NCBI GenBank assembly: GCA_017650925.1 | Contig: JAGCDY010000108.1 | Coordinates: 1-43,517, forward strand | Source: a bacterium | Lineage (GTDB): Bacteria > Auribacterota > UBA3054 | DNA: 43,517 bases | Direction: 5' to 3' | Shown here: positions 1 to 43,517 of the stretch, piece after piece | Position numbering within the stretch: position 1 is the first letter of the stretch | Layout: the number at the start of each line of letters is the position of its first letter | Notes under the pieces: model-generated | Told to the model about the DNA's origin: nothing | Databases searched by the model: none | What the model saw: the letters and a program-made list of their open reading frames with translations, nothing else | Translations under genes and position numbers: made by a program

Positions 1-39
1 CCTCCAAATAAAATTAAACCCCAAAACAAGGTGTAACAA

Positions 40-1473
40 ATGGCAAAGAAAGAGATCGGCGGGCACTACGCCCACATGAATTCAGTTGTCAGTACCATCG
101 GCCTGCCCGGCAAAGGCTACCGTAAGATCAAGATCGTCCACATGGGAGCGGGCAGCGGCTTCGCCCATTCGCTTTCCAAGGACTTCATGCAGATGCCCGA
201 TATGCCGGGCGGCGAGATCGCTCTGGTGGACATCGACGCCAAACGTCTCGACATTATGTTCCACTTGATCAAGGCTCTCTGCCAGAAATTCGGCAAGGAG
301 AAAGAGTGGAAGATCACGGCTTACACCGACAGAAGGAAAGCCCTGCCCGGCGCCGACTACATCGTGAACTCCATCGAGGTCTCCGGCGTGAAATGCGTGC
401 GCTTCGACAATGACATTCCCCTGCAGTACGGCGTCTCCCAGTGCATCGGCGACACCATCGGCCCCGGCGGCCTTATGAAGGCCCTGAGGACCGTGCCCGT
501 CTGGATGGACATTCTCCACGACGCCGAGGAGCTCTGCCCCAACGCGCTCGTTTTGAACTACACCAACCCCATGAACATCATGACGCTGGCCACGCTGCGC
601 TATTCCAAAATGAAATGCGTGGGCCTCTGCCACTCCGTCCAGGGCACCTCGAAACTGTTGGCCAAACGCGCCGGCATTCCTTACGAGGAAATGGAATGGG
701 AATGCGCCGGCATCAACCACCTCGCCTGGTTCACGAAACTCAAACACCACGGCAAGGATCTCTATCCCTTGCTCATCAAGAAAGCCATCCGTGACCTCAA
801 GGCCGGCACCAACGTCGACAAAGACGACAACCCCGACCTGGTGAGGAAAGACATGATGGTGCACTTTGGCGCCTTCATCACCGAATCCTCCGGCCACCTC
901 TCCGAATACATCAGCCTGTACCGCACCTCTAAGAAGCACCGCGACGAATACTGCCGTCCGGGTTACGACGGCGAGGAAGGCTTCTACGCCGACGGATACC
1001 CCAAGTGGCGCAGGGACGCGGACAAGATCAGGACCGAAATGTACACCGGCAAAAGAGAACTCGGCGGCGCCAGAGGCCACGAATACGCCTCCTGGATCGT
1101 GGAAGCCATCGAGAAGAACTCGCCCTTCAGAATGTACGGCAACGTCCTTAACACGAGCCTTGACGGCGCGGGCCCGCTTATCAGCAACCTGCCGCACGAC
1201 GGCTGCGTGGAAGTCGCCTGCCTTATCGACCGCAACGGCGTCCAGCCCCTCCGCTACGGCGCTCTGCCGACTCCCATGGCGGCCATTTGCGCGGCGGACA
1301 TGAACATGTTCGAGCAGGCGGCCCAGGCGGCAGTGAACAGATCTATCGAGCAGGCCATCCAGGCCCTCTACTTAGATCCCCTGACCTCGGCTGTCTGCAC
1401 GCCCAAAGAGATCAGGGAAATGTTCCTGAAGCTCTACAAGGCCGAAAAGAAATTCCTTCCCAACTTCAAATAA
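40..1473 (+). CDS. GH4 family alpha-galactosidase (MelA-like, NAD+/Mn2+ dependent)
   Basis: Cytoplasmic glycoside hydrolase of family 4, which cleaves alpha-glycosides by an NAD+-assisted redox and elimination mechanism with a divalent metal. The 477 residues show an N-terminal Rossmann motif (HMGAGSGF, 34-41), GDTIGPGG (137-144), NYTNPMN (173-179), CHSVQGT (197-203) and GINHLAW (224-230). Cys197 and His227 match the metal ligands of the family. The CHSVQGT and GINH signatures are those of the MelA type, so alpha-galactosidase is favoured over alpha-glucosidase or 6-phospho-glucosidase, although substrate is not certain from sequence alone. Length is normal for the family. The ATG follows AAGGTG at 28-33. 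There is no signal peptide, so it would act on imported oligosaccharides. It ends just before a terminator shared with the convergent GH38 gene; its own promoter lies upstream of the window. Confidence 0.9.
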   Translation: MAKKEIGGHYAHMNSVVSTIGLPGKGYRKIKIVHMGAGSGFAHSLSKDFMQMPDMPGGEIALVDIDAKRLDIMFHLIKALCQKFGKEKEWKITAYTDRRKALPGADYIVNSIEVSGVKCVRFDNDIPLQYGVSQCIGDTIGPGGLMKALRTVPVWMDILHDAEELCPNALVLNYTNPMNIMTLATLRYSKMKCVGLCHSVQGTSKLLAKRAGIPYEEMEWECAGINHLAWFTKLKHHGKDLYPLLIKKAIRDLKAGTNVDKDDNPDLVRKDMMVHFGAFITESSGHLSEYISLYRTSKKHRDEYCRPGYDGEEGFYADGYPKWRRDADKIRTEMYTGKRELGGARGHEYASWIVEAIEKNSPFRMYGNVLNTSLDGAGPLISNLPHDGCVEVACLIDRNGVQPLRYGALPTPMAAICAADMNMFEQAAQAAVNRSIEQAIQALYLDPLTSAVCTPKEIREMFLKLYKAEKKFLPNFK

Positions 1474-1480
1474 ACAAAAC

Positions 1481-1513
1481 AAAAAAAGCGCGCCGCGAGG
1501 CGCGCTTTTTTTT
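1481..1513. terminator. Bidirectional intrinsic terminator between GH4 and GH38 genes
   Basis: Perfect 8-bp stem AGCGCGCC (1487-1494), loop GCGA (1495-1498), and GGCGCGCT (1499-1506), with seven A before and eight T after. The flanking A and T tracts let it stop transcription from both sides: the GH4 gene on the plus strand and the GH38 gene on the minus strand, whose stop codon is at 1517-1519. Confidence 0.92.
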
Positions 1514-1516
1514 GCT

Positions 1517-4500
1517 TTATTCCACCCTGATGGTCTTGATCTCGAAGGGATGGAAGGTAAGTTTGATCCCGCCGTTTTTGACCGGGATCTCGGAGAGTTT
1601 GTCTTCCAGTATGTTCGTCAGGGTAACGCTCTTCGGCGTAGTTCCGAAGGTTAAGGTCGCTTCTGTATGCGTGCCCTTCGTTTCGAGCAAGCGGATGACA
1701 GCGCCCTTGCCGTTCTCGGCAGCCTTGACGGTCTCGGCTATGACGCTGGGCGTGCTGGAGGTGATGAAGGAATACTCCGCGGGGAGAGAACCGCCCTGCT
1801 TTTTTACGGGCACGGCGAACATGGGCTCGTTGAGAGCGTAGGCTTCTTTCAGTATTTCGGGATTCTCGGCGCCGCCCGCGTGGGGGAGGAGAGAATAGGT
1901 GAACGAGTTCTGGCCTCTGTTGCAGTCCGGGTCGGGATCGTTGGAGCTCTTAAGAAGCGTTATGGCCATTTTTCCGCCGAGGCAGGAGTGGCCGTACTTG
2001 CAGTCGTTAAGCAGCGCCAAACCGAAGTCGGGCTCGGAGAGATCCATGTACTTGTTGGCGCAGACCTCGAATCTGGCCTGGTCCCAGCTTGTGTTGCGGT
2101 GAGTGGGACGGCGGGCCGAACCGAACTGGATGTCGTAGGTGGCGTAGTCGGAGATGAGGTTGGTTGGGAATTCGGCCTTCAAGACCTTTTCGTTTTCCTG
2201 CCAGTCGACTTCCGTCTCGAAATCGACTCTCGCGCTGCCTTCCGTCAGGAAGGCGGTCTGAACCAGCTTCGATTTCCCGAAGGCGAAGACGAAGCGGACG
2301 CCCTTGCGGGAGCCGTCCTCGACGACGGAAGTCTCGGTGGGCTTGCCAAGGTCCCAGCCCTTTTCGGTGGCGTAGTCCTTGATCTCCCAGTTGTCGTAAA
2401 CTTCCGGGATGTCTTCGTAGAATTTAAGCGTGTTGAAGGCTTGCCCCTTCTCCACGAGCTCGCGTTTCGCTTCCTTCGCGACGAAGGAACTGACGCGGCC
2501 GTATTTGTCGAAGGAGAGCTTAACTTTGTCGTTCTCCAGGGAAGTCTTGGAGGCGGAGATGGTGTTTTTGCTTATGACTTCGGCTTCGGGAACGACTTTC
2601 CAGCCGTGGGCGGGAATGTCTTTGACCAGGGTGGAGCCGCCACTCGTTTTCACGTTGGCGGTCAGCTTCACGCCGTGCGGGTTGAAGACTACGAGCCCTT
2701 TGTCATTGGCTTTGACTTTGCCGGCGATAAGTTTGGCGAAGGATTGCTTCTTGTCTAGAAGGGCCGCGTTGCAGTCCGCCAGTTCCTTCAGCGTCACGTC
2801 GTAGACGAGGTTGATGGAAGAGCCGGGCAGGATGTCGTGGAACTGGTTGGTCAGAACGCAGCGCCAGATGTCCGCCAATTCTTCCTGGGAGAATTTCGCG
2901 AGGCCAAAGGAATTGCCCAGCACGCCCAGATTCTCGACGGTCTGGAGGTTGAATTCCGCGCGCCTGTTGCCTTTTTTGACGCCCGCCACGGAGGTGTAGG
3001 TGCCGCGGTGGAATTCCAGATAGAGTTCGCCGCGCCAGACGGGCAGCTCGACCGTTTTGGCTTTCTCATGGATCTTGGCGAGCGTTTCCGTGGCGGTGGC
3101 GAATTTCGCTTTGGGAAGGGTGGTGAGGCCGTCTTTCTGGCGGGCGACATACTCGATCATTTCGGCTGTGGGGCCGCCGCCGCCGTCGCCGTGGCCGTAG
3201 GTGTTGAGGACGGCGTCGCAGGCTTCCTTGGGCACGAAGCGGCGGTAGGTGCCGAATTGCCAGGAGGGCAGCGTGTCGCCGGTGTAGGTGGTGTAACGGG
3301 AAGCGGGCTTGCCCTTGTCGCTGTCCTGGGAAGTGATGAAATAAGAAAGTATCCTGGTGCCGTCGATGCCCTGCCACTCAAAAATGTCCCAGGGCATCCT
3401 GTTGGTCTCGTTCCAGCTGATCTTAGATGTGACGAAGGTGTCGACGCCGGAGAGCATCAGGATCTGCGGCAGCGCGGCGGCGTAGCCGAAGACGTCGGGG
3501 AGCCACAAAGAGCGCGTGCGGCGTCCGAAGTTCTCCTCAAAATAGCGCTGGCCGAAGATCAGCTGGCGGCAAAGGCTCTCGCCGGAAGTGAGGTTGCAGT
3601 CCATTTCCAGCCAGGTGCCGCCTTCGATGTCCCAGCGGCCTTCTTTGACGCGCGCTTTGATCTTCTCGAAGAGCTTGGGGTCGTCCTGCTGGACGAAATA
3701 ATAAAGCGCAGGCTGCGAGGACATGAACTTGTACTCGGGATATTTTTCCATCAGCGCGATGACGGTCGCGAAAGAGCGCTGGGCTTTTTCCCTGGTCTGG
3801 CGCATGGGCCAGAGCCAGGCGACGTCGATGTGGGTATGGCCGATGTTGTAGACGGCCTCGTCTATGGGGGTCTGCTTCGCGTAGTAGTTTTCCTTGAGAT
3901 ATTTTCTCGCCTCGGAGACGGTCTTGGAAAAGTCCGGGCTTTCGAAATCTCTCGTGTCCAGTCTGTTGATAACGCCGTTGACGGCGTCCTTGGCCTGAGC
4001 GACGAGAAGGCTTTCCTCATCACCGAACTTTAAAACGTTCTCCAATACCTTCAGGTCGTAATAGAGCGCTTCAACTTCCGGATCGACGAGCTGCAGTTCG
4101 CAGGCGAAAGAGACGATGTGGTCGATGGGGCAGCCGGAATAGGCGTAGAGGTAAAGCTCCTTGTCGCTAGCTTCGATCTTAACTCTGGTGTGGTTGCTGT
4201 CCATGCCCTGGATGGCCGTGCCGTCTTTGATGGCGGTGTATTGGGTGGTCAGGCAGGCGCAGCCTCTTTCTGGCTTGATGTTGAGGTAAAGGTCATCCTT
4301 GCCCCACTCTTTCGGGACGTTGAATTTGACGCGGAACCAGCAGTGCTTTTCCCTCGTTTTAGCCCAGACGGAATCCTGCTCGTAGGGGACAAAATCCTTC
4401 TTCGGGGGAGGGGTGTTGCTTTCCTTGTAGCCGCAGGGAGCGATGAATACTTCATTCGCTTCCTTTCGGGCTTTTACGCACCTGGCTGAGATTCTGGGAA

Positions 4501-4549
4501 GAAAGCCGTGCAGCCGGCGTTTCACGCTTTGCAGTTCAAGATAGGACAT
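1517..4549 (-). CDS. GH38 alpha-mannosidase
   Basis: Family 38 retaining alpha-mannosidase, a zinc enzyme that releases mannose from alpha-mannosides. The 1010 residues carry the hallmark GHTHIDVAWLWP (238-248) with the zinc ligands His240 and Asp242, and WLPDVFGY (349-356) with the likely nucleophile Asp352. A YGHGDGGGGP loop follows near residue 455. The C-terminal half is the usual beta-rich mannosidase region. Length fits the bacterial and lysosomal-type enzymes of about 1000 residues. No signal peptide is visible, so it is probably cytoplasmic. The start ATG (4547-4549) has GGAGA upstream on the minus strand. It is a single gene, convergent with the GH4 enzyme, with which it shares a terminator, and divergent from the lipoprotein gene at 4694. 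The two hydrolases may serve uptake of the same galacto-mannan type glycan, but that is inference. Confidence 0.93.
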   Translation of the reverse strand: MSYLELQSVKRRLHGFLPRISARCVKARKEANEVFIAPCGYKESNTPPPKKDFVPYEQDSVWAKTREKHCWFRVKFNVPKEWGKDDLYLNIKPERGCACLTTQYTAIKDGTAIQGMDSNHTRVKIEASDKELYLYAYSGCPIDHIVSFACELQLVDPEVEALYYDLKVLENVLKFGDEESLLVAQAKDAVNGVINRLDTRDFESPDFSKTVSEARKYLKENYYAKQTPIDEAVYNIGHTHIDVAWLWPMRQTREKAQRSFATVIALMEKYPEYKFMSSQPALYYFVQQDDPKLFEKIKARVKEGRWDIEGGTWLEMDCNLTSGESLCRQLIFGQRYFEENFGRRTRSLWLPDVFGYAAALPQILMLSGVDTFVTSKISWNETNRMPWDIFEWQGIDGTRILSYFITSQDSDKGKPASRYTTYTGDTLPSWQFGTYRRFVPKEACDAVLNTYGHGDGGGGPTAEMIEYVARQKDGLTTLPKAKFATATETLAKIHEKAKTVELPVWRGELYLEFHRGTYTSVAGVKKGNRRAEFNLQTVENLGVLGNSFGLAKFSQEELADIWRCVLTNQFHDILPGSSINLVYDVTLKELADCNAALLDKKQSFAKLIAGKVKANDKGLVVFNPHGVKLTANVKTSGGSTLVKDIPAHGWKVVPEAEVISKNTISASKTSLENDKVKLSFDKYGRVSSFVAKEAKRELVEKGQAFNTLKFYEDIPEVYDNWEIKDYATEKGWDLGKPTETSVVEDGSRKGVRFVFAFGKSKLVQTAFLTEGSARVDFETEVDWQENEKVLKAEFPTNLISDYATYDIQFGSARRPTHRNTSWDQARFEVCANKYMDLSEPDFGLALLNDCKYGHSCLGGKMAITLLKSSNDPDPDCNRGQNSFTYSLLPHAGGAENPEILKEAYALNEPMFAVPVKKQGGSLPAEYSFITSSTPSVIAETVKAAENGKGAVIRLLETKGTHTEATLTFGTTPKSVTLTNILEDKLSEIPVKNGGIKLTFHPFEIKTIRVE

Positions 4550-4608
4550 TTTTTTATCTCCGAATTGGCAGATATGGTGTTGAATTAAAAAAATTAACGG
4601 TTCAATCT

Positions 4609-4617
4609 ATTTTAACA
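4609..4617 (-). promoter_or_regulatory. Extended -10 promoter of the GH38 gene
   Basis: On the minus strand the sequence reads TGTTAAAAT, an extended -10 element (TGn plus TAAAAT), about 60 bases before the GH38 start codon. No convincing -35 box is seen at the normal distance. Confidence 0.5.
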
Positions 4618-4647
4618 AAACTCCTTGATTTCAAATAAGCCGCCTTT

Positions 4648-4656
4648 TGGTAAAAT
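4648..4656 (+). promoter_or_regulatory. Extended -10 promoter of the lipoprotein-xseA pair
   Basis: TGGTAAAAT on the plus strand, 37 bases before the lipoprotein ATG at 4694. A TTGATT at 4625-4630 could be a -35 box, but the spacing of 20 is long, so the extended -10 probably does the work. It sits back to back with the GH38 promoter. Confidence 0.5.
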
Positions 4657-4693
4657 AGATAGGACGTTAATCAACAAGCAAAGGCAAAGGCTT

Positions 4694-5905
4694 ATGAAAA
4701 ACATTCTTGTCATTCTTTGCGCGGCGCTGGCCCTGGCTGCCTGCTCCTCCGCGCCCAAGTCCACGAACTTCGATTTCGCGAACGGCTGCTCGGTCGTTCT
4801 GCCCTCCGATTGGGACGTCGTCCCCGGCGACGACACTATGCCTAATACGGTCATGGCCCTGGCGCCCGTCGACAACGGCTTCAGGAGCCAAATGCGCATA
4901 GACGCCTTGAGGCCCTTCGACATGGAAAAAGGTGAGACCGCTCTGAAACTTAAAGAAAGCCTGGAAGGCAAAAGCTCTCTCTTAGAGCCTCCCGCGCTGG
5001 TGAAGATCAGCGGCGAACCTTCCGTGGCCTTCTCCTGGAAGGGCAAAGAGAATTCCACCGAGAACGCTCTTCTTACCGTCGACGTCACGCACTACGGTTA
5101 CCTCATCTGCGCCGACGACAACATCTATTCCATGGACTTCGCCTGCCTCGCCAGCCAGGCTGACGAAGTGAAGGGGATCGTCGACGAGGCCGTCTACTCT
5201 TTCCAGACCCCCGGCAGCAAGAAGAGAGCCCAGGCCGCGGAACAGGCCGCCAGGGAAGAAGCCGAAGCTAGGGCCGAGGCTGAAAGGAAAATAGCCGAGG
5301 AGGAATCCGCTTTTGAAAAAGCTGAGGAAACGAAGCCCGCCGAGGAAGAATCTTTCGCCGCCGCGGAAGAGGAAGCCAGAAGGATAGAGGCCGAAGCCAA
5401 GGCGGAAGCCAAGGCCAAGGCTCAAGCCAAAGCCAAGGCTGAAGCCGAGGCCAGGGAAAAGGACGCCAAAGAGCTGGCCAGGGAAAAAGTGGAAGCCGCC
5501 AAGGCTGAAGCTCAGAAGGCCCAGGACGCCGCCGTCGCCTCCGCCAGGGCCGCGAGAGAAGCGGCCAAGGAAGCCCAGGCCAAGGCCGAAGCTCTTTCCG
5601 CCGCCCAGAACGAACTCGACAAGCTCAACGGCCAGGAATTCGTCCAGCTGCAGCAGCCCGAGATCGTAGTCGAAAAGGAGACCCCCGCCGCGCCGTCTCA
5701 GCCGACCCAGCCTGCTCAGCCAACCTTCTTTGAGAGCGAAGTGACCGTCACTCCGCAGCCCCAGTCGATGGAGATCAAGGTGACCGCTCCGCAGCAGACA
5801 ACGCCTGCCGCTCCTGCCGCTCCTTCTGCGCCGGCTGCTCCCCAGACCAGCCCGATGAAGAAGACTCAGGGCGGCCTCGTCATCGAGATGCAGACTGTCA
5901 ACTAA
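4694..5905 (+). CDS. Lipoprotein with Ala/Glu/Lys-rich helical stalk and Pro-rich tail
   Basis: Unrecognised 403-residue envelope protein. The N-terminus MKNILVILCAALALAACSS is a lipoprotein signal with lipobox LAAC, making Cys17 the lipidated residue. Residues about 20-170 form a small globular region with no family I can name. Residues about 174-310 are a very long charged helix of Ala, Glu, Lys and Arg, resembling the TolA stalk in composition. The last 90 residues are rich in Pro, Ala, Gln and Thr. The layout suggests a tether spanning the periplasm. An in-frame ATG at 4625 would add 23 residues but would place the lipid signal internally and overlap the promoter, so 4694 is preferred; AAAGG at 4686-4690 precedes it. 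xseA follows after 6 bases, which implies co-transcription without an obvious functional link. Confidence 0.8.
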   Translation: MKNILVILCAALALAACSSAPKSTNFDFANGCSVVLPSDWDVVPGDDTMPNTVMALAPVDNGFRSQMRIDALRPFDMEKGETALKLKESLEGKSSLLEPPALVKISGEPSVAFSWKGKENSTENALLTVDVTHYGYLICADDNIYSMDFACLASQADEVKGIVDEAVYSFQTPGSKKRAQAAEQAAREEAEARAEAERKIAEEESAFEKAEETKPAEEESFAAAEEEARRIEAEAKAEAKAKAQAKAKAEAEAREKDAKELAREKVEAAKAEAQKAQDAAVASARAAREAAKEAQAKAEALSAAQNELDKLNGQEFVQLQQPEIVVEKETPAAPSQPTQPAQPTFFESEVTVTPQPQSMEIKVTAPQQTTPAAPAAPSAPAAPQTSPMKKTQGGLVIEMQTVN

Positions 5906-5911
5906 TACTTT

Positions 5912-7279
5912 ATGCCTAGAAAGAAAAAGGCATATCAAGACGAACTCCCCGATCTCTTCAAAGAGCCCGGGGAGTTCTCTGTTTCTGAACCTGAGGAAGA
6001 AGAAGAAGTTGACGAGCTGAAGCCGCAGACCGTCAGCGAGCTGACGTACAAGCTGAAAAGGCTCATAAACGAGAATTTCTGCGAAGTCTTCGTCGTGGGG
6101 GAGATAAGCAACTTCGTAAAACAGTCCTCCGGCCACTATTATTTTTCCTTAAAGGACGAGGAAACTCAGATCGGCGCCGCCATGTTCAGGAACGCCAATC
6201 GGAAGCTGCGCTTCCTGCCGGAAAACGGCATGCTCGTTATAGTCAGGGGCAAAGTCGACATCTATCCCCCCAGCGGCCGCTACCAGATCATCTGCGAGGA
6301 CATGGAGCCTTGCGGACTGGGTTCCAAGCAGATCCAATTCGAGCAATTGAAAAAGAAACTGGAAGAGGAAGGCCTGACCTCCGAGGAAAGGAAACGCCCT
6401 CTGCCAGTCTTCCCCAAGACCATAGGCTTCGTCACCTCCGCCTCCGGTTCGGTCCTTAGGGACGTCAAGAACGTGCTTTTCCGCCGCTTCCCATGCAGGC
6501 TTGTTTTTGCGCCCGCTCTTGTTCAGGGCGAAGACGCTCCGGCTTCCATAATCGCCGCCATAGAGAACTGCAATCTCTACAACGAGCAGCATCCAGAGAC
6601 GCCCATAGACGTTTTGATCATAGGCCGCGGCGGCGGCAGCATGGAAGACTTATGGTGCTTCAACGACGAGGGCGTGGCCAGGGCCATAGCGGCCTCGAAG
6701 ATCCCGACCGTTTCCGCGGTAGGTCACGAGACCGACTGGACTATTGCCGACATGGTGGCCGACCTTAGGGCGCCCACTCCCAGCGCGGCCGCGGAGCTCG
6801 TTGTCCAGACCATGGAAGACTGGAAATTCACGGTAGGCGATCTGATCGAACGCCTCAACGACAGTGTCAACGAATTTATCGACGACAGATCGGACGACGT
6901 GCTTGCCTGCCTGAAACATTACGCCCTCAGGGAACCGGTCCACATCGTCGAAACGCTCATGCAGAAAGTGGACGATCTCACGGTACGTTTCATCGACAAG
7001 CCGAACCAGATGATCGAAACGCTTCAGCAAAAAGTCGCCGATCTCGACAATCATTTCCGCAAAGATACGGGAATACTCTTAGAACGCCACGAAAACAGGC
7101 TTTCTCGTTCAAGGGGCATACTTGATGCCCTAGGCCCCCTTTCCGTCCTTAAAAGGGGCTACGCTTACTTAGAGAGCCCTTCCGGGCAGGTTCTGACAAC
7201 TGCCAAAGCCTTGAAGGAAAGCAAAACCTTCAAGGTCACGCTTCAGGACGGTTCCGTCCAAGCCGAAACTATCGACTGA
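5912..7279 (+). CDS. xseA: Exodeoxyribonuclease VII large subunit
   Basis: Catalytic subunit of exonuclease VII, which degrades single-stranded DNA from both ends into short oligonucleotides in repair and recombination. The 455-residue protein has an acidic N-terminal extension of about 40 residues, an OB-fold DNA-binding region (GEISN and GHYYFSLKD), and the catalytic core with GRGGGSMEDLW and SAVGHETDWTIADMVADLR, both diagnostic of XseA. A coiled-coil C-terminal part follows, which normally binds the small subunit. Length is normal. The ATG is 6 bases after the lipoprotein stop and has no clear Shine-Dalgarno sequence, so translation may be coupled. No xseB is found next to it or elsewhere in the window. 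Its stop codon directly abuts the stop codon of rfbA on the other strand, with no spacer or terminator. Confidence 0.95.
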   Translation: MPRKKKAYQDELPDLFKEPGEFSVSEPEEEEEVDELKPQTVSELTYKLKRLINENFCEVFVVGEISNFVKQSSGHYYFSLKDEETQIGAAMFRNANRKLRFLPENGMLVIVRGKVDIYPPSGRYQIICEDMEPCGLGSKQIQFEQLKKKLEEEGLTSEERKRPLPVFPKTIGFVTSASGSVLRDVKNVLFRRFPCRLVFAPALVQGEDAPASIIAAIENCNLYNEQHPETPIDVLIIGRGGGSMEDLWCFNDEGVARAIAASKIPTVSAVGHETDWTIADMVADLRAPTPSAAAELVVQTMEDWKFTVGDLIERLNDSVNEFIDDRSDDVLACLKHYALREPVHIVETLMQKVDDLTVRFIDKPNQMIETLQQKVADLDNHFRKDTGILLERHENRLSRSRGILDALGPLSVLKRGYAYLESPSGQVLTTAKALKESKTFKVTLQDGSVQAETID

Positions 7280-8002
7280 TTATTTTTTCCTAAGTTCGCG
7301 GATCATTATGCCGGCGTCCAGGAGGGAGTCGAAGGTGCCGGTGTCGAGCCACTCGCCCTCGTAGATGCTGACGTCCAGGGCGTTCTCTTTAAGATAGAGA
7401 TTGTTGAGGTCTGTGATCTCAAGTTCGCCTCTGGCGGAGGGCTTCAGATTGGCGGCTCTCTCGACGACGGAGTTGTCGTAGATGTAAAGGCCGGTCACGG
7501 CGTAGTCGCTCTTGGGGGCCTTGGGTTTTTCCTCGATGGAGACGGCCTGCATGTCCTTGTCGAATTCCACGACGCCGAAGCGTTCGGGATCGGGGACTTT
7601 CTTGGCGAAGACGCGGGCGCCGGATTTGAAGGTCTTGATGGAATCGTGGAGGAAGCTGTCGTTGCCGACGAAGATGTTGTCGCCTAAGATCATCGTGACG
7701 TCGTCATGGCCGATGAAGTTGGAGCCGATGATGAAAGCCTGGGCGAGGCCCTCGGGCTTGTCCTGGATCTTGTAGGAGAATTCCGCGCCGAAATCTTTGC
7801 CGGAGCCAAGTAGACGCATGAAGTCGGCCGCTCTTTCCGGGGCGACGATGAAGAGAATTTCCTTTATGCCGCCGTCCAAAAGAGTCTGCAGGGGATAGTA
7901 GACCATCGGCTTGTCGTAGACGGGGAGAAGCTGCTTGCTTGTGATGGTGGTAAGGGGGCGCAGTCTGGTGCCGGCGCCGCCGGCTAAAACGATTCCTTTC
8001 AT
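7280..8002 (-). CDS. rfbA: Glucose-1-phosphate thymidylyltransferase, short form
   Basis: Sugar-1-phosphate nucleotidyltransferase making dTDP-glucose, the entry point to dTDP-rhamnose and other deoxysugars for surface glycans. It shows the nucleotide-binding signature [13 protein letters not shown] (6-18), [16 protein letters not shown] (23-38) and ILGDNIF (105-111), where Asp108 should bind the metal. At 240 residues it lacks the roughly 50-residue C-terminal extension of the E. coli enzyme but matches the shorter RmlA forms seen in Bacillus and archaea, so it is not necessarily truncated. It is the last gene of a three-gene minus-strand operon and overlaps the preceding gene by 4 bases (ATGA). 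No rfbB, rfbC or rfbD is nearby. Another NTP or sugar specificity cannot be excluded. Confidence 0.9.
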
Positions 8003-8409
8003 TTGTTCGCGAAGTTGGTGTTAATGTATTCGGCGGCCTCTTCCAGAGAGGGCAGGATCTTGGTGCAGTATTTGACCATCCAGGGGCTGCTGTCCTGGAA
8101 GGAGAAGGGCGAGAAGGCTACGACGAACTTGTCCCTGACGTGTCCGGCGTAGAAGACTTCCATGGCCGTCCCGATGCTGGGCTTGGAATAGTTGACGAGG
8201 ATTATAGCAGCGTCGTCCACGTCCTGGAGGTCGAAGCGCACGATCTCGTTGGCGGAGTCAACGGCGCGGTCAACGAAAGAGCGGCGCATGGGGTCAAGGA
8301 GATCGAAATTCTCGGAAAGGAGCTCCTTGGCTTTGGAGCGCCATTCGCGGGCTCCGTGGGGGTCGGCGTCCATGATGGGGCCGCTCAGATATATTTTCGG
8401 TTTAGTCAT
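7999..8409 (-). CDS. Nucleoside 2-deoxyribosyltransferase-like protein
   Basis: Small protein of 136 residues with the fold signatures of the nucleoside 2-deoxyribosyltransferase family, whose members exchange or hydrolyse the N-glycosidic bond of deoxynucleosides or nucleotides. Visible features are [10 protein letters not shown] (5-14) at the nucleotide-binding N-terminus, [15 protein letters not shown] (60-74) and [12 protein letters not shown] (78-89), in which Glu84 is the likely nucleophile of the GTxxE motif. Length is typical. It lies between an exported protein gene, with a 1-base TGATG overlap, and rfbA, with a 4-base overlap, so all three are likely translated together. The link to a dTDP-sugar enzyme hints at thymidine nucleotide metabolism, but this is inference. 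The actual substrate is unknown. Confidence 0.8.
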
Positions 8410-9266
8410 CAGAGAAGATCCATAAGGGGGTCTTTAAGTTTCTTTTGTTCCAGAGCCTTCATATATTCTGCCTCGTGGTAATAGAAGTTGTCGGCTTCCC
8501 AGCGGCGGCTGTTAAGGGGAGGAGCGTTTTTGTCGGAGGGTTTGTAGTTGTAATTGCTTTTCCAATGCGACTGCAGCAGAACGCCGGAAGCGGGAACGAC
8601 TTCGTAGGTGTAGTAGTCGAGGTCGCTGAGTTCCATCTTTATGCTGTATTTTTCGTTCAACTGCTTCAAGGCGATTTCCTTTTCCTCGTCGCGCATGTTG
8701 TATAAATGCACGTTTATGGCCACCGCTTTGTTATTAGCGTTGAAATAAACTTTCATATCGGCGCGCGTTCTCACTTTCAGCGTTTTTTTGCTCAGGAAGA
8801 TCGTGTTGGTGTAGACAATGTAATCGTGGAACTTGGCGGAGTATTGGATGTAGGGCAGTATCTCATCGGTGCCGTTCCCGGGATCGTGGTTTTCGATCAT
8901 GGGATACGATTTCGAATAGGGATTGTCGTACGTGACGCGGACCTCGGATCTTTTCGGCGTGTTGGTCGGTATGGGCGCGAAACCGATGTCCAGGAAACGT
9001 TCCAGCGGAGTGCTCAAGGGGCCGAAACCGGTGTCGAGGTCAAAGCGGAAATAGGAATTGTACGGCGTAGTCTCGTACCAGGGGAGGAGCGTTGTCTTCG
9101 GAGCCTTTATGAAGACGGAGCGGACTTGTCCGACAGTCATGCCAAGGGAAACGCCGAAGAGCTTAAACTTTTTGCATTTCGTGACCCAGGCTTCCTCTTC
9201 TTTTGGAGCGGAAAGCAAAGTCATGGCGAAAACAAAAGCTAAGATGAAGATTATGCCTCTTTTCAT
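8409..9266 (-). CDS. Exported protein of unknown function, first gene of the rfbA operon
   Basis: Unrecognised 285-residue protein with a clear signal peptide (MKRGIIFILAFVFAMTLLSA) and probably located in the periplasm. After the signal there is a short motif LFGVSLGMTVGQVRSVF that resembles the 'G-M-x-x-x-x-V' helix of small BamE-like or outer-membrane assembly domains, but the rest is not assignable. The start at 9264-9266 is supported by GGAGGAGA just upstream. The reading frame continues open for 25 more codons, but that stretch is the tpiA terminator hairpin, so it is not coding. The gene overlaps the next one by a single base. No good promoter is seen between the terminator and the ribosome binding site, so expression may depend on terminator read-through or on a promoter inside the hairpin region. 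Confidence 0.8.
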   Translation of the reverse strand: MKRGIIFILAFVFAMTLLSAPKEEEAWVTKCKKFKLFGVSLGMTVGQVRSVFIKAPKTTLLPWYETTPYNSYFRFDLDTGFGPLSTPLERFLDIGFAPIPTNTPKRSEVRVTYDNPYSKSYPMIENHDPGNGTDEILPYIQYSAKFHDYIVYTNTIFLSKKTLKVRTRADMKVYFNANNKAVAINVHLYNMRDEEKEIALKQLNEKYSIKMELSDLDYYTYEVVPASGVLLQSHWKSNYNYKPSDKNAPPLNSRRWEADNFYYHEAEYMKALEQKKLKDPLMDLL

Positions 9267-9297
9267 TTTTTCTCCTCCTGTATTTTGTTCAGGAAAT

Positions 9298-9330
9298 AAA
9301 AAAGCCATGCCTTTCGCGGCATGGCTTTTT
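9298..9330 (-). terminator. Intrinsic terminator after tpiA
   Basis: Stem GCCATGCC (9304-9311), loop TTTCGC (9312-9317), stem GGCATGGC (9318-9325), flanked by six A and five T, so it could work on both strands. On the minus strand it follows the tpiA stop codon at 9343 by 17 bases. The next minus-strand gene starts only about 30 bases beyond it. Confidence 0.88.
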
Positions 9331-9342
9331 GTTTCGGTCAAA

Positions 9343-10092
9343 TTAGAACTTGACCAGTTTTTCGAAAGAATCAGCCTTCAGGGCCGCGCCGCCGATCAGG
9401 CCGCCGTCGATGTCCGGCTGGGCCAAAAGGGAAGCGACGTTCTCGGGCTTCATAGAACCGCCGTACTGGATGACGACGGCGTCCGCGGTCTCCTTGTCCC
9501 AAATCTGGGAGATGAGGCTGCGGACGAAGGCGTGGACGGCCTCGGCCTGCTCGGCCGTGGCGGTCTTGCCGGTGCCGATGGCCCAGACGGGCTCATAGGC
9601 TATGATGGTGCCCTTCATCTCCTCGGCGGTGAGGCCGACGAAACCTTCTCTAACCTGCTTCTCGACGACGGCTTCGGTCGCGCCGCTTTCGCGGTCAGCC
9701 AAAGTTTCGCCGATGCAGACGATCGGCTTCAGGCCGATAGAGAGGGCTTTCTTGAGTTTCTTATTGACGGTCTCGTTCGTCTCGCCGAAATACTGGCGGC
9801 GTTCAGAGTGTCCGATGATGACGTATTCGGCGCCGGCTTCAAGGAGCATTTCGCCGCTCACTTCGCCGGTATAAGCGCCGGAGGTTTCCCAGTACATGTC
9901 CTGGGCGCCGACTTTGACGTTCGTGCCTTTCAAAACGTCGGCCACGGATTTGACAGCCGTGAAGACGGGGCAAACGATGATCTTGACGTTCTCAACGCCG
10001 GCGACTTTCTCTTTGATCTCGCTGGCGAGGGCGACGGCTTCGGCAACGGTCTTGTTCATTTTCCAGTTGCCGGCAATGACGGGTGTTCTCAT
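9343..10092 (-). CDS. tpiA: Triosephosphate isomerase
   Basis: Glycolytic and gluconeogenic enzyme interconverting dihydroxyacetone phosphate and glyceraldehyde 3-phosphate in the cytoplasm. The 249 residues show the complete active site: AGNWKMN (7-13) with Asn9 and Lys11, [13 protein letters not shown] (93-105) with His95, and [15 protein letters not shown] (165-179) with Glu167 and the phosphate-gripping loop 6. YGGS near the C-terminus binds the phosphate. Length is normal. It is the third gene of a minus-strand operon. Its ribosome binding site TAAGGA overlaps the stop codon of the small basic protein gene 6 bases upstream, so the two are likely coupled. Confidence 0.98.
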
Positions 10093-10098
10093 TTTTCC

Positions 10099-10251
10099 TT
10101 ACTGTTCGAATTTGGTTTTGGGCAGTCCGTAAACGGTCTGGCCTTCTTTGTAGCGGTTCTGTTTTCTGAGCAGGTCGATGCGCTCAAGACGTTTGAGGAC
10201 GTTGCGTTTCTTGGTGATGCCGCCGCGCCCGAAACTGGGATGTCTGGACAT
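10099..10251 (-). CDS. Small basic protein of the Chlamydiae/Verrucomicrobia family
   Basis: A 50-residue, strongly basic protein beginning MSRHPSFGRGGITKKRNVLK and ending YGLPKTKFEQ. I recognise it from memory as the small basic protein family conserved in Chlamydiae, Verrucomicrobia and Lentisphaerae, whose function has not been established but whose size and charge resemble a ribosomal protein or RNA binder. The ATG at 10249-10251 is preceded on the minus strand by AAAGGAGAA at a good distance. The gene sits 26 bases after an exported-protein gene and 6 bases before tpiA, in one operon. It is short enough to be missed by ordinary gene finders with a 60-codon limit. It is the best taxonomic marker in the window. 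Confidence 0.88.
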   Translation of the reverse strand: MSRHPSFGRGGITKKRNVLKRLERIDLLRKQNRYKEGQTVYGLPKTKFEQ

Positions 10252-10277
10252 AGGTTATTCTCCTTTATTTTTTGTTA

Positions 10278-11003
10278 TTAAAAATCTTCTATGGTTTGGT
10301 TGGTCATGATCTGCAGGACCTGGTCCTGCTCCATCACGACTCTGTCTTCGATTTCCTTTTCCTCGTTGGTGTAGACCCACATCTCGCGCTTCCTGGAAGA
10401 GAAGTCGGAGGATTTGCGAATGTTGGTCGGCTCGCCCCAGGCGGCCTTCACTTCCTCGGCTTTCATACCGATCCTCAAGCCTTTGTTTTTCTTGAAGGTC
10501 TCGATGTCCCTAACTTCTTCCTGGTTGTACCATTTGCCGTCGTACTTCACTTTGCCCTGCTTCTTCATTTCGACTTCGAGCTTCAGTTCGGCGACCTGGT
10601 TCGTCGGGAGCCACTTTCCCTGGTAAAGGTCGAGGCCCTTGGCGCGGTTCTCGAGCTCCACTTTCCTTTCAGGCGTCACGAAGATCTCTTTGCCTTCGGG
10701 GGAGGTGTATTTGACAAGGCCGAGCTCCTCTTTCTGCTTTTCCATCTTGGCTTTCAATTCGGCAACTTTCTGCTCGTAGAGGTCCGGATTGTGCTCCTTT
10801 ATGGAGGGAAGGTTCATGTTGTCCCATTTCAAAAAGACCGTCATGCCTTTGCTCTTGTCTTTCAGCTTGACGCCGTCGTTGTCCATCTCGAGGATCTCGC
10901 CGGTGTAGGTCTTCTTGTTGGCCATAGTGATAGTCTCTGCATAAACGCAAACAGAGGCGGAGAAAAGCACCGCCAAAAGAGCGAAGAAAAGTCTGCTTCT
11001 CAT
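10278..11003 (-). CDS. Exported protein with C-terminal BamE/OmlA-like segment
   Basis: Unrecognised 241-residue protein. The first 22 residues (MRSRLFFALLAVLFSASVCVYA) are a signal peptide. Next comes a short beta-rich piece (TITMANKKTYTGEILEMDND) of the kind seen in small SH3-like export domains, then a charged helical stretch about residues 75-130. The C-terminus contains GLRIGMKAEEVKAAWGEP followed by EMWVYTNEE, which matches the 'GMxxxEVxxxWGxP...W.Y' pattern of SmpA/OmlA/BamE-like domains. A role in outer-membrane assembly or in sensing is possible but not shown. The start has AAGGAG upstream. It leads an operon with the small basic protein and tpiA. A minus-strand TATAAT lies at 11038-11043. 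Confidence 0.8.
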   Translation of the reverse strand: MRSRLFFALLAVLFSASVCVYAETITMANKKTYTGEILEMDNDGVKLKDKSKGMTVFLKWDNMNLPSIKEHNPDLYEQKVAELKAKMEKQKEELGLVKYTSPEGKEIFVTPERKVELENRAKGLDLYQGKWLPTNQVAELKLEVEMKKQGKVKYDGKWYNQEEVRDIETFKKNKGLRIGMKAEEVKAAWGEPTNIRKSSDFSSRKREMWVYTNEEKEIEDRVVMEQDQVLQIMTNQTIEDF

Positions 11004-11037
11004 AAAAGGTCTCCTTTCGTTACGTTTTTACAAATAC

Positions 11038-11043
11038 ATTATA
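11038..11043 (-). promoter_or_regulatory. -10 box for the exported protein / tpiA operon
   Basis: The minus strand reads TATAAT here, 35 bases before the start codon at 11003. A TAGACT about 19 bases upstream is a weak -35 candidate. Confidence 0.5.
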
Positions 11044-11136
11044 CACTAAGTTAGGGATATGTAGTCTACCAAAAGCGCCTCTGTAAGTCAAAACGGTTCC
11101 TTAGGGGGCCCCTGGGGGCTAGACCTTGGGGAAGGC

Positions 11137-11166
11137 TTGCTCTTTTTCCACTATATATGGTACAAT
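11137..11166 (+). promoter_or_regulatory. Promoter of the exported protein / xer operon
   Basis: TTGCTC at 11137-11142, an 18-base spacer ending in TGG, then TACAAT at 11161-11166, so an extended -10. The start codon is at 11218. Just upstream, 11101-11123 is an odd G- and C-rich stretch including GGGGGCCCC; I cannot assign it a function. Confidence 0.6.
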
Positions 11167-11217
11167 GACACAATAATAATCAAACAAACGTTTAACCCTT
11201 GTAGGAGAGGATTAATT

Positions 11218-12483
11218 ATGCGTAAGGTTTACCTTTTAGGCGCCATAACCGTCTTTTGCGGCATGGCGTTGGGTGCGGTATTGGAAAACACCAATATCCA
11301 GGTGGAGATCAACGGCGACGGAAAGGTCGGTGCTCTGGCCTACAAAGTTGACATCCAGAACAACAATGTCAACGACGCCTCCATGCGCCTGAAATCTTCC
11401 GGCACGAACGTTGAGACCCAGAGAGTGCCCGGTTCCGAGAAAGTTTATCCCAAGAGCCAGCTCTTCGTCGGCTACGGCTCCGGGATCTTCTCGAACCTTT
11501 TCATTTTCACCGTGGCCAACATCCCCGATGAGAACAACGCCGTCAACCAGGTCAACATCATCACTTCCCGCGAGAGCACGAACCTGAACGTCGCGCACTA
11601 CGTGGACGCCGACGTTTACGGCACCATCGAGAACGACTACGCGGAGCCCTACAACTCCGCCAACTACGTCGTCACCACCCAGGAGACCAAGGACCGCTAC
11701 GTGGGCTTCACCGGCCGCTGCTCCTCCCAGGCTCCCTCGAGTTTCATGATCGGCGATATGGAAAAAGTCGCCCTGCAGGTCCAGACTTCCGTTCTGCCCA
11801 ACACGATCCAGACGAACGAGTCCCCGAACCTGGCCTCCGCGCTCGCTTATCCGCAGCAGAACGTCGATAGGGAAGCCGTCAGGGTCACCTCGAAGCTGAT
11901 GATCGGCGTCAACAACACCGAGATCCAGCAGCTGACCAACACTGACAACGCGCCGGTCTACTTCAAGGGCTACGGCACCCTGACCGACCAGAAGGTCAGC
12001 TTCAGCCAGAAGTTCAAAAAGTCCCTGACCGACACCCTTAAGATCTCCTTCAACGTCGACATGACCGACCACGCCTCCGTGATGGCCAACCTCTCGGACT
12101 TCGACATCGCTTTCTACGTTGGAAGCGACCTCTTCTTCCTGCCCGGCGACGGAACGGAAACGAAGGTCAAGAAGAACCAGCGCCTCCACAAGGTGGTCGA
12201 TCCCAAGGGCGGCGTCAAGAAACTCGACATCAAGACTAAGAAGGACGGCCGCATGAAGGTCACCTTCTCGATCAGCAAAGCCACCATCGGGGGCGCCACG
12301 GGCCTGAACGCCCAGTCCGCCACCGGCAAGGCCCGCCAGATGTTCCTGCCTTTCACCTTCGCCATGATCGGCACCTCCGCCACCGACACCGCCAAGAAGG
12401 GCAAAGTCTGGATCGCCTCCGGCAGCTTCCCCATGAGCGTGGACGTCAAGCAGGGCAAGAACGCCAAAGGAAAACTTAAATAA
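11218..12483 (+). CDS. Exported beta-rich protein of unknown function
   Basis: Unrecognised 421-residue protein. MRKVYLLGAITVFCGMALGA is a signal peptide, so it should leave the cytoplasm. The mature part is rich in Val, Thr, Asn and Ser with few cysteines and looks all-beta; the C-terminal 100 residues are basic (many Lys-Lys and Gly-Lys). No enzyme motif is visible. A cell-surface or matrix structural role would fit but is a guess. ATG 11218 is preceded by AGGAGAGG. An upstream TTG in the same frame at 11137 lies inside the -35 box and would bury the signal peptide, so it was rejected. Its stop codon overlaps the apparent ATA start of the following recombinase gene. Confidence 0.8.
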   Translation: MRKVYLLGAITVFCGMALGAVLENTNIQVEINGDGKVGALAYKVDIQNNNVNDASMRLKSSGTNVETQRVPGSEKVYPKSQLFVGYGSGIFSNLFIFTVANIPDENNAVNQVNIITSRESTNLNVAHYVDADVYGTIENDYAEPYNSANYVVTTQETKDRYVGFTGRCSSQAPSSFMIGDMEKVALQVQTSVLPNTIQTNESPNLASALAYPQQNVDREAVRVTSKLMIGVNNTEIQQLTNTDNAPVYFKGYGTLTDQKVSFSQKFKKSLTDTLKISFNVDMTDHASVMANLSDFDIAFYVGSDLFFLPGDGTETKVKKNQRLHKVVDPKGGVKKLDIKTKKDGRMKVTFSISKATIGGATGLNAQSATGKARQMFLPFTFAMIGTSATDTAKKGKVWIASGSFPMSVDVKQGKNAKGKLK

Positions 12484-13379
12484 GCAAACTGCCTGAAAAT
12501 AACTTCGGGCCGCCCATCAAGTGGTTCGAGGAATATCTGCGCGTTGAGAAAGGTCTGGCGCGCAATACCTGCGAAGCCTACCGAAGCGATTTGGTAGGCT
12601 TCGCCGCCTATTGCGAAAAGCGGGGCCTTTCCGACTGGAACGACGTTGCGCCTGACACCATTACGGATTACTTGGGCGAACGCTACGAGGAGCGCGTGGC
12701 GACGGCCACTGCGGCTAGGGAACTCATCAGCTTAAGGATGTTCTACCGCTTCGGAGTGGAGGAGGGGCATCTTAAAGAGGATATCCCGAAACTGGTCGAA
12801 TCGCCGAAACTGGCCAAAATATTGCCGCACGTTCTGACCGAGGAGGAAGTCACCAGGCTCCTGGCCGCGCCTGACAAGGACACGCCCTCCGGTCTGCGTG
12901 ACGCCGCCATGCTCGAACTGCTTTACGCCACAGGCTTGCGCGTCAGCGAACTGGTGAAACTGAAAAAAGGGGAAATGGACCTGGAGGAAGGCTATCTTCA
13001 GGTGACGGGCAAAGGCAACAAGACCAGGATCGTCCCCATCGGGAAGGTTGCCTGCGAAGCGGTGAAAAACTATCTCGCGACGCGCTGCGAGGAGCCGAGA
13101 AGAAAGGAAGTCTTCCTGACGCGCTTAGGAAAGCCGATGACCAGGATCAACTTCTGGATGCGCATCAAAAAGTACGCTCAGGAAGCCGACATCCAGAAAG
13201 ACATATCACCGCACGTGCTTAGGCACAGTTTCGCCACCCACCTTATAATCCACGGCGCCGATCTCAGGGTCGTCCAGGAGATGCTCGGCCACTCTTCGGT
13301 CGTCACCACGGAAAAATACACGCACGTGGAATACAGCCACCTCAAGAAACTGCACAAAAAATTCCATCCCCACGGCTGA
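12480..13379 (+). CDS. xerD: XerC/XerD-type tyrosine site-specific recombinase, apparent ATA start
   Basis: Tyrosine recombinase of the XerC/XerD class that resolves chromosome dimers at dif. Reading from 12480 gives 299 residues, the normal Xer length, starting xSKLPENNFGPPIKWFEEYL and retaining the N-terminal SAM-like domain (EYLRVEKGLARNTCEAYRSD). The catalytic residues are all present in this numbering: Arg154 (ATGLRVSEL), Lys178 (TGKGNK), His245 and Arg248 (HVLRHSFATH), His271 (LGHSS) and Tyr280 (EKYTH). No ATG, GTG or TTG exists in frame before 12591, and starting there would delete 37 residues of the DNA-binding domain. The ATA at 12480 forms an ATAA overlap with the preceding stop and has AAAGGAAAA at 12466-12474 at ideal distance; CTG at 12489 is the alternative. 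XerC versus XerD is not resolved. Confidence 0.88.
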   Translation: MSKLPENNFGPPIKWFEEYLRVEKGLARNTCEAYRSDLVGFAAYCEKRGLSDWNDVAPDTITDYLGERYEERVATATAARELISLRMFYRFGVEEGHLKEDIPKLVESPKLAKILPHVLTEEEVTRLLAAPDKDTPSGLRDAAMLELLYATGLRVSELVKLKKGEMDLEEGYLQVTGKGNKTRIVPIGKVACEAVKNYLATRCEEPRRKEVFLTRLGKPMTRINFWMRIKKYAQEADIQKDISPHVLRHSFATHLIIHGADLRVVQEMLGHSSVVTTEKYTHVEYSHLKKLHKKFHPHG

Positions 13380-13411
13380 TTTGCTATTCAGCCCAGCTTC
13401 GTCCTTTGTTT

Positions 13412-13420
13412 TGCTATAAT
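13412..13420 (+). promoter_or_regulatory. Extended -10 promoter of the glycan operon
   Basis: TGCTATAAT, a perfect extended -10, 35 bases before the ATG at 13456. No -35 box is visible. It would drive the five genes that run to the terminator at 24257. Confidence 0.65.
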
Positions 13421-13455
13421 AAATAAATACAGATTATTATTATTGCGAGACGAAA

Positions 13456-16400
13456 ATGCGAAATGTTTCTATTATTATCCTGACCTGGAACGGGCTTGCT
13501 TACACCAAGCGCTGCCTCGACACCCTGAGGCGCTACACCACGCATAAGAACTACACGATCTATGTGGCCGACAACGGCAGCACGGACGGAACGATCGAGT
13601 ACTTAAAAAGCCAGAAGGATATAAAGTGCGTTTTCAACAACGCCAATCTGGGCTTCCCAAAGGGCAATAACGTCGCCATAAAGATCACTCCTCCCGATTC
13701 CGACATTCTGCTTTTAAACAATGACACCGAGATCCTTGAGGAGAAGGGCGACTGGCTCGAAAAAATGCAGGAAGCGGCCTACGAATCGCCGGATGTCGGC
13801 GTGGTCGGTTGCCGCCTGGTGAGGGCCAACGGCATGCTCCAGCACCTGGGCGCCTGGATGCCGGTCGGGCCATACTGGGGCCAGCAGGTGGCCAGCAACG
13901 AGGCCAATCTGAACCAGTATCCCTACAACTCCGAAGTGGAGAGCGTGGTCTTCGCCTGCGCCTACATCAAGAGGGAAGTCATAAATAAGATCGGTCTTCT
14001 CTGCGAGGATTTCTTCGCTTATTTCGAGGATACGGACTATTGCCTCAGGGCAAAAGCCGCGGGCTACAAGACCGTCTGCTGCGGCGCGGCCACCATCGTC
14101 CATCACGAGAACGTCTCCACCAAGGAGAACAAGGTCAGCCACAACGACATTTTCTTAAAGTCGCAGGGGATCTTCAAGAAGAAATGGGCGAAGACCTGCG
14201 AGGCGCGCTATACGCAGAACGTGAACTGGATCTCGACGGTTTCCCGCCCCCACGGCTACGCTATGAGTTCAAAGGAAATGCTCCTTCATCTCGACGCTCA
14301 GAACGTGGCGGTCTCTTACCGCTATCTCTACGGGGAGGGCACGGTCTTCCCGCTGGAAGAACCGGAAATGTCCCCCTATTACAACGTCAACGTCATGAAG
14401 GCCAGGCCCCTTGACCCGAAGGCTCCCTGCGTGGTCTACGGGCAGGGCGACGCCTTCGTTACCCCGAAGACCAAGGGAATAGGTAATTACAAGATCGGCT
14501 TCACGATGCTGGAAGTGACGGGCCTTCCCAAGGAATGGGTCCGCCATGCCAACGAGATGGACGAGGTGTGGGTCCCCAGTTTCTTCAATGTGGAGACCTT
14601 CAGGAATTCCGGGGTGACGAAGCCCATCCATCTGATGCCGCTGGGCGTTGACACCAACTACTTCAACCCCCTCATCAAAAAGTTTCCCGTCTGCGACGAC
14701 TTCAAGTTCCTGACGGTCTTCGAGTGGGGCGAGAGGAAAGCGCCGGAAGCGCTCATAAAGACTTTCAATCGGACCTTCCGGGCCAAGGATCCCGTCATCC
14801 TTCTGTGCAAGGCGAACTGCACCGACCCGGGCGTCGACGTTCCGGCCATCATAAGAAGCCTGGACCTGGATCCCCAGGGCGGCCGGATAGAGTTCATCTT
14901 CAACAAATATCTGCCTTACTACCAGCTGGGCAGCCTGTATCGTTCCGCCGACTGTTTCGTTCTGGCGACCAGGGGCGAGGGCTGGGGCATGCCGATACTC
15001 GAGGCCATGGCCTGCGGGCTCCCGGTCATCGCCACCAACTGGAGCGCCCAGACCACCTTCCTGAACAGCTATAACGGCTATCCTCTGCAGGTCAAGAGCC
15101 TCATTCCCGCCGTGGCCAAATGCCCCTATTACCAGGGCTTCAAATGGGCCGACCCCGACATGGACCATCTCTCCGCGCTTTTGAGGCACGTTTTCGAGAA
15201 CCAGGAGGAGGCCAAAGAAAAGGGCCGCCGGGCGGCCGAGGACGTCGCCGCGCACTGGACCTTTAGGCACACCGCGGCCAGGATTGCGAAAAGACTTTCC
15301 GAGATCCAGGGGAAGGACCTCAAATTCAACGACTACATTCCGTATCCCGCAAGAAAGACCGTGGCCCTGGACGTCAGCCGCGCTATTGGCGAGCAGATCA
15401 CCGGCATCGGCCGCCACATCATCAATCTGGCGCGCGGCCTGGACGAATTCCCTCCCGAAGACCTGGAGTTCAAGCTGCTGCCGGGATTCAGAGGCTTCAC
15501 GCATCCTGAATATCTCAGCCGCTTCGACCTCAAGTGCCCCGACAAAGAGAACGTCACCTTGTGGCGGGGAGCGCTGCCGGCCTTCGCCGACACCGACACC
15601 AGCGTGCCGGGCGTCGACCTTGTCCACGCGACCGGCTGGACCATGCCGGAAACGAAAGCGCCGGTCATCTCCACCATTTACGATCTTTCCTTCCTCACGC
15701 ATCCCCAGTTCCATACGAAGGAGACCATCGCTTTCTGCACCAAGAATATCGAGGAATCAGTTAAGAAAGGCGCTTTCTTCACCTGCATCTCCGAGCACAC
15801 CAGGCGCGATCTCATGAAATATATGAAGATCGCTCCCGAGCGCTGCGGCGTCAACTACTGCGCCTTCGACGAGCGGAAATTCTATCCCGCCGCGAAGGAA
15901 AAAGTCACGGAAGTCAGGAAAAAATACGCCCTGCCGGAACGCTTCGCGCTCTTTTTGGCCAGCATGGAACCGAGGAAAAACCTCAGTTCCGTGGTGGAGG
16001 CCTGGCTGGCCGACAAGATCAAACTGCCCCTTATCGTGGCGGGCGCGCAGGGCTGGCTCAACGACGATCTGAAAGGTAAGATCGCCTCCACCAAAGGCCT
16101 GATCAAGCCTATTGGCTACGTGGCCGAGGAGGACCTCGGGGCGCTTTATACGGCGGCGCGGCTTCTCGTTTACCCCTCCATCTACGAGGGCTTCGGCCTG
16201 CCGGTTCTGGAAGCCATGGCCTGCGGAACTCCTTCCGTCACGACCAATGTCGCCTCGCTTCCGGAAGTGGCGGGGGACGCGGCTCTTCTGATAGACGATC
16301 CCAAGGACCTCGACGCCATCGCCAGCTCCGTGGCCAAGCTCGACCAGGATGAGAAACTGCGCGCCGCTTTGCTTCTGAAAGGCAAAGAGCAGATAAAGAA

Positions 16401-16476
16401 ATTCACGCTCAAGGCAACGATATCCGCGGCCGTGGCGCAATACCGATCAATCTTAGAAAAAGGGAAATTAGAATAA
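13456..16476 (+). CDS. Three-domain glycosyltransferase (GT2-GT4-GT4 fusion)
   Basis: A 1006-residue cytoplasmic protein joining three glycosyltransferase domains that would add successive sugars to a surface polysaccharide. Residues about 1-250 are a GT2 (GT-A) domain: VSIIILTWNG (4-13), DNGSTDGT (39-46), the metal-binding NNDTE (88-92) and FEDTDYCLR. Residues about 290-620 are a GT4 (GT-B) domain with RGEGWGMPILEAMACGLPV, whose Glu508 is the conserved ExxxxxxxE glutamate. Residues about 635-1003 are a second GT4 domain opening with RKTVALDVSRAIGEQITGIG and carrying YEGFGLPVLEAMACGTPS with Glu911. Donor and acceptor sugars cannot be read from sequence. The stop codon overlaps the next start by one base (TAATG), so it is coupled to the methyltransferase gene, and galE follows. 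Confidence 0.92.
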   Translation: MRNVSIIILTWNGLAYTKRCLDTLRRYTTHKNYTIYVADNGSTDGTIEYLKSQKDIKCVFNNANLGFPKGNNVAIKITPPDSDILLLNNDTEILEEKGDWLEKMQEAAYESPDVGVVGCRLVRANGMLQHLGAWMPVGPYWGQQVASNEANLNQYPYNSEVESVVFACAYIKREVINKIGLLCEDFFAYFEDTDYCLRAKAAGYKTVCCGAATIVHHENVSTKENKVSHNDIFLKSQGIFKKKWAKTCEARYTQNVNWISTVSRPHGYAMSSKEMLLHLDAQNVAVSYRYLYGEGTVFPLEEPEMSPYYNVNVMKARPLDPKAPCVVYGQGDAFVTPKTKGIGNYKIGFTMLEVTGLPKEWVRHANEMDEVWVPSFFNVETFRNSGVTKPIHLMPLGVDTNYFNPLIKKFPVCDDFKFLTVFEWGERKAPEALIKTFNRTFRAKDPVILLCKANCTDPGVDVPAIIRSLDLDPQGGRIEFIFNKYLPYYQLGSLYRSADCFVLATRGEGWGMPILEAMACGLPVIATNWSAQTTFLNSYNGYPLQVKSLIPAVAKCPYYQGFKWADPDMDHLSALLRHVFENQEEAKEKGRRAAEDVAAHWTFRHTAARIAKRLSEIQGKDLKFNDYIPYPARKTVALDVSRAIGEQITGIGRHIINLARGLDEFPPEDLEFKLLPGFRGFTHPEYLSRFDLKCPDKENVTLWRGALPAFADTDTSVPGVDLVHATGWTMPETKAPVISTIYDLSFLTHPQFHTKETIAFCTKNIEESVKKGAFFTCISEHTRRDLMKYMKIAPERCGVNYCAFDERKFYPAAKEKVTEVRKKYALPERFALFLASMEPRKNLSSVVEAWLADKIKLPLIVAGAQGWLNDDLKGKIASTKGLIKPIGYVAEEDLGALYTAARLLVYPSIYEGFGLPVLEAMACGTPSVTTNVASLPEVAGDAALLIDDPKDLDAIASSVAKLDQDEKLRAALLLKGKEQIKKFTLKATISAAVAQYRSILEKGKLE

Positions 16477-18362
16477 TGCCGGATTATCAGGGAGATTTCG
16501 ACACCAGGATAGAGGAGATGGAAACGGAGCAGCTATTGCGCCGCGTGAAACATCATCTCGAGCATCCGGATCAGCCGGAAGTGAGAAGGGCTCCGGAAGC
16601 CCCCCAGGGAAAGGATTTTGAGAACATCCACCTTGGCAACGAAATGTACTTCCAGCTGGACTACGCCGCCAAGATCTACGATCCCAGGACGGTTCCGCAG
16701 AACACCAGGTTCCGCCGCATAAAGGGCCTTCTCATGCGCGTCATGCGCCTCTACGCCACGCGCCAGGTGGAGTTCAACGCCACGGTAGTCAAGCTTCTCA
16801 ACATGTTCCAGGATCGCTTCGAGGAAGTGGTCAGCCGCTTCAATTATTTCCGCGAGGCGGAAGTAAGGAACCAGGAGGCTTTGAGGACAATTGATTCCCG
16901 TCTGGAGCAATTGGAAAAGTGGGGCGCCAAAGTTAACGATATCGAAAGCGGCGTTTCCGCGCTCCGCGACCGCCTGGAGGGTTTGGAGAACGCCGTGCGT
17001 GCCCTGGCTGAATCCGGCGAGACCACGGCCAAACGCCTGACGGCTGCCGACGAGGGCATCAGAACTCTCGGCCAGACCAATGAAGAGATAGCCAAGAGAT
17101 TGTCGGCCGCTGACGAGGGCATCAAGACTCTCGGTAAGACCAACGAAGAGACTGCCAAGAGATTGTCGGCTGCTGACGAGGGCATCAAGACTCTCGGTAA
17201 GACCAACGAAGAGATAGCCAAGAGATTGGCCGCCGCTGACGAGGGCATCAAGACTCTCGGTAAGACCAACGAAGAGATAGCCAAGAGATTGGCCGCCGCT
17301 GACGAGGGCATCAAGACTCTCGGTAAGACCAACGAAGAGACTGCCAAGAGATTGTCGGCCGCTGACGAGGGCATCAAGACTCTCGGCCAGACCAACGAAG
17401 AGACTGCCAAGCGTCTGTCCGCCGCTGACGAGGGCATCAAGAATCTTGGATCCGTCAGCGAACAGGCGGCCGCGCGCCTCGCTTCCATCGAGGCCGGCTT
17501 CAAGGAACTGCACGGATTGGTGGACGACCTGCAGCTTAGGAACGCGGCCATTGGCGGCGTCTTCTCAGAACTGAAGGAAAAACTCGCCAACGGAAATTTC
17601 ACCGTGGCCGCGGGCGGAAAGAAAAACAAAGCGGAAAGCGCCCCCAGTGTTCTCGACGACTTCGAGAAAGCCTGGCACTCCGCCGATTACGAGCTCTTCG
17701 AAGACGAGAGCAGGGGAGATGTCGCGGACATCAGGGAACGCCTCGGATTTTACGTCCCGCTGCTTGAGAAGGCGGCCAAGGGCGGCGGTCTTGTAGCCGA
17801 CCTAGGCTGCGGCCGCGGCGAGCTCCTGGAGCTTCTGAAAGAAAAGAAGATTACGGCTCTCGGCATCGACAACAACGAGGCGGCCGTCATCAGGGGCAAA
17901 AAAGCCGGCCTCAACATGGAGTGCAAGGACCTCTTCCAATACCTCAGGGAAGCGAAGGAGGGAAGCCTGGCGGCCGTCACCGCCATGCACGTGATCGAGC
18001 ACATGACGCCTTCCGAGCAGGGCGAATTCCTCGCGCTCTCGCTTAAGGCCCTGAAGCCCGGCGGTCTCATAGCCATGGAGACCCCCAACATCATGAACCT
18101 GCACGTGGCCTCCTGCGATTTCTACAGCGACATCACGCATGTCCGTCCGGTTCATCCCGTCGCCTTGCGGAACCGCATGAAGCAGATGGGCTACAAGGAC
18201 ATCGACATCAAGTTCCTCCATCCTTTCCCGCAGAGCGAACAGTTGATCCTGGACGCTTCCGGATTAGGTGAGGAAGCGAAAAAGAATTTTGAAAAGATAA
18301 ACGATCTAATCTGGGGATGCCGCGATTGCGTCATCCTCGCAACCAAAAAGGAAAAAATATGA
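16476..18362 (+). CDS. Coiled-coil repeat protein with C-terminal SAM methyltransferase domain
   Basis: A 628-residue protein probably acting with the glycosyltransferases. Residues 1-110 are a basic N-terminal region resembling a membrane- or partner-binding segment. Residues about 125-355 are a long coiled coil containing seven near-identical 21-residue repeats (185-331; consensus AKRLSAADEGIKTLGKTNEE), each equal to three heptads. Residues about 395-625 are a class I methyltransferase with VADLGCGRGELLELL (motif I, Asp442-Gly446), GIDNNEAAV and the post-I region HVIEHM. The closest known idea is WbdD, in which a methyltransferase caps O-antigen and a coiled coil sets chain length, although there the enzyme domain comes first. 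The gene overlaps its upstream neighbour by 1 base and galE by 4 bases. The target of methylation is unknown. Confidence 0.85.
   Translation: MPDYQGDFDTRIEEMETEQLLRRVKHHLEHPDQPEVRRAPEAPQGKDFENIHLGNEMYFQLDYAAKIYDPRTVPQNTRFRRIKGLLMRVMRLYATRQVEFNATVVKLLNMFQDRFEEVVSRFNYFREAEVRNQEALRTIDSRLEQLEKWGAKVNDIESGVSALRDRLEGLENAVRALAESGETTAKRLTAADEGIRTLGQTNEEIAKRLSAADEGIKTLGKTNEETAKRLSAADEGIKTLGKTNEEIAKRLAAADEGIKTLGKTNEEIAKRLAAADEGIKTLGKTNEETAKRLSAADEGIKTLGQTNEETAKRLSAADEGIKNLGSVSEQAAARLASIEAGFKELHGLVDDLQLRNAAIGGVFSELKEKLANGNFTVAAGGKKNKAESAPSVLDDFEKAWHSADYELFEDESRGDVADIRERLGFYVPLLEKAAKGGGLVADLGCGRGELLELLKEKKITALGIDNNEAAVIRGKKAGLNMECKDLFQYLREAKEGSLAAVTAMHVIEHMTPSEQGEFLALSLKALKPGGLIAMETPNIMNLHVASCDFYSDITHVRPVHPVALRNRMKQMGYKDIDIKFLHPFPQSEQLILDASGLGEEAKKNFEKINDLIWGCRDCVILATKKEKI
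17028..17468 (+). repeat. Seven tandem 63-bp in-frame repeats
   Basis: Seven direct repeats of 63 bases beginning at 17028, 17091, 17154, 17217, 17280, 17343 and 17406, each starting GCCAA(A/G). Units 4 and 5 differ only in the last codon. The last unit is diverged and an eighth, degenerate unit follows (17469-17531). They encode the 21-residue coiled-coil repeats of the methyltransferase protein. High DNA identity suggests recent expansion. Confidence 0.97.
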
Positions 18363-19318
18363 TCCTTCTTACCGGTGGAGCCGGCTACATTGGCAGTCAT
18401 TGTGTGAAACGTCTTATGGCAAAAGGTTACGAGGTAGCCGTTCTTGACAATTTGTCCCGAGGCTTCCGCGACGCGGTGGTCACCCCGTATTTTTACGAGG
18501 GCGACATCGGCGACAGGGCAATCCTGGAGAAGATCTTCAATGAGCATAAGATCGAGGCCGTAATGCATTTCTCCGCTTTCGCGGCGGTCGGAGAGAGCGT
18601 CGAGCATCCCGACATGTATTACAAGAACAACGTGGCCCAGACGCTGACGCTCATCACCGCCTGCCGCGACTTCGGCGTCAACAATTTCATCTTCTCCTCG
18701 ACCTGCGCCACTTACGGCGACGTCAAGAAGGTCCCCATCAGCGAGGATACGCCGATCGCTCCTCTGAACCCCTACGGCTGGTCTAAGCGCATGGTCGAGC
18801 TGATCCTCGACGACTTTAGCAAGGCCTACGGCATGCATTACTGCATCTTCCGCTACTTCAACGCCGCGGGCGCCGATCCGGAAGGCCAGCTGAGGGAACG
18901 CCACGATCCCGAGACGCACCTCATTCCGTTGGTGCTGCAGGTCGCCCAGGGCAAACGCCAGAGCATAAAAGTCTTCGGCACCGACTATCCGACGCCCGAC
19001 GGCACCTGCATCAGGGACTACATCCATGTCGACGACCTCAGCGAAGCCCACATCCTTGGTCTTGAGTACCTGAAGAGGGAAAAGAAGAACGGCATCTTCA
19101 ACCTAGGATCCGAAAACGGTTTCTCCGTCCGCGAAGTCATCGACGTCTGCCGCAAGGTGACCGGGAAAGAGATTCCCGAAGTGATGGTCGAACGCCGTCC
19201 GGGCGACGCGCCGAAACTGGTGGCGGATTCCACGAAAGCCAAGACGATCCTCGGCTGGCAGCCCAAGGAGAGCGATCTTGAGTACATCGTCGAAACCGCT
19301 TGGAAAAGCATGAAATAA
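18359..19318 (+). CDS. galE: UDP-glucose 4-epimerase
   Basis: Short-chain dehydrogenase-type epimerase interconverting UDP-glucose and UDP-galactose, or the N-acetylated forms, to supply galactose residues for glycans. The 319 residues begin MILLTGGAGYIGSH, the NAD-binding TGGAGYIG motif (5-12). SSTCATYG (113-120) supplies the catalytic Ser/Thr and YGWSK (139-143) the Tyr139 and Lys143 pair. YFNAAGADP (167-175) is typical of GalE. Length is slightly short of the usual 330-340. The ATG overlaps the methyltransferase stop by 4 bases (ATGA). An in-frame ATG 42 bases upstream would remove the N-terminal placement of the NAD motif and was rejected. It also links the operon to the galactoside hydrolases elsewhere in the window. 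Confidence 0.95.
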   Translation: MILLTGGAGYIGSHCVKRLMAKGYEVAVLDNLSRGFRDAVVTPYFYEGDIGDRAILEKIFNEHKIEAVMHFSAFAAVGESVEHPDMYYKNNVAQTLTLITACRDFGVNNFIFSSTCATYGDVKKVPISEDTPIAPLNPYGWSKRMVELILDDFSKAYGMHYCIFRYFNAAGADPEGQLRERHDPETHLIPLVLQVAQGKRQSIKVFGTDYPTPDGTCIRDYIHVDDLSEAHILGLEYLKREKKNGIFNLGSENGFSVREVIDVCRKVTGKEIPEVMVERRPGDAPKLVADSTKAKTILGWQPKESDLEYIVETAWKSMK

Positions 19319-19334
19319 ACCGAATGGTAACGAT

Positions 19335-21155
19335 ATGAAGAAAGTGATCCTTTTTCTTGCCATGTTTGTCTTTCTTCTGGCGACCTTATGTTCGGCTGAG
19401 GAAAGCAACACGGTTGCGAAAGTTTCCGTGGATATGCCGGCCATAACGCAGGCGATCCACCGCATAACGCTTGACAATTGGACGCCGAAAAAGTTCGAGC
19501 AGCTCTCGACCGCCATCGCCCAGAACCCTCCCTACGCCTATTACGTGCTGGCTCTGACGCAATGGATGGTCAACAACTACGATCCCGCCAAAATAAAGGA
19601 GGAAGCGTGGTGCTCGATGGTCGGTTTGCAGAGGTGGTGCACCTTCCTGCACGCCCACCGCAGGGAGCTCGCCAACCTTGACCAGAAATTCCTCAACTAC
19701 ATCATGTCGAACAGGGACTTCACGGAGAATTTCTTCGAGGCCTATTCTTCCAAGGACAATCTGGAAAACGTCATGCGCATAATCCAGGAATACTACCTGA
19801 AGCGCCCCAAGACTTTCCCGAAGTACAACAAGCTGGCCATCGGCCTGGCCATCGTCTGGGATCAGCCGCTTCCGGCGAAACCTCACGGACAGGTCCCGGA
19901 CGGCGCGGTCGTCCCCAACAGCGACACCGATCTGGAGCGCTACGATTTCTGGGTCGAGTCCAACGAGAAGGGCAGCATCGAGTGCAACTTCACCAAGACC
20001 GATCCCGGCATCATAAAGTTCATAATCAACGCAAACGCCCCGATCGCCGAACTCTCCTGGGCCCAGCAGCACACCCATTACACCAGGAGCAGGCTCGGCA
20101 ACGCCTACGGCTCCATCCATTACGTCTACGAGCGTGTGGAAAAAGGCCAGTACAGCTGGCCGCACGAGATCTACTCCCTTAAAGAGATTAAAAAGCGCGG
20201 CGGCATCTGCTGCGACCAGGCTTACTATTCCTCCACGGTCGGCAAAGCTGGCGGCGTTCCCACCCTCTATTTCGGCGGTTCCGGCCGCGTCGGCTGGCAC
20301 GCCTGGTTAGGCTATCTAAAAGACAACGACACTTGGGATCTGGAATGCGGGCGCTACTCCTCGCAGAACTACGTGGTCGGCCACGCCCAAGATCCCCAGA
20401 CCGGCGAGAATCTGACGGACCATCAGCTCCTGCTTCTTACCGACGACGTCTACACCAAGGAGGACTACAAGCAGGCCAACCGCATGGTCTACATGTCGCA
20501 CGTCTTCTCTTTCACAAAATTCCCCGACAGGGCCCTTGAAATCATCGACAACGCCATCAAGCTGGCGCCGAAGAACGTCTATGCCTGGAATTTCAAGACG
20601 CAGCTGCTTGAAAAGACGAACTCCACCAACCTGGTCGCCCATCTGGACGCCATGATAAGCCAGTTCCGCTACGTCGAAGACATCACGTCTTCCTGCCGTC
20701 AGAAGCTCATCAAAGCGGCCCGCGAAGCCGGCAACGAAGAGCTGGCTGTCGCGATGGAGAAGAAGATCATCGACACAACGAAGAAGGATCGCTACGACCT
20801 CAGTCTGAAAGTTTACCGCGACCGCGCCACCCAGCTGATGAGCGAAGGCAAATGGAAAGAGGCCGGCGACGAGGTCAGGAAATTCGTCAAGAAATTCAAC
20901 AAGGAGGCCGCGGACTGCATGAGCATAACGGCCTGGTTCGTCAGGGCCTCCATCAGCAACGGCCAGATCACCGAGGCCAACAAGACCTTCCGCAACTTCA
21001 AATCCTGCGTGGACTGGAACGACAGATTCTTCAAGCAGATCAGGGAAATGACGATCGCGCTCGGCAAAGAAGTCGACGAAGCCACCAGAGTCCACAGCCG
21101 TGAAAAATCCGGCATCAAGACCGGCGAGGACGAGAGCGAGGAAGAGGAAGAATAA
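19335..21155 (+). CDS. Secreted transglutaminase-like protein with helical-repeat C-terminus
   Basis: A 606-residue protein with signal peptide MKKVILFLAMFVFLLATLCSA. The centre holds a papain-like transglutaminase core: KRGGICCDQAYYSS with likely nucleophile Cys292, GWHAWLGY with His322, and TWDLECGRY with Asp335, spaced as in the Cys-His-Asp triad of transglutaminase-like proteases and peptidases. Before it lies a helical region of about 170 residues and a small beta domain; after it come TPR-like helices (about 390-590) and a very acidic tail of Glu residues. Possible roles are peptide or cell-wall cleavage or crosslinking of exported proteins. It is the fourth gene of the glycan operon, 16 bases after galE, with only a weak ribosome binding site. 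Substrate is unknown, and a non-enzymatic member is possible. Confidence 0.78.
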   Translation: MKKVILFLAMFVFLLATLCSAEESNTVAKVSVDMPAITQAIHRITLDNWTPKKFEQLSTAIAQNPPYAYYVLALTQWMVNNYDPAKIKEEAWCSMVGLQRWCTFLHAHRRELANLDQKFLNYIMSNRDFTENFFEAYSSKDNLENVMRIIQEYYLKRPKTFPKYNKLAIGLAIVWDQPLPAKPHGQVPDGAVVPNSDTDLERYDFWVESNEKGSIECNFTKTDPGIIKFIINANAPIAELSWAQQHTHYTRSRLGNAYGSIHYVYERVEKGQYSWPHEIYSLKEIKKRGGICCDQAYYSSTVGKAGGVPTLYFGGSGRVGWHAWLGYLKDNDTWDLECGRYSSQNYVVGHAQDPQTGENLTDHQLLLLTDDVYTKEDYKQANRMVYMSHVFSFTKFPDRALEIIDNAIKLAPKNVYAWNFKTQLLEKTNSTNLVAHLDAMISQFRYVEDITSSCRQKLIKAAREAGNEELAVAMEKKIIDTTKKDRYDLSLKVYRDRATQLMSEGKWKEAGDEVRKFVKKFNKEAADCMSITAWFVRASISNGQITEANKTFRNFKSCVDWNDRFFKQIREMTIALGKEVDEATRVHSREKSGIKTGEDESEEEEE

Positions 21156-21173
21156 TAACTTAAAGGAGACATC

Positions 21174-24100
21174 ATGAGAATGCACCTTCCCTTGGCGGCG
21201 CTAATATTTTTCGGCGCTGTGAGTTTCGTTTGCGCGGAAACGCCCGCCCCCAATCCCGAACACGCCGCGCTCTGCCGCCAGGCCGCCGCGGAAGGCATGG
21301 TCCTTCTTGAAAACAAAAAGAACGCTCTGCCCATCGCCAAGGGCGAAAAGGTCGCTCTCATAGGAAAAGCCCAGATCCACTTCAGCCAGACCGGCACCGG
21401 TTCCGGAGACGTCAACGCCTATTATTCCGTAAACTTCCTGATGGGCGCCGAAGCGAGAGCGGAGAAGGGCGACATAATAATCGACAAGGAGCTGGCGGAA
21501 AAATACAAGGCCGAGGAGAATTACTTCCCGACGCTCGAGGAACTGCAGAAGATCGCCGAGAATTATCCCGCCGCCTTCGTCTTCATCTCCCGCAACTGCG
21601 GCGAGAACAGTTCTAGGCAGCTCAGCAAGGGCGACTACTACCTGACCGACGATGAGGAGAAGCTTTTAGATGAGACCGCCAAGGCCGGTTTCAAGAAGAT
21701 CGTGCTGGTCATAAACAGCGGCGCGCTCATCGACCTTTCCTTTATCGACCGCTATCCCGTGGACGCTCTTATTCTGGTCTGGCAGCCCGGCATGGAGGGC
21801 GGCAACGCCTTCTGGGACGTCGCCTGCGGCGATTTCTCGCCCTGCGGCAAATTGGCCGACACCATCGCCAAAGAGTACAAGGATTATCCTTCTTCCTCCT
21901 GCTTCAGGGAGAGTAGGGAATACACGGAATACAAAGAGGACATTTACGTCGGCTACCGCTATTTCGAGACCTTCGATCCCGAGGGCCTGAAGGTCCGCTA
22001 TCCCTTCGGCTACGGCCTTTCCTACACGAGGTTCATCTACGAATTGCTCCAGCCGTCCATAGACAACAAAGAGTTCAGTCTGGAAGCGAAGATCAAGAAC
22101 GTCGGAAGTTTCCCCGGCCGCGAAGTCGTCCAGGTCTATTTCTCGCGTCCGCAGGGCAGGCTGGGCAATCCCGCCATGGAGTTGGCCGCCTACAAGAAGA
22201 CGAAACTTCTCGCGCCGGGCGAGAGCGAGACCATAACCGTCTCCTTCCCCCTGGAACAGATGAAAACTTTCCAGGAGAGCCCCAAGCGCTGCTATCTGAT
22301 GGAGCCCGGCACTTACAATGTCTACGTCGGCAATTCCGTCAAGGACGCCAAGGAAAAGGGCATCATGGCCACCTACACGCGCTCCTGCACAGACATTCTT
22401 CAGACGGAAGGTCTGGCCAAGCTTCCGCCGCCTGTTCTTCTTTCCAGCGTTCTGAAAGCCGACGGCACCTACGCTACGCCCTATCAGGGAACGATTGAAG
22501 ATCAGGAAGCCCTTGGCCTTGTGAAAGACAACGGCCGCATCACTTCGCCTTTCACTTTCAGGCTTCGTTCCTGGAACGCCTGGACCGGCAACGGGCTCAA
22601 TTTCACAAACGGCTATAACTTGATACTTCCAAAAGGCAATTGGGTGGAGTATCTTATTTACCTTTCCGAAGAAAAGGAGCATGAACTCACCCTTATAACC
22701 CTCGGCGCCTCAAAACTTGCCGTCGCTCTTGATATGGGCAATTACGAAGACATGCCTGTCACGTCAGAACCGCCGACGATCCCTGTCAGGACCTTACGCT
22801 TCTTCGGGAAGCCCGGTTATCATAGGCTGAAAATAAAAAACACCAGTTCTGATTACGATGCCCTGATCGGCGGACTGGCCATCGACGCCGGCAGCAGCCT
22901 TGGCAGAATGAGTTATATGTGCAACAAGCTCCCCGAAGGAAAAGACATGTCCTTTGAGGAAGTGGTCGCCGATCCCGATAAGCTTGACGATTTCATTGAT
23001 TCCCTCACGGTTGAGGAACTGGCGGCTCTCTCCTGCGGACAGGGCAGCGGAATCAGCTCCACGGGCAGCGTGGGCAGCATGTCCGAACGCGAAGTGGAGA
23101 CTTTGCACACCGCCGACGGACCGGCGGGACTGCGTCTCAACACGCCCCAGACTGCCTGGCCCGTGGAAGCTTTGTTGGCCTGCACCTGGGATACGGACCT
23201 TCTCAACAAGATTGGCCGCTCAATCGGCGAGGAAATGGAGAAGGCCGGCATCGCCGTCTGGCTGGCCCCCGGCCTCAACATCCACCGCGATCCTCTTTGC
23301 GGCCGCAATTTCGAGTATTACTCCGAAGATCCCTATCTGACCGGAACACTGGCCGCCGCCTTGATCAAAGGCGTGCAGGCGAAAGGCGACCGCGGCGTGG
23401 AGATGAAGCACTTCTGCGCCAACAACCGTGAGGAAAACCGCCTCAACAACGATTCCAGGCTGAGCGAAAGAGCGCTGAGGGAAATTTATCTCAAGGCTTT
23501 CGAAATCGCCGTGAAAGAAGCCAAGCCCTGGGCGATCATGTGCTCTTATAACTGCTTCAACGGAATCCATACCGCCGAATCGAAAGCGCTGCTCACAGAC
23601 CTTCTGAGAGACGAGTGGGGCTTCGACGGCTTCGTCACGACCGACTGGGGCAGCCACAGCGTTTGCTGGAAAGAGGTCAAAGCCGGCTGCAACATCCAGA
23701 TGCCCTGGGGCGAGACAAAAGAACTCATAGCGGCGTACAAAGCCGGCCTCATCTCCCTGGACGAGCTTAAGTCAAGCGTGAAGCCTCTGCTCAAGAAAGC
23801 CGCGCAGTACGCGAAAAACGCTCCCAAGAAACCCTTCGCGGCCACTGAGCAGCCGGAAGGCAACCTCTGGCGCCTCATTGGCACGGAAGCCGGGAAGATC
23901 AGTTCCGGCCTCGGCGCAGAGACCTGTGAGGATGAGACGGGCGGCAGGAATCTTACCCACATCAGCGCCAAAGGAAGTTACTTCTCTTACAAGCTTAACG
24001 TCAAAACGCCCGGGACCTACAAAGTGAGCGTCCGCTTCTCCTCTCCGGACGGAACCGGCGCCGCGAAAGTTCTCCTGAACGGACAGCAAAAGTTCGTTTG

Positions 24101-24251
24101 GGAAAACAAGGTGAAGACCGGCAACTGGCAGGCTTGGCAGACCGCTTCTGACGTCGCGGAACTAGAACTCGCGGAAGGTCAGCAGGAACTGAAGATCGTC
24201 TCTCTGGGCGGGCAGTTCAACATCAACTACCTCGACCTGGTCAAGGAATAA
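21174..24251 (+). CDS. Secreted GH3 beta-glycosidase with permuted domain order
   Basis: A 1025-residue exported glycoside hydrolase of family 3 (beta-glucosidase or beta-xylosidase type). MRMHLPLAALIFFGAVSFVCA is a signal peptide. The usual order is reversed: the alpha/beta sandwich domain comes first (about 30-260, with WQPGMEGGNAFWDVACGD), then a fibronectin III-like domain (about 290-385), then a beta-rich insert (about 430-580), and only then the TIM barrel (about 610-890) with GRNFEYYSEDP, KHFCANN and the nucleophile Asp824 in VTTDWGSHS. A C-terminal carbohydrate-binding-like beta domain (about 905-1025) closes the protein. Similar reversed GH3 enzymes are known from rumen bacteria such as Ruminococcus albus. 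AAAGGAG precedes the start. It is the last gene of the operon and ends at a strong terminator. Confidence 0.92.
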   Translation: MRMHLPLAALIFFGAVSFVCAETPAPNPEHAALCRQAAAEGMVLLENKKNALPIAKGEKVALIGKAQIHFSQTGTGSGDVNAYYSVNFLMGAEARAEKGDIIIDKELAEKYKAEENYFPTLEELQKIAENYPAAFVFISRNCGENSSRQLSKGDYYLTDDEEKLLDETAKAGFKKIVLVINSGALIDLSFIDRYPVDALILVWQPGMEGGNAFWDVACGDFSPCGKLADTIAKEYKDYPSSSCFRESREYTEYKEDIYVGYRYFETFDPEGLKVRYPFGYGLSYTRFIYELLQPSIDNKEFSLEAKIKNVGSFPGREVVQVYFSRPQGRLGNPAMELAAYKKTKLLAPGESETITVSFPLEQMKTFQESPKRCYLMEPGTYNVYVGNSVKDAKEKGIMATYTRSCTDILQTEGLAKLPPPVLLSSVLKADGTYATPYQGTIEDQEALGLVKDNGRITSPFTFRLRSWNAWTGNGLNFTNGYNLILPKGNWVEYLIYLSEEKEHELTLITLGASKLAVALDMGNYEDMPVTSEPPTIPVRTLRFFGKPGYHRLKIKNTSSDYDALIGGLAIDAGSSLGRMSYMCNKLPEGKDMSFEEVVADPDKLDDFIDSLTVEELAALSCGQGSGISSTGSVGSMSEREVETLHTADGPAGLRLNTPQTAWPVEALLACTWDTDLLNKIGRSIGEEMEKAGIAVWLAPGLNIHRDPLCGRNFEYYSEDPYLTGTLAAALIKGVQAKGDRGVEMKHFCANNREENRLNNDSRLSERALREIYLKAFEIAVKEAKPWAIMCSYNCFNGIHTAESKALLTDLLRDEWGFDGFVTTDWGSHSVCWKEVKAGCNIQMPWGETKELIAAYKAGLISLDELKSSVKPLLKKAAQYAKNAPKKPFAATEQPEGNLWRLIGTEAGKISSGLGAETCEDETGGRNLTHISAKGSYFSYKLNVKTPGTYKVSVRFSSPDGTGAAKVLLNGQQKFVWENKVKTGNWQAWQTASDVAELELAEGQQELKIVSLGGQFNINYLDLVKE

Positions 24252-24285
24252 AAAAAGAGCCCGCTTGAAGCGGGCTCTTTTTTTT
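24251..24285. terminator. Bidirectional terminator between GH3 and lpxA
   Basis: Stem GAGCCCGC (24257-24264), loop TTGAA, stem GCGGGCTC (24270-24277), with six A before and eight T after. It ends the plus-strand glycan operon and the minus-strand lipid A operon, whose lpxA stop codon is at 24299-24301. Confidence 0.93.
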
Positions 24286-24298
24286 GCGCTTTTTTGTT

Positions 24299-25069
24299 TT
24301 ACCTTGTCAGGCCGCGCTCGCATTTGGTTAGGAAGTCGGCCAGTTCCATTATCTCCGGAACGTCCTGGTATTCCTGTTTGAGTTTTTCCACGGCTTCCTT
24401 CAGCTTCAGCTCCTGGCGGAAGATGATCTTGTAGGCCTGGTTCATCTTCTGGATGGTCTCGTCGGGGATGCCGAGTCTGCTCATCCTAACTCTATTGATG
24501 GTGGCGCATCTTGGCGGCACGCCGTCCACGAGCGTAAAGGGAGCGACGTCCATGGTGACTTTCGTGCAGCCGCCGATCATGGCCATCTTTCCGATGCGGC
24601 AGAACTGATGCACGCCCGCCATGCCGCTAAGAACAGCGTAGTCGCCGACCTGGACGTGCCCGGCCAGGGTGGCGGCGTTGCTCATTATGATGTTGTCGCC
24701 AAGTATGCATTCGTGGGCGATGTGGCAGTAGGCCATGATGAGATTGTGGTTGCCGACGATCGTCTTGCTGCCGTCCTGGGTGGCGCAGTGGATGGTGGCG
24801 AATTCCCTTACGACGTTGTCGTTGCCGATCTCAAGGTAGCACTTGTTGCCTTCCTTGTATTTGAGGTCCTGGGTCTTCTGTCCGATGGCCGCCATCGGGA
24901 AGAAGGTGTTGCGTTCGCCGATGGTCGTTAGGCCGTCTATGACGACGTGGCTCTTAAGGACGCAGCCGGCGCCGATCTTGACGTTCTCGCCGATGACGCA
25001 GTAAGGTCCTATTTCAACGTCCTGGGCGATCTGCGCGCCAGGGCTGATGACTGCGGTTGGATGGATCAT
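24299..25069 (-). CDS. lpxA: UDP-N-acetylglucosamine acyltransferase
   Basis: First enzyme of lipid A synthesis; it transfers a 3-hydroxyacyl chain from ACP to the 3-OH of UDP-GlcNAc in the cytoplasm. The 256 residues form a left-handed beta-helix built of hexapeptide repeats, from MIHPTAVISPGAQI onward, with a helical C-terminus (LKLKEAVEKLKQEY). AYCHIAHECILGD contains His116 and the catalytic His119, matching E. coli His122 and His125. GVHQFCRIG (152-160) is also characteristic. Length is normal (262 in E. coli). It is the last gene of the lipid A operon, 7 bases after fabZ, and ends at a bidirectional terminator. Confidence 0.98.
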   Translation of the reverse strand: MIHPTAVISPGAQIAQDVEIGPYCVIGENVKIGAGCVLKSHVVIDGLTTIGERNTFFPMAAIGQKTQDLKYKEGNKCYLEIGNDNVVREFATIHCATQDGSKTIVGNHNLIMAYCHIAHECILGDNIIMSNAATLAGHVQVGDYAVLSGMAGVHQFCRIGKMAMIGGCTKVTMDVAPFTLVDGVPPRCATINRVRMSRLGIPDETIQKMNQAYKIIFRQELKLKEAVEKLKQEYQDVPEIMELADFLTKCERGLTR

Positions 25070-25076
25070 GGGGGAT

Positions 25077-25553
25077 TTATTCCTTGTTTTCTTTTTCTTC
25101 TTTATTCATCACGACGGCGAAGGCCAGTTCGCCCTCGGCGACTTTCTGACCGTCAACGGAAGCGACGGCTTTGCATTTGCCCATGGTGGAGCGCATGGAG
25201 ATGATGTCGATCCTTAAGTGAAGCTGATCGCCCGGCTGGACGGGCTTTCTGAATTTCACTTTGTCCATCGTCAGGAAGTATGGGATGAGGCCCTTGAATC
25301 TGGGATTGGACAAAACGACGATGGCTGCGGCCTGGGCCAAGGATTCCATGATAAGCACGCCCGGCATGACGGGCTGTCCAGGGAAGTGGCCGACGAAGAA
25401 GGGCTCGTTCATGGTCACGTTCTTGATGGCGTCCACGTAGGTGTCGCAGTCGGTGGCTATGACTCGGTCGACTAAAAGGAAGGGAGGACGGTGCGGCAGA
25501 ATCGCCATGATGTCCTGGATGTTGAAGCTTTTAACGTTGTTGTTTTCTTCCAT
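25077..25553 (-). CDS. fabZ: 3-hydroxyacyl-ACP dehydratase
   Basis: Hot-dog fold dehydratase of fatty acid elongation; it removes water from 3-hydroxyacyl-ACP and so competes with LpxA and LpxD for the same substrate. The 158 residues show LPHRPPFLLVDRV (19-31) and GHFPGQPVMPGVLIMESLAQ (55-74), with catalytic His56 and Glu70. The C-terminus is a charged Lys/Glu tail. It is an independent gene, not fused to lpxC as in Bacteroidetes. Location between lpxC (14-base gap) and lpxA (7-base gap) balances fatty acid and lipid A synthesis. Confidence 0.97.
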   Translation of the reverse strand: MEENNNVKSFNIQDIMAILPHRPPFLLVDRVIATDCDTYVDAIKNVTMNEPFFVGHFPGQPVMPGVLIMESLAQAAAIVVLSNPRFKGLIPYFLTMDKVKFRKPVQPGDQLHLRIDIISMRSTMGKCKAVASVDGQKVAEGELAFAVVMNKEEKENKE

Positions 25554-25567
25554 GGTGGTATCTTTTT

Positions 25568-26446
25568 TTAGTTGTTGGCGTATTTGGCTGCGATGGCAGC
25601 GGCGGCTTTGTTGTTAAGAGTGTGTCCGGAGCGCGAGGATACGACGTGCGCTCTTAGTCTTCTGCCGACGAGGGCGAGGTCGCCTATCAAATCCATGACT
25701 TTGTGTCTTACGAATTCGTCCTTGTAGCGCAGGCCGTCCTTGGAGAGGATGGCGTTGTCGGTGATGACGATGGCGTTGTTGAGCGAGCCGCCCTTGATGA
25801 GTCCTCTGGAAAGCAGGGCCGCCAGTTCGCTGTAAAGGGCGAAGGTTCTGCTTGGCGCGATGTTGTTGATAAAGTTCTCCTCGTTGACTGTCGTTTCGAA
25901 GAACTGCGTGCCGACGACGGGATGGGGATAGCTCATGGTGTAAGAGATCTTGTATTCGTCGCAGGGCAGTATCTCGATGGTCGCGTCGCCGTGCTCGACT
26001 TTGATGGGCTCGTCGATCACGATATCGGGGAGCCTATCCTCTTCCAGTTCCTTTATTCCGGCTTCCTTCAGAGTTTCCGCGAACTCGATGCCGCTGCCGT
26101 CCATCAGGGGTGTTTCCATGGCGGTCGCTTCCACGATAAGGTTGTCGATGCCGAGGCAGTAGATGGAGGCCATTAAGTGCTCGACGGTCAATACGACAAT
26201 GGGCACGGGCTGCGGGGATTGCGGGATCTGGAGCAGTTTGCCGATCGTGGTGCTGCGGTCGGTGTTAAGGACGGAGGTCACGCGGGCCGGGAAAGCCACG
26301 CCGCCGGGGATGGGCACGTCGGTCCTTTTGAAAACGATGCCCGTACCAGCGGGGGCAGGCAGGAACCTTAAGGATGTGATCTCGCCGGAATGGAGGCCGA
26401 TGCCGCTGATCTTGGTCTCTTTGGCGATGGTTGTCTGTTTGGTCAT
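25568..26446 (-). CDS. lpxC: UDP-3-O-acyl-N-acetylglucosamine deacetylase
   Basis: Zinc deacetylase that commits UDP-GlcNAc derivatives to lipid A. The 292 residues carry the zinc ligands His90 (LTVEHLMAS), His248 and Asp252 (RHKVMDLIGDLALVG), and the catalytic His275 in SGHTLNN. SGIGLHSGE near the N-terminus and MDGSG (115-119) are also typical. Length is close to the 305 of E. coli. It begins 4 bases after lpxD and has no clear ribosome binding site of its own, so it is probably translated by coupling. FabZ is encoded next. Confidence 0.98.
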   Translation of the reverse strand: MTKQTTIAKETKISGIGLHSGEITSLRFLPAPAGTGIVFKRTDVPIPGGVAFPARVTSVLNTDRSTTIGKLLQIPQSPQPVPIVVLTVEHLMASIYCLGIDNLIVEATAMETPLMDGSGIEFAETLKEAGIKELEEDRLPDIVIDEPIKVEHGDATIEILPCDEYKISYTMSYPHPVVGTQFFETTVNEENFINNIAPSRTFALYSELAALLSRGLIKGGSLNNAIVITDNAILSKDGLRYKDEFVRHKVMDLIGDLALVGRRLRAHVVSSRSGHTLNNKAAAAIAAKYANN

Positions 26447-26450
26447 TGTT

Positions 26451-27500
26451 TTATTGCTTTTTGGCTAATTCTTCTTTCAGTCTGGCGACTTCTTTTTCCA
26501 GATCATGGAGTTCCTTTAAGATCTGGGGCAGTCTGACTACCACGCTCTCGCGCTTCTTGTAGGTGATGTGCGGGGTGGCGGGGGAGCCGATATAGAAGCC
26601 TTTTTCATGAATGTCTTTGGTGACGCCGCACTGGCCGCCAATGATGACGTCGTCGCAGATCTCGATGTGGCCGTTCAAACCGGCCTGGCCGGCTAAGATG
26701 ACGCGGTTGCCGATCTTGGTCGAACCGCTCATGGCGGAGCAGCCGCACATGACGGAGTCCTCGCCGATCTCACAGTTGTGGGCGATCTGGCAGAGGTTGT
26801 CTATTTTGGCGCCGCGCTTGACGATCGTGGTGTCGAGCCTGGCCCTGTCGATGCAGGTGTTGGCGCCTATTTCGACGTCGTCGCCGATAGAGACGTTGCC
26901 GATCTGCGGGACCTTCTCGCGTCTGCCGTTTATTTCAAGGTAGCCGAAACCGTCTGCGCCGATGACCGTCCCCGGATGGATGGTGACGCGTTCGCCGATC
27001 TTTATGCGTTCCCTTATCGTCACGTGCGGGTAGAGGAAACTGTCGTTGCCTATTTCCGTGAAGTGGCCGACGTAGCAGAAGGCGCCGATCACGCAGTTGT
27101 CGCCGATGGTCGCGCCTTCCTCGATGACGGCGTAGGGCTGGACGGAGACGTTCTTGCCCAAGACCGCGGAGGGGGAGACGACGGCGGTCGGATGCACGCC
27201 GGGCGCGAACTCGACTTTCGGCGGGGCGACCTTCTCCAAAAGTTTCTGCAGGGCCAGCTGAGGATCGGGGACGATGATCAGGGTCGGCGGGCAGTTCTCG
27301 GGAATATTGAGGCTCGCCCTCACCAGCACGGCGGCCGCCTTGGTCGTCATTAAGGAGGGGATGTACTTCTCGACGTTAAGGAAGGTGATGTCGCCGGGCT
27401 TGGCTTCGTTGATGCCGCCGAAACCGGAAACTATGGTGTTGGGATCGCCTTTTACTTCGGCTTCCAAAAGACCTGCAATTACGGAAACGGGAATTTCCAT
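26451..27500 (-). CDS. lpxD: UDP-3-O-(3-hydroxyacyl)glucosamine N-acyltransferase
   Basis: Adds the second 3-hydroxyacyl chain in lipid A synthesis. The 349 residues have an N-terminal uridine-binding domain (about 1-100), a beta-helix of hexapeptide repeats (about 100-310) with GADGFGY (181-187) and the catalytic His241 in QIAHNCEIG, and a C-terminal helix ending KEVARLKEELAKKQ. Size matches E. coli LpxD (341). AAGGAA precedes the start on the minus strand. It follows the two Skp-like genes by 18 bases, an order also seen as ompH-lpxD in Chlamydia and proteobacteria. Confidence 0.98.
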   Translation of the reverse strand: MEIPVSVIAGLLEAEVKGDPNTIVSGFGGINEAKPGDITFLNVEKYIPSLMTTKAAAVLVRASLNIPENCPPTLIIVPDPQLALQKLLEKVAPPKVEFAPGVHPTAVVSPSAVLGKNVSVQPYAVIEEGATIGDNCVIGAFCYVGHFTEIGNDSFLYPHVTIRERIKIGERVTIHPGTVIGADGFGYLEINGRREKVPQIGNVSIGDDVEIGANTCIDRARLDTTIVKRGAKIDNLCQIAHNCEIGEDSVMCGCSAMSGSTKIGNRVILAGQAGLNGHIEICDDVIIGGQCGVTKDIHEKGFYIGSPATPHITYKKRESVVVRLPQILKELHDLEKEVARLKEELAKKQ

Positions 27501-27518
27501 TTAATGATTCCTTAAATT

Positions 27519-28061
27519 TTATTTGCTAAGGGGAAGTTTGCTTCTGAGCTTGTCCAGTTCCTCGTCGTACTGGCGGTTCAGCTCGTTGGTAACTTCCTTG
27601 GTGTAATCTTTGACGACTTTCTGGTCGAGGTAAAGGATGGCTTTCAGGTCGAGCATCAGGGAGACGTTGTCCCTGGAGCCAATTTTCTCGATGATGGCGC
27701 GGATCTTGGAGGCGATCCTTTCCATATCGTGGCTGTGCTGGGCGGTGATCTCTTCGGTCGCCTGCTCCTTGAAGCGTTCGATGCGGTCGAAGTCCTTGGC
27801 GTACTGCTCCCTCAGAGCCGCGCTTTTCTCGGCGGAAAGGGCGGTGATCTGGGCTTCCAGCTTGTCAAGCTGGGCGGTCATCTGGGAGATCTCCTCCGTC
27901 CTGAGGTCGCGTTTGGTCAGGGCTTTCCTCTCGCATTCCTTGAACTCTTTGCTGCCCTGCAGAACGTCCTCGGTGTTGACGTAGGCGAAGCTGATGCCGA
28001 GGCAGTTTATGGCGGCGGCGGATAAGACAAAAGCTAAAAATATCTGTTTTTTCATGTTCAT
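27519..28061 (-). CDS. skp: OmpH/Skp-family periplasmic chaperone, second copy
   Basis: Skp/OmpH proteins are trimeric periplasmic chaperones that carry unfolded outer-membrane proteins to the BAM complex. The 180 residues have a signal peptide (MNMKKQIFLAFVLSAAAINCLG), then FAYVNTEDVLQGSKEFKECE, the typical start of the family, and a long charged coiled coil (about 45-110) forming the tentacle. The C-terminal part returns to the body with LDLKAILYLDQKVVKDYT. It overlaps the upstream paralogue by 4 bases. The two share only moderate identity, mostly in the body. The family is confident; functional identity to Skp is inferred. Confidence 0.85.
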   Translation of the reverse strand: MNMKKQIFLAFVLSAAAINCLGISFAYVNTEDVLQGSKEFKECERKALTKRDLRTEEISQMTAQLDKLEAQITALSAEKSAALREQYAKDFDRIERFKEQATEEITAQHSHDMERIASKIRAIIEKIGSRDNVSLMLDLKAILYLDQKVVKDYTKEVTNELNRQYDEELDKLRSKLPLSK

Positions 28062-28609
28062 TTCACGCGGTTCGGGGTCTTAAGCAGGCGTTCTTTCTCT
28101 TTGGCGTAAGCCTCGTTCAGTTTCAGAACGACGTCGTCGGTGAGGTCCTTCATCTCAGAGCGGTCGAGATAGACGATGGCTTTCAAATCGATTATGAGGG
28201 TGTACTTGCCGTCTTTGCCAATGTCCTCGATGACGGCTTTCAGCTTGTTGGCGATCCTGTTGAGGTCGACCGAGCGCTGTTCCCTAAGCGATTTGTCGGT
28301 GTCCTCGGCGAAGCGGCTGGCTCTCGCGATCAGGGCCTGGTAGTTGGCCTCCTCCTGCTGGCGCTTGGCGTCGGACAGGATCTTGAGCTTGTCGCCCAGA
28401 GCGTCGATCTCGCTGGTCATTTTTCTCAGCTCTTCCTCTTTCTCGTCCTGGATGTCGAGCAGCGCCAAGGAGCAGTCTTTGTATTCCTTGCTGTTATTAA
28501 GCGCCGTCTCCGTATCCACGTAGGCGATCTTCGGGGCTTTCACGTCGGAACCGAAAGCCCAAACGGGGAGCGCGAGGGCAAGGATCATTATAAGCGATCT
28601 AACCGGCAT
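28058..28609 (-). CDS. skp: OmpH/Skp-family periplasmic chaperone, first copy
   Basis: First gene of the envelope operon. The 183 residues begin with signal peptide MPVRSLIMILALALPVWAFG, followed by KIAYVDTETALNNSKEYKD, the strand-helix start of OmpH/Skp proteins, a long charged coiled coil (about 50-115), and the closing body segment IDLKAIVYLDRSEMKDLTDD, which is nearly the same as in the neighbouring copy (LDLKAILYLDQKVVKDYT). Two adjacent copies might form mixed trimers. No bamA is seen upstream, unlike the usual bamA-skp-lpxD order. An extended -10 promoter lies 48-57 bases upstream. Confidence 0.85.
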   Translation of the reverse strand: MPVRSLIMILALALPVWAFGSDVKAPKIAYVDTETALNNSKEYKDCSLALLDIQDEKEEELRKMTSEIDALGDKLKILSDAKRQQEEANYQALIARASRFAEDTDKSLREQRSVDLNRIANKLKAVIEDIGKDGKYTLIIDLKAIVYLDRSEMKDLTDDVVLKLNEAYAKEKERLLKTPNRVK

Positions 28610-28657
28610 AGCAACTTGTTTCTCCGTGGTTATTGATTCACTTGACTTAACTTATTG

Positions 28658-28666
28658 ATTATACCA
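28658..28666 (-). promoter_or_regulatory. Extended -10 promoter of the skp-lpx operon
   Basis: The minus strand reads TGGTATAAT, a perfect extended -10. No -35 box is evident. It would drive all six genes down to the terminator at 24257-24277. Confidence 0.65.
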
Positions 28667-28699
28667 AAACCCAGAGAAAAGGGGCGAGAGAAAGCTGTA

Positions 28700-28728
28700 C
28701 TGAAAGCAAGGGCGATTTTTGCTATAAT
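28700..28728 (+). promoter_or_regulatory. Promoter of the DUF6754 membrane operon
   Basis: CTGAAA at 28700-28705, 17 bases, then TGCTATAAT at 28720-28728 (TATAAT at 28723-28728). The ATG follows at 28755 with GGAGAAAG between. It is divergent from the skp-lpx promoter. Confidence 0.65.
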
Positions 28729-28754
28729 CACCTTTACTGATAATTGGAGAAAGA

Positions 28755-29525
28755 ATGGATCACGCGACGTTACCCATAATAATCTTTATTCTGCTCTTTT
28801 CCGGCTTCATCATTACCATGATCATGCTGACGAAGCGCGGCAAAGAAGTCTTTTTGCGCCCCATCAACGGCCTTAAGGTCATTGACGACGCGATCGGCAG
28901 AGCCGCGGAGGAGGACAGGCCCATCATGTTCAATCTGGGCTTCGACGACCTCTCCGTCAACCTCTTCTGCTCGCTGGCCGTCATGGGCTACGTCGTAAGG
29001 AAAGCCGCGAAACTCTCGATGCCGGTCTACGTGCCTCTGGCCCAGCCTCTGGCCTACGCCATGGCGGAAGAGTTCTGGAAGGACGGCTACGCCGCCATGG
29101 GAAAAGAGGGCATGTTCGCGGTCGAGGACTGTTTGAGGTATATGTCGAGCAACCAGTCCGCCCTGGGAGCCGGCATCGCCGGCTGGATAAAACGCGACCA
29201 TGTGGGGGCCAACTTCATGTTCGGCACCTACGGCTTCGAATCGATGATGCTGGCGGAAGCCGGCCAGCAGGCCGGGGCCTTCCAGATCGCCTGCACGCCG
29301 AGCTTTTACCAGGTGCCATTCTTCATGGTCTCCTGCGACTACACCGTTTTCGGCGAGGAATTCTACGCCGCGGGCGCCTACTTCAACAGGGATCCCGTGC
29401 TGACGGGAAGTTTGGTCGGCCAGGACTACTCGAAACTTGTCCTGCTGATACTTATAGTTTTGGGAAGCCTCCTTCTGACGATCTTCCAGAAAACCGATTA
29501 TCTGAGACTTCTTCTGCAGTGGTGA
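28755..29525 (+). CDS. DUF6754-type membrane protein
   Basis: A 256-residue membrane protein that I recognise as the DUF6754 type, of unknown function. A transmembrane helix at about 6-26 is followed by basic residues (TKRGKEVFLRPINGL), a soluble domain of about 190 residues with GRAAEEDRPIMFNLG, CSLAVMGYVVRKAA, LAQPLAYAMAEE, GANFMFGTYGFESMMLAEAG and FFMVSCDYTVFGEEFYAAGAYF, then a second transmembrane helix at about 228-245. The soluble core is the most conserved part of the family as I know it, and is compatible with a Rossmann-like or ligand-binding fold, but that is a guess. It is the first of four tightly spaced membrane-protein genes. Confidence 0.8.
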   Translation: MDHATLPIIIFILLFSGFIITMIMLTKRGKEVFLRPINGLKVIDDAIGRAAEEDRPIMFNLGFDDLSVNLFCSLAVMGYVVRKAAKLSMPVYVPLAQPLAYAMAEEFWKDGYAAMGKEGMFAVEDCLRYMSSNQSALGAGIAGWIKRDHVGANFMFGTYGFESMMLAEAGQQAGAFQIACTPSFYQVPFFMVSCDYTVFGEEFYAAGAYFNRDPVLTGSLVGQDYSKLVLLILIVLGSLLLTIFQKTDYLRLLLQW

Positions 29526-29531
29526 CCTGAT

Positions 29532-31172
29532 ATGAGCAAACGCAATATACTTAAGATAATCGCTTTCGTAGTCGGACTGTATTTCTTCTTGGAATACATT
29601 CTTCCGGAGAAGGTCGGCGGCGAATTCGACTCCTACGAAGTGGGATGCCCCGTCACTGTGGAGAGAAGCGGCAAGAAGCTGCAGTTCTACGTCGGGAATT
29701 ACTATAAGGGCCGCGGCATAATCGGCCGCATGGTGAAGAGCTCCGGAAAATGGGTGAAGGATGCCAAGCCCTGCCTTCAGCGCTCACTCTTTTTGAAATT
29801 CGACCAGTACGGCCTCACGGAACCGGACGCCGTTTCCGCGCCGGAGGGGCTCACGCTTCTGTATCTCGGCCAGAACGAGAAGGAGCCGGTTCTGTGCTAC
29901 GCCGTCAGCGAGGACGACGGACAGACTTTCAGGAAAAAGGGCCCGGTCGTCATTTCCACCAACGAGGTCTTCAAAACTTTCGAGAACGCGCCCAACGGCC
30001 AGATACCAGACCGCATAAAGAGTTTCGCCGCGGACTTCAGGAACGGCCTCTGGGAGGTCTACCTTTTCACCATGACCTACCGCGTCTGGCGCGCCGAAGG
30101 ACCGGACCTCAAGCATTTGAGTCTGGAGGCCGCGCCCATCGTCTCCTCGACGCTGACGGAAAAATCGCCCAACTCTTTCGATGTCTATTCCGAAGGCGGT
30201 CAGCCGGTTCTGGTCTACGTGATGGACAGGGAGATCCTGGAGTTCAGGAGATCAGGGAACGATTGGGAAAGCAAGAGCTGGAAAGCCCCCAAGGGCAACG
30301 GCACGAACGACACCGTTTACGCCGGAGGCAGGATGGATGTCGGCGAGGGCGTTCTTTACCTTGGCACCAAAAAGATGCAGAAAGGCCGTCCCATCGATTC
30401 TCCCTACGAGACGCAGCTGGCCTCCGTCGCTTTGCGCGACAGGGGCGACGGCACCCCGCTGGCTCCCGAGATGTCGGTCTACAAGAAAGTCGGGGCCTCG
30501 CCGAGGCCGACGTATCTTTCCTACGGCACCGAATGGGCGGGGAAATTCCTGACGGTGGTCGGCTCTTTCGCGATCTTCATCGCCATGATCAATTTGATGC
30601 TTTTCCACGGCAAGAAGATCTACCAGAGCGCCCTCAATTACAACGCGCCCGCGGGAGAGGATAAGCTTCCCGGCGGCGGCGCGCCCATGAGAAACTTCAT
30701 AAAGAACGCCGGCTACAGCGCGGTCTTCCTCATTTTCCTGGCCGTCATGATCGTCTGCGCCTGGAAAGGCCAGACCGACGAGGCCAAGGGCACCGTCTGG
30801 AAGACCTCCTTCGACTTCCTTTTCAACGCCATCCAACTCCCTATGGGCAGCGCGGTCTTCTCGATGATCACCTTCTATATGATTAGCGCGGCCTACCGCT
30901 CCTTCAAAGTTAGGAGCCTGGAGGCGGGCTTCCTTATGGCGGCGGCGATAGTCTGCATGGTCGGACAGATGCCGATCGGCGAGCTTCTGGCCTCGCTCGT
31001 TCCGGAAAGCTGGAAGCTTCTGCAGCTGCCCTGGCTCTCAGGGAAACTTCTCAGCGTTCTTAACGCGGCGGCCTACCGCGCGGTGCTGATAGGAACCTTG
31101 ATAGGCAGCGTAGCCATATCACTGCGCATTTGGCTCGGACTTGATAACAGCGTGTATTCATCGGTGGATTAA
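29532..31172 (+). CDS. Membrane protein with external beta-propeller-like domain
   Basis: A 546-residue protein, second in the DUF6754 operon. One N-terminal transmembrane helix (about 6-24) leads into an exported domain of about 300 residues with repeated beta-strand blades and an Asp-box-like motif SEDDGQTF (126-133), as in sialidase-type propellers. I see no catalytic residues of a sialidase. The C-terminal 210 residues hold about five transmembrane helices (near 338-358, 394-411, 430-455, 465-490 and 508-535). The gene starts 6 bases after the preceding stop. It might present a sensing or binding module outside the cell while anchoring the complex in the membrane. Function unknown. Confidence 0.72.
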   Translation: MSKRNILKIIAFVVGLYFFLEYILPEKVGGEFDSYEVGCPVTVERSGKKLQFYVGNYYKGRGIIGRMVKSSGKWVKDAKPCLQRSLFLKFDQYGLTEPDAVSAPEGLTLLYLGQNEKEPVLCYAVSEDDGQTFRKKGPVVISTNEVFKTFENAPNGQIPDRIKSFAADFRNGLWEVYLFTMTYRVWRAEGPDLKHLSLEAAPIVSSTLTEKSPNSFDVYSEGGQPVLVYVMDREILEFRRSGNDWESKSWKAPKGNGTNDTVYAGGRMDVGEGVLYLGTKKMQKGRPIDSPYETQLASVALRDRGDGTPLAPEMSVYKKVGASPRPTYLSYGTEWAGKFLTVVGSFAIFIAMINLMLFHGKKIYQSALNYNAPAGEDKLPGGGAPMRNFIKNAGYSAVFLIFLAVMIVCAWKGQTDEAKGTVWKTSFDFLFNAIQLPMGSAVFSMITFYMISAAYRSFKVRSLEAGFLMAAAIVCMVGQMPIGELLASLVPESWKLLQLPWLSGKLLSVLNAAAYRAVLIGTLIGSVAISLRIWLGLDNSVYSSVD

Positions 31173-31174
31173 GC

Positions 31175-32056
31175 ATGACGGAAGAAAATAAAAATCGCTC
31201 TTTCTGGGACCGCGTGCAGTTCTGCGACCCGAGGATACTCTACGCGCTTTTCGCGGTGGTCGTCATCGTTTTTGAGATGGTTCAAGTCAAGATGCCGGTG
31301 CCCAATCCCGTCTGGGTCGGAAAGCTCTACGACAGGATAGAGAATCTGCCGCCGGACAAGGCGGTCCTGATAGACTGCGACTACGGCGCCGGCAACCGCG
31401 GGGAATGCGAGGGCCAGTTCAAGGCCGTCATCCAGCATCTCTTTTCGAGGAACATAAAGTTCATGGTCGTGACCTGGACGACGAACGTCGAGGGCCAGAA
31501 GCTGGGCCGCCAGGTGCTGGACGAGGTCGCCAAGAAAATGAACAAGGTTGACGGCGAGGACTACGTCATGTTCCAGGCCATCGTCAACGCCGGCGGCGTG
31601 ACGCTGCAAAGCCTGGCCAAGGACATCCACGGCTTCGTCGTCAAGGACATCAACGGCCGCGACCTGGGGGACATCCCCATGATGAAGAATTTCAGGACCA
31701 TCGCGGACGTTTCCTTAATCTACCGCGTGGCCTATTCCTGGGGCGGCGTGCCCTGGATCGGCTTCGTGCAGTCCGTTTACGGAACGCCTCTGGCGGCGGG
31801 CTCCGCCGGCATCGAGAGCTCTACGGCTTATCCGTATCTCGACAGCGGTCAGCTCTGCGGGCTCTTGGCCGGCGCGGCCGGCGCGGCGGCCTACGAGAAG
31901 CGCGTCATGGAGGCCGGGATAACGCCGGAGACGGGCATCGGGACCAAGACCGTAAGCGTGCAGTCGTTCGCGACGCTTTTCGTGGTCGTTTCCATTCTCA
32001 TCAGCAATTTCGCCATGTTCATGTCCAAGTGGCAGGGCAAAAGGGCCAGGACATAA
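31175..32056 (+). CDS. Bitopic membrane protein with periplasmic alpha/beta domain, DUF6754 partner
   Basis: A 293-residue protein of unknown function. Transmembrane helices at about 20-36 and 264-283 flank a domain of about 220 residues. It contains KAVLIDCDYGAGNRGECEGQ, VIQHLFSRNIKFMVVTWTT, DIPMMKNFRTIADVSLIYRV and SGQLCGLLAGAAGAAAYE. From memory, proteins with the same pattern (a 'D-x-D-Y-G' strand, then late 'YPYxxSGQxxGLLxGxxGAAxYE') accompany DUF6754 proteins in other phyla. The fold looks like an alternating alpha/beta domain. The gene starts 2 bases after the previous stop. It has the same two-ended membrane anchoring as the DUF6754 protein, suggesting direct pairing. Confidence 0.72.
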   Translation: MTEENKNRSFWDRVQFCDPRILYALFAVVVIVFEMVQVKMPVPNPVWVGKLYDRIENLPPDKAVLIDCDYGAGNRGECEGQFKAVIQHLFSRNIKFMVVTWTTNVEGQKLGRQVLDEVAKKMNKVDGEDYVMFQAIVNAGGVTLQSLAKDIHGFVVKDINGRDLGDIPMMKNFRTIADVSLIYRVAYSWGGVPWIGFVQSVYGTPLAAGSAGIESSTAYPYLDSGQLCGLLAGAAGAAAYEKRVMEAGITPETGIGTKTVSVQSFATLFVVVSILISNFAMFMSKWQGKRART

Positions 32057-32068
32057 GGAGGGCTGATC

Positions 32069-32905
32069 GTGCAAAAATCAAAGGGTAAGATATTCTGGAT
32101 CGTTCTGGGAGTTTTGGTGCTTGCCATCGCTGTCTGGGGAGAGTTCAGAGCGGGGAGCATCCCGCAGGTGGCCGCACGAGTGAAAGACCTCGACCTTCCC
32201 AACCTGGGCGTCTATAGGCTCCAGACCTGGATCGCCGCGCTCTCCTGCATCGCGGTCTACAGTTTCCTCTTCAAGGAGAACCCCTTCTACCGCTTCTTCG
32301 AGCACGCCCTCCTTGGCTGCGCCACGGGCTACAGCTGCGCCGTCGTCATGCGCCAGAACCTTTACAGCCAGTGGCTCGTGCCCATAAAGAAAGCGATCGT
32401 CAACGTCGCTCAGAACGGCTGGACGAGTTCCGACGCCGCCACCATAGCGCTGATACTGGCCGGCGTCATCGGCCTTCTCTGGTACTTCCAGTACAGCAAG
32501 AAATATTTCTGGGTCAGCCGCATCGCCATGTGCATATCTCTGGGCGCCGGCGCGGGACTTGCCTTCAAGGACACTTTCAACCAGCTTATTCCCCAGATCA
32601 CGGGCACCTTCAAGAACGTCTGTCCCTCCGAATACGTGATGCCCGGCGCCACTTTGATGGAACGTTTCTACATGGGCTGCGAGAACTTCATCTTCGTAAT
32701 AGGCACGGTCTCCGTCCTGATGTACTTCTTCTTCGCCTTCGGCAACAAGAACCCGATCGTCAAGGGCAGTTCGAAAATAGGGCGCTGGTACCTCATGATA
32801 GCGCTTGGCGCCTTCTTTGGAAACACCTTCATGTCACGCCTTTCCGCCCTAATTGAGCGCGTCCACTTCCTGATGGCGGAGTGGTTGCTAATTAGTCAGA
32901 TGTAG
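32069..32905 (+). CDS. Polytopic membrane protein, fourth gene of the DUF6754 operon
   Basis: A 278-residue hydrophobic protein with about seven predicted transmembrane helices and short loops; no family is recognised with certainty. The start is GTG at 32069, supported by an excellent AAGGAGGG at 32055-32062 that overlaps the previous stop codon. Helices are visible at about 9-25, 50-66, 74-92, 120-138, 145-165, 205-225 and 240-262. The small external segment GSIPQVAARVKDLDLPNLGVYRLQTWI precedes helix 2 and hints at a membrane-surface helix. It is likely the channel or scaffold of the complex, by inference from topology only. A new promoter begins right after its stop codon. Confidence 0.7.
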   Translation: MQKSKGKIFWIVLGVLVLAIAVWGEFRAGSIPQVAARVKDLDLPNLGVYRLQTWIAALSCIAVYSFLFKENPFYRFFEHALLGCATGYSCAVVMRQNLYSQWLVPIKKAIVNVAQNGWTSSDAATIALILAGVIGLLWYFQYSKKYFWVSRIAMCISLGAGAGLAFKDTFNQLIPQITGTFKNVCPSEYVMPGATLMERFYMGCENFIFVIGTVSVLMYFFFAFGNKNPIVKGSSKIGRWYLMIALGAFFGNTFMSRLSALIERVHFLMAEWLLISQM

Positions 32906-32912
32906 CCGCTGT

Positions 32913-32941
32913 TTGAGTATTTTTTTGACTTTTGCTAATAT
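32913..32941 (+). promoter_or_regulatory. Promoter of the STAS / SpoIIE phosphatase pair
   Basis: TTGAGT at 32913-32918, exact 17-base spacer ending in TGC, then TAATAT at 32936-32941. The ATG at 32966 has TGGAGGAAT upstream at 32952-32960. Confidence 0.7.
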
Positions 32942-32965
32942 GAATAGGCTATGGAGGAATAAAGC

Positions 32966-33454
32966 ATGATCGGACACAGCAACAACAGGATCGAGGCGGC
33001 CGTTGCCAACAACACCGCTTACATAAAGATATTTGGGCGCGGGACGTTCCAGACCGTTGCTGATTTCCGTGATTTTGTCAAAAAGAGCCTGGACGAAGGC
33101 ATGGGCGTGCTCATCGACCTCTCGAACTGCGAAACGCTGGATTCCACCTTCATCGGAACGCTGGTCGCCCTCAGCATGAAATCCAAGGCGGCTGGCGAGA
33201 GCAGGCTGAAACTTTTCAATGTCTCCGATCACGTCAGGAATATTTTCACCACTTTGGGCCTGCAGGGCATTCTTGACATAAACGAAGCCGCGCCCGGCGA
33301 GGGCGGCGATTATTCCCCGATCGCCAGCACGGTCCACTCGAAGGTCGAAATCACAGACCTCATGCTGGACGCGCATCTTACGCTTTCAAAGATAAACGAG
33401 CGCAACGCTGTGGAATTCAAGGATGTGGTCGAATTTCTCAAGCAGCAGCGTTGA
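32966..33454 (+). CDS. STAS-domain anti-sigma factor antagonist
   Basis: A 162-residue cytoplasmic protein. Residues about 5-105 form a STAS domain of the RsbV/SpoIIAA kind: GVLIDLSNCETLDSTFIGTL contains the switch site at Ser60 or Thr61 after Asp59, followed by RLKLFNVSDHVRNIFTTLGL. In partner switching, an anti-sigma kinase phosphorylates this serine and a PP2C phosphatase removes the phosphate, freeing a sigma factor or another target. Residues 106-162 are an extra helical tail not present in short RsbV proteins. The next gene, encoding a SpoIIE phosphatase, starts 32 bases before this one ends, so the two are made together. The kinase partner is not in the window. Confidence 0.88.
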   Translation: MIGHSNNRIEAAVANNTAYIKIFGRGTFQTVADFRDFVKKSLDEGMGVLIDLSNCETLDSTFIGTLVALSMKSKAAGESRLKLFNVSDHVRNIFTTLGLQGILDINEAAPGEGGDYSPIASTVHSKVEITDLMLDAHLTLSKINERNAVEFKDVVEFLKQQR

Positions 33455-34898
33455 GATAGTTATAGCCGTTCTTGCCCTTCTGGCTTTCTTCTTCGCTTTG
33501 ATCAGGGCGGCCCGCTACAAAAGGCAGGCAAAGGAAGCTATCGCCCACGCCGAGCGGCGCAAGGAGGCGGAGGAAAGCCTGATCACGCTTTTCGGACACG
33601 TCTCCCAGACGGTCAGGACTTACTTCGAGGACAAGAACGCCAACAGTGGGGAACTGAAGGACGCGCTCCTCACCCATTTCACCCTCTCCGCCAAAAAAAG
33701 TTTCGCCAGCGGATGCGCAGCGTATTTTTCCTACGACAGGGAGCAGGGGACTCTCAAGCTCTCCCAGTGCGCGGGGCTTTTCCCCAGCTGCCTTGACATC
33801 AGCGAGGAGAAGCTGAAGCTGGTGGCCGGCAACGACGCCAAGCTTCTGGAATACCTGAAAAACACCTCCTTTCCTCTCCGCAATACGCCCTTCGCTCCGG
33901 CCGTCGACCAGAAACGCGTAGTCGTCTTCGGCAGGGAAGAGTGCGAGGAAAGGGTGCGCTACAAGGTCTACGCCCTCTGGGGAATGCTAATAGTGCCCGT
34001 CAGGTCCCAGGGCGCCGTGTGCGGCGTGCTCGTAATAGCCAACAAGGAGCACAAAGCTCAGTTTGGCAGCGGAGACGTGGAATTAGCCCGCGGCATGGCG
34101 GAGATCGTGAGCTGGACGCTCAATTACCTCGCCATGATCGAAGGCGTAAGGGAAAAGGCCAGCATGGATTCCCAGCTGGAGACGGCCGCCAGCATCCAGA
34201 ATCATCTTCTGCCGAAATCGCGGGCGAAGATGGGGATCGTGGAAGCGGAGGCTTTTTACAAGACCGCCTACCGCGTGGGCGGCGATTACTTCGATTTCAT
34301 CGAGGTCGACGAGGAGCACCTCGGCATCCTGGTGGCGGACGTTTCCGGCAAGGGCATCCCGGCCGGGCTCGTCATGGCGTCCACCCGGGCTTTGATGTCG
34401 GCGCTCTCCAAGCACGTCCTTTCTCCGGCCAAGCTTCTGACGGACCTCAACACCCACCTTATCCAGCTTATCCCCGAGGAAATGTTCGTGACGGCCAGCT
34501 ACGCCGTCATAAACACAAAGACCGGCGAGATGCTCTGCGCGGAGGCGGGGCACGAGCCCTTCCTGGCGGCTTTGGGCCAGGATCCCGTCGTGACTTGCGA
34601 AAACAGGGGAATGGTCCTGAGCATACTGGACAGCGAGACTTTCGGCCAGTCCCTCAAAGACACTTCCTATCAGCTTGGGAAAGGCGACATGGTCCTCTTC
34701 TACACCGACGGCGCCGTGGAGGCCCTGAATCGCAAGAAGGAGGAATTCACCCGCGAAAGGCTGTCCGTGGCGCTGGAGAACGCCAGGAACCTCTCGCCTT
34801 ACGAAGCGCTCCAGTCGATCCAGGGACGCCTCGCCAAGTTTACCGAAGGGGAGCCGCAGTACGACGACATCACGCTTGTCGCCGTCAAGATCAATTAG
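33423..34898 (+). CDS. Membrane-anchored GAF-SpoIIE (PP2C) serine phosphatase, RsbU-like
   Basis: A 491-residue phosphatase expected to dephosphorylate STAS proteins. The N-terminal helix (about 10-30) anchors it to the membrane, then a helical linker, a GAF-like sensor (about 75-240), the linker SQLETAASIQNHLLPKS (250-266) typical of RsbU-class enzymes, and the PP2C domain with metal-binding Asp288 (GGDYFDF), Asp306 (VADVSGKG), GHEPF, Asp429 (YTDG) and Asp481/482 (YDDIT). All catalytic aspartates are present. The ATG at 33423 overlaps the STAS gene by 32 bases with an AAGG immediately before it. Its last 4 bases overlap the end of convergent comM. The GAF ligand is unknown. Confidence 0.9.
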   Translation: MWSNFSSSSVEIVIAVLALLAFFFALIRAARYKRQAKEAIAHAERRKEAEESLITLFGHVSQTVRTYFEDKNANSGELKDALLTHFTLSAKKSFASGCAAYFSYDREQGTLKLSQCAGLFPSCLDISEEKLKLVAGNDAKLLEYLKNTSFPLRNTPFAPAVDQKRVVVFGREECEERVRYKVYALWGMLIVPVRSQGAVCGVLVIANKEHKAQFGSGDVELARGMAEIVSWTLNYLAMIEGVREKASMDSQLETAASIQNHLLPKSRAKMGIVEAEAFYKTAYRVGGDYFDFIEVDEEHLGILVADVSGKGIPAGLVMASTRALMSALSKHVLSPAKLLTDLNTHLIQLIPEEMFVTASYAVINTKTGEMLCAEAGHEPFLAALGQDPVVTCENRGMVLSILDSETFGQSLKDTSYQLGKGDMVLFYTDGAVEALNRKKEEFTRERLSVALENARNLSPYEALQSIQGRLAKFTEGEPQYDDITLVAVKIN

Positions 34899-36478
34899 CC
34901 GGGAGAGTCTTCCCTGAACCCTTTGAACTGGAGCGCCTCAAGGATGTGGCGCTCCTCTATTTTTTCGCGGTTGCCCAAGTCCGCTATGGTGCGCGCCACC
35001 CTAAGGATCCTCGTGTAGGTCCTGGCGGAAAGGGACATTTTCGTAACGGCGTATTTCAGGGCGTTTTCGGCTTCCTTTTCGAGCGGGCAGAATCTTTGCG
35101 CGGCGGAGCTGTTCAGCTGGGCGTTGCTGCGGAACCTCGTGCTTTTGTAGCGCTCGGTCTGCGCTCTTCTGGCCCTCAGGCAGCGCTCCCTAATCGTTTT
35201 TGAATCTTCCGGCGTCTCCTTGGCCGTCAGCTCCTCGTAAGGAACGAAGGGCATCTCCACGTGCATGTCGATGCGGTCCATGAGAGGTCCGGAGACGCGG
35301 GCGCGGTAACTTTCCACGAGGCGGCGGGGGCATTTGCATTTCTTGACGGGATGTCCGAGATATCCGCAGGGGCAGGGGTTCATGGCGGCCACCAGCATGA
35401 AGGAAGCCGGGAAGGTCACGGAGCCGGCGATTCTTACGATGTTGACGAAACCGTCCTCCAGGGGCTGGCGCAAAGCTTCCAGCACGTTTTTGGCGAACTC
35501 CGGAAATTCGTCCAGAAAGAGTACGCCGTTGTGGGCTAAAGATACTTCGCCGGGCTCTATTTGGAGCCCGCCGCCGATGAGCCCGGAAAGGGAAACGGAG
35601 TGGTGGGGCGACCTAAAGGGGCGGCGGATCATAAGCCTGATGTCTTTCGGGACCAGGCCCTTCGCCGAATAGATCTGCATGTTCTCAATAAGCTCTTCTT
35701 CCGAAAGGGGAGGCAGAATGGTCGGCAGCCTTCTGGCCAGGAGCGTTTTCCCGGAGCCCGGCGGCCCGAACAGGAGAAGATTGTGGCCTCCGGCGGCCGC
35801 TATCTCGGCCGCGCGCCGCGCCGCCATCTGCCCTTTGATCTCGGAAAAATCGCAGTCGTAACCGTAGGAGGCGTTCTCTATGAGCGCGCGGTCGAAGACC
35901 ATGGCACGGCAATTCGCCGGCGCAAGGTAGGCTTCCAGCGCTTCCTTGAAATTGCCGGCCGGAAGCACGGCGAGGTCTTTTATCAGCGCGGCCTCCCTGG
36001 CGTTCTGCTTCGGCACGATGAGGTAGCGGAAACCGAGCTTTTTGGCGGCCACGGCGCAGCTGATGACGTTTCTGACGGAGCGCAGCGTTCCGTCCAGCGA
36101 GAGTTCCCCGATGGCGGCGATCTTGGATTCGCAGGAGGAGGGGTCGTGGTCTTTGGCGTGGCCGGACCAGGCGGCCAGGCAGAGCGCGATGGGCAGGTCA
36201 AAAGCCGGCCCGTGCTTTTTCAGGTCGGCCGGAGCCAGACTGATTATTATTTCGCCCTTAGGGTAGCGGAGACCGGTCTGGATGATGGCGCTGCGGACCC
36301 TTTCCTTGCTCTCTCTTACGGCGGTGTCGGGAAGCCCAATTATGGAGGTCGACTGTCTGTCTTCCTCAAGTTCCAGCCCGTATTCGCTGGCGGACGTGTT
36401 GTTGAAGATGTTGACCTCTATGGTCACAAGCTTGGCTTGCGAGCCGTAGGAGGCGAAAGAATAAGCTTTGGCGAGCAT
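34895..36478 (-). CDS. comM: YifB/ComM-type Mg-chelatase-like AAA ATPase
   Basis: Hexameric AAA helicase that, in naturally competent bacteria, promotes branch migration during integration of incoming DNA. The 527 residues have the ComM N-terminal domain (LVTIEVNIF, then GLPDTAVRESKERVRSAI and LAPADLKKHGPAFDLPIAL), the Walker A FGPPGSGKTLLARR (237-250), Walker B LFLDEF, and the cysteine-rich NPCPCGYLG and CKCP segment. The C-terminal Mg-chelatase helical domain is intact. Length is slightly over the usual 507 because of an insert of about 15 residues (NTSASEYGLELEEDR) before the conserved IIGLPDTAV. Its stop codon overlaps the stop of the phosphatase gene on the other strand by 4 bases. Whether this organism is competent is not shown. 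Confidence 0.93.
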   Translation of the reverse strand: MLAKAYSFASYGSQAKLVTIEVNIFNNTSASEYGLELEEDRQSTSIIGLPDTAVRESKERVRSAIIQTGLRYPKGEIIISLAPADLKKHGPAFDLPIALCLAAWSGHAKDHDPSSCESKIAAIGELSLDGTLRSVRNVISCAVAAKKLGFRYLIVPKQNAREAALIKDLAVLPAGNFKEALEAYLAPANCRAMVFDRALIENASYGYDCDFSEIKGQMAARRAAEIAAAGGHNLLLFGPPGSGKTLLARRLPTILPPLSEEELIENMQIYSAKGLVPKDIRLMIRRPFRSPHHSVSLSGLIGGGLQIEPGEVSLAHNGVLFLDEFPEFAKNVLEALRQPLEDGFVNIVRIAGSVTFPASFMLVAAMNPCPCGYLGHPVKKCKCPRRLVESYRARVSGPLMDRIDMHVEMPFVPYEELTAKETPEDSKTIRERCLRARRAQTERYKSTRFRSNAQLNSSAAQRFCPLEKEAENALKYAVTKMSLSARTYTRILRVARTIADLGNREKIEERHILEALQFKGFREDSPG

Positions 36479-36586
36479 GACGGTCGTTTCGTTAAGGGGC
36501 GGGCCAGGGTAATTTTAGGATCAAGCGGGCGAAATTGGAAGGCTTTCGGAAAACGCTAGCGAAGCCAATGGAAATCGGGAGAAACG

Positions 36587-36615
36587 TTGACACTTATGAC
36601 GCTAAATAGTAGAAT
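36587..36615 (+). promoter_or_regulatory. Sigma70-type promoter of frr
   Basis: Consensus TTGACA at 36587-36592, 17-base spacer, TAGAAT at 36610-36615. The start is at 36655 with AAGGAGG at 36644-36650. It is the best -35/-10 pair in the window and drives frr, the triple-STAS gene and nadE. Confidence 0.85.
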
Positions 36616-36654
36616 GAATAAATAATGTAAACTCATACCTTTTAAGGAGGGACC

Positions 36655-37215
36655 ATGCCCTACAAAGCACAGATCAAAGAGCTGCAGATAAGCATGCAGA
36701 AAGCCCTGGACCACCTCAGCTACCAGTTCAAGGAGATCAGGACAGGCAAGGCTTCGCCCGGCCTCGTCGAGGACATCAAGGTCGAATACTACGGCGCCAT
36801 GACGCCCATCAAAAGTTTGGCCAACATCACCGTTCCGGAACCCAGGACGCTGAAGATAGAGCCTTTCGACGTCAACAGCGTGCAGTCCATCTGCCGCGCC
36901 ATCCAGGCTTCGCCGATCGGCATTACGCCCGTGGACGACGGCCGCGTCATCAGGCTTCCGATGCCCGAGCTTACCGAGGAGCGCCGCCGCGACCTGACCA
37001 AGCTGACCAAAAAGTACAGCGAGGAGACGAAGGTCAATCTGCGCAACCTGCGCCGCGACGTCATCGAAAAGCTCAAAAAGATGGAAAAGGACAAGATCCT
37101 GACGGAAGACCAGCGCAAGCAGGGCGAAAAGAGCGTGCAGACCGAAACGGATAACTTCAGCAAGAAAGTCGATGAACTTGTCAAAGCCAAGGACACCGAG
37201 ATCATGACGCTGTAA
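36655..37215 (+). CDS. frr: Ribosome recycling factor
   Basis: Acts with EF-G to split the ribosome after termination. The 186-residue protein is the usual length and shows the family's three-helix bundle and hinge: KALDHLSYQFKEIRTGKASP (helix 1), LVEDIKVEYYGAMTPIKSLANITVPEPRTLKIEPFD (domain II), then LTEERRRDLTKLTKKYSEE and NLRNLRRDVIEKLKKMEKDK in helices 2 and 3. The start has an optimal AAGGAGG. The gene is transcribed from its own strong promoter and followed after 22 bases by the triple-STAS gene. The more usual tsf-pyrH-frr neighbourhood is absent. Confidence 0.98.
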   Translation: MPYKAQIKELQISMQKALDHLSYQFKEIRTGKASPGLVEDIKVEYYGAMTPIKSLANITVPEPRTLKIEPFDVNSVQSICRAIQASPIGITPVDDGRVIRLPMPELTEERRRDLTKLTKKYSEETKVNLRNLRRDVIEKLKKMEKDKILTEDQRKQGEKSVQTETDNFSKKVDELVKAKDTEIMTL

Positions 37216-37237
37216 AAAATCAATAAGGAGAAATATT

Positions 37238-38440
37238 ATGTCATTCAACGTTGAGATATCTCCCCGTACCGGAGGAGGACTGGTAGTCGCGCCGAAGGGG
37301 CGCCTTGACAGCGTAACGGCTTCTGAGTTCGAAGCGGCCGTGGACGGCATCCTGAAGGACAAGGTGAAAGTCATCATCCTTGACATGGGAAGCGTGGACT
37401 TTCTGAGCAGCGCCGGCATCAGGGTCATCTTCAAGCTTCAGAAGGGAGTCTTGCAGAACCGCGGCGTGGTGGTCGTTTCCAAGCCCCAGCCCCAGGTGGC
37501 CAGAGTGCTCGAGATCGTGCGCGCCATGCCCAAGGAGCAGATCTTCGAGAACATGGAGGAAGCCGACAAGTACCTCGCGGCCATCCAGGAGAAGGAGTTG
37601 AAAAAGATATCCGCTGAAAAGGGCAGCGAGACCTTTGCGGGAACGAACCTCAAGGTCGTGGTCGAAAGCAGGAAGGAAGGCGGCGTCATCGTTTCGCCGA
37701 CCGGACGCCTTGACACCGTGACCGCTCCGGAACTCGAGGCTGTCGTCGACAAGCTTCTGGCCGAGAAGATCTGCATCGTCATACTGAATATGGAAGGAGT
37801 CAACTTCATCAGCAGCGCCGGCATCAGGGTGATCTTCAAGCTGCAGAAAGGCGTCCTGAAGGAAAAGGGCGTTGTCATCGTCTCTAAGCCGCAGCCCCAG
37901 GTCGCCAAAGTCCTGGAGGTCGTCAGGGCTCTGCCGAGCGACAAGATCTTCCAGGATATCGAAGCCGCCGACAAATACCTCGCCATGCTTCAGCAGAAAG
38001 AGCTTGAGAAGCTGGCCAACAAGGCGATGGACAAGATGACCGAAGAGCCGAAAGTCACGGCGAACGACAATCTCACCATCACCGTTACGCCGAGGGAACC
38101 CAGGGGCTACACCATCTTCCTTAAGGGACGCCTCGACAGCATCACTTCACCGGACTTTGAGAAGACGGTCGACACGATCCTTTCCGCGGAAGCCAAGATC
38201 ATCATCCTGAACCTGGCGGATCTTGTATTCTTGAGCAGCGCCGGCATCAGGGTCATCTTCAAGCTTCAGAAAGGCGTGCTGCAGAAGAAAGGCGCCGTGG
38301 TCATATCCAAGCCGCAGCCCCAGGTCGCCAAGGTCATAGAGATCATCCGCGCCCTGCCCAAGGAGCAGGTCTTCGAGAGCGACGAGGAAGCCGACCGCTA
38401 TCTGGCCATGGTGCAGCGCCAGGAGCTCGGGGAAGCGTAA
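37238..38440 (+). CDS. Protein of three tandem STAS domains
   Basis: A 400-residue protein made of three STAS domains (about 1-125, 136-265 and 278-398), each very like the others. Each has a GRLDSVT-like strand (GRLDSVTASEFE, GRLDTVTAPELE, GRLDSITSPDFE), the conserved SSAGIRVIFKLQKGVL with candidate phospho-serines Ser57/58, Ser192/193 and Ser333/334, then SKPQPQVAKVxEIxRALPKEQ. All three copies keep the serine, so each could bind an anti-sigma kinase. The duplication has stayed highly similar at DNA level. GGAG (AATAAGGAGAAA) precedes the start. The gene lies between frr and nadE, separated by 22 and 4 bases. A triple STAS protein could titrate several kinase molecules, but this is inference. 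Confidence 0.88.
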   Translation: MSFNVEISPRTGGGLVVAPKGRLDSVTASEFEAAVDGILKDKVKVIILDMGSVDFLSSAGIRVIFKLQKGVLQNRGVVVVSKPQPQVARVLEIVRAMPKEQIFENMEEADKYLAAIQEKELKKISAEKGSETFAGTNLKVVVESRKEGGVIVSPTGRLDTVTAPELEAVVDKLLAEKICIVILNMEGVNFISSAGIRVIFKLQKGVLKEKGVVIVSKPQPQVAKVLEVVRALPSDKIFQDIEAADKYLAMLQQKELEKLANKAMDKMTEEPKVTANDNLTITVTPREPRGYTIFLKGRLDSITSPDFEKTVDTILSAEAKIIILNLADLVFLSSAGIRVIFKLQKGVLQKKGAVVISKPQPQVAKVIEIIRALPKEQVFESDEEADRYLAMVQRQELGEA

Positions 38441-38444
38441 TACG

Positions 38445-40301
38445 ATGCCCGACTATGGTTTCGTGAGAGTTTGCGCAGCCGTCCCGAATCTCTCTCTGGG
38501 CGACTGCGCGAAAAACGCTGCTGACCATCTGGCTTTCGCGAGATCAGCCGGCAGGGCCAAGGCTCAGCTAGTCGTTTTCCCGGAGCTTTCGCTTACGGGA
38601 GCGACCTGCGGAGACCTCTTCAGGCAGTCTGGCTTTCCCAAACGCGCGCTGGCGGGCTTAAAGGAGCTCGTGGGAAAATTGCAAAAGTCCGACGCGGTCT
38701 TCGTCGCCGGTCTTCCTTTGGCGCTCGACGGGCGCCTTTACGATTCCGCCTGCGTTTTCCAAAAGGGAAAGATATTGGGCTTCGCCCTGAATTCCATTCC
38801 CAATGACCGCGCTTTCAACGTTCCCGAAAAGGGCTTTGCCGGTTCGGCAAAGATCATGGGGCAGACGGTGAGATACGGGACGGATCTCGTGTTCCGCTCG
38901 GAAAGATTCTCCTTCACCGTAGGCTTCGGCAGCGAGTTGAATGATCCTCTGCTGCCGCTTTCAGGCCGCGCCGCTTTCGGTGAGATCACGGTCGTTATGG
39001 ACGCCGCGCCGGAACTGGCGGGCTCCTATGTAAAATTTAAAAACGTCGCCTCCTCCCTTTCGCTTGTCTGGAAGAGGGGACTCGTCTACGCTTCCTCTTC
39101 TTCCGGCGAATCCAGCACGGACAATTATTACGGCGGAAGAGCTTTCGTTTTTGAGGAGGGCAGGCTTCTTGGCGGCACAAAGCAGTTTCAGGCGGAAGGA
39201 ACACTGACCTGTTCCGACGTCGACTGCGAATTCCTAAGGTTCGACCGTCCTCTTGAGATTCCTCCGAAAGAGAACGTCGTCGATTTTTCCGTTCCGGAAC
39301 TGAAGGAACCAAAACCGACCGTCGCGGTCAATCCCTTCGTTCCCGACGGCGAAGCAGAGCGAGACGCCCGCTGCGAGGAGATCTTTTCCATACAGTGCGG
39401 CGGCCTGGCCAGGCGCCTCGCCCATACGAAGGCGAAACGCGCCGTAATAGGCGTCTCCGGCGGATTAGACTCCACTCTGGCGCTGCTTGTCGCCAGAGAA
39501 GCCCAGGGGCTGCGCGGACTCGGTCCGGGATCGATCCTCGGCATCACGATGCCGTGCTTCGGAACTTCCGGCCGCACGAAGAGCAACGCCTGCGCGCTGA
39601 TGGAGGAGCTGGGGATAGAATTCAGAACGATAGACATCCACTCTTCTCTGGAGCGCCATTTCAAGGACATTTCCCATCCCAAGGATCTTCATGACGCGGC
39701 CTACGAGAACGCCCAGGCCAGGGAAAGGACGCAGATACTGATGGACGTCGCCAATTCCGAAGCGGGTCTGGCCGTCGGCACGGGAGACCTTTCCGAAGCG
39801 GCGCTCGGCTGGGCGACGTACGGCGGCGACCAGATGGCGATGTACAACGTCAACTGCGGGATCCCGAAAACGCTAGTAAGAGCGGTCGTCGCCTGGTACG
39901 CGAAAAAGGTCGGCGGAAAGATCGGCAAGATCCTTTCCGACATCATAGCAACGCCTATTAGTCCCGAGCTTTTGCCCGCTGTAAAGGGCGAAGCCACTCA
40001 GAAGACTGAGGACTCGGTCGGACCATACGAGATTCACGACTTCTTCATCTACCACATGCTGAGGCGCGGCGCGACGCCCGGCAAACTACTCTTTTTGGCT
40101 AACGCGGCTTTTGCGGGGCGCTTCAGTCCCGAAAAGATCAAAGCCTGCCTGAAAATTTTCCTCGGCCGTTTCTTCAGCCAGCAGTTCAAGCGCTCCTGCT
40201 CTCCCGACGGCGTTGGGACCGGCAGCGTTTCGCTTTCCCCCCGGGCGGGGCTCAGGATGCCTTCCGACATCTCCTCCGCGCCGTGGCTGGATGAAGTTTG
40301 A
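38445..40301 (+). CDS. nadE: NAD synthetase with degenerate glutaminase domain
   Basis: Makes NAD from nicotinate adenine dinucleotide, ATP and ammonia. The 618-residue protein has the two-domain layout of glutamine-dependent NadE. The C-terminal synthetase domain is intact: PP-loop VSGGLDSTLA (337-346), MPCFGTSGRTKSNA, DLSEAALGWATYGGDQMAMYN, EDSVGPYEIHDFF and KRSCSPDGVGTGSVSLSP. The N-terminal nitrilase-like domain keeps FPELSLTG with Glu47 and GESSTDNYYGG, but the expected Lys and Cys are missing: the KTYLPNY region reads ALNSIPN (114-120), and the EICEDLW region reads GFGSELND (160-167), putting Gly162 where Cys should be. No cysteine occurs between residues 104 and 255. It may depend on free ammonia. 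Start has no clear ribosome binding site and is 4 bases from the triple-STAS stop. Confidence 0.9.
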   Translation: MPDYGFVRVCAAVPNLSLGDCAKNAADHLAFARSAGRAKAQLVVFPELSLTGATCGDLFRQSGFPKRALAGLKELVGKLQKSDAVFVAGLPLALDGRLYDSACVFQKGKILGFALNSIPNDRAFNVPEKGFAGSAKIMGQTVRYGTDLVFRSERFSFTVGFGSELNDPLLPLSGRAAFGEITVVMDAAPELAGSYVKFKNVASSLSLVWKRGLVYASSSSGESSTDNYYGGRAFVFEEGRLLGGTKQFQAEGTLTCSDVDCEFLRFDRPLEIPPKENVVDFSVPELKEPKPTVAVNPFVPDGEAERDARCEEIFSIQCGGLARRLAHTKAKRAVIGVSGGLDSTLALLVAREAQGLRGLGPGSILGITMPCFGTSGRTKSNACALMEELGIEFRTIDIHSSLERHFKDISHPKDLHDAAYENAQARERTQILMDVANSEAGLAVGTGDLSEAALGWATYGGDQMAMYNVNCGIPKTLVRAVVAWYAKKVGGKIGKILSDIIATPISPELLPAVKGEATQKTEDSVGPYEIHDFFIYHMLRRGATPGKLLFLANAAFAGRFSPEKIKACLKIFLGRFFSQQFKRSCSPDGVGTGSVSLSPRAGLRMPSDISSAPWLDEV

Positions 40302-40339
40302 GACGATCTGTTTTCCACTCGCCGAACGATCACGATTTA

Positions 40340-40348
40340 TGGTAAAAT
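40340..40348 (+). promoter_or_regulatory. Extended -10 promoter of the GspK-like gene
   Basis: TGGTAAAAT, identical to the motif before the lipoprotein gene. It lies 27 bases before the ATG at 40375. No -35 box is apparent. Confidence 0.55.
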
Positions 40349-40374
40349 CATCTTGGGATTAGTAGGGAATAATA

Positions 40375-43300
40375 ATGAGTGAAAAAGCGCTGAGAAGACC
40401 TTCGGGGGTGGCCTTGCTGGCTGTTTTGACCGTTCTCACGGTCCTTTCGCTTCTGGCCGCGACGTTCGCCGCCATGATGACGATGGAGGAGCAGGCCGGC
40501 AACATCAGCCTCAACCGTTCGCAGTCCGACATGCTCGCGCAGTCCGCCATCGAGCACGTCTACGGCCTTTTGCGCCAGGACAGTATCGACAGCCCGGAGT
40601 ACGACGGCTACGACGAGACCTGGTGCCAGACCTTCAAGCCGCGCCAGGGCGAGGAGCGCGTCAATGTTGACGGTGACAAGGGCGGGGATTACGCTTGGGC
40701 CCGCTGGATCTACGTCAGGGACAATTCCGGAAAGCCCATAGGCCGTTACGCCGTCATGGTCGAGGACGAGCACGCCAAAATAAATCTTCACACCGCTTCC
40801 GCACTTGGCAAAAATCAGCAGAACGAAGGCTTCGGAACTTTCGAGGTCATGCTGACGGACGGCGACAAAAGGGGACTGCCGCTGACATTGGAAGCCGGCA
40901 AGCGTTTGATAAAGTACCGCTACGGCAGGGACGAGAAGCCGGGCCAGGCCAACGTTGACGACAACCTGACCGTCACCCAGTACGGCAGCGACTCCATCGA
41001 CAACAACGCCAACGGCCTTTTCGACGAGGACGGCGAAGGCGTCGACGAGCCGGAGGAATACAATCCGAATCACCTCATCTGGGACGACATGGCCTTCCAG
41101 TCGCTTAGGGAAGCGCTGGCGGTCGCTCTGGGCGGCGAGCCCACGAGCGTTTCCCAGGTCAACGCCTTCAAGCACCTCTCAACGCTTTTCAACACCTCCC
41201 AGGAACTCTATTACGAAAAGTCGGCCAAGGCCCTGAGGCGCTCGCTCGACATAAACCACGCGGAATTGAAGCAGCTCAGGCGCGCTCTTAGGAACGCCAA
41301 CAACGAGTCGCCTTTCGAGCCTTCATCCTCCAGGATGAGGAGCTTGATCGTGAACCTTCTCGACTATACGGACGAGAATCACACCTTAACGACCGTCGAC
41401 ACGACTTACGGCGTGGAGTCCGTCTGCTTCAACGAGATCATGGCGCACGACGGCAGCTGGATCCGCGAGACCGACTGGTGCGGCTGGAGTTTCCCGACCC
41501 AATCAGGCAGCGGCGCCGCCTGCCCGGAGCATGTTCTCTCCGCCAACCAGTTTTACGGCCACAAATACAAGGGTCTCAACTATACTTTCCGCTGGAGGAT
41601 CGGCAACGTTCACAGCAGCGGCAACAATTGGACGCTGAAACTGGAAAAGCCGAGAAGGGCGCCCAACCGGTTCGACGAATACATGAGGTGCGAGAAAAGC
41701 GGCTGGTACGCCGATTTCTGGAAGGGCGCGACCTGCATCGTCTACAAGACCTCCAGCGAATCCGATAAGCAAGGCTATTACATCAGCGAGAGCAAGGCCG
41801 GCAACCAGCATGAATTCACGATAAAAGGCGGCGGCAATAACGGAAAAAGCTTCATGGCGCAAGTGGCATCCAACCTCGTCAGCGCCACGGTGTGCCTCTA
41901 CAGCGGCTGGACTCACGACGGCGCCATGTGGTGCGATCTTCCCAGCCAGAACGAGTGCTTCTATTTCCGTCCTCTGAACCGCAAGCAGGAAAAATACTAC
42001 TACCGCGTCTACAACGCCAGTCAGGCCTTCCTGCCCTCCATCGGCTACGGGAAATCCAACATCAGGGAAATGGACTTGGACGGCATCCCCGCCAAACACA
42101 GCGTGCAGGAGGAAGAGAAGGACAAGAAGAACCATTATCTTCTGAAGTATCCCTACAAGGACGGCAAGGCGCAGAAGCCCAATAGGGAAGGCTATATCGA
42201 GGTGCTCATAACCTCTTCCAAGAGATGCCGGAAATCCGGCTCCGGAAGGGGAGGCAAGAACATCAACTACAGCGACGCGATGTACTTCATCCGCCCGGAC
42301 ATCGTCGAGCTCATCAACATTTCCTCCTATCCCATAAGCTTAAGGAACTGGCAGGTGGTCGTCAACACCGGTCTGGAAGCCGAGCTTCTGGCGACCATCG
42401 ATGTGGCGGACCACTACAGCAAGGCCAGGAGCGGTTTTTACGAGGATCCCAATCCCATCATAGAGCCGAACGGTTACTTCTATCTCACCAATAACAGGGA
42501 GATCTTCGACCTCGAGTACTGCAACGGCAACGGCAATTACGGCCGCAGCCAGAAGACGGTCATCCCGGTCTTCGAACTTCCCGATGAGGACTGGGGGATC
42601 CTTTACGACGTGACGAGAGTGACGGGGAGCGACATTACGGTCTCCGGCGCGAACTGGCATCACGACCAGCTGGAAGGCGAACTTATAGAGTTCGTTTCCG
42701 ACCGTCAGCCCACGGCCAAGGCGGACATTCCCAACGGCATGATCAAGTACGTCTACGGCAACAACAGCAACAAGCTGGACCTTTCCGGCAGCGACCCCAT
42801 CGGCAGCGGACTGAAAGTAGGCGACAAGATCAGGGTGAGAGGCCTTCCCCGTCAGGGCGGCTTCGTTTCCTTCACCCTGAAGAACGAGTACGGCCAGGTG
42901 GCCGCCCGCACCACGGAATACGGTTCCGTGGAGGAGGAGGAGTTCGGCTATTCCACGGAAAAGGACGACCCGGCCTACTACACCTGGAAAAAGCTTTCCA
43001 AGCCTTCCTTCGGCGGCAACAAGCGCGAGGCCGAGAGCCGCAGGATGAAGAGAAACGAAAAGAACCAGACGCACATCAAGAACGCCGGCATGGCCAACAT
43101 TTCTGAGATCCAGAGGATCAAGACCGGCGACAACTGGGAGAACGTGGGCGGCGCCGGCGGGCGCTCCGACATGAAGACCATCAAGGCCGTGGGCAAATAT
43201 TTCACCACCACCGGCGTACGACTGGACGTGGAGGAGGAGGGCGTGCATCTTTCCGGCTGGGCCCCCGCCTACGGCACCGTGGCCACGGCCAACGGCAACG

Positions 43301-43517
43301 TGGTGTCCGTCTCCGACGTCGCCTGGGAGCCCGACACCTGGAAGGGACACACCCTGCGTGTGATGTCCGGCAGCCAGAGGGAGGAGAAGATCCCCGTCAT
43401 CAACAGTTCCCGAACCGGCCTTACGGTGGACGGCCTGACCAGCCCCGGCGAGAAGCAGCTGAAGCTTAAGAAAGGCGACAAGATCAGCGTTGGCCCGGGC
43501 TACGCCACGCCTTTTTA
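40375..43517 (+). CDS. Very large GspK-like minor pseudopilin, truncated by the window end
   Basis: Open for 1047 codons to the end of the window with no stop. The N-terminus RRPSGVALLAVLTVLTVLSL is a type IV prepilin or pseudopilin signal, with cleavage after Gly11 and Ala instead of Glu at position +5, which is the known pattern of GspK. GspK sits at the tip of the type II secretion pseudopilus; known GspK proteins are about 320 residues, so this is more than three times larger. Residues about 204-230 (GSDSIDNNANGLFDEDGEGV) are an Asp-rich, calcium-binding-like loop. Residues about 638-720 (IVELINISSYPISLRNWQVV, then EPNGYFYLTNN) resemble the lamin-tail LTD domain. Further beta domains follow. 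The ATG follows GTAGGGAATA. Type II secretion or pilus assembly genes should lie downstream, outside the window. Confidence 0.78.
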   Translation, partial: MSEKALRRPSGVALLAVLTVLTVLSLLAATFAAMMTMEEQAGNISLNRSQSDMLAQSAIEHVYGLLRQDSIDSPEYDGYDETWCQTFKPRQGEERVNVDGDKGGDYAWARWIYVRDNSGKPIGRYAVMVEDEHAKINLHTASALGKNQQNEGFGTFEVMLTDGDKRGLPLTLEAGKRLIKYRYGRDEKPGQANVDDNLTVTQYGSDSIDNNANGLFDEDGEGVDEPEEYNPNHLIWDDMAFQSLREALAVALGGEPTSVSQVNAFKHLSTLFNTSQELYYEKSAKALRRSLDINHAELKQLRRALRNANNESPFEPSSSRMRSLIVNLLDYTDENHTLTTVDTTYGVESVCFNEIMAHDGSWIRETDWCGWSFPTQSGSGAACPEHVLSANQFYGHKYKGLNYTFRWRIGNVHSSGNNWTLKLEKPRRAPNRFDEYMRCEKSGWYADFWKGATCIVYKTSSESDKQGYYISESKAGNQHEFTIKGGGNNGKSFMAQVASNLVSATVCLYSGWTHDGAMWCDLPSQNECFYFRPLNRKQEKYYYRVYNASQAFLPSIGYGKSNIREMDLDGIPAKHSVQEEEKDKKNHYLLKYPYKDGKAQKPNREGYIEVLITSSKRCRKSGSGRGGKNINYSDAMYFIRPDIVELINISSYPISLRNWQVVVNTGLEAELLATIDVADHYSKARSGFYEDPNPIIEPNGYFYLTNNREIFDLEYCNGNGNYGRSQKTVIPVFELPDEDWGILYDVTRVTGSDITVSGANWHHDQLEGELIEFVSDRQPTAKADIPNGMIKYVYGNNSNKLDLSGSDPIGSGLKVGDKIRVRGLPRQGGFVSFTLKNEYGQVAARTTEYGSVEEEEFGYSTEKDDPAYYTWKKLSKPSFGGNKREAESRRMKRNEKNQTHIKNAGMANISEIQRIKTGDNWENVGGAGGRSDMKTIKAVGKYFTTTGVRLDVEEEGVHLSGWAPAYGTVATANGNVVSVSDVAWEPDTWKGHTLRVMSGSQREEKIPVINSSRTGLTVDGLTSPGEKQLKLKKGDKISVGPGYATPF

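Follow-up and report, generated by a model that had tools for sequence, protein, structure and literature searches.

Four adjacent genes, here called g1 to g4, form one conserved unit in the window (the whole 43,517-nucleotide stretch of DNA analyzed, which makes up all of contig 102 in a 1.98-Mb draft genome, ~90% complete, of a rumen bacterium). Together with partner genes encoding a MutL-family protein, a barrel protein, and small helical proteins, this cassette very likely makes up a single system. The further proposal that g1 to g4 are the membrane core of an ATP-driven transmembrane complex containing MutL, the barrel-sandwich/KOW protein, and a small helical protein, with the mechanism set out below, is plausible but tentative. 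The membrane system has about seven components; its gene order is fixed across many mostly uncultured phyla among the loci listed, and three of its four core proteins belong to no catalogued family. A set of scattered hypothetical proteins becomes one testable system with respect to its partners, its sidedness, and its three paralogous copies in one genome, and an ATP-driven machine, if true, would represent a novel type of energy-coupled complex in bacteria.

Gene layout and flanking genes

The four genes are codirectional and are separated by only 6, 2, and 12 bases according to their ORF coordinates (Table 1). The extended −10 promoter noted ahead of g1 in the first-pass annotation was also found, with TG preceding TATAAT, as a consensus match only; the promoter scan alone is weak, since 5 promoter-like sites were seen against 1.8 ± 1.7 expected. 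The same operon, with a g1 protein 98% identical, is present in 'Bacterium isolate RGIG7788' from water-buffalo reticulum. An OmpH/Skp-like tandem duplicate, consisting of adjacent and mutually related genes of 180 and 183 aa (27519-28609, minus strand), adjoins lpxD-like and lpxC-like genes in the window.

A role in envelope maintenance or stress sensing had been suggested from the neighboring lipid A genes and STAS-phosphatase pair. These flanks are not conserved, the STAS-phosphatase pair being absent beside the cassette of a member of the genus (G005, L031) and both groups of genes being absent from the flanks of the cassette in G008 (L033); hence, these neighbors were rejected as functional evidence.

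Table 1. Positions of the cassette features in the window and of the MutL operon on contig C53
Feature	Position	Strand	Basis
Candidate promoter CTGAAA-17-TATAAT, extended −10 (TG)	28700-28728	+	Consensus match only
g1, DUF6754 protein	28755-29525	+	ORF, 256 aa
g2, window-lineage form: predicted external propeller-like domain fused to five-helix membrane domain	29532-31172	+	ORF, 546 aa
g2, N-terminal extracytoplasmic propeller-like domain (predicted), residues 25-338	29604-30545	+	Homologue comparison
g2, conserved membrane domain, residues 339-546	30546-31169	+	HMM match; common to all cassettes
g3, alpha/beta domain between two helices	31175-32056	+	ORF, 293 aa
g4, polytopic membrane protein	32069-32905	+	ORF, 278 aa
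C53 MutL operon (G000:C53), small helical gene			
C53 MutL operon, MutL	L145:6993-8795		
C53 MutL operon, barrel protein	L145:8799-9908		

Conservation of the cassette

A scan of the genome collection for DUF6754 yielded at least 583 stretches, with 563 true relatives among these, and the best 80 were kept; HMMs built from the g1 to g4 proteins were run over these loci. Among the matches listed, g2, g3, and g4 lay downstream of DUF6754 on the same strand and in the same order for 87 of the 92 genes that had ≥3 kb of downstream sequence, the five exceptions comprising one permuted arrangement (g2-g3-g4-g1), one solitary gene, and three genes that are second copies located after a complete cassette. 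According to record titles, which can be wrong for metagenome bins, the cassette loci span at least 13 phylum-level lineages, mostly candidate phyla, with the labels WOR-3, Armatimonadota, Zixi-, Cloacimona-, Fermenti-, Eisen-, and Latescibacteria, Edwards-, Stahl-, and Poribacteria, Binatota, Bdellovibrionota, Mcinerneyibacteriota, and Bacillota.

As these loci had been picked by g1, independent searches were performed for g1 and g4. Of 121 Armatimonadota genomes, 102 had both genes, 1 had only g1, 2 had only g4, and 16 had neither (Fisher p 7e-17), while the corresponding numbers for 44 genomes from the same phylum as the window were 13, 0, 2, and 29 (Fisher p 2e-9), both p values being inflated by the relatedness of the genomes. 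Both g4-only genomes of the latter phylum are partial bins, with 64% and 74% completeness. The cassette is present in about 85% of the sampled Armatimonadota, and g1 and g4 are mostly present or absent together. The four-gene unit put forward from the window is borne out by this conservation of order and co-occurrence across phyla, with the proviso that co-occurrence by itself does not prove a complex.

The second cassette of the genus encodes g3 and g4 as a single, naturally fused protein. A joint alignment of this fusion with the unfused g3 and g4 proteins was not used for folding, as the g4 rows fell on the g3 half. Four copies of g3, three ahead of g4 and one behind it, are found in the first type of cassette in the genus (L029:12025-17066, L042:1-8441, and L151). 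Next comes a gene for a large protein that looks secreted and contains BACON and HYDIN-type Ig domains. Two or three complete cassettes occur in tandem in Zixibacteria-type and related genomes (L063, L069, L070, and L116), those of L063 being located behind one MutL-barrel pair.

Families, folds, and conserved residues

The g1 protein is a full-length member of DUF6754 (PF20539), scoring 242.9 bits against a curated cutoff of 27 and covering profile positions 10 to 250 of 257, while g2, g3, and g4 had no family match above cutoff in Pfam or NCBIfam. No transporter family, ABC families included, was matched above cutoff by g1 to g4 in these databases. A ZIP transporter reading of g4 (E 9e-4, 19 bits) was rejected as lying far under the cutoff of 35.1. 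The topologies originally assigned were confirmed, namely, one helix at either end of g1 and of g3, about five helices following an external domain in g2, and a polytopic g4.

The alpha/beta domains of g1 (about residues 28 to 225, between the N-terminal and C-terminal helices) and g3 (about residues 40 to 264) were both modeled by AlphaFold as alternating alpha/beta structures of the Rossmann type between two membrane helices, with pLDDT values of 92.8 and 94.9, respectively. Neither model matched a PDB fold at E ≤ 1e-3. The better fold matches, all weak (E > 1e-3), were to a universal stress protein (USP) and SIS folds for g1 and to MoCo-carrier/LOG folds for g3 (TM-score by target of 0.52 to 0.54), the latter model also being weakly similar to glycosyltransferase Rossmannoids; for g3, the best probability, MoCo-carrier/LOG included, reached 0.99. 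PDB sequence searches with profiles of g1, g3, g4, MutL, and the barrel protein detected nothing at the limits set, and a search with g2 gave one irrelevant match (E 0.26).

A number of charged or polar residues are invariant in g1 (R35, R49, E52, E168, Q177, Q186, D195, E202, D224, and K227), and N71, G83, Y219-F220, and R257 are invariant in g4. The retention of the g1 residues and of N71 and R257 of g4 points to conserved functional sites in both proteins.

Predicted membrane sidedness of g1 and g3

Charge bias was used as an indicator of membrane orientation. The mean net charge was +3.8 after the first helix of g1 (83 homologues) and, for g3, was +1.6 before the first helix and +3.2 after the last (72 homologues). 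In most other phyla, g1 carries a signal-peptide-like stretch and an FN3-like domain ahead of its first helix, in agreement with a cytoplasmic location of the g1 domain. From charge bias and the FN3 extensions only, the g1 domain is predicted to be cytoplasmic and the g3 domain extracytoplasmic. The two soluble domains had initially been thought to be paired, a suggestion that conflicts with these predicted locations on opposite sides of the membrane.

Both AlphaFold models have six strands and helices in identical order. Profile comparison gave no significant indication of homology between g1 and g3 (score of 22.0, reached by 10 of 60 block-shuffled controls) or between g2 and g4 (score of 16.8, reached by 27 of 60); hence, inverted paralogy of g1 and g3 is only an idea, the profiles lending it no support over shuffled controls. 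In Cloacimonadota and Mcinerneyibacteriota (L077, L085, L099, L121, and L124), about 650 to 900 extra residues precede the DUF6754 domain of g1.

The outer domain of g2

The HMM for the g2 membrane domain matches the window protein and about 100 homologues. An extension of >150 aa is restricted to this genus, G008, G011 (where it is cut by a contig end), and two of the four cassettes of G026; the window lineage has added a propeller-like domain to g2. This domain had been described as an Asp-box propeller. One clear Asp-box-like motif, SEDDGQTF, is present, although the window protein gave no significant Pfam match. As the g2 outer domain of a relative (L037) gives matches to BNR_2 (9e-5) and GH32N (5e-4), both subthreshold, the g2 outer domain is predicted to be a five-bladed propeller, an assignment that is likely but not proven. 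Its weak likeness is to five-bladed propellers of the GH32 type and to BNR repeats; it differs from those proteins in that the match is below cutoff and the domain is fused to a membrane bundle.

MutL, barrel, and small helical partners

At many loci, a gene for a MutL-family protein (PF13941, ASKHA ATPase type, about 600 to 630 aa) is located immediately before g1 or behind g4. Its partner is a barrel protein of 370 to 380 aa with subthreshold barrel-sandwich matches and, by eye, a KOW-like end. Upstream, a helical protein of roughly 100 aa is encoded in 23 of the loci listed and a two-helix protein in 21. MutL was detected in 47 of 50 cassette-bearing genomes; in Armatimonadota, 102 of 103 g1-positive genomes contained it versus 7 of 18 g1-negative genomes, and, in the window's own phylum, the proportions were 13 of 13 versus 2 of 31. 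The idea of one complex, as put forward in the first-pass annotation, survives insofar as the four-protein membrane set is conserved; the MutL ATPase, the barrel-sandwich protein, and the small helical partners had been missed.

The cognate MutL is predicted from its motifs to be an ASKHA ATPase, with those for phosphate 1 (DCGSTTTK at 15), phosphate 2 (DIGGATTD at 289), and adenosine (GSGGVLSH at 423) all intact. The sole PHROGs match was a weak one of MutL to a partition-protein family (E 3e-5). The MutL-barrel pair may have a further role, as a single MutL accompanies the four cassettes of G026 and MutL occurs without g1 in some Armatimonadota. Five long MutL-barrel pairs were found in one Bacillota genome, Fermentithermobacillus (L134, L136, L137, and L138); in the stretches read, none adjoined the g1-g4 cassette of that genome, and partners other than the cassette may thus exist for the pair.

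Three cassettes and three MutL lineages in the window genome

The window genome contains three cassettes, namely, that of the window, one on contig C44, and a third that contig ends divide between C123 and C38. A MutL-barrel pair is located behind the C44 cassette and in front of the C123/C38 cassette, while no MutL adjoins the window cassette. Three MutL genes are present in this genome, the third being on C53 with no cassette alongside (Table 1). In G008 and G011, MutL is directly behind a cassette of the window type. In a maximum-likelihood tree, the C53 MutL (L145) clustered with the MutLs of these two genomes (L033 and L147) with 100/100 support, and a g1 tree exhibited the same three cassette clades as MutL. 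Each of the three cassettes of the genus has its own MutL lineage. The C53 clade and the matching g1 clades indicate that the C53 MutL operon very probably serves the window cassette, the parts being separate in this genus and together in relatives.

The neighbors of the C53 MutL are the small helical gene, the barrel gene, YfhO, PIG-L, glucosamine-6-phosphate isomerase, and unmatched proteins, the PIG-L deacetylase and isomerase genes lying downstream of the MutL-barrel operon (L145:9973-13086). In G008, a fused BadF-type ATPase and 2-hydroxyglutaryl-CoA dehydratase D component is encoded upstream of the cassette (L033:7083-9383).

Relation to known systems and possible functions

The four-gene set is not known to have a described function, and the literature searched, with most subscription papers and all preprints outside its scope, contained no reference to DUF6754, PF20539, or PF13941. 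DUF6754 and MutL are already catalogued as single families, and the combined system appears to be unnamed in the literature found. The Pfam entry for DUF6754 describes one domain of unknown function, to which are added here the g2 to g4 partners, the link to MutL and the barrel protein, and the FN3-helix-domain-helix layout. In type IV pili, the PilM-PilN-PilO proteins combine an actin-like (ASKHA) cytoplasmic ATPase with membrane proteins. The trait of a cytoplasmic ASKHA protein with membrane proteins is shared, by analogy only, and g1 to g4 had no match to pilus, PilN/PilO, or secretion components in Pfam or NCBIfam. The PADLOC defense models gave no matches. The system fits none of the known kinds tested, whether a catalogued transporter, a glutamate mutase accessory, a pilus platform, or a defense system.

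In the proposed mechanism, MutL and the barrel protein would dock on the cytoplasmic domain of g1, and ATP turnover by MutL in the cytoplasm would act through the barrel protein on this domain. The resulting change would be relayed across a membrane core of g1, g2, and g4 to the g3 domain on the outside. An envelope or glycan ligand would be bound by the external FN3 domain in other phyla or by the g2 propeller in the window lineage. The whole set may thus act as an ATP-driven transmembrane machine for transport, assembly, or force transfer, with the window copy a putative duplicated and specialized cassette whose MutL operon would have moved to another locus. A more specific form of this proposal, an energy-transducing envelope machine with an actin/Hsp70-fold ATPase, two Rossmann-like domains on opposite sides of the membrane that are possibly ancient inverted paralogues, and exchangeable outer modules, is speculative but worth considering.

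The same components could instead constitute a sensory or signaling complex in which FN3 or the propeller binds a ligand and signals to the Rossmann-like domain of g1, MutL being a nucleotide-dependent switch and not a motor. The outer modules do differ by lineage in the manner of ligand modules (FN3, the g2 propeller, and the extensions of 650 to 900 aa), and the weak similarity of the g1 model to USP and SIS folds would be in keeping with signaling, yet the cassette has no linked output domain, be it a kinase, a cyclase, an HTH, or another type, and two polytopic proteins plus an outer alpha/beta domain exceed the needs of a simple receptor, making this reading unlikely.

A membrane enzyme complex for glycan or lipid synthesis or modification, in which the two Rossmannoid domains would be the subunits that bind substrates or cofactors, is a rather poor prospect. 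It would accommodate the weak resemblances of g3 to MoCo-carrier/LOG and glycosyltransferase Rossmannoids and of the propeller to GH32/BNR types, as well as the position of the C53 MutL operon near the PIG-L and glucosamine-6-phosphate isomerase genes, but these amino-sugar neighbors are confined to this genus, no catalytic family was matched, and two polytopic proteins plus an ATPase would be unusual for such enzymes. Unlike the MoCo-carrier/LOG (SLOG-like) proteins that supply its best-probability fold matches, g3 is membrane anchored at both ends and predicted to be extracytoplasmic.

MutL takes its name from the glutamate mutase cluster, and its match to PF13941 (377 bits) would agree with a system that assists cobalamin-dependent mutases as an accessory or chaperone. 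The cognate protein has the ASKHA phosphate and adenosine motifs of that family but is longer than the MutL of glutamate mutase clusters and is partnered with the barrel-sandwich/KOW protein and a membrane cassette, not with mutase subunits. As the MutLs here are long forms (about 600 to 630 aa, versus 450 Pfam positions and 486 aa for a short-form relative, L135) and no recognized mutase genes were found beside the cassettes or the cognate MutL, a mutase accessory is highly improbable. The chance sharing of an operon by four functionally unrelated membrane genes is scarcely credible given the conservation of order and co-loss across many phyla and the natural g3-g4 fusion in the second cassette of the genus.

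Follow-up and report, generated by a model that had tools for sequence, protein, structure and literature searches.

A two-domain NAD synthetase with a dismantled glutaminase half and a putative free-ammonia supply

The nadE gene of the stretch of bacterial DNA analysed here (the window, 43,517 nucleotides) encodes a two-domain NAD synthetase whose glutaminase half has lost the catalytic lysine and cysteine. We regard the protein as a putative free-ammonia NAD synthetase in which the glutaminase half is kept as a scaffold, as in human CPS1, and we give this reading, drawn from sequence comparison and a structure model, a probability of about 0.8. The synthetase half would amidate nicotinic acid adenine dinucleotide with free ammonia, and the N-terminal nitrilase half would no longer hydrolyse glutamine. 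The latter would persist as the foundation of the synthetase half: in NadE of this type the octamer has a core of glutaminase domains, which touch the synthetase via helices and the C-terminal loop. From the surrounding solution, ammonia would reach the synthetase site either via the former tunnel or alongside it. For the window NadE we infer the reaction, the oligomeric state and the path of the ammonia. Published descriptions of related enzymes report a core of glutaminase domains in the human NadE octamer and the use of free ammonia, too, by Mtb NadE (PMC6946656). De Ingeniis 2012 names the contacts of the S-domain with the glutaminase (PMC3376133), and of these the C-terminal loop is kept in the window NadE. 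The features discussed below, all on the + strand, are the following.

36655..37215, +, frr, ribosome recycling factor, which opens the conserved run frr - STAS x3 - nadE
37238..38440, +, triple-STAS protein, which stops 4 bases before nadE
38445..40301, +, nadE, two-domain NAD synthetase of the octameric (Mtb-like, PRK02628) type, 618 aa (open reading frame, profiles and phmmer)
38445..39248, +, nitrilase-type glutaminase half, residues 1-268, catalytically dismantled, predicted to be well folded (Pfam CN_hydrolase and model)
38583..38585, +, Glu47, the sole remaining residue of the catalytic triad (alignments)
38790..38792, +, Asn116, replacing the catalytic Lys (Mtb Lys121; phmmer and MAFFT)
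38796..38801, +, shortened YRE regulatory loop, between about Ile118 and Pro119 (the place of the gap differs by aligner)
38928..38930, +, Gly162, replacing the catalytic Cys (Mtb Cys176; phmmer, MAFFT and model)
39105..39122, +, GESSTD segment, residues 221-226, kept in the genus together with the dead site (alignment)
39333..40298, +, synthetase half, residues 297-618, with SGGLDST and Asp462 (Pfam and 29-sequence alignment)
40182..40298, +, extended C-terminal loop, residues 580-618 (alignments; the Mtb counterpart contacts the glutaminase domain, PMC3376133)

The window NadE scored 624.5 bits with the NCBIfam model PRK02628 (cut-off 473); intact relatives from the same order scored 923-941 bits. 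The Pfam NAD_synthase profile (PF02540) matched residues 319-532 with 95.1 bits (cut-off 21), and the CN_hydrolase match, at residues 19-111, was weaker (31.6 bits). In a phmmer search of the PDB, Mtb NadE (3dla and its relatives) matched residues 4-618 with an E value of about 1e-99. The synthetase half, which the earlier note had described as intact, retains SGGLDST, with invariant SGG-DS columns, and the other invariant columns of the 29-sequence alignment. Asp462 corresponds to Mtb Asp497, the last ammonia-transfer site (role: PMC6946656), and the extended C-terminal loop that belongs to the definition of the octameric NadE-Gln type (PMC3376133) is present. By sequence and fold the protein is a member of the PRK02628 family, but it lacks the feature that confers glutamine dependence on this family.

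The order frr, triple STAS, nadE was the same as in the window in all seven genus loci compared (L005, L006, L007, L050, L051, L058, L059), and the three tandem STAS domains of the protein between frr and nadE are conserved across the genus. Downstream, at 40375-43515 (+), lies a long protein that is open at the window end; its N-terminus was read as type-II-secretion-like, and its only domain match was a sub-threshold one to the Lamin Tail Domain.

The earlier note had found Glu47 in place and the catalytic Lys and Cys missing, and the alignment with Mycobacterium NadE that it called for bore this out: neither phmmer nor MAFFT placed a Lys or a Cys at these triad sites. Glu47, in VVFPELSL, faces Mtb Glu52 (phmmer). 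Mtb VPK(121)SYLP pairs with AL-N(116)-S-IP, Mtb EIC(176)EDM pairs with GF-G(162)-SEL, and the same pairs were obtained with both programs. Instead of the Glu-Lys-Cys triad of the octameric NadE-Gln type the window NadE thus has Glu47, Asn116 and Gly162. In the AF2 model Gly162 stands directly after a predicted strand (156-161) and Asn116 after the strand 109-115. The region between residues 104 and 255 is free of cysteine, as had been stated, the cysteines being at 10, 21, 55, 103, 256, 261 and later positions.

Other residues of the glutamine site are replaced as well. With Mtb NadE as the ruler, none of the six full-length proteins of the genus (window, L005, L006, L007, L050, L051) keeps Tyr58 (replaced by Ala or Thr), Lys121 (by Asn), Cys176 (by Gly, Asp or Leu), Glu177 (by Ser), Ser203, Lys/Arg209 or, in the YRE loop, Tyr127. 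Phe/Trp180 is replaced in five of them, L007 keeping Phe. Six relatives from the order retain these positions in a form of their own. In Mtb NadE the YRE loop touches the glutamine ligand and relays signals to the synthetase (PMC6946656); in the window NadE it does not have its usual form: the region is ~6 residues shorter, and Tyr127 corresponds to Asp or to a gap depending on the aligner, with a gap in MAFFT and Asp-Arg-Ala-Phe paired with Tyr-Arg-Glu-Phe in phmmer.

The class of the window's genome comprised 15 genomes in five genera, eight of the window's genus and seven order relatives (L047, L048 and L049 are from the same genomes as L005-L007 and were counted once). The loss proved to be shared across the genus, a point that the earlier note had left to be checked. 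Lys was lost in 8/8 genus genomes, and Cys, replaced by Gly, Asp or Leu, in 7/7 that reach the site; the G004 gene ends at a contig end before it, and the G007 gene is split over two contigs, its N-terminal piece covering all three triad sites. Glu was also lost in 3/8 genomes, being Arg in L006 (G002) and Lys in L007 and L059 (G003, G004). Since Lys and Cys are lost genus-wide, and Glu in three genomes, a single residue could not rescue the site. An assembly error or chimera was ruled out because sister genomes from other animals (water buffalo, yak, sheep rumen) share the loss. E-K-C was retained in all six order relatives having NadE (L054 is one of these); NadE was not found in the seventh, G014, which is 64% complete. 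All 60 top-scoring relatives from two other groups retained E-K-C as well, in a sample biased toward intact copies because it was chosen by score.

The claim that the domain scaffold has been kept is well supported by purifying selection on the glutaminase half, by its AF2 fold and by the match of the model to C176A Mtb NadE. Omega, dN and dS were obtained as Nei-Gojobori counts in two species groups of the genus. Within the groups, omega was 0.13-0.23 for the glutaminase half and 0.065-0.12 for the synthetase half in full comparisons; L058 gave a synthetase omega of 0.12-0.17, from 65 codons only. Between the two groups (window compared with L050 and L051) the values were 0.30-0.32 and 0.16-0.18, respectively, at a dS of 1.6-1.8, which is near saturation. 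The glutaminase-to-synthetase ratio of dN was about 2.0-3.4 within the groups (full comparisons) and 1.6-1.7 across them; for intact order relatives it was about 0.8-1.3 (six pairs, two without usable dS). The glutaminase half is therefore relaxed but not free: it is under purifying selection, and its rate of change is two to three times that of the synthetase half. Part of its faster change may reflect ordinary differences between the domains, although the order relatives do not show it. In the six full-length genus proteins 37% of residues 1-268 are invariant vs 59% of residues 294-618.

The AF2 monomer model, built from the 29-row alignment, had a pLDDT of 89.2 and a pTM of 0.87, with most of the glutaminase half above 90. 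Its best structural match was C176A Mtb NadE (3szg_D; Z 43.9, 1.8 A over 595 residues); Foldseek likewise put Mtb NadE first, and nitrilase structures matched the model up to about residue 269.

The earlier note had proposed either free ammonia or an unknown partner as the nitrogen donor. This stands, and of the two, free ammonia is probably the donor, because no nitrilase-type candidate, no second NadE (in the window's genome) and no Amt was found. PF00795 (CN_hydrolase) matched two places per genome in 8/8 genus genomes, the dead domain and a strong match of about 90-99 bits. In the window's genome, where its sequence was read, the latter reads as an apolipoprotein N-acyltransferase (Lnt-like). 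The PF00795 search, which covers nitrilase-type enzymes, thus yielded no candidate for a stand-alone nitrilase-type glutaminase in the eight genomes. A second NadE was not found in the window's genome with the PF02540 profile, whose other matches there were read as GuaA, a GuaA paralogue and an MnmA-like protein. Of the checks proposed earlier, the one for another glutaminase was thus covered for the nitrilase type in the eight genomes, and the one for an ammonia-dependent nadE in the window's genome. The genus genomes are MAGs, 83-93% complete, which makes the absence of a partner from any single genome less secure.

PF00909 (Amt) was found in 0/8 genus genomes, in 4/7 order relatives and in 14/14 controls. 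The absence of Amt in the genus fits an ammonia-rich niche, as does a strong match to a GDH-type (ELFV) dehydrogenase in 6/8 genus genomes. In the rumen, ammonia is present in the fluid at millimolar levels. Amt-negative genomes also occur among the intact order relatives (3/7, though these are only 64-76% complete), and this counts against the free-ammonia reading. A general loss of glutamine use was ruled out: CarA, GuaA, PyrG, HisH and PurQ of the window's genome, named partly from sequence reading and with L187 not counted, keep their Cys by eye. These class-I amidotransferases indicate that the cell still uses glutamine elsewhere, which counts against the free-ammonia reading.

Two side observations concern other amidotransferases of this genome. 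A second GuaA-like protein of ~419 aa (G000:C62; L003, 41315-41542 and its frame) occurs beside the normal GuaA (L002). Its synthetase part is full (TIGR00884, 480.7 bits), and its N-terminal glutaminase part is short and gave no guaA_Nterm match; judged from these matches, it may be another ammonia-fed amidotransferase. Two CTP synthase genes lie close together at G000:C57:3646-5994 (L190, L191), the second of which is diverged (691.9 vs 832.8 bits) yet keeps GICAGM.

The unknown partner of the earlier note could be a separate, non-nitrilase glutaminase that binds to the dead domain and supplies the former tunnel with ammonia. Such docking would suit the kept contact loop on the S side and the selection that the genus still spends on the glutaminase domain, but no nitrilase-type candidate was found in any of the eight genus genomes, and none of the neighbours of nadE (frr, the triple-STAS protein and a protein without a Pfam family over the cut-off) is a glutaminase. 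Moreover, the genome-context survey described by De Ingeniis 2012 is reported not to have found a non-orthologous G-subunit (PMC3376133). We consider a docking partner unlikely.

The loss of the catalytic Cys is not confined to the window's genus. One scan of 41 named loci gave 40 that could be scored, of which 12 were without Cys and 28 kept it (L040 starts inside the gene and was unscorable; L043 has a broken frame and was counted as intact, its first frame showing E-K-C). The 12 comprise three loci of the genus, Prevotella (L018, Ser), Candidatus Alistipes equi (L023, Gly), a Lachnospiraceae bacterium (L036, Gly) and others from Clostridia and Lentisphaeria. In a sample of the Lentisphaeria class (the class of G063, 128 genomes) 37/40 low-scoring copies were without Cys, L207 and L210 among them being poorly aligned at the triad; this is not a rate, because the copies had been chosen for low score. 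Among dimeric-type NadE sequences Cys was absent in 3 of the 14 that reach the site (L061 Ser, L066 Ser, L078 Gly); L071 and L072 do not reach it. L061 and L066 retain Glu and Lys. L078 (G062) is the second, dimeric-type NadE of Candidatus Alistipes equi, so that both NadE copies of this organism lack the Cys.

In seven genomes of the Lentisphaeria sample (G371, G430, G432, G437, G438, G450, G478) a higher-scoring NadE copy occurs beside the dead one. In three of these, G432, G438 and G450, the dead copies are L227, L228 and L232, for which a new role is possible. Such pairs in some Lentisphaeria genomes, like the purifying selection and like GESSTD and other invariant segments, would also be expected if the pseudo-glutaminase had become regulatory, for example by sensing a ligand and controlling the synthetase. 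Glu222 is invariant across all 29 aligned proteins. However, the GES(S/T)TD segment also occurs in intact enzymes and may therefore be structural, and the YRE loop, the communication element, is shortened. A regulatory role for the domain seems improbable to us.

Hydrolysis of glutamine or another amide by a rearranged site, with Ser163 as a possible nucleophile, is more doubtful still. Ser163 is conserved in all six full-length genus proteins and is the sole candidate for a catalytic residue shifted by one place, but both aligners put Gly162 at the Cys site, and Ser163 occupies the position of Mtb Glu177, not that of Cys176; besides, Lys is lost in every genus genome and Glu in 3/8. That nadE is degenerating and NAD comes from a different route is scarcely credible: one half shows relaxed change, but the synthetase omega is 0.065-0.12 within two species groups, the frame is intact in the six full-length genus genes and the window's genome has a single NadE.

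Whether the losses share one origin was examined on trees of the synthetase half. A single clade of all dead rows was rejected on the 50-row tree (p-AU 9.3e-5), and the fewest state changes were 6 on 50 rows and 10 on 123 rows. The 50-row tree was drawn from the 123-row tree, many forks are weak and the parsimony counts allow regain; the 123-row tree left out L040, L043, L058, L059 and 25 Bacteroidaceae rows (L132-L156). Vertical inheritance, with the genus and its order relatives as a clade, was rejected (p-AU 0.0106) and, with three more rows included, not rejected (0.162). A clade of the genus with L012 and L020, both dead, was allowed (p-AU 0.579), and a grouping of the genus with L223, L227 and L229 was disfavoured (p-AU 0.0169); some of the tested groups were chosen once the tree was known. 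On these results the site may have been lost within the genus or may have come to it in an already dead copy.

A herbivore gut was given in the record title for 8/12 dead vs 3/28 intact named loci (one-sided Fisher p 0.0007; p = 0.0045 with the window's genus counted once). Habitat was assigned from titles alone, the sample is biased and the rows are non-independent, and the link between dead NadE and the herbivore gut is a lead.

The octameric, glutamine-dependent Mtb NadE (3dla; C176A, 3szg) has the same domain order, family model, fold, synthetase motifs and C-terminal contact loop as the window NadE. In the latter, unlike in Mtb NadE, the YRE loop is lost together with the catalytic Lys and Cys and the majority of the residues at the glutamine site. 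With the ammonia-dependent, single-domain NadE (type N, De Ingeniis 2012) the window NadE would share free ammonia as the nitrogen donor, and as in type N no separate nitrilase-type G-subunit was found in the genome (8/8 genus genomes). In contrast to type N, which has no glutaminase domain, it still carries the glutaminase half and the contact loop. The type C enzyme of Thermus thermophilus is described as a two-subunit NadE made of a synthetase of the same family and a nitrilase-type partner (PMC3376133); there the G-subunit is separate and active, whereas in the window NadE it is fused and inactive and no separate one was found.

Human CPS1 is reported to carry an inactive ancestral glutaminase domain, with Cys changed to Ser, to use outside ammonia and to have a partly blocked tunnel (PMC4655335). 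The window NadE likewise keeps an ancestral glutaminase domain without the catalytic Cys and would likewise use outside ammonia. CPS1 is a different enzyme with another class of glutaminase, and the loss in NadE is wider than its Cys-to-Ser change. No carbamoyl phosphate synthetase model in Pfam or NCBIfam matched the window NadE, and CPS1 is an analogue only.

In the texts consulted, two NadE papers sort the enzymes by the presence of a glutaminase domain or subunit, and De Ingeniis 2012 presents the contact elements as a hallmark that is both necessary and sufficient for two-component enzymes (PMC3376133). The window NadE has the domain and the C-terminal loop without the chemistry, and an annotation based on architecture would therefore name the wrong nitrogen donor. 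Among open-licence papers, judged by titles and abstract openings, none on a fused NadE with a lost triad was found. We give even odds to a wider proposal, that two-domain, glutaminase-dead, ammonia-fed enzymes make up a third class of NAD synthetase, which would have emerged repeatedly, in different phyla of animal-gut bacteria (the window's genus, Prevotella, Alistipes, Clostridia, Lentisphaeria), and in the window's genus along with the absence of Amt. Architecture would then no longer tell the nitrogen donor, and decay of the NadE glutaminase site would be a genomic mark of high-ammonia life. The repeated loss provides natural experiments on the non-catalytic roles of the glutaminase domain and makes the use of free ammonia by NadE in vivo testable.
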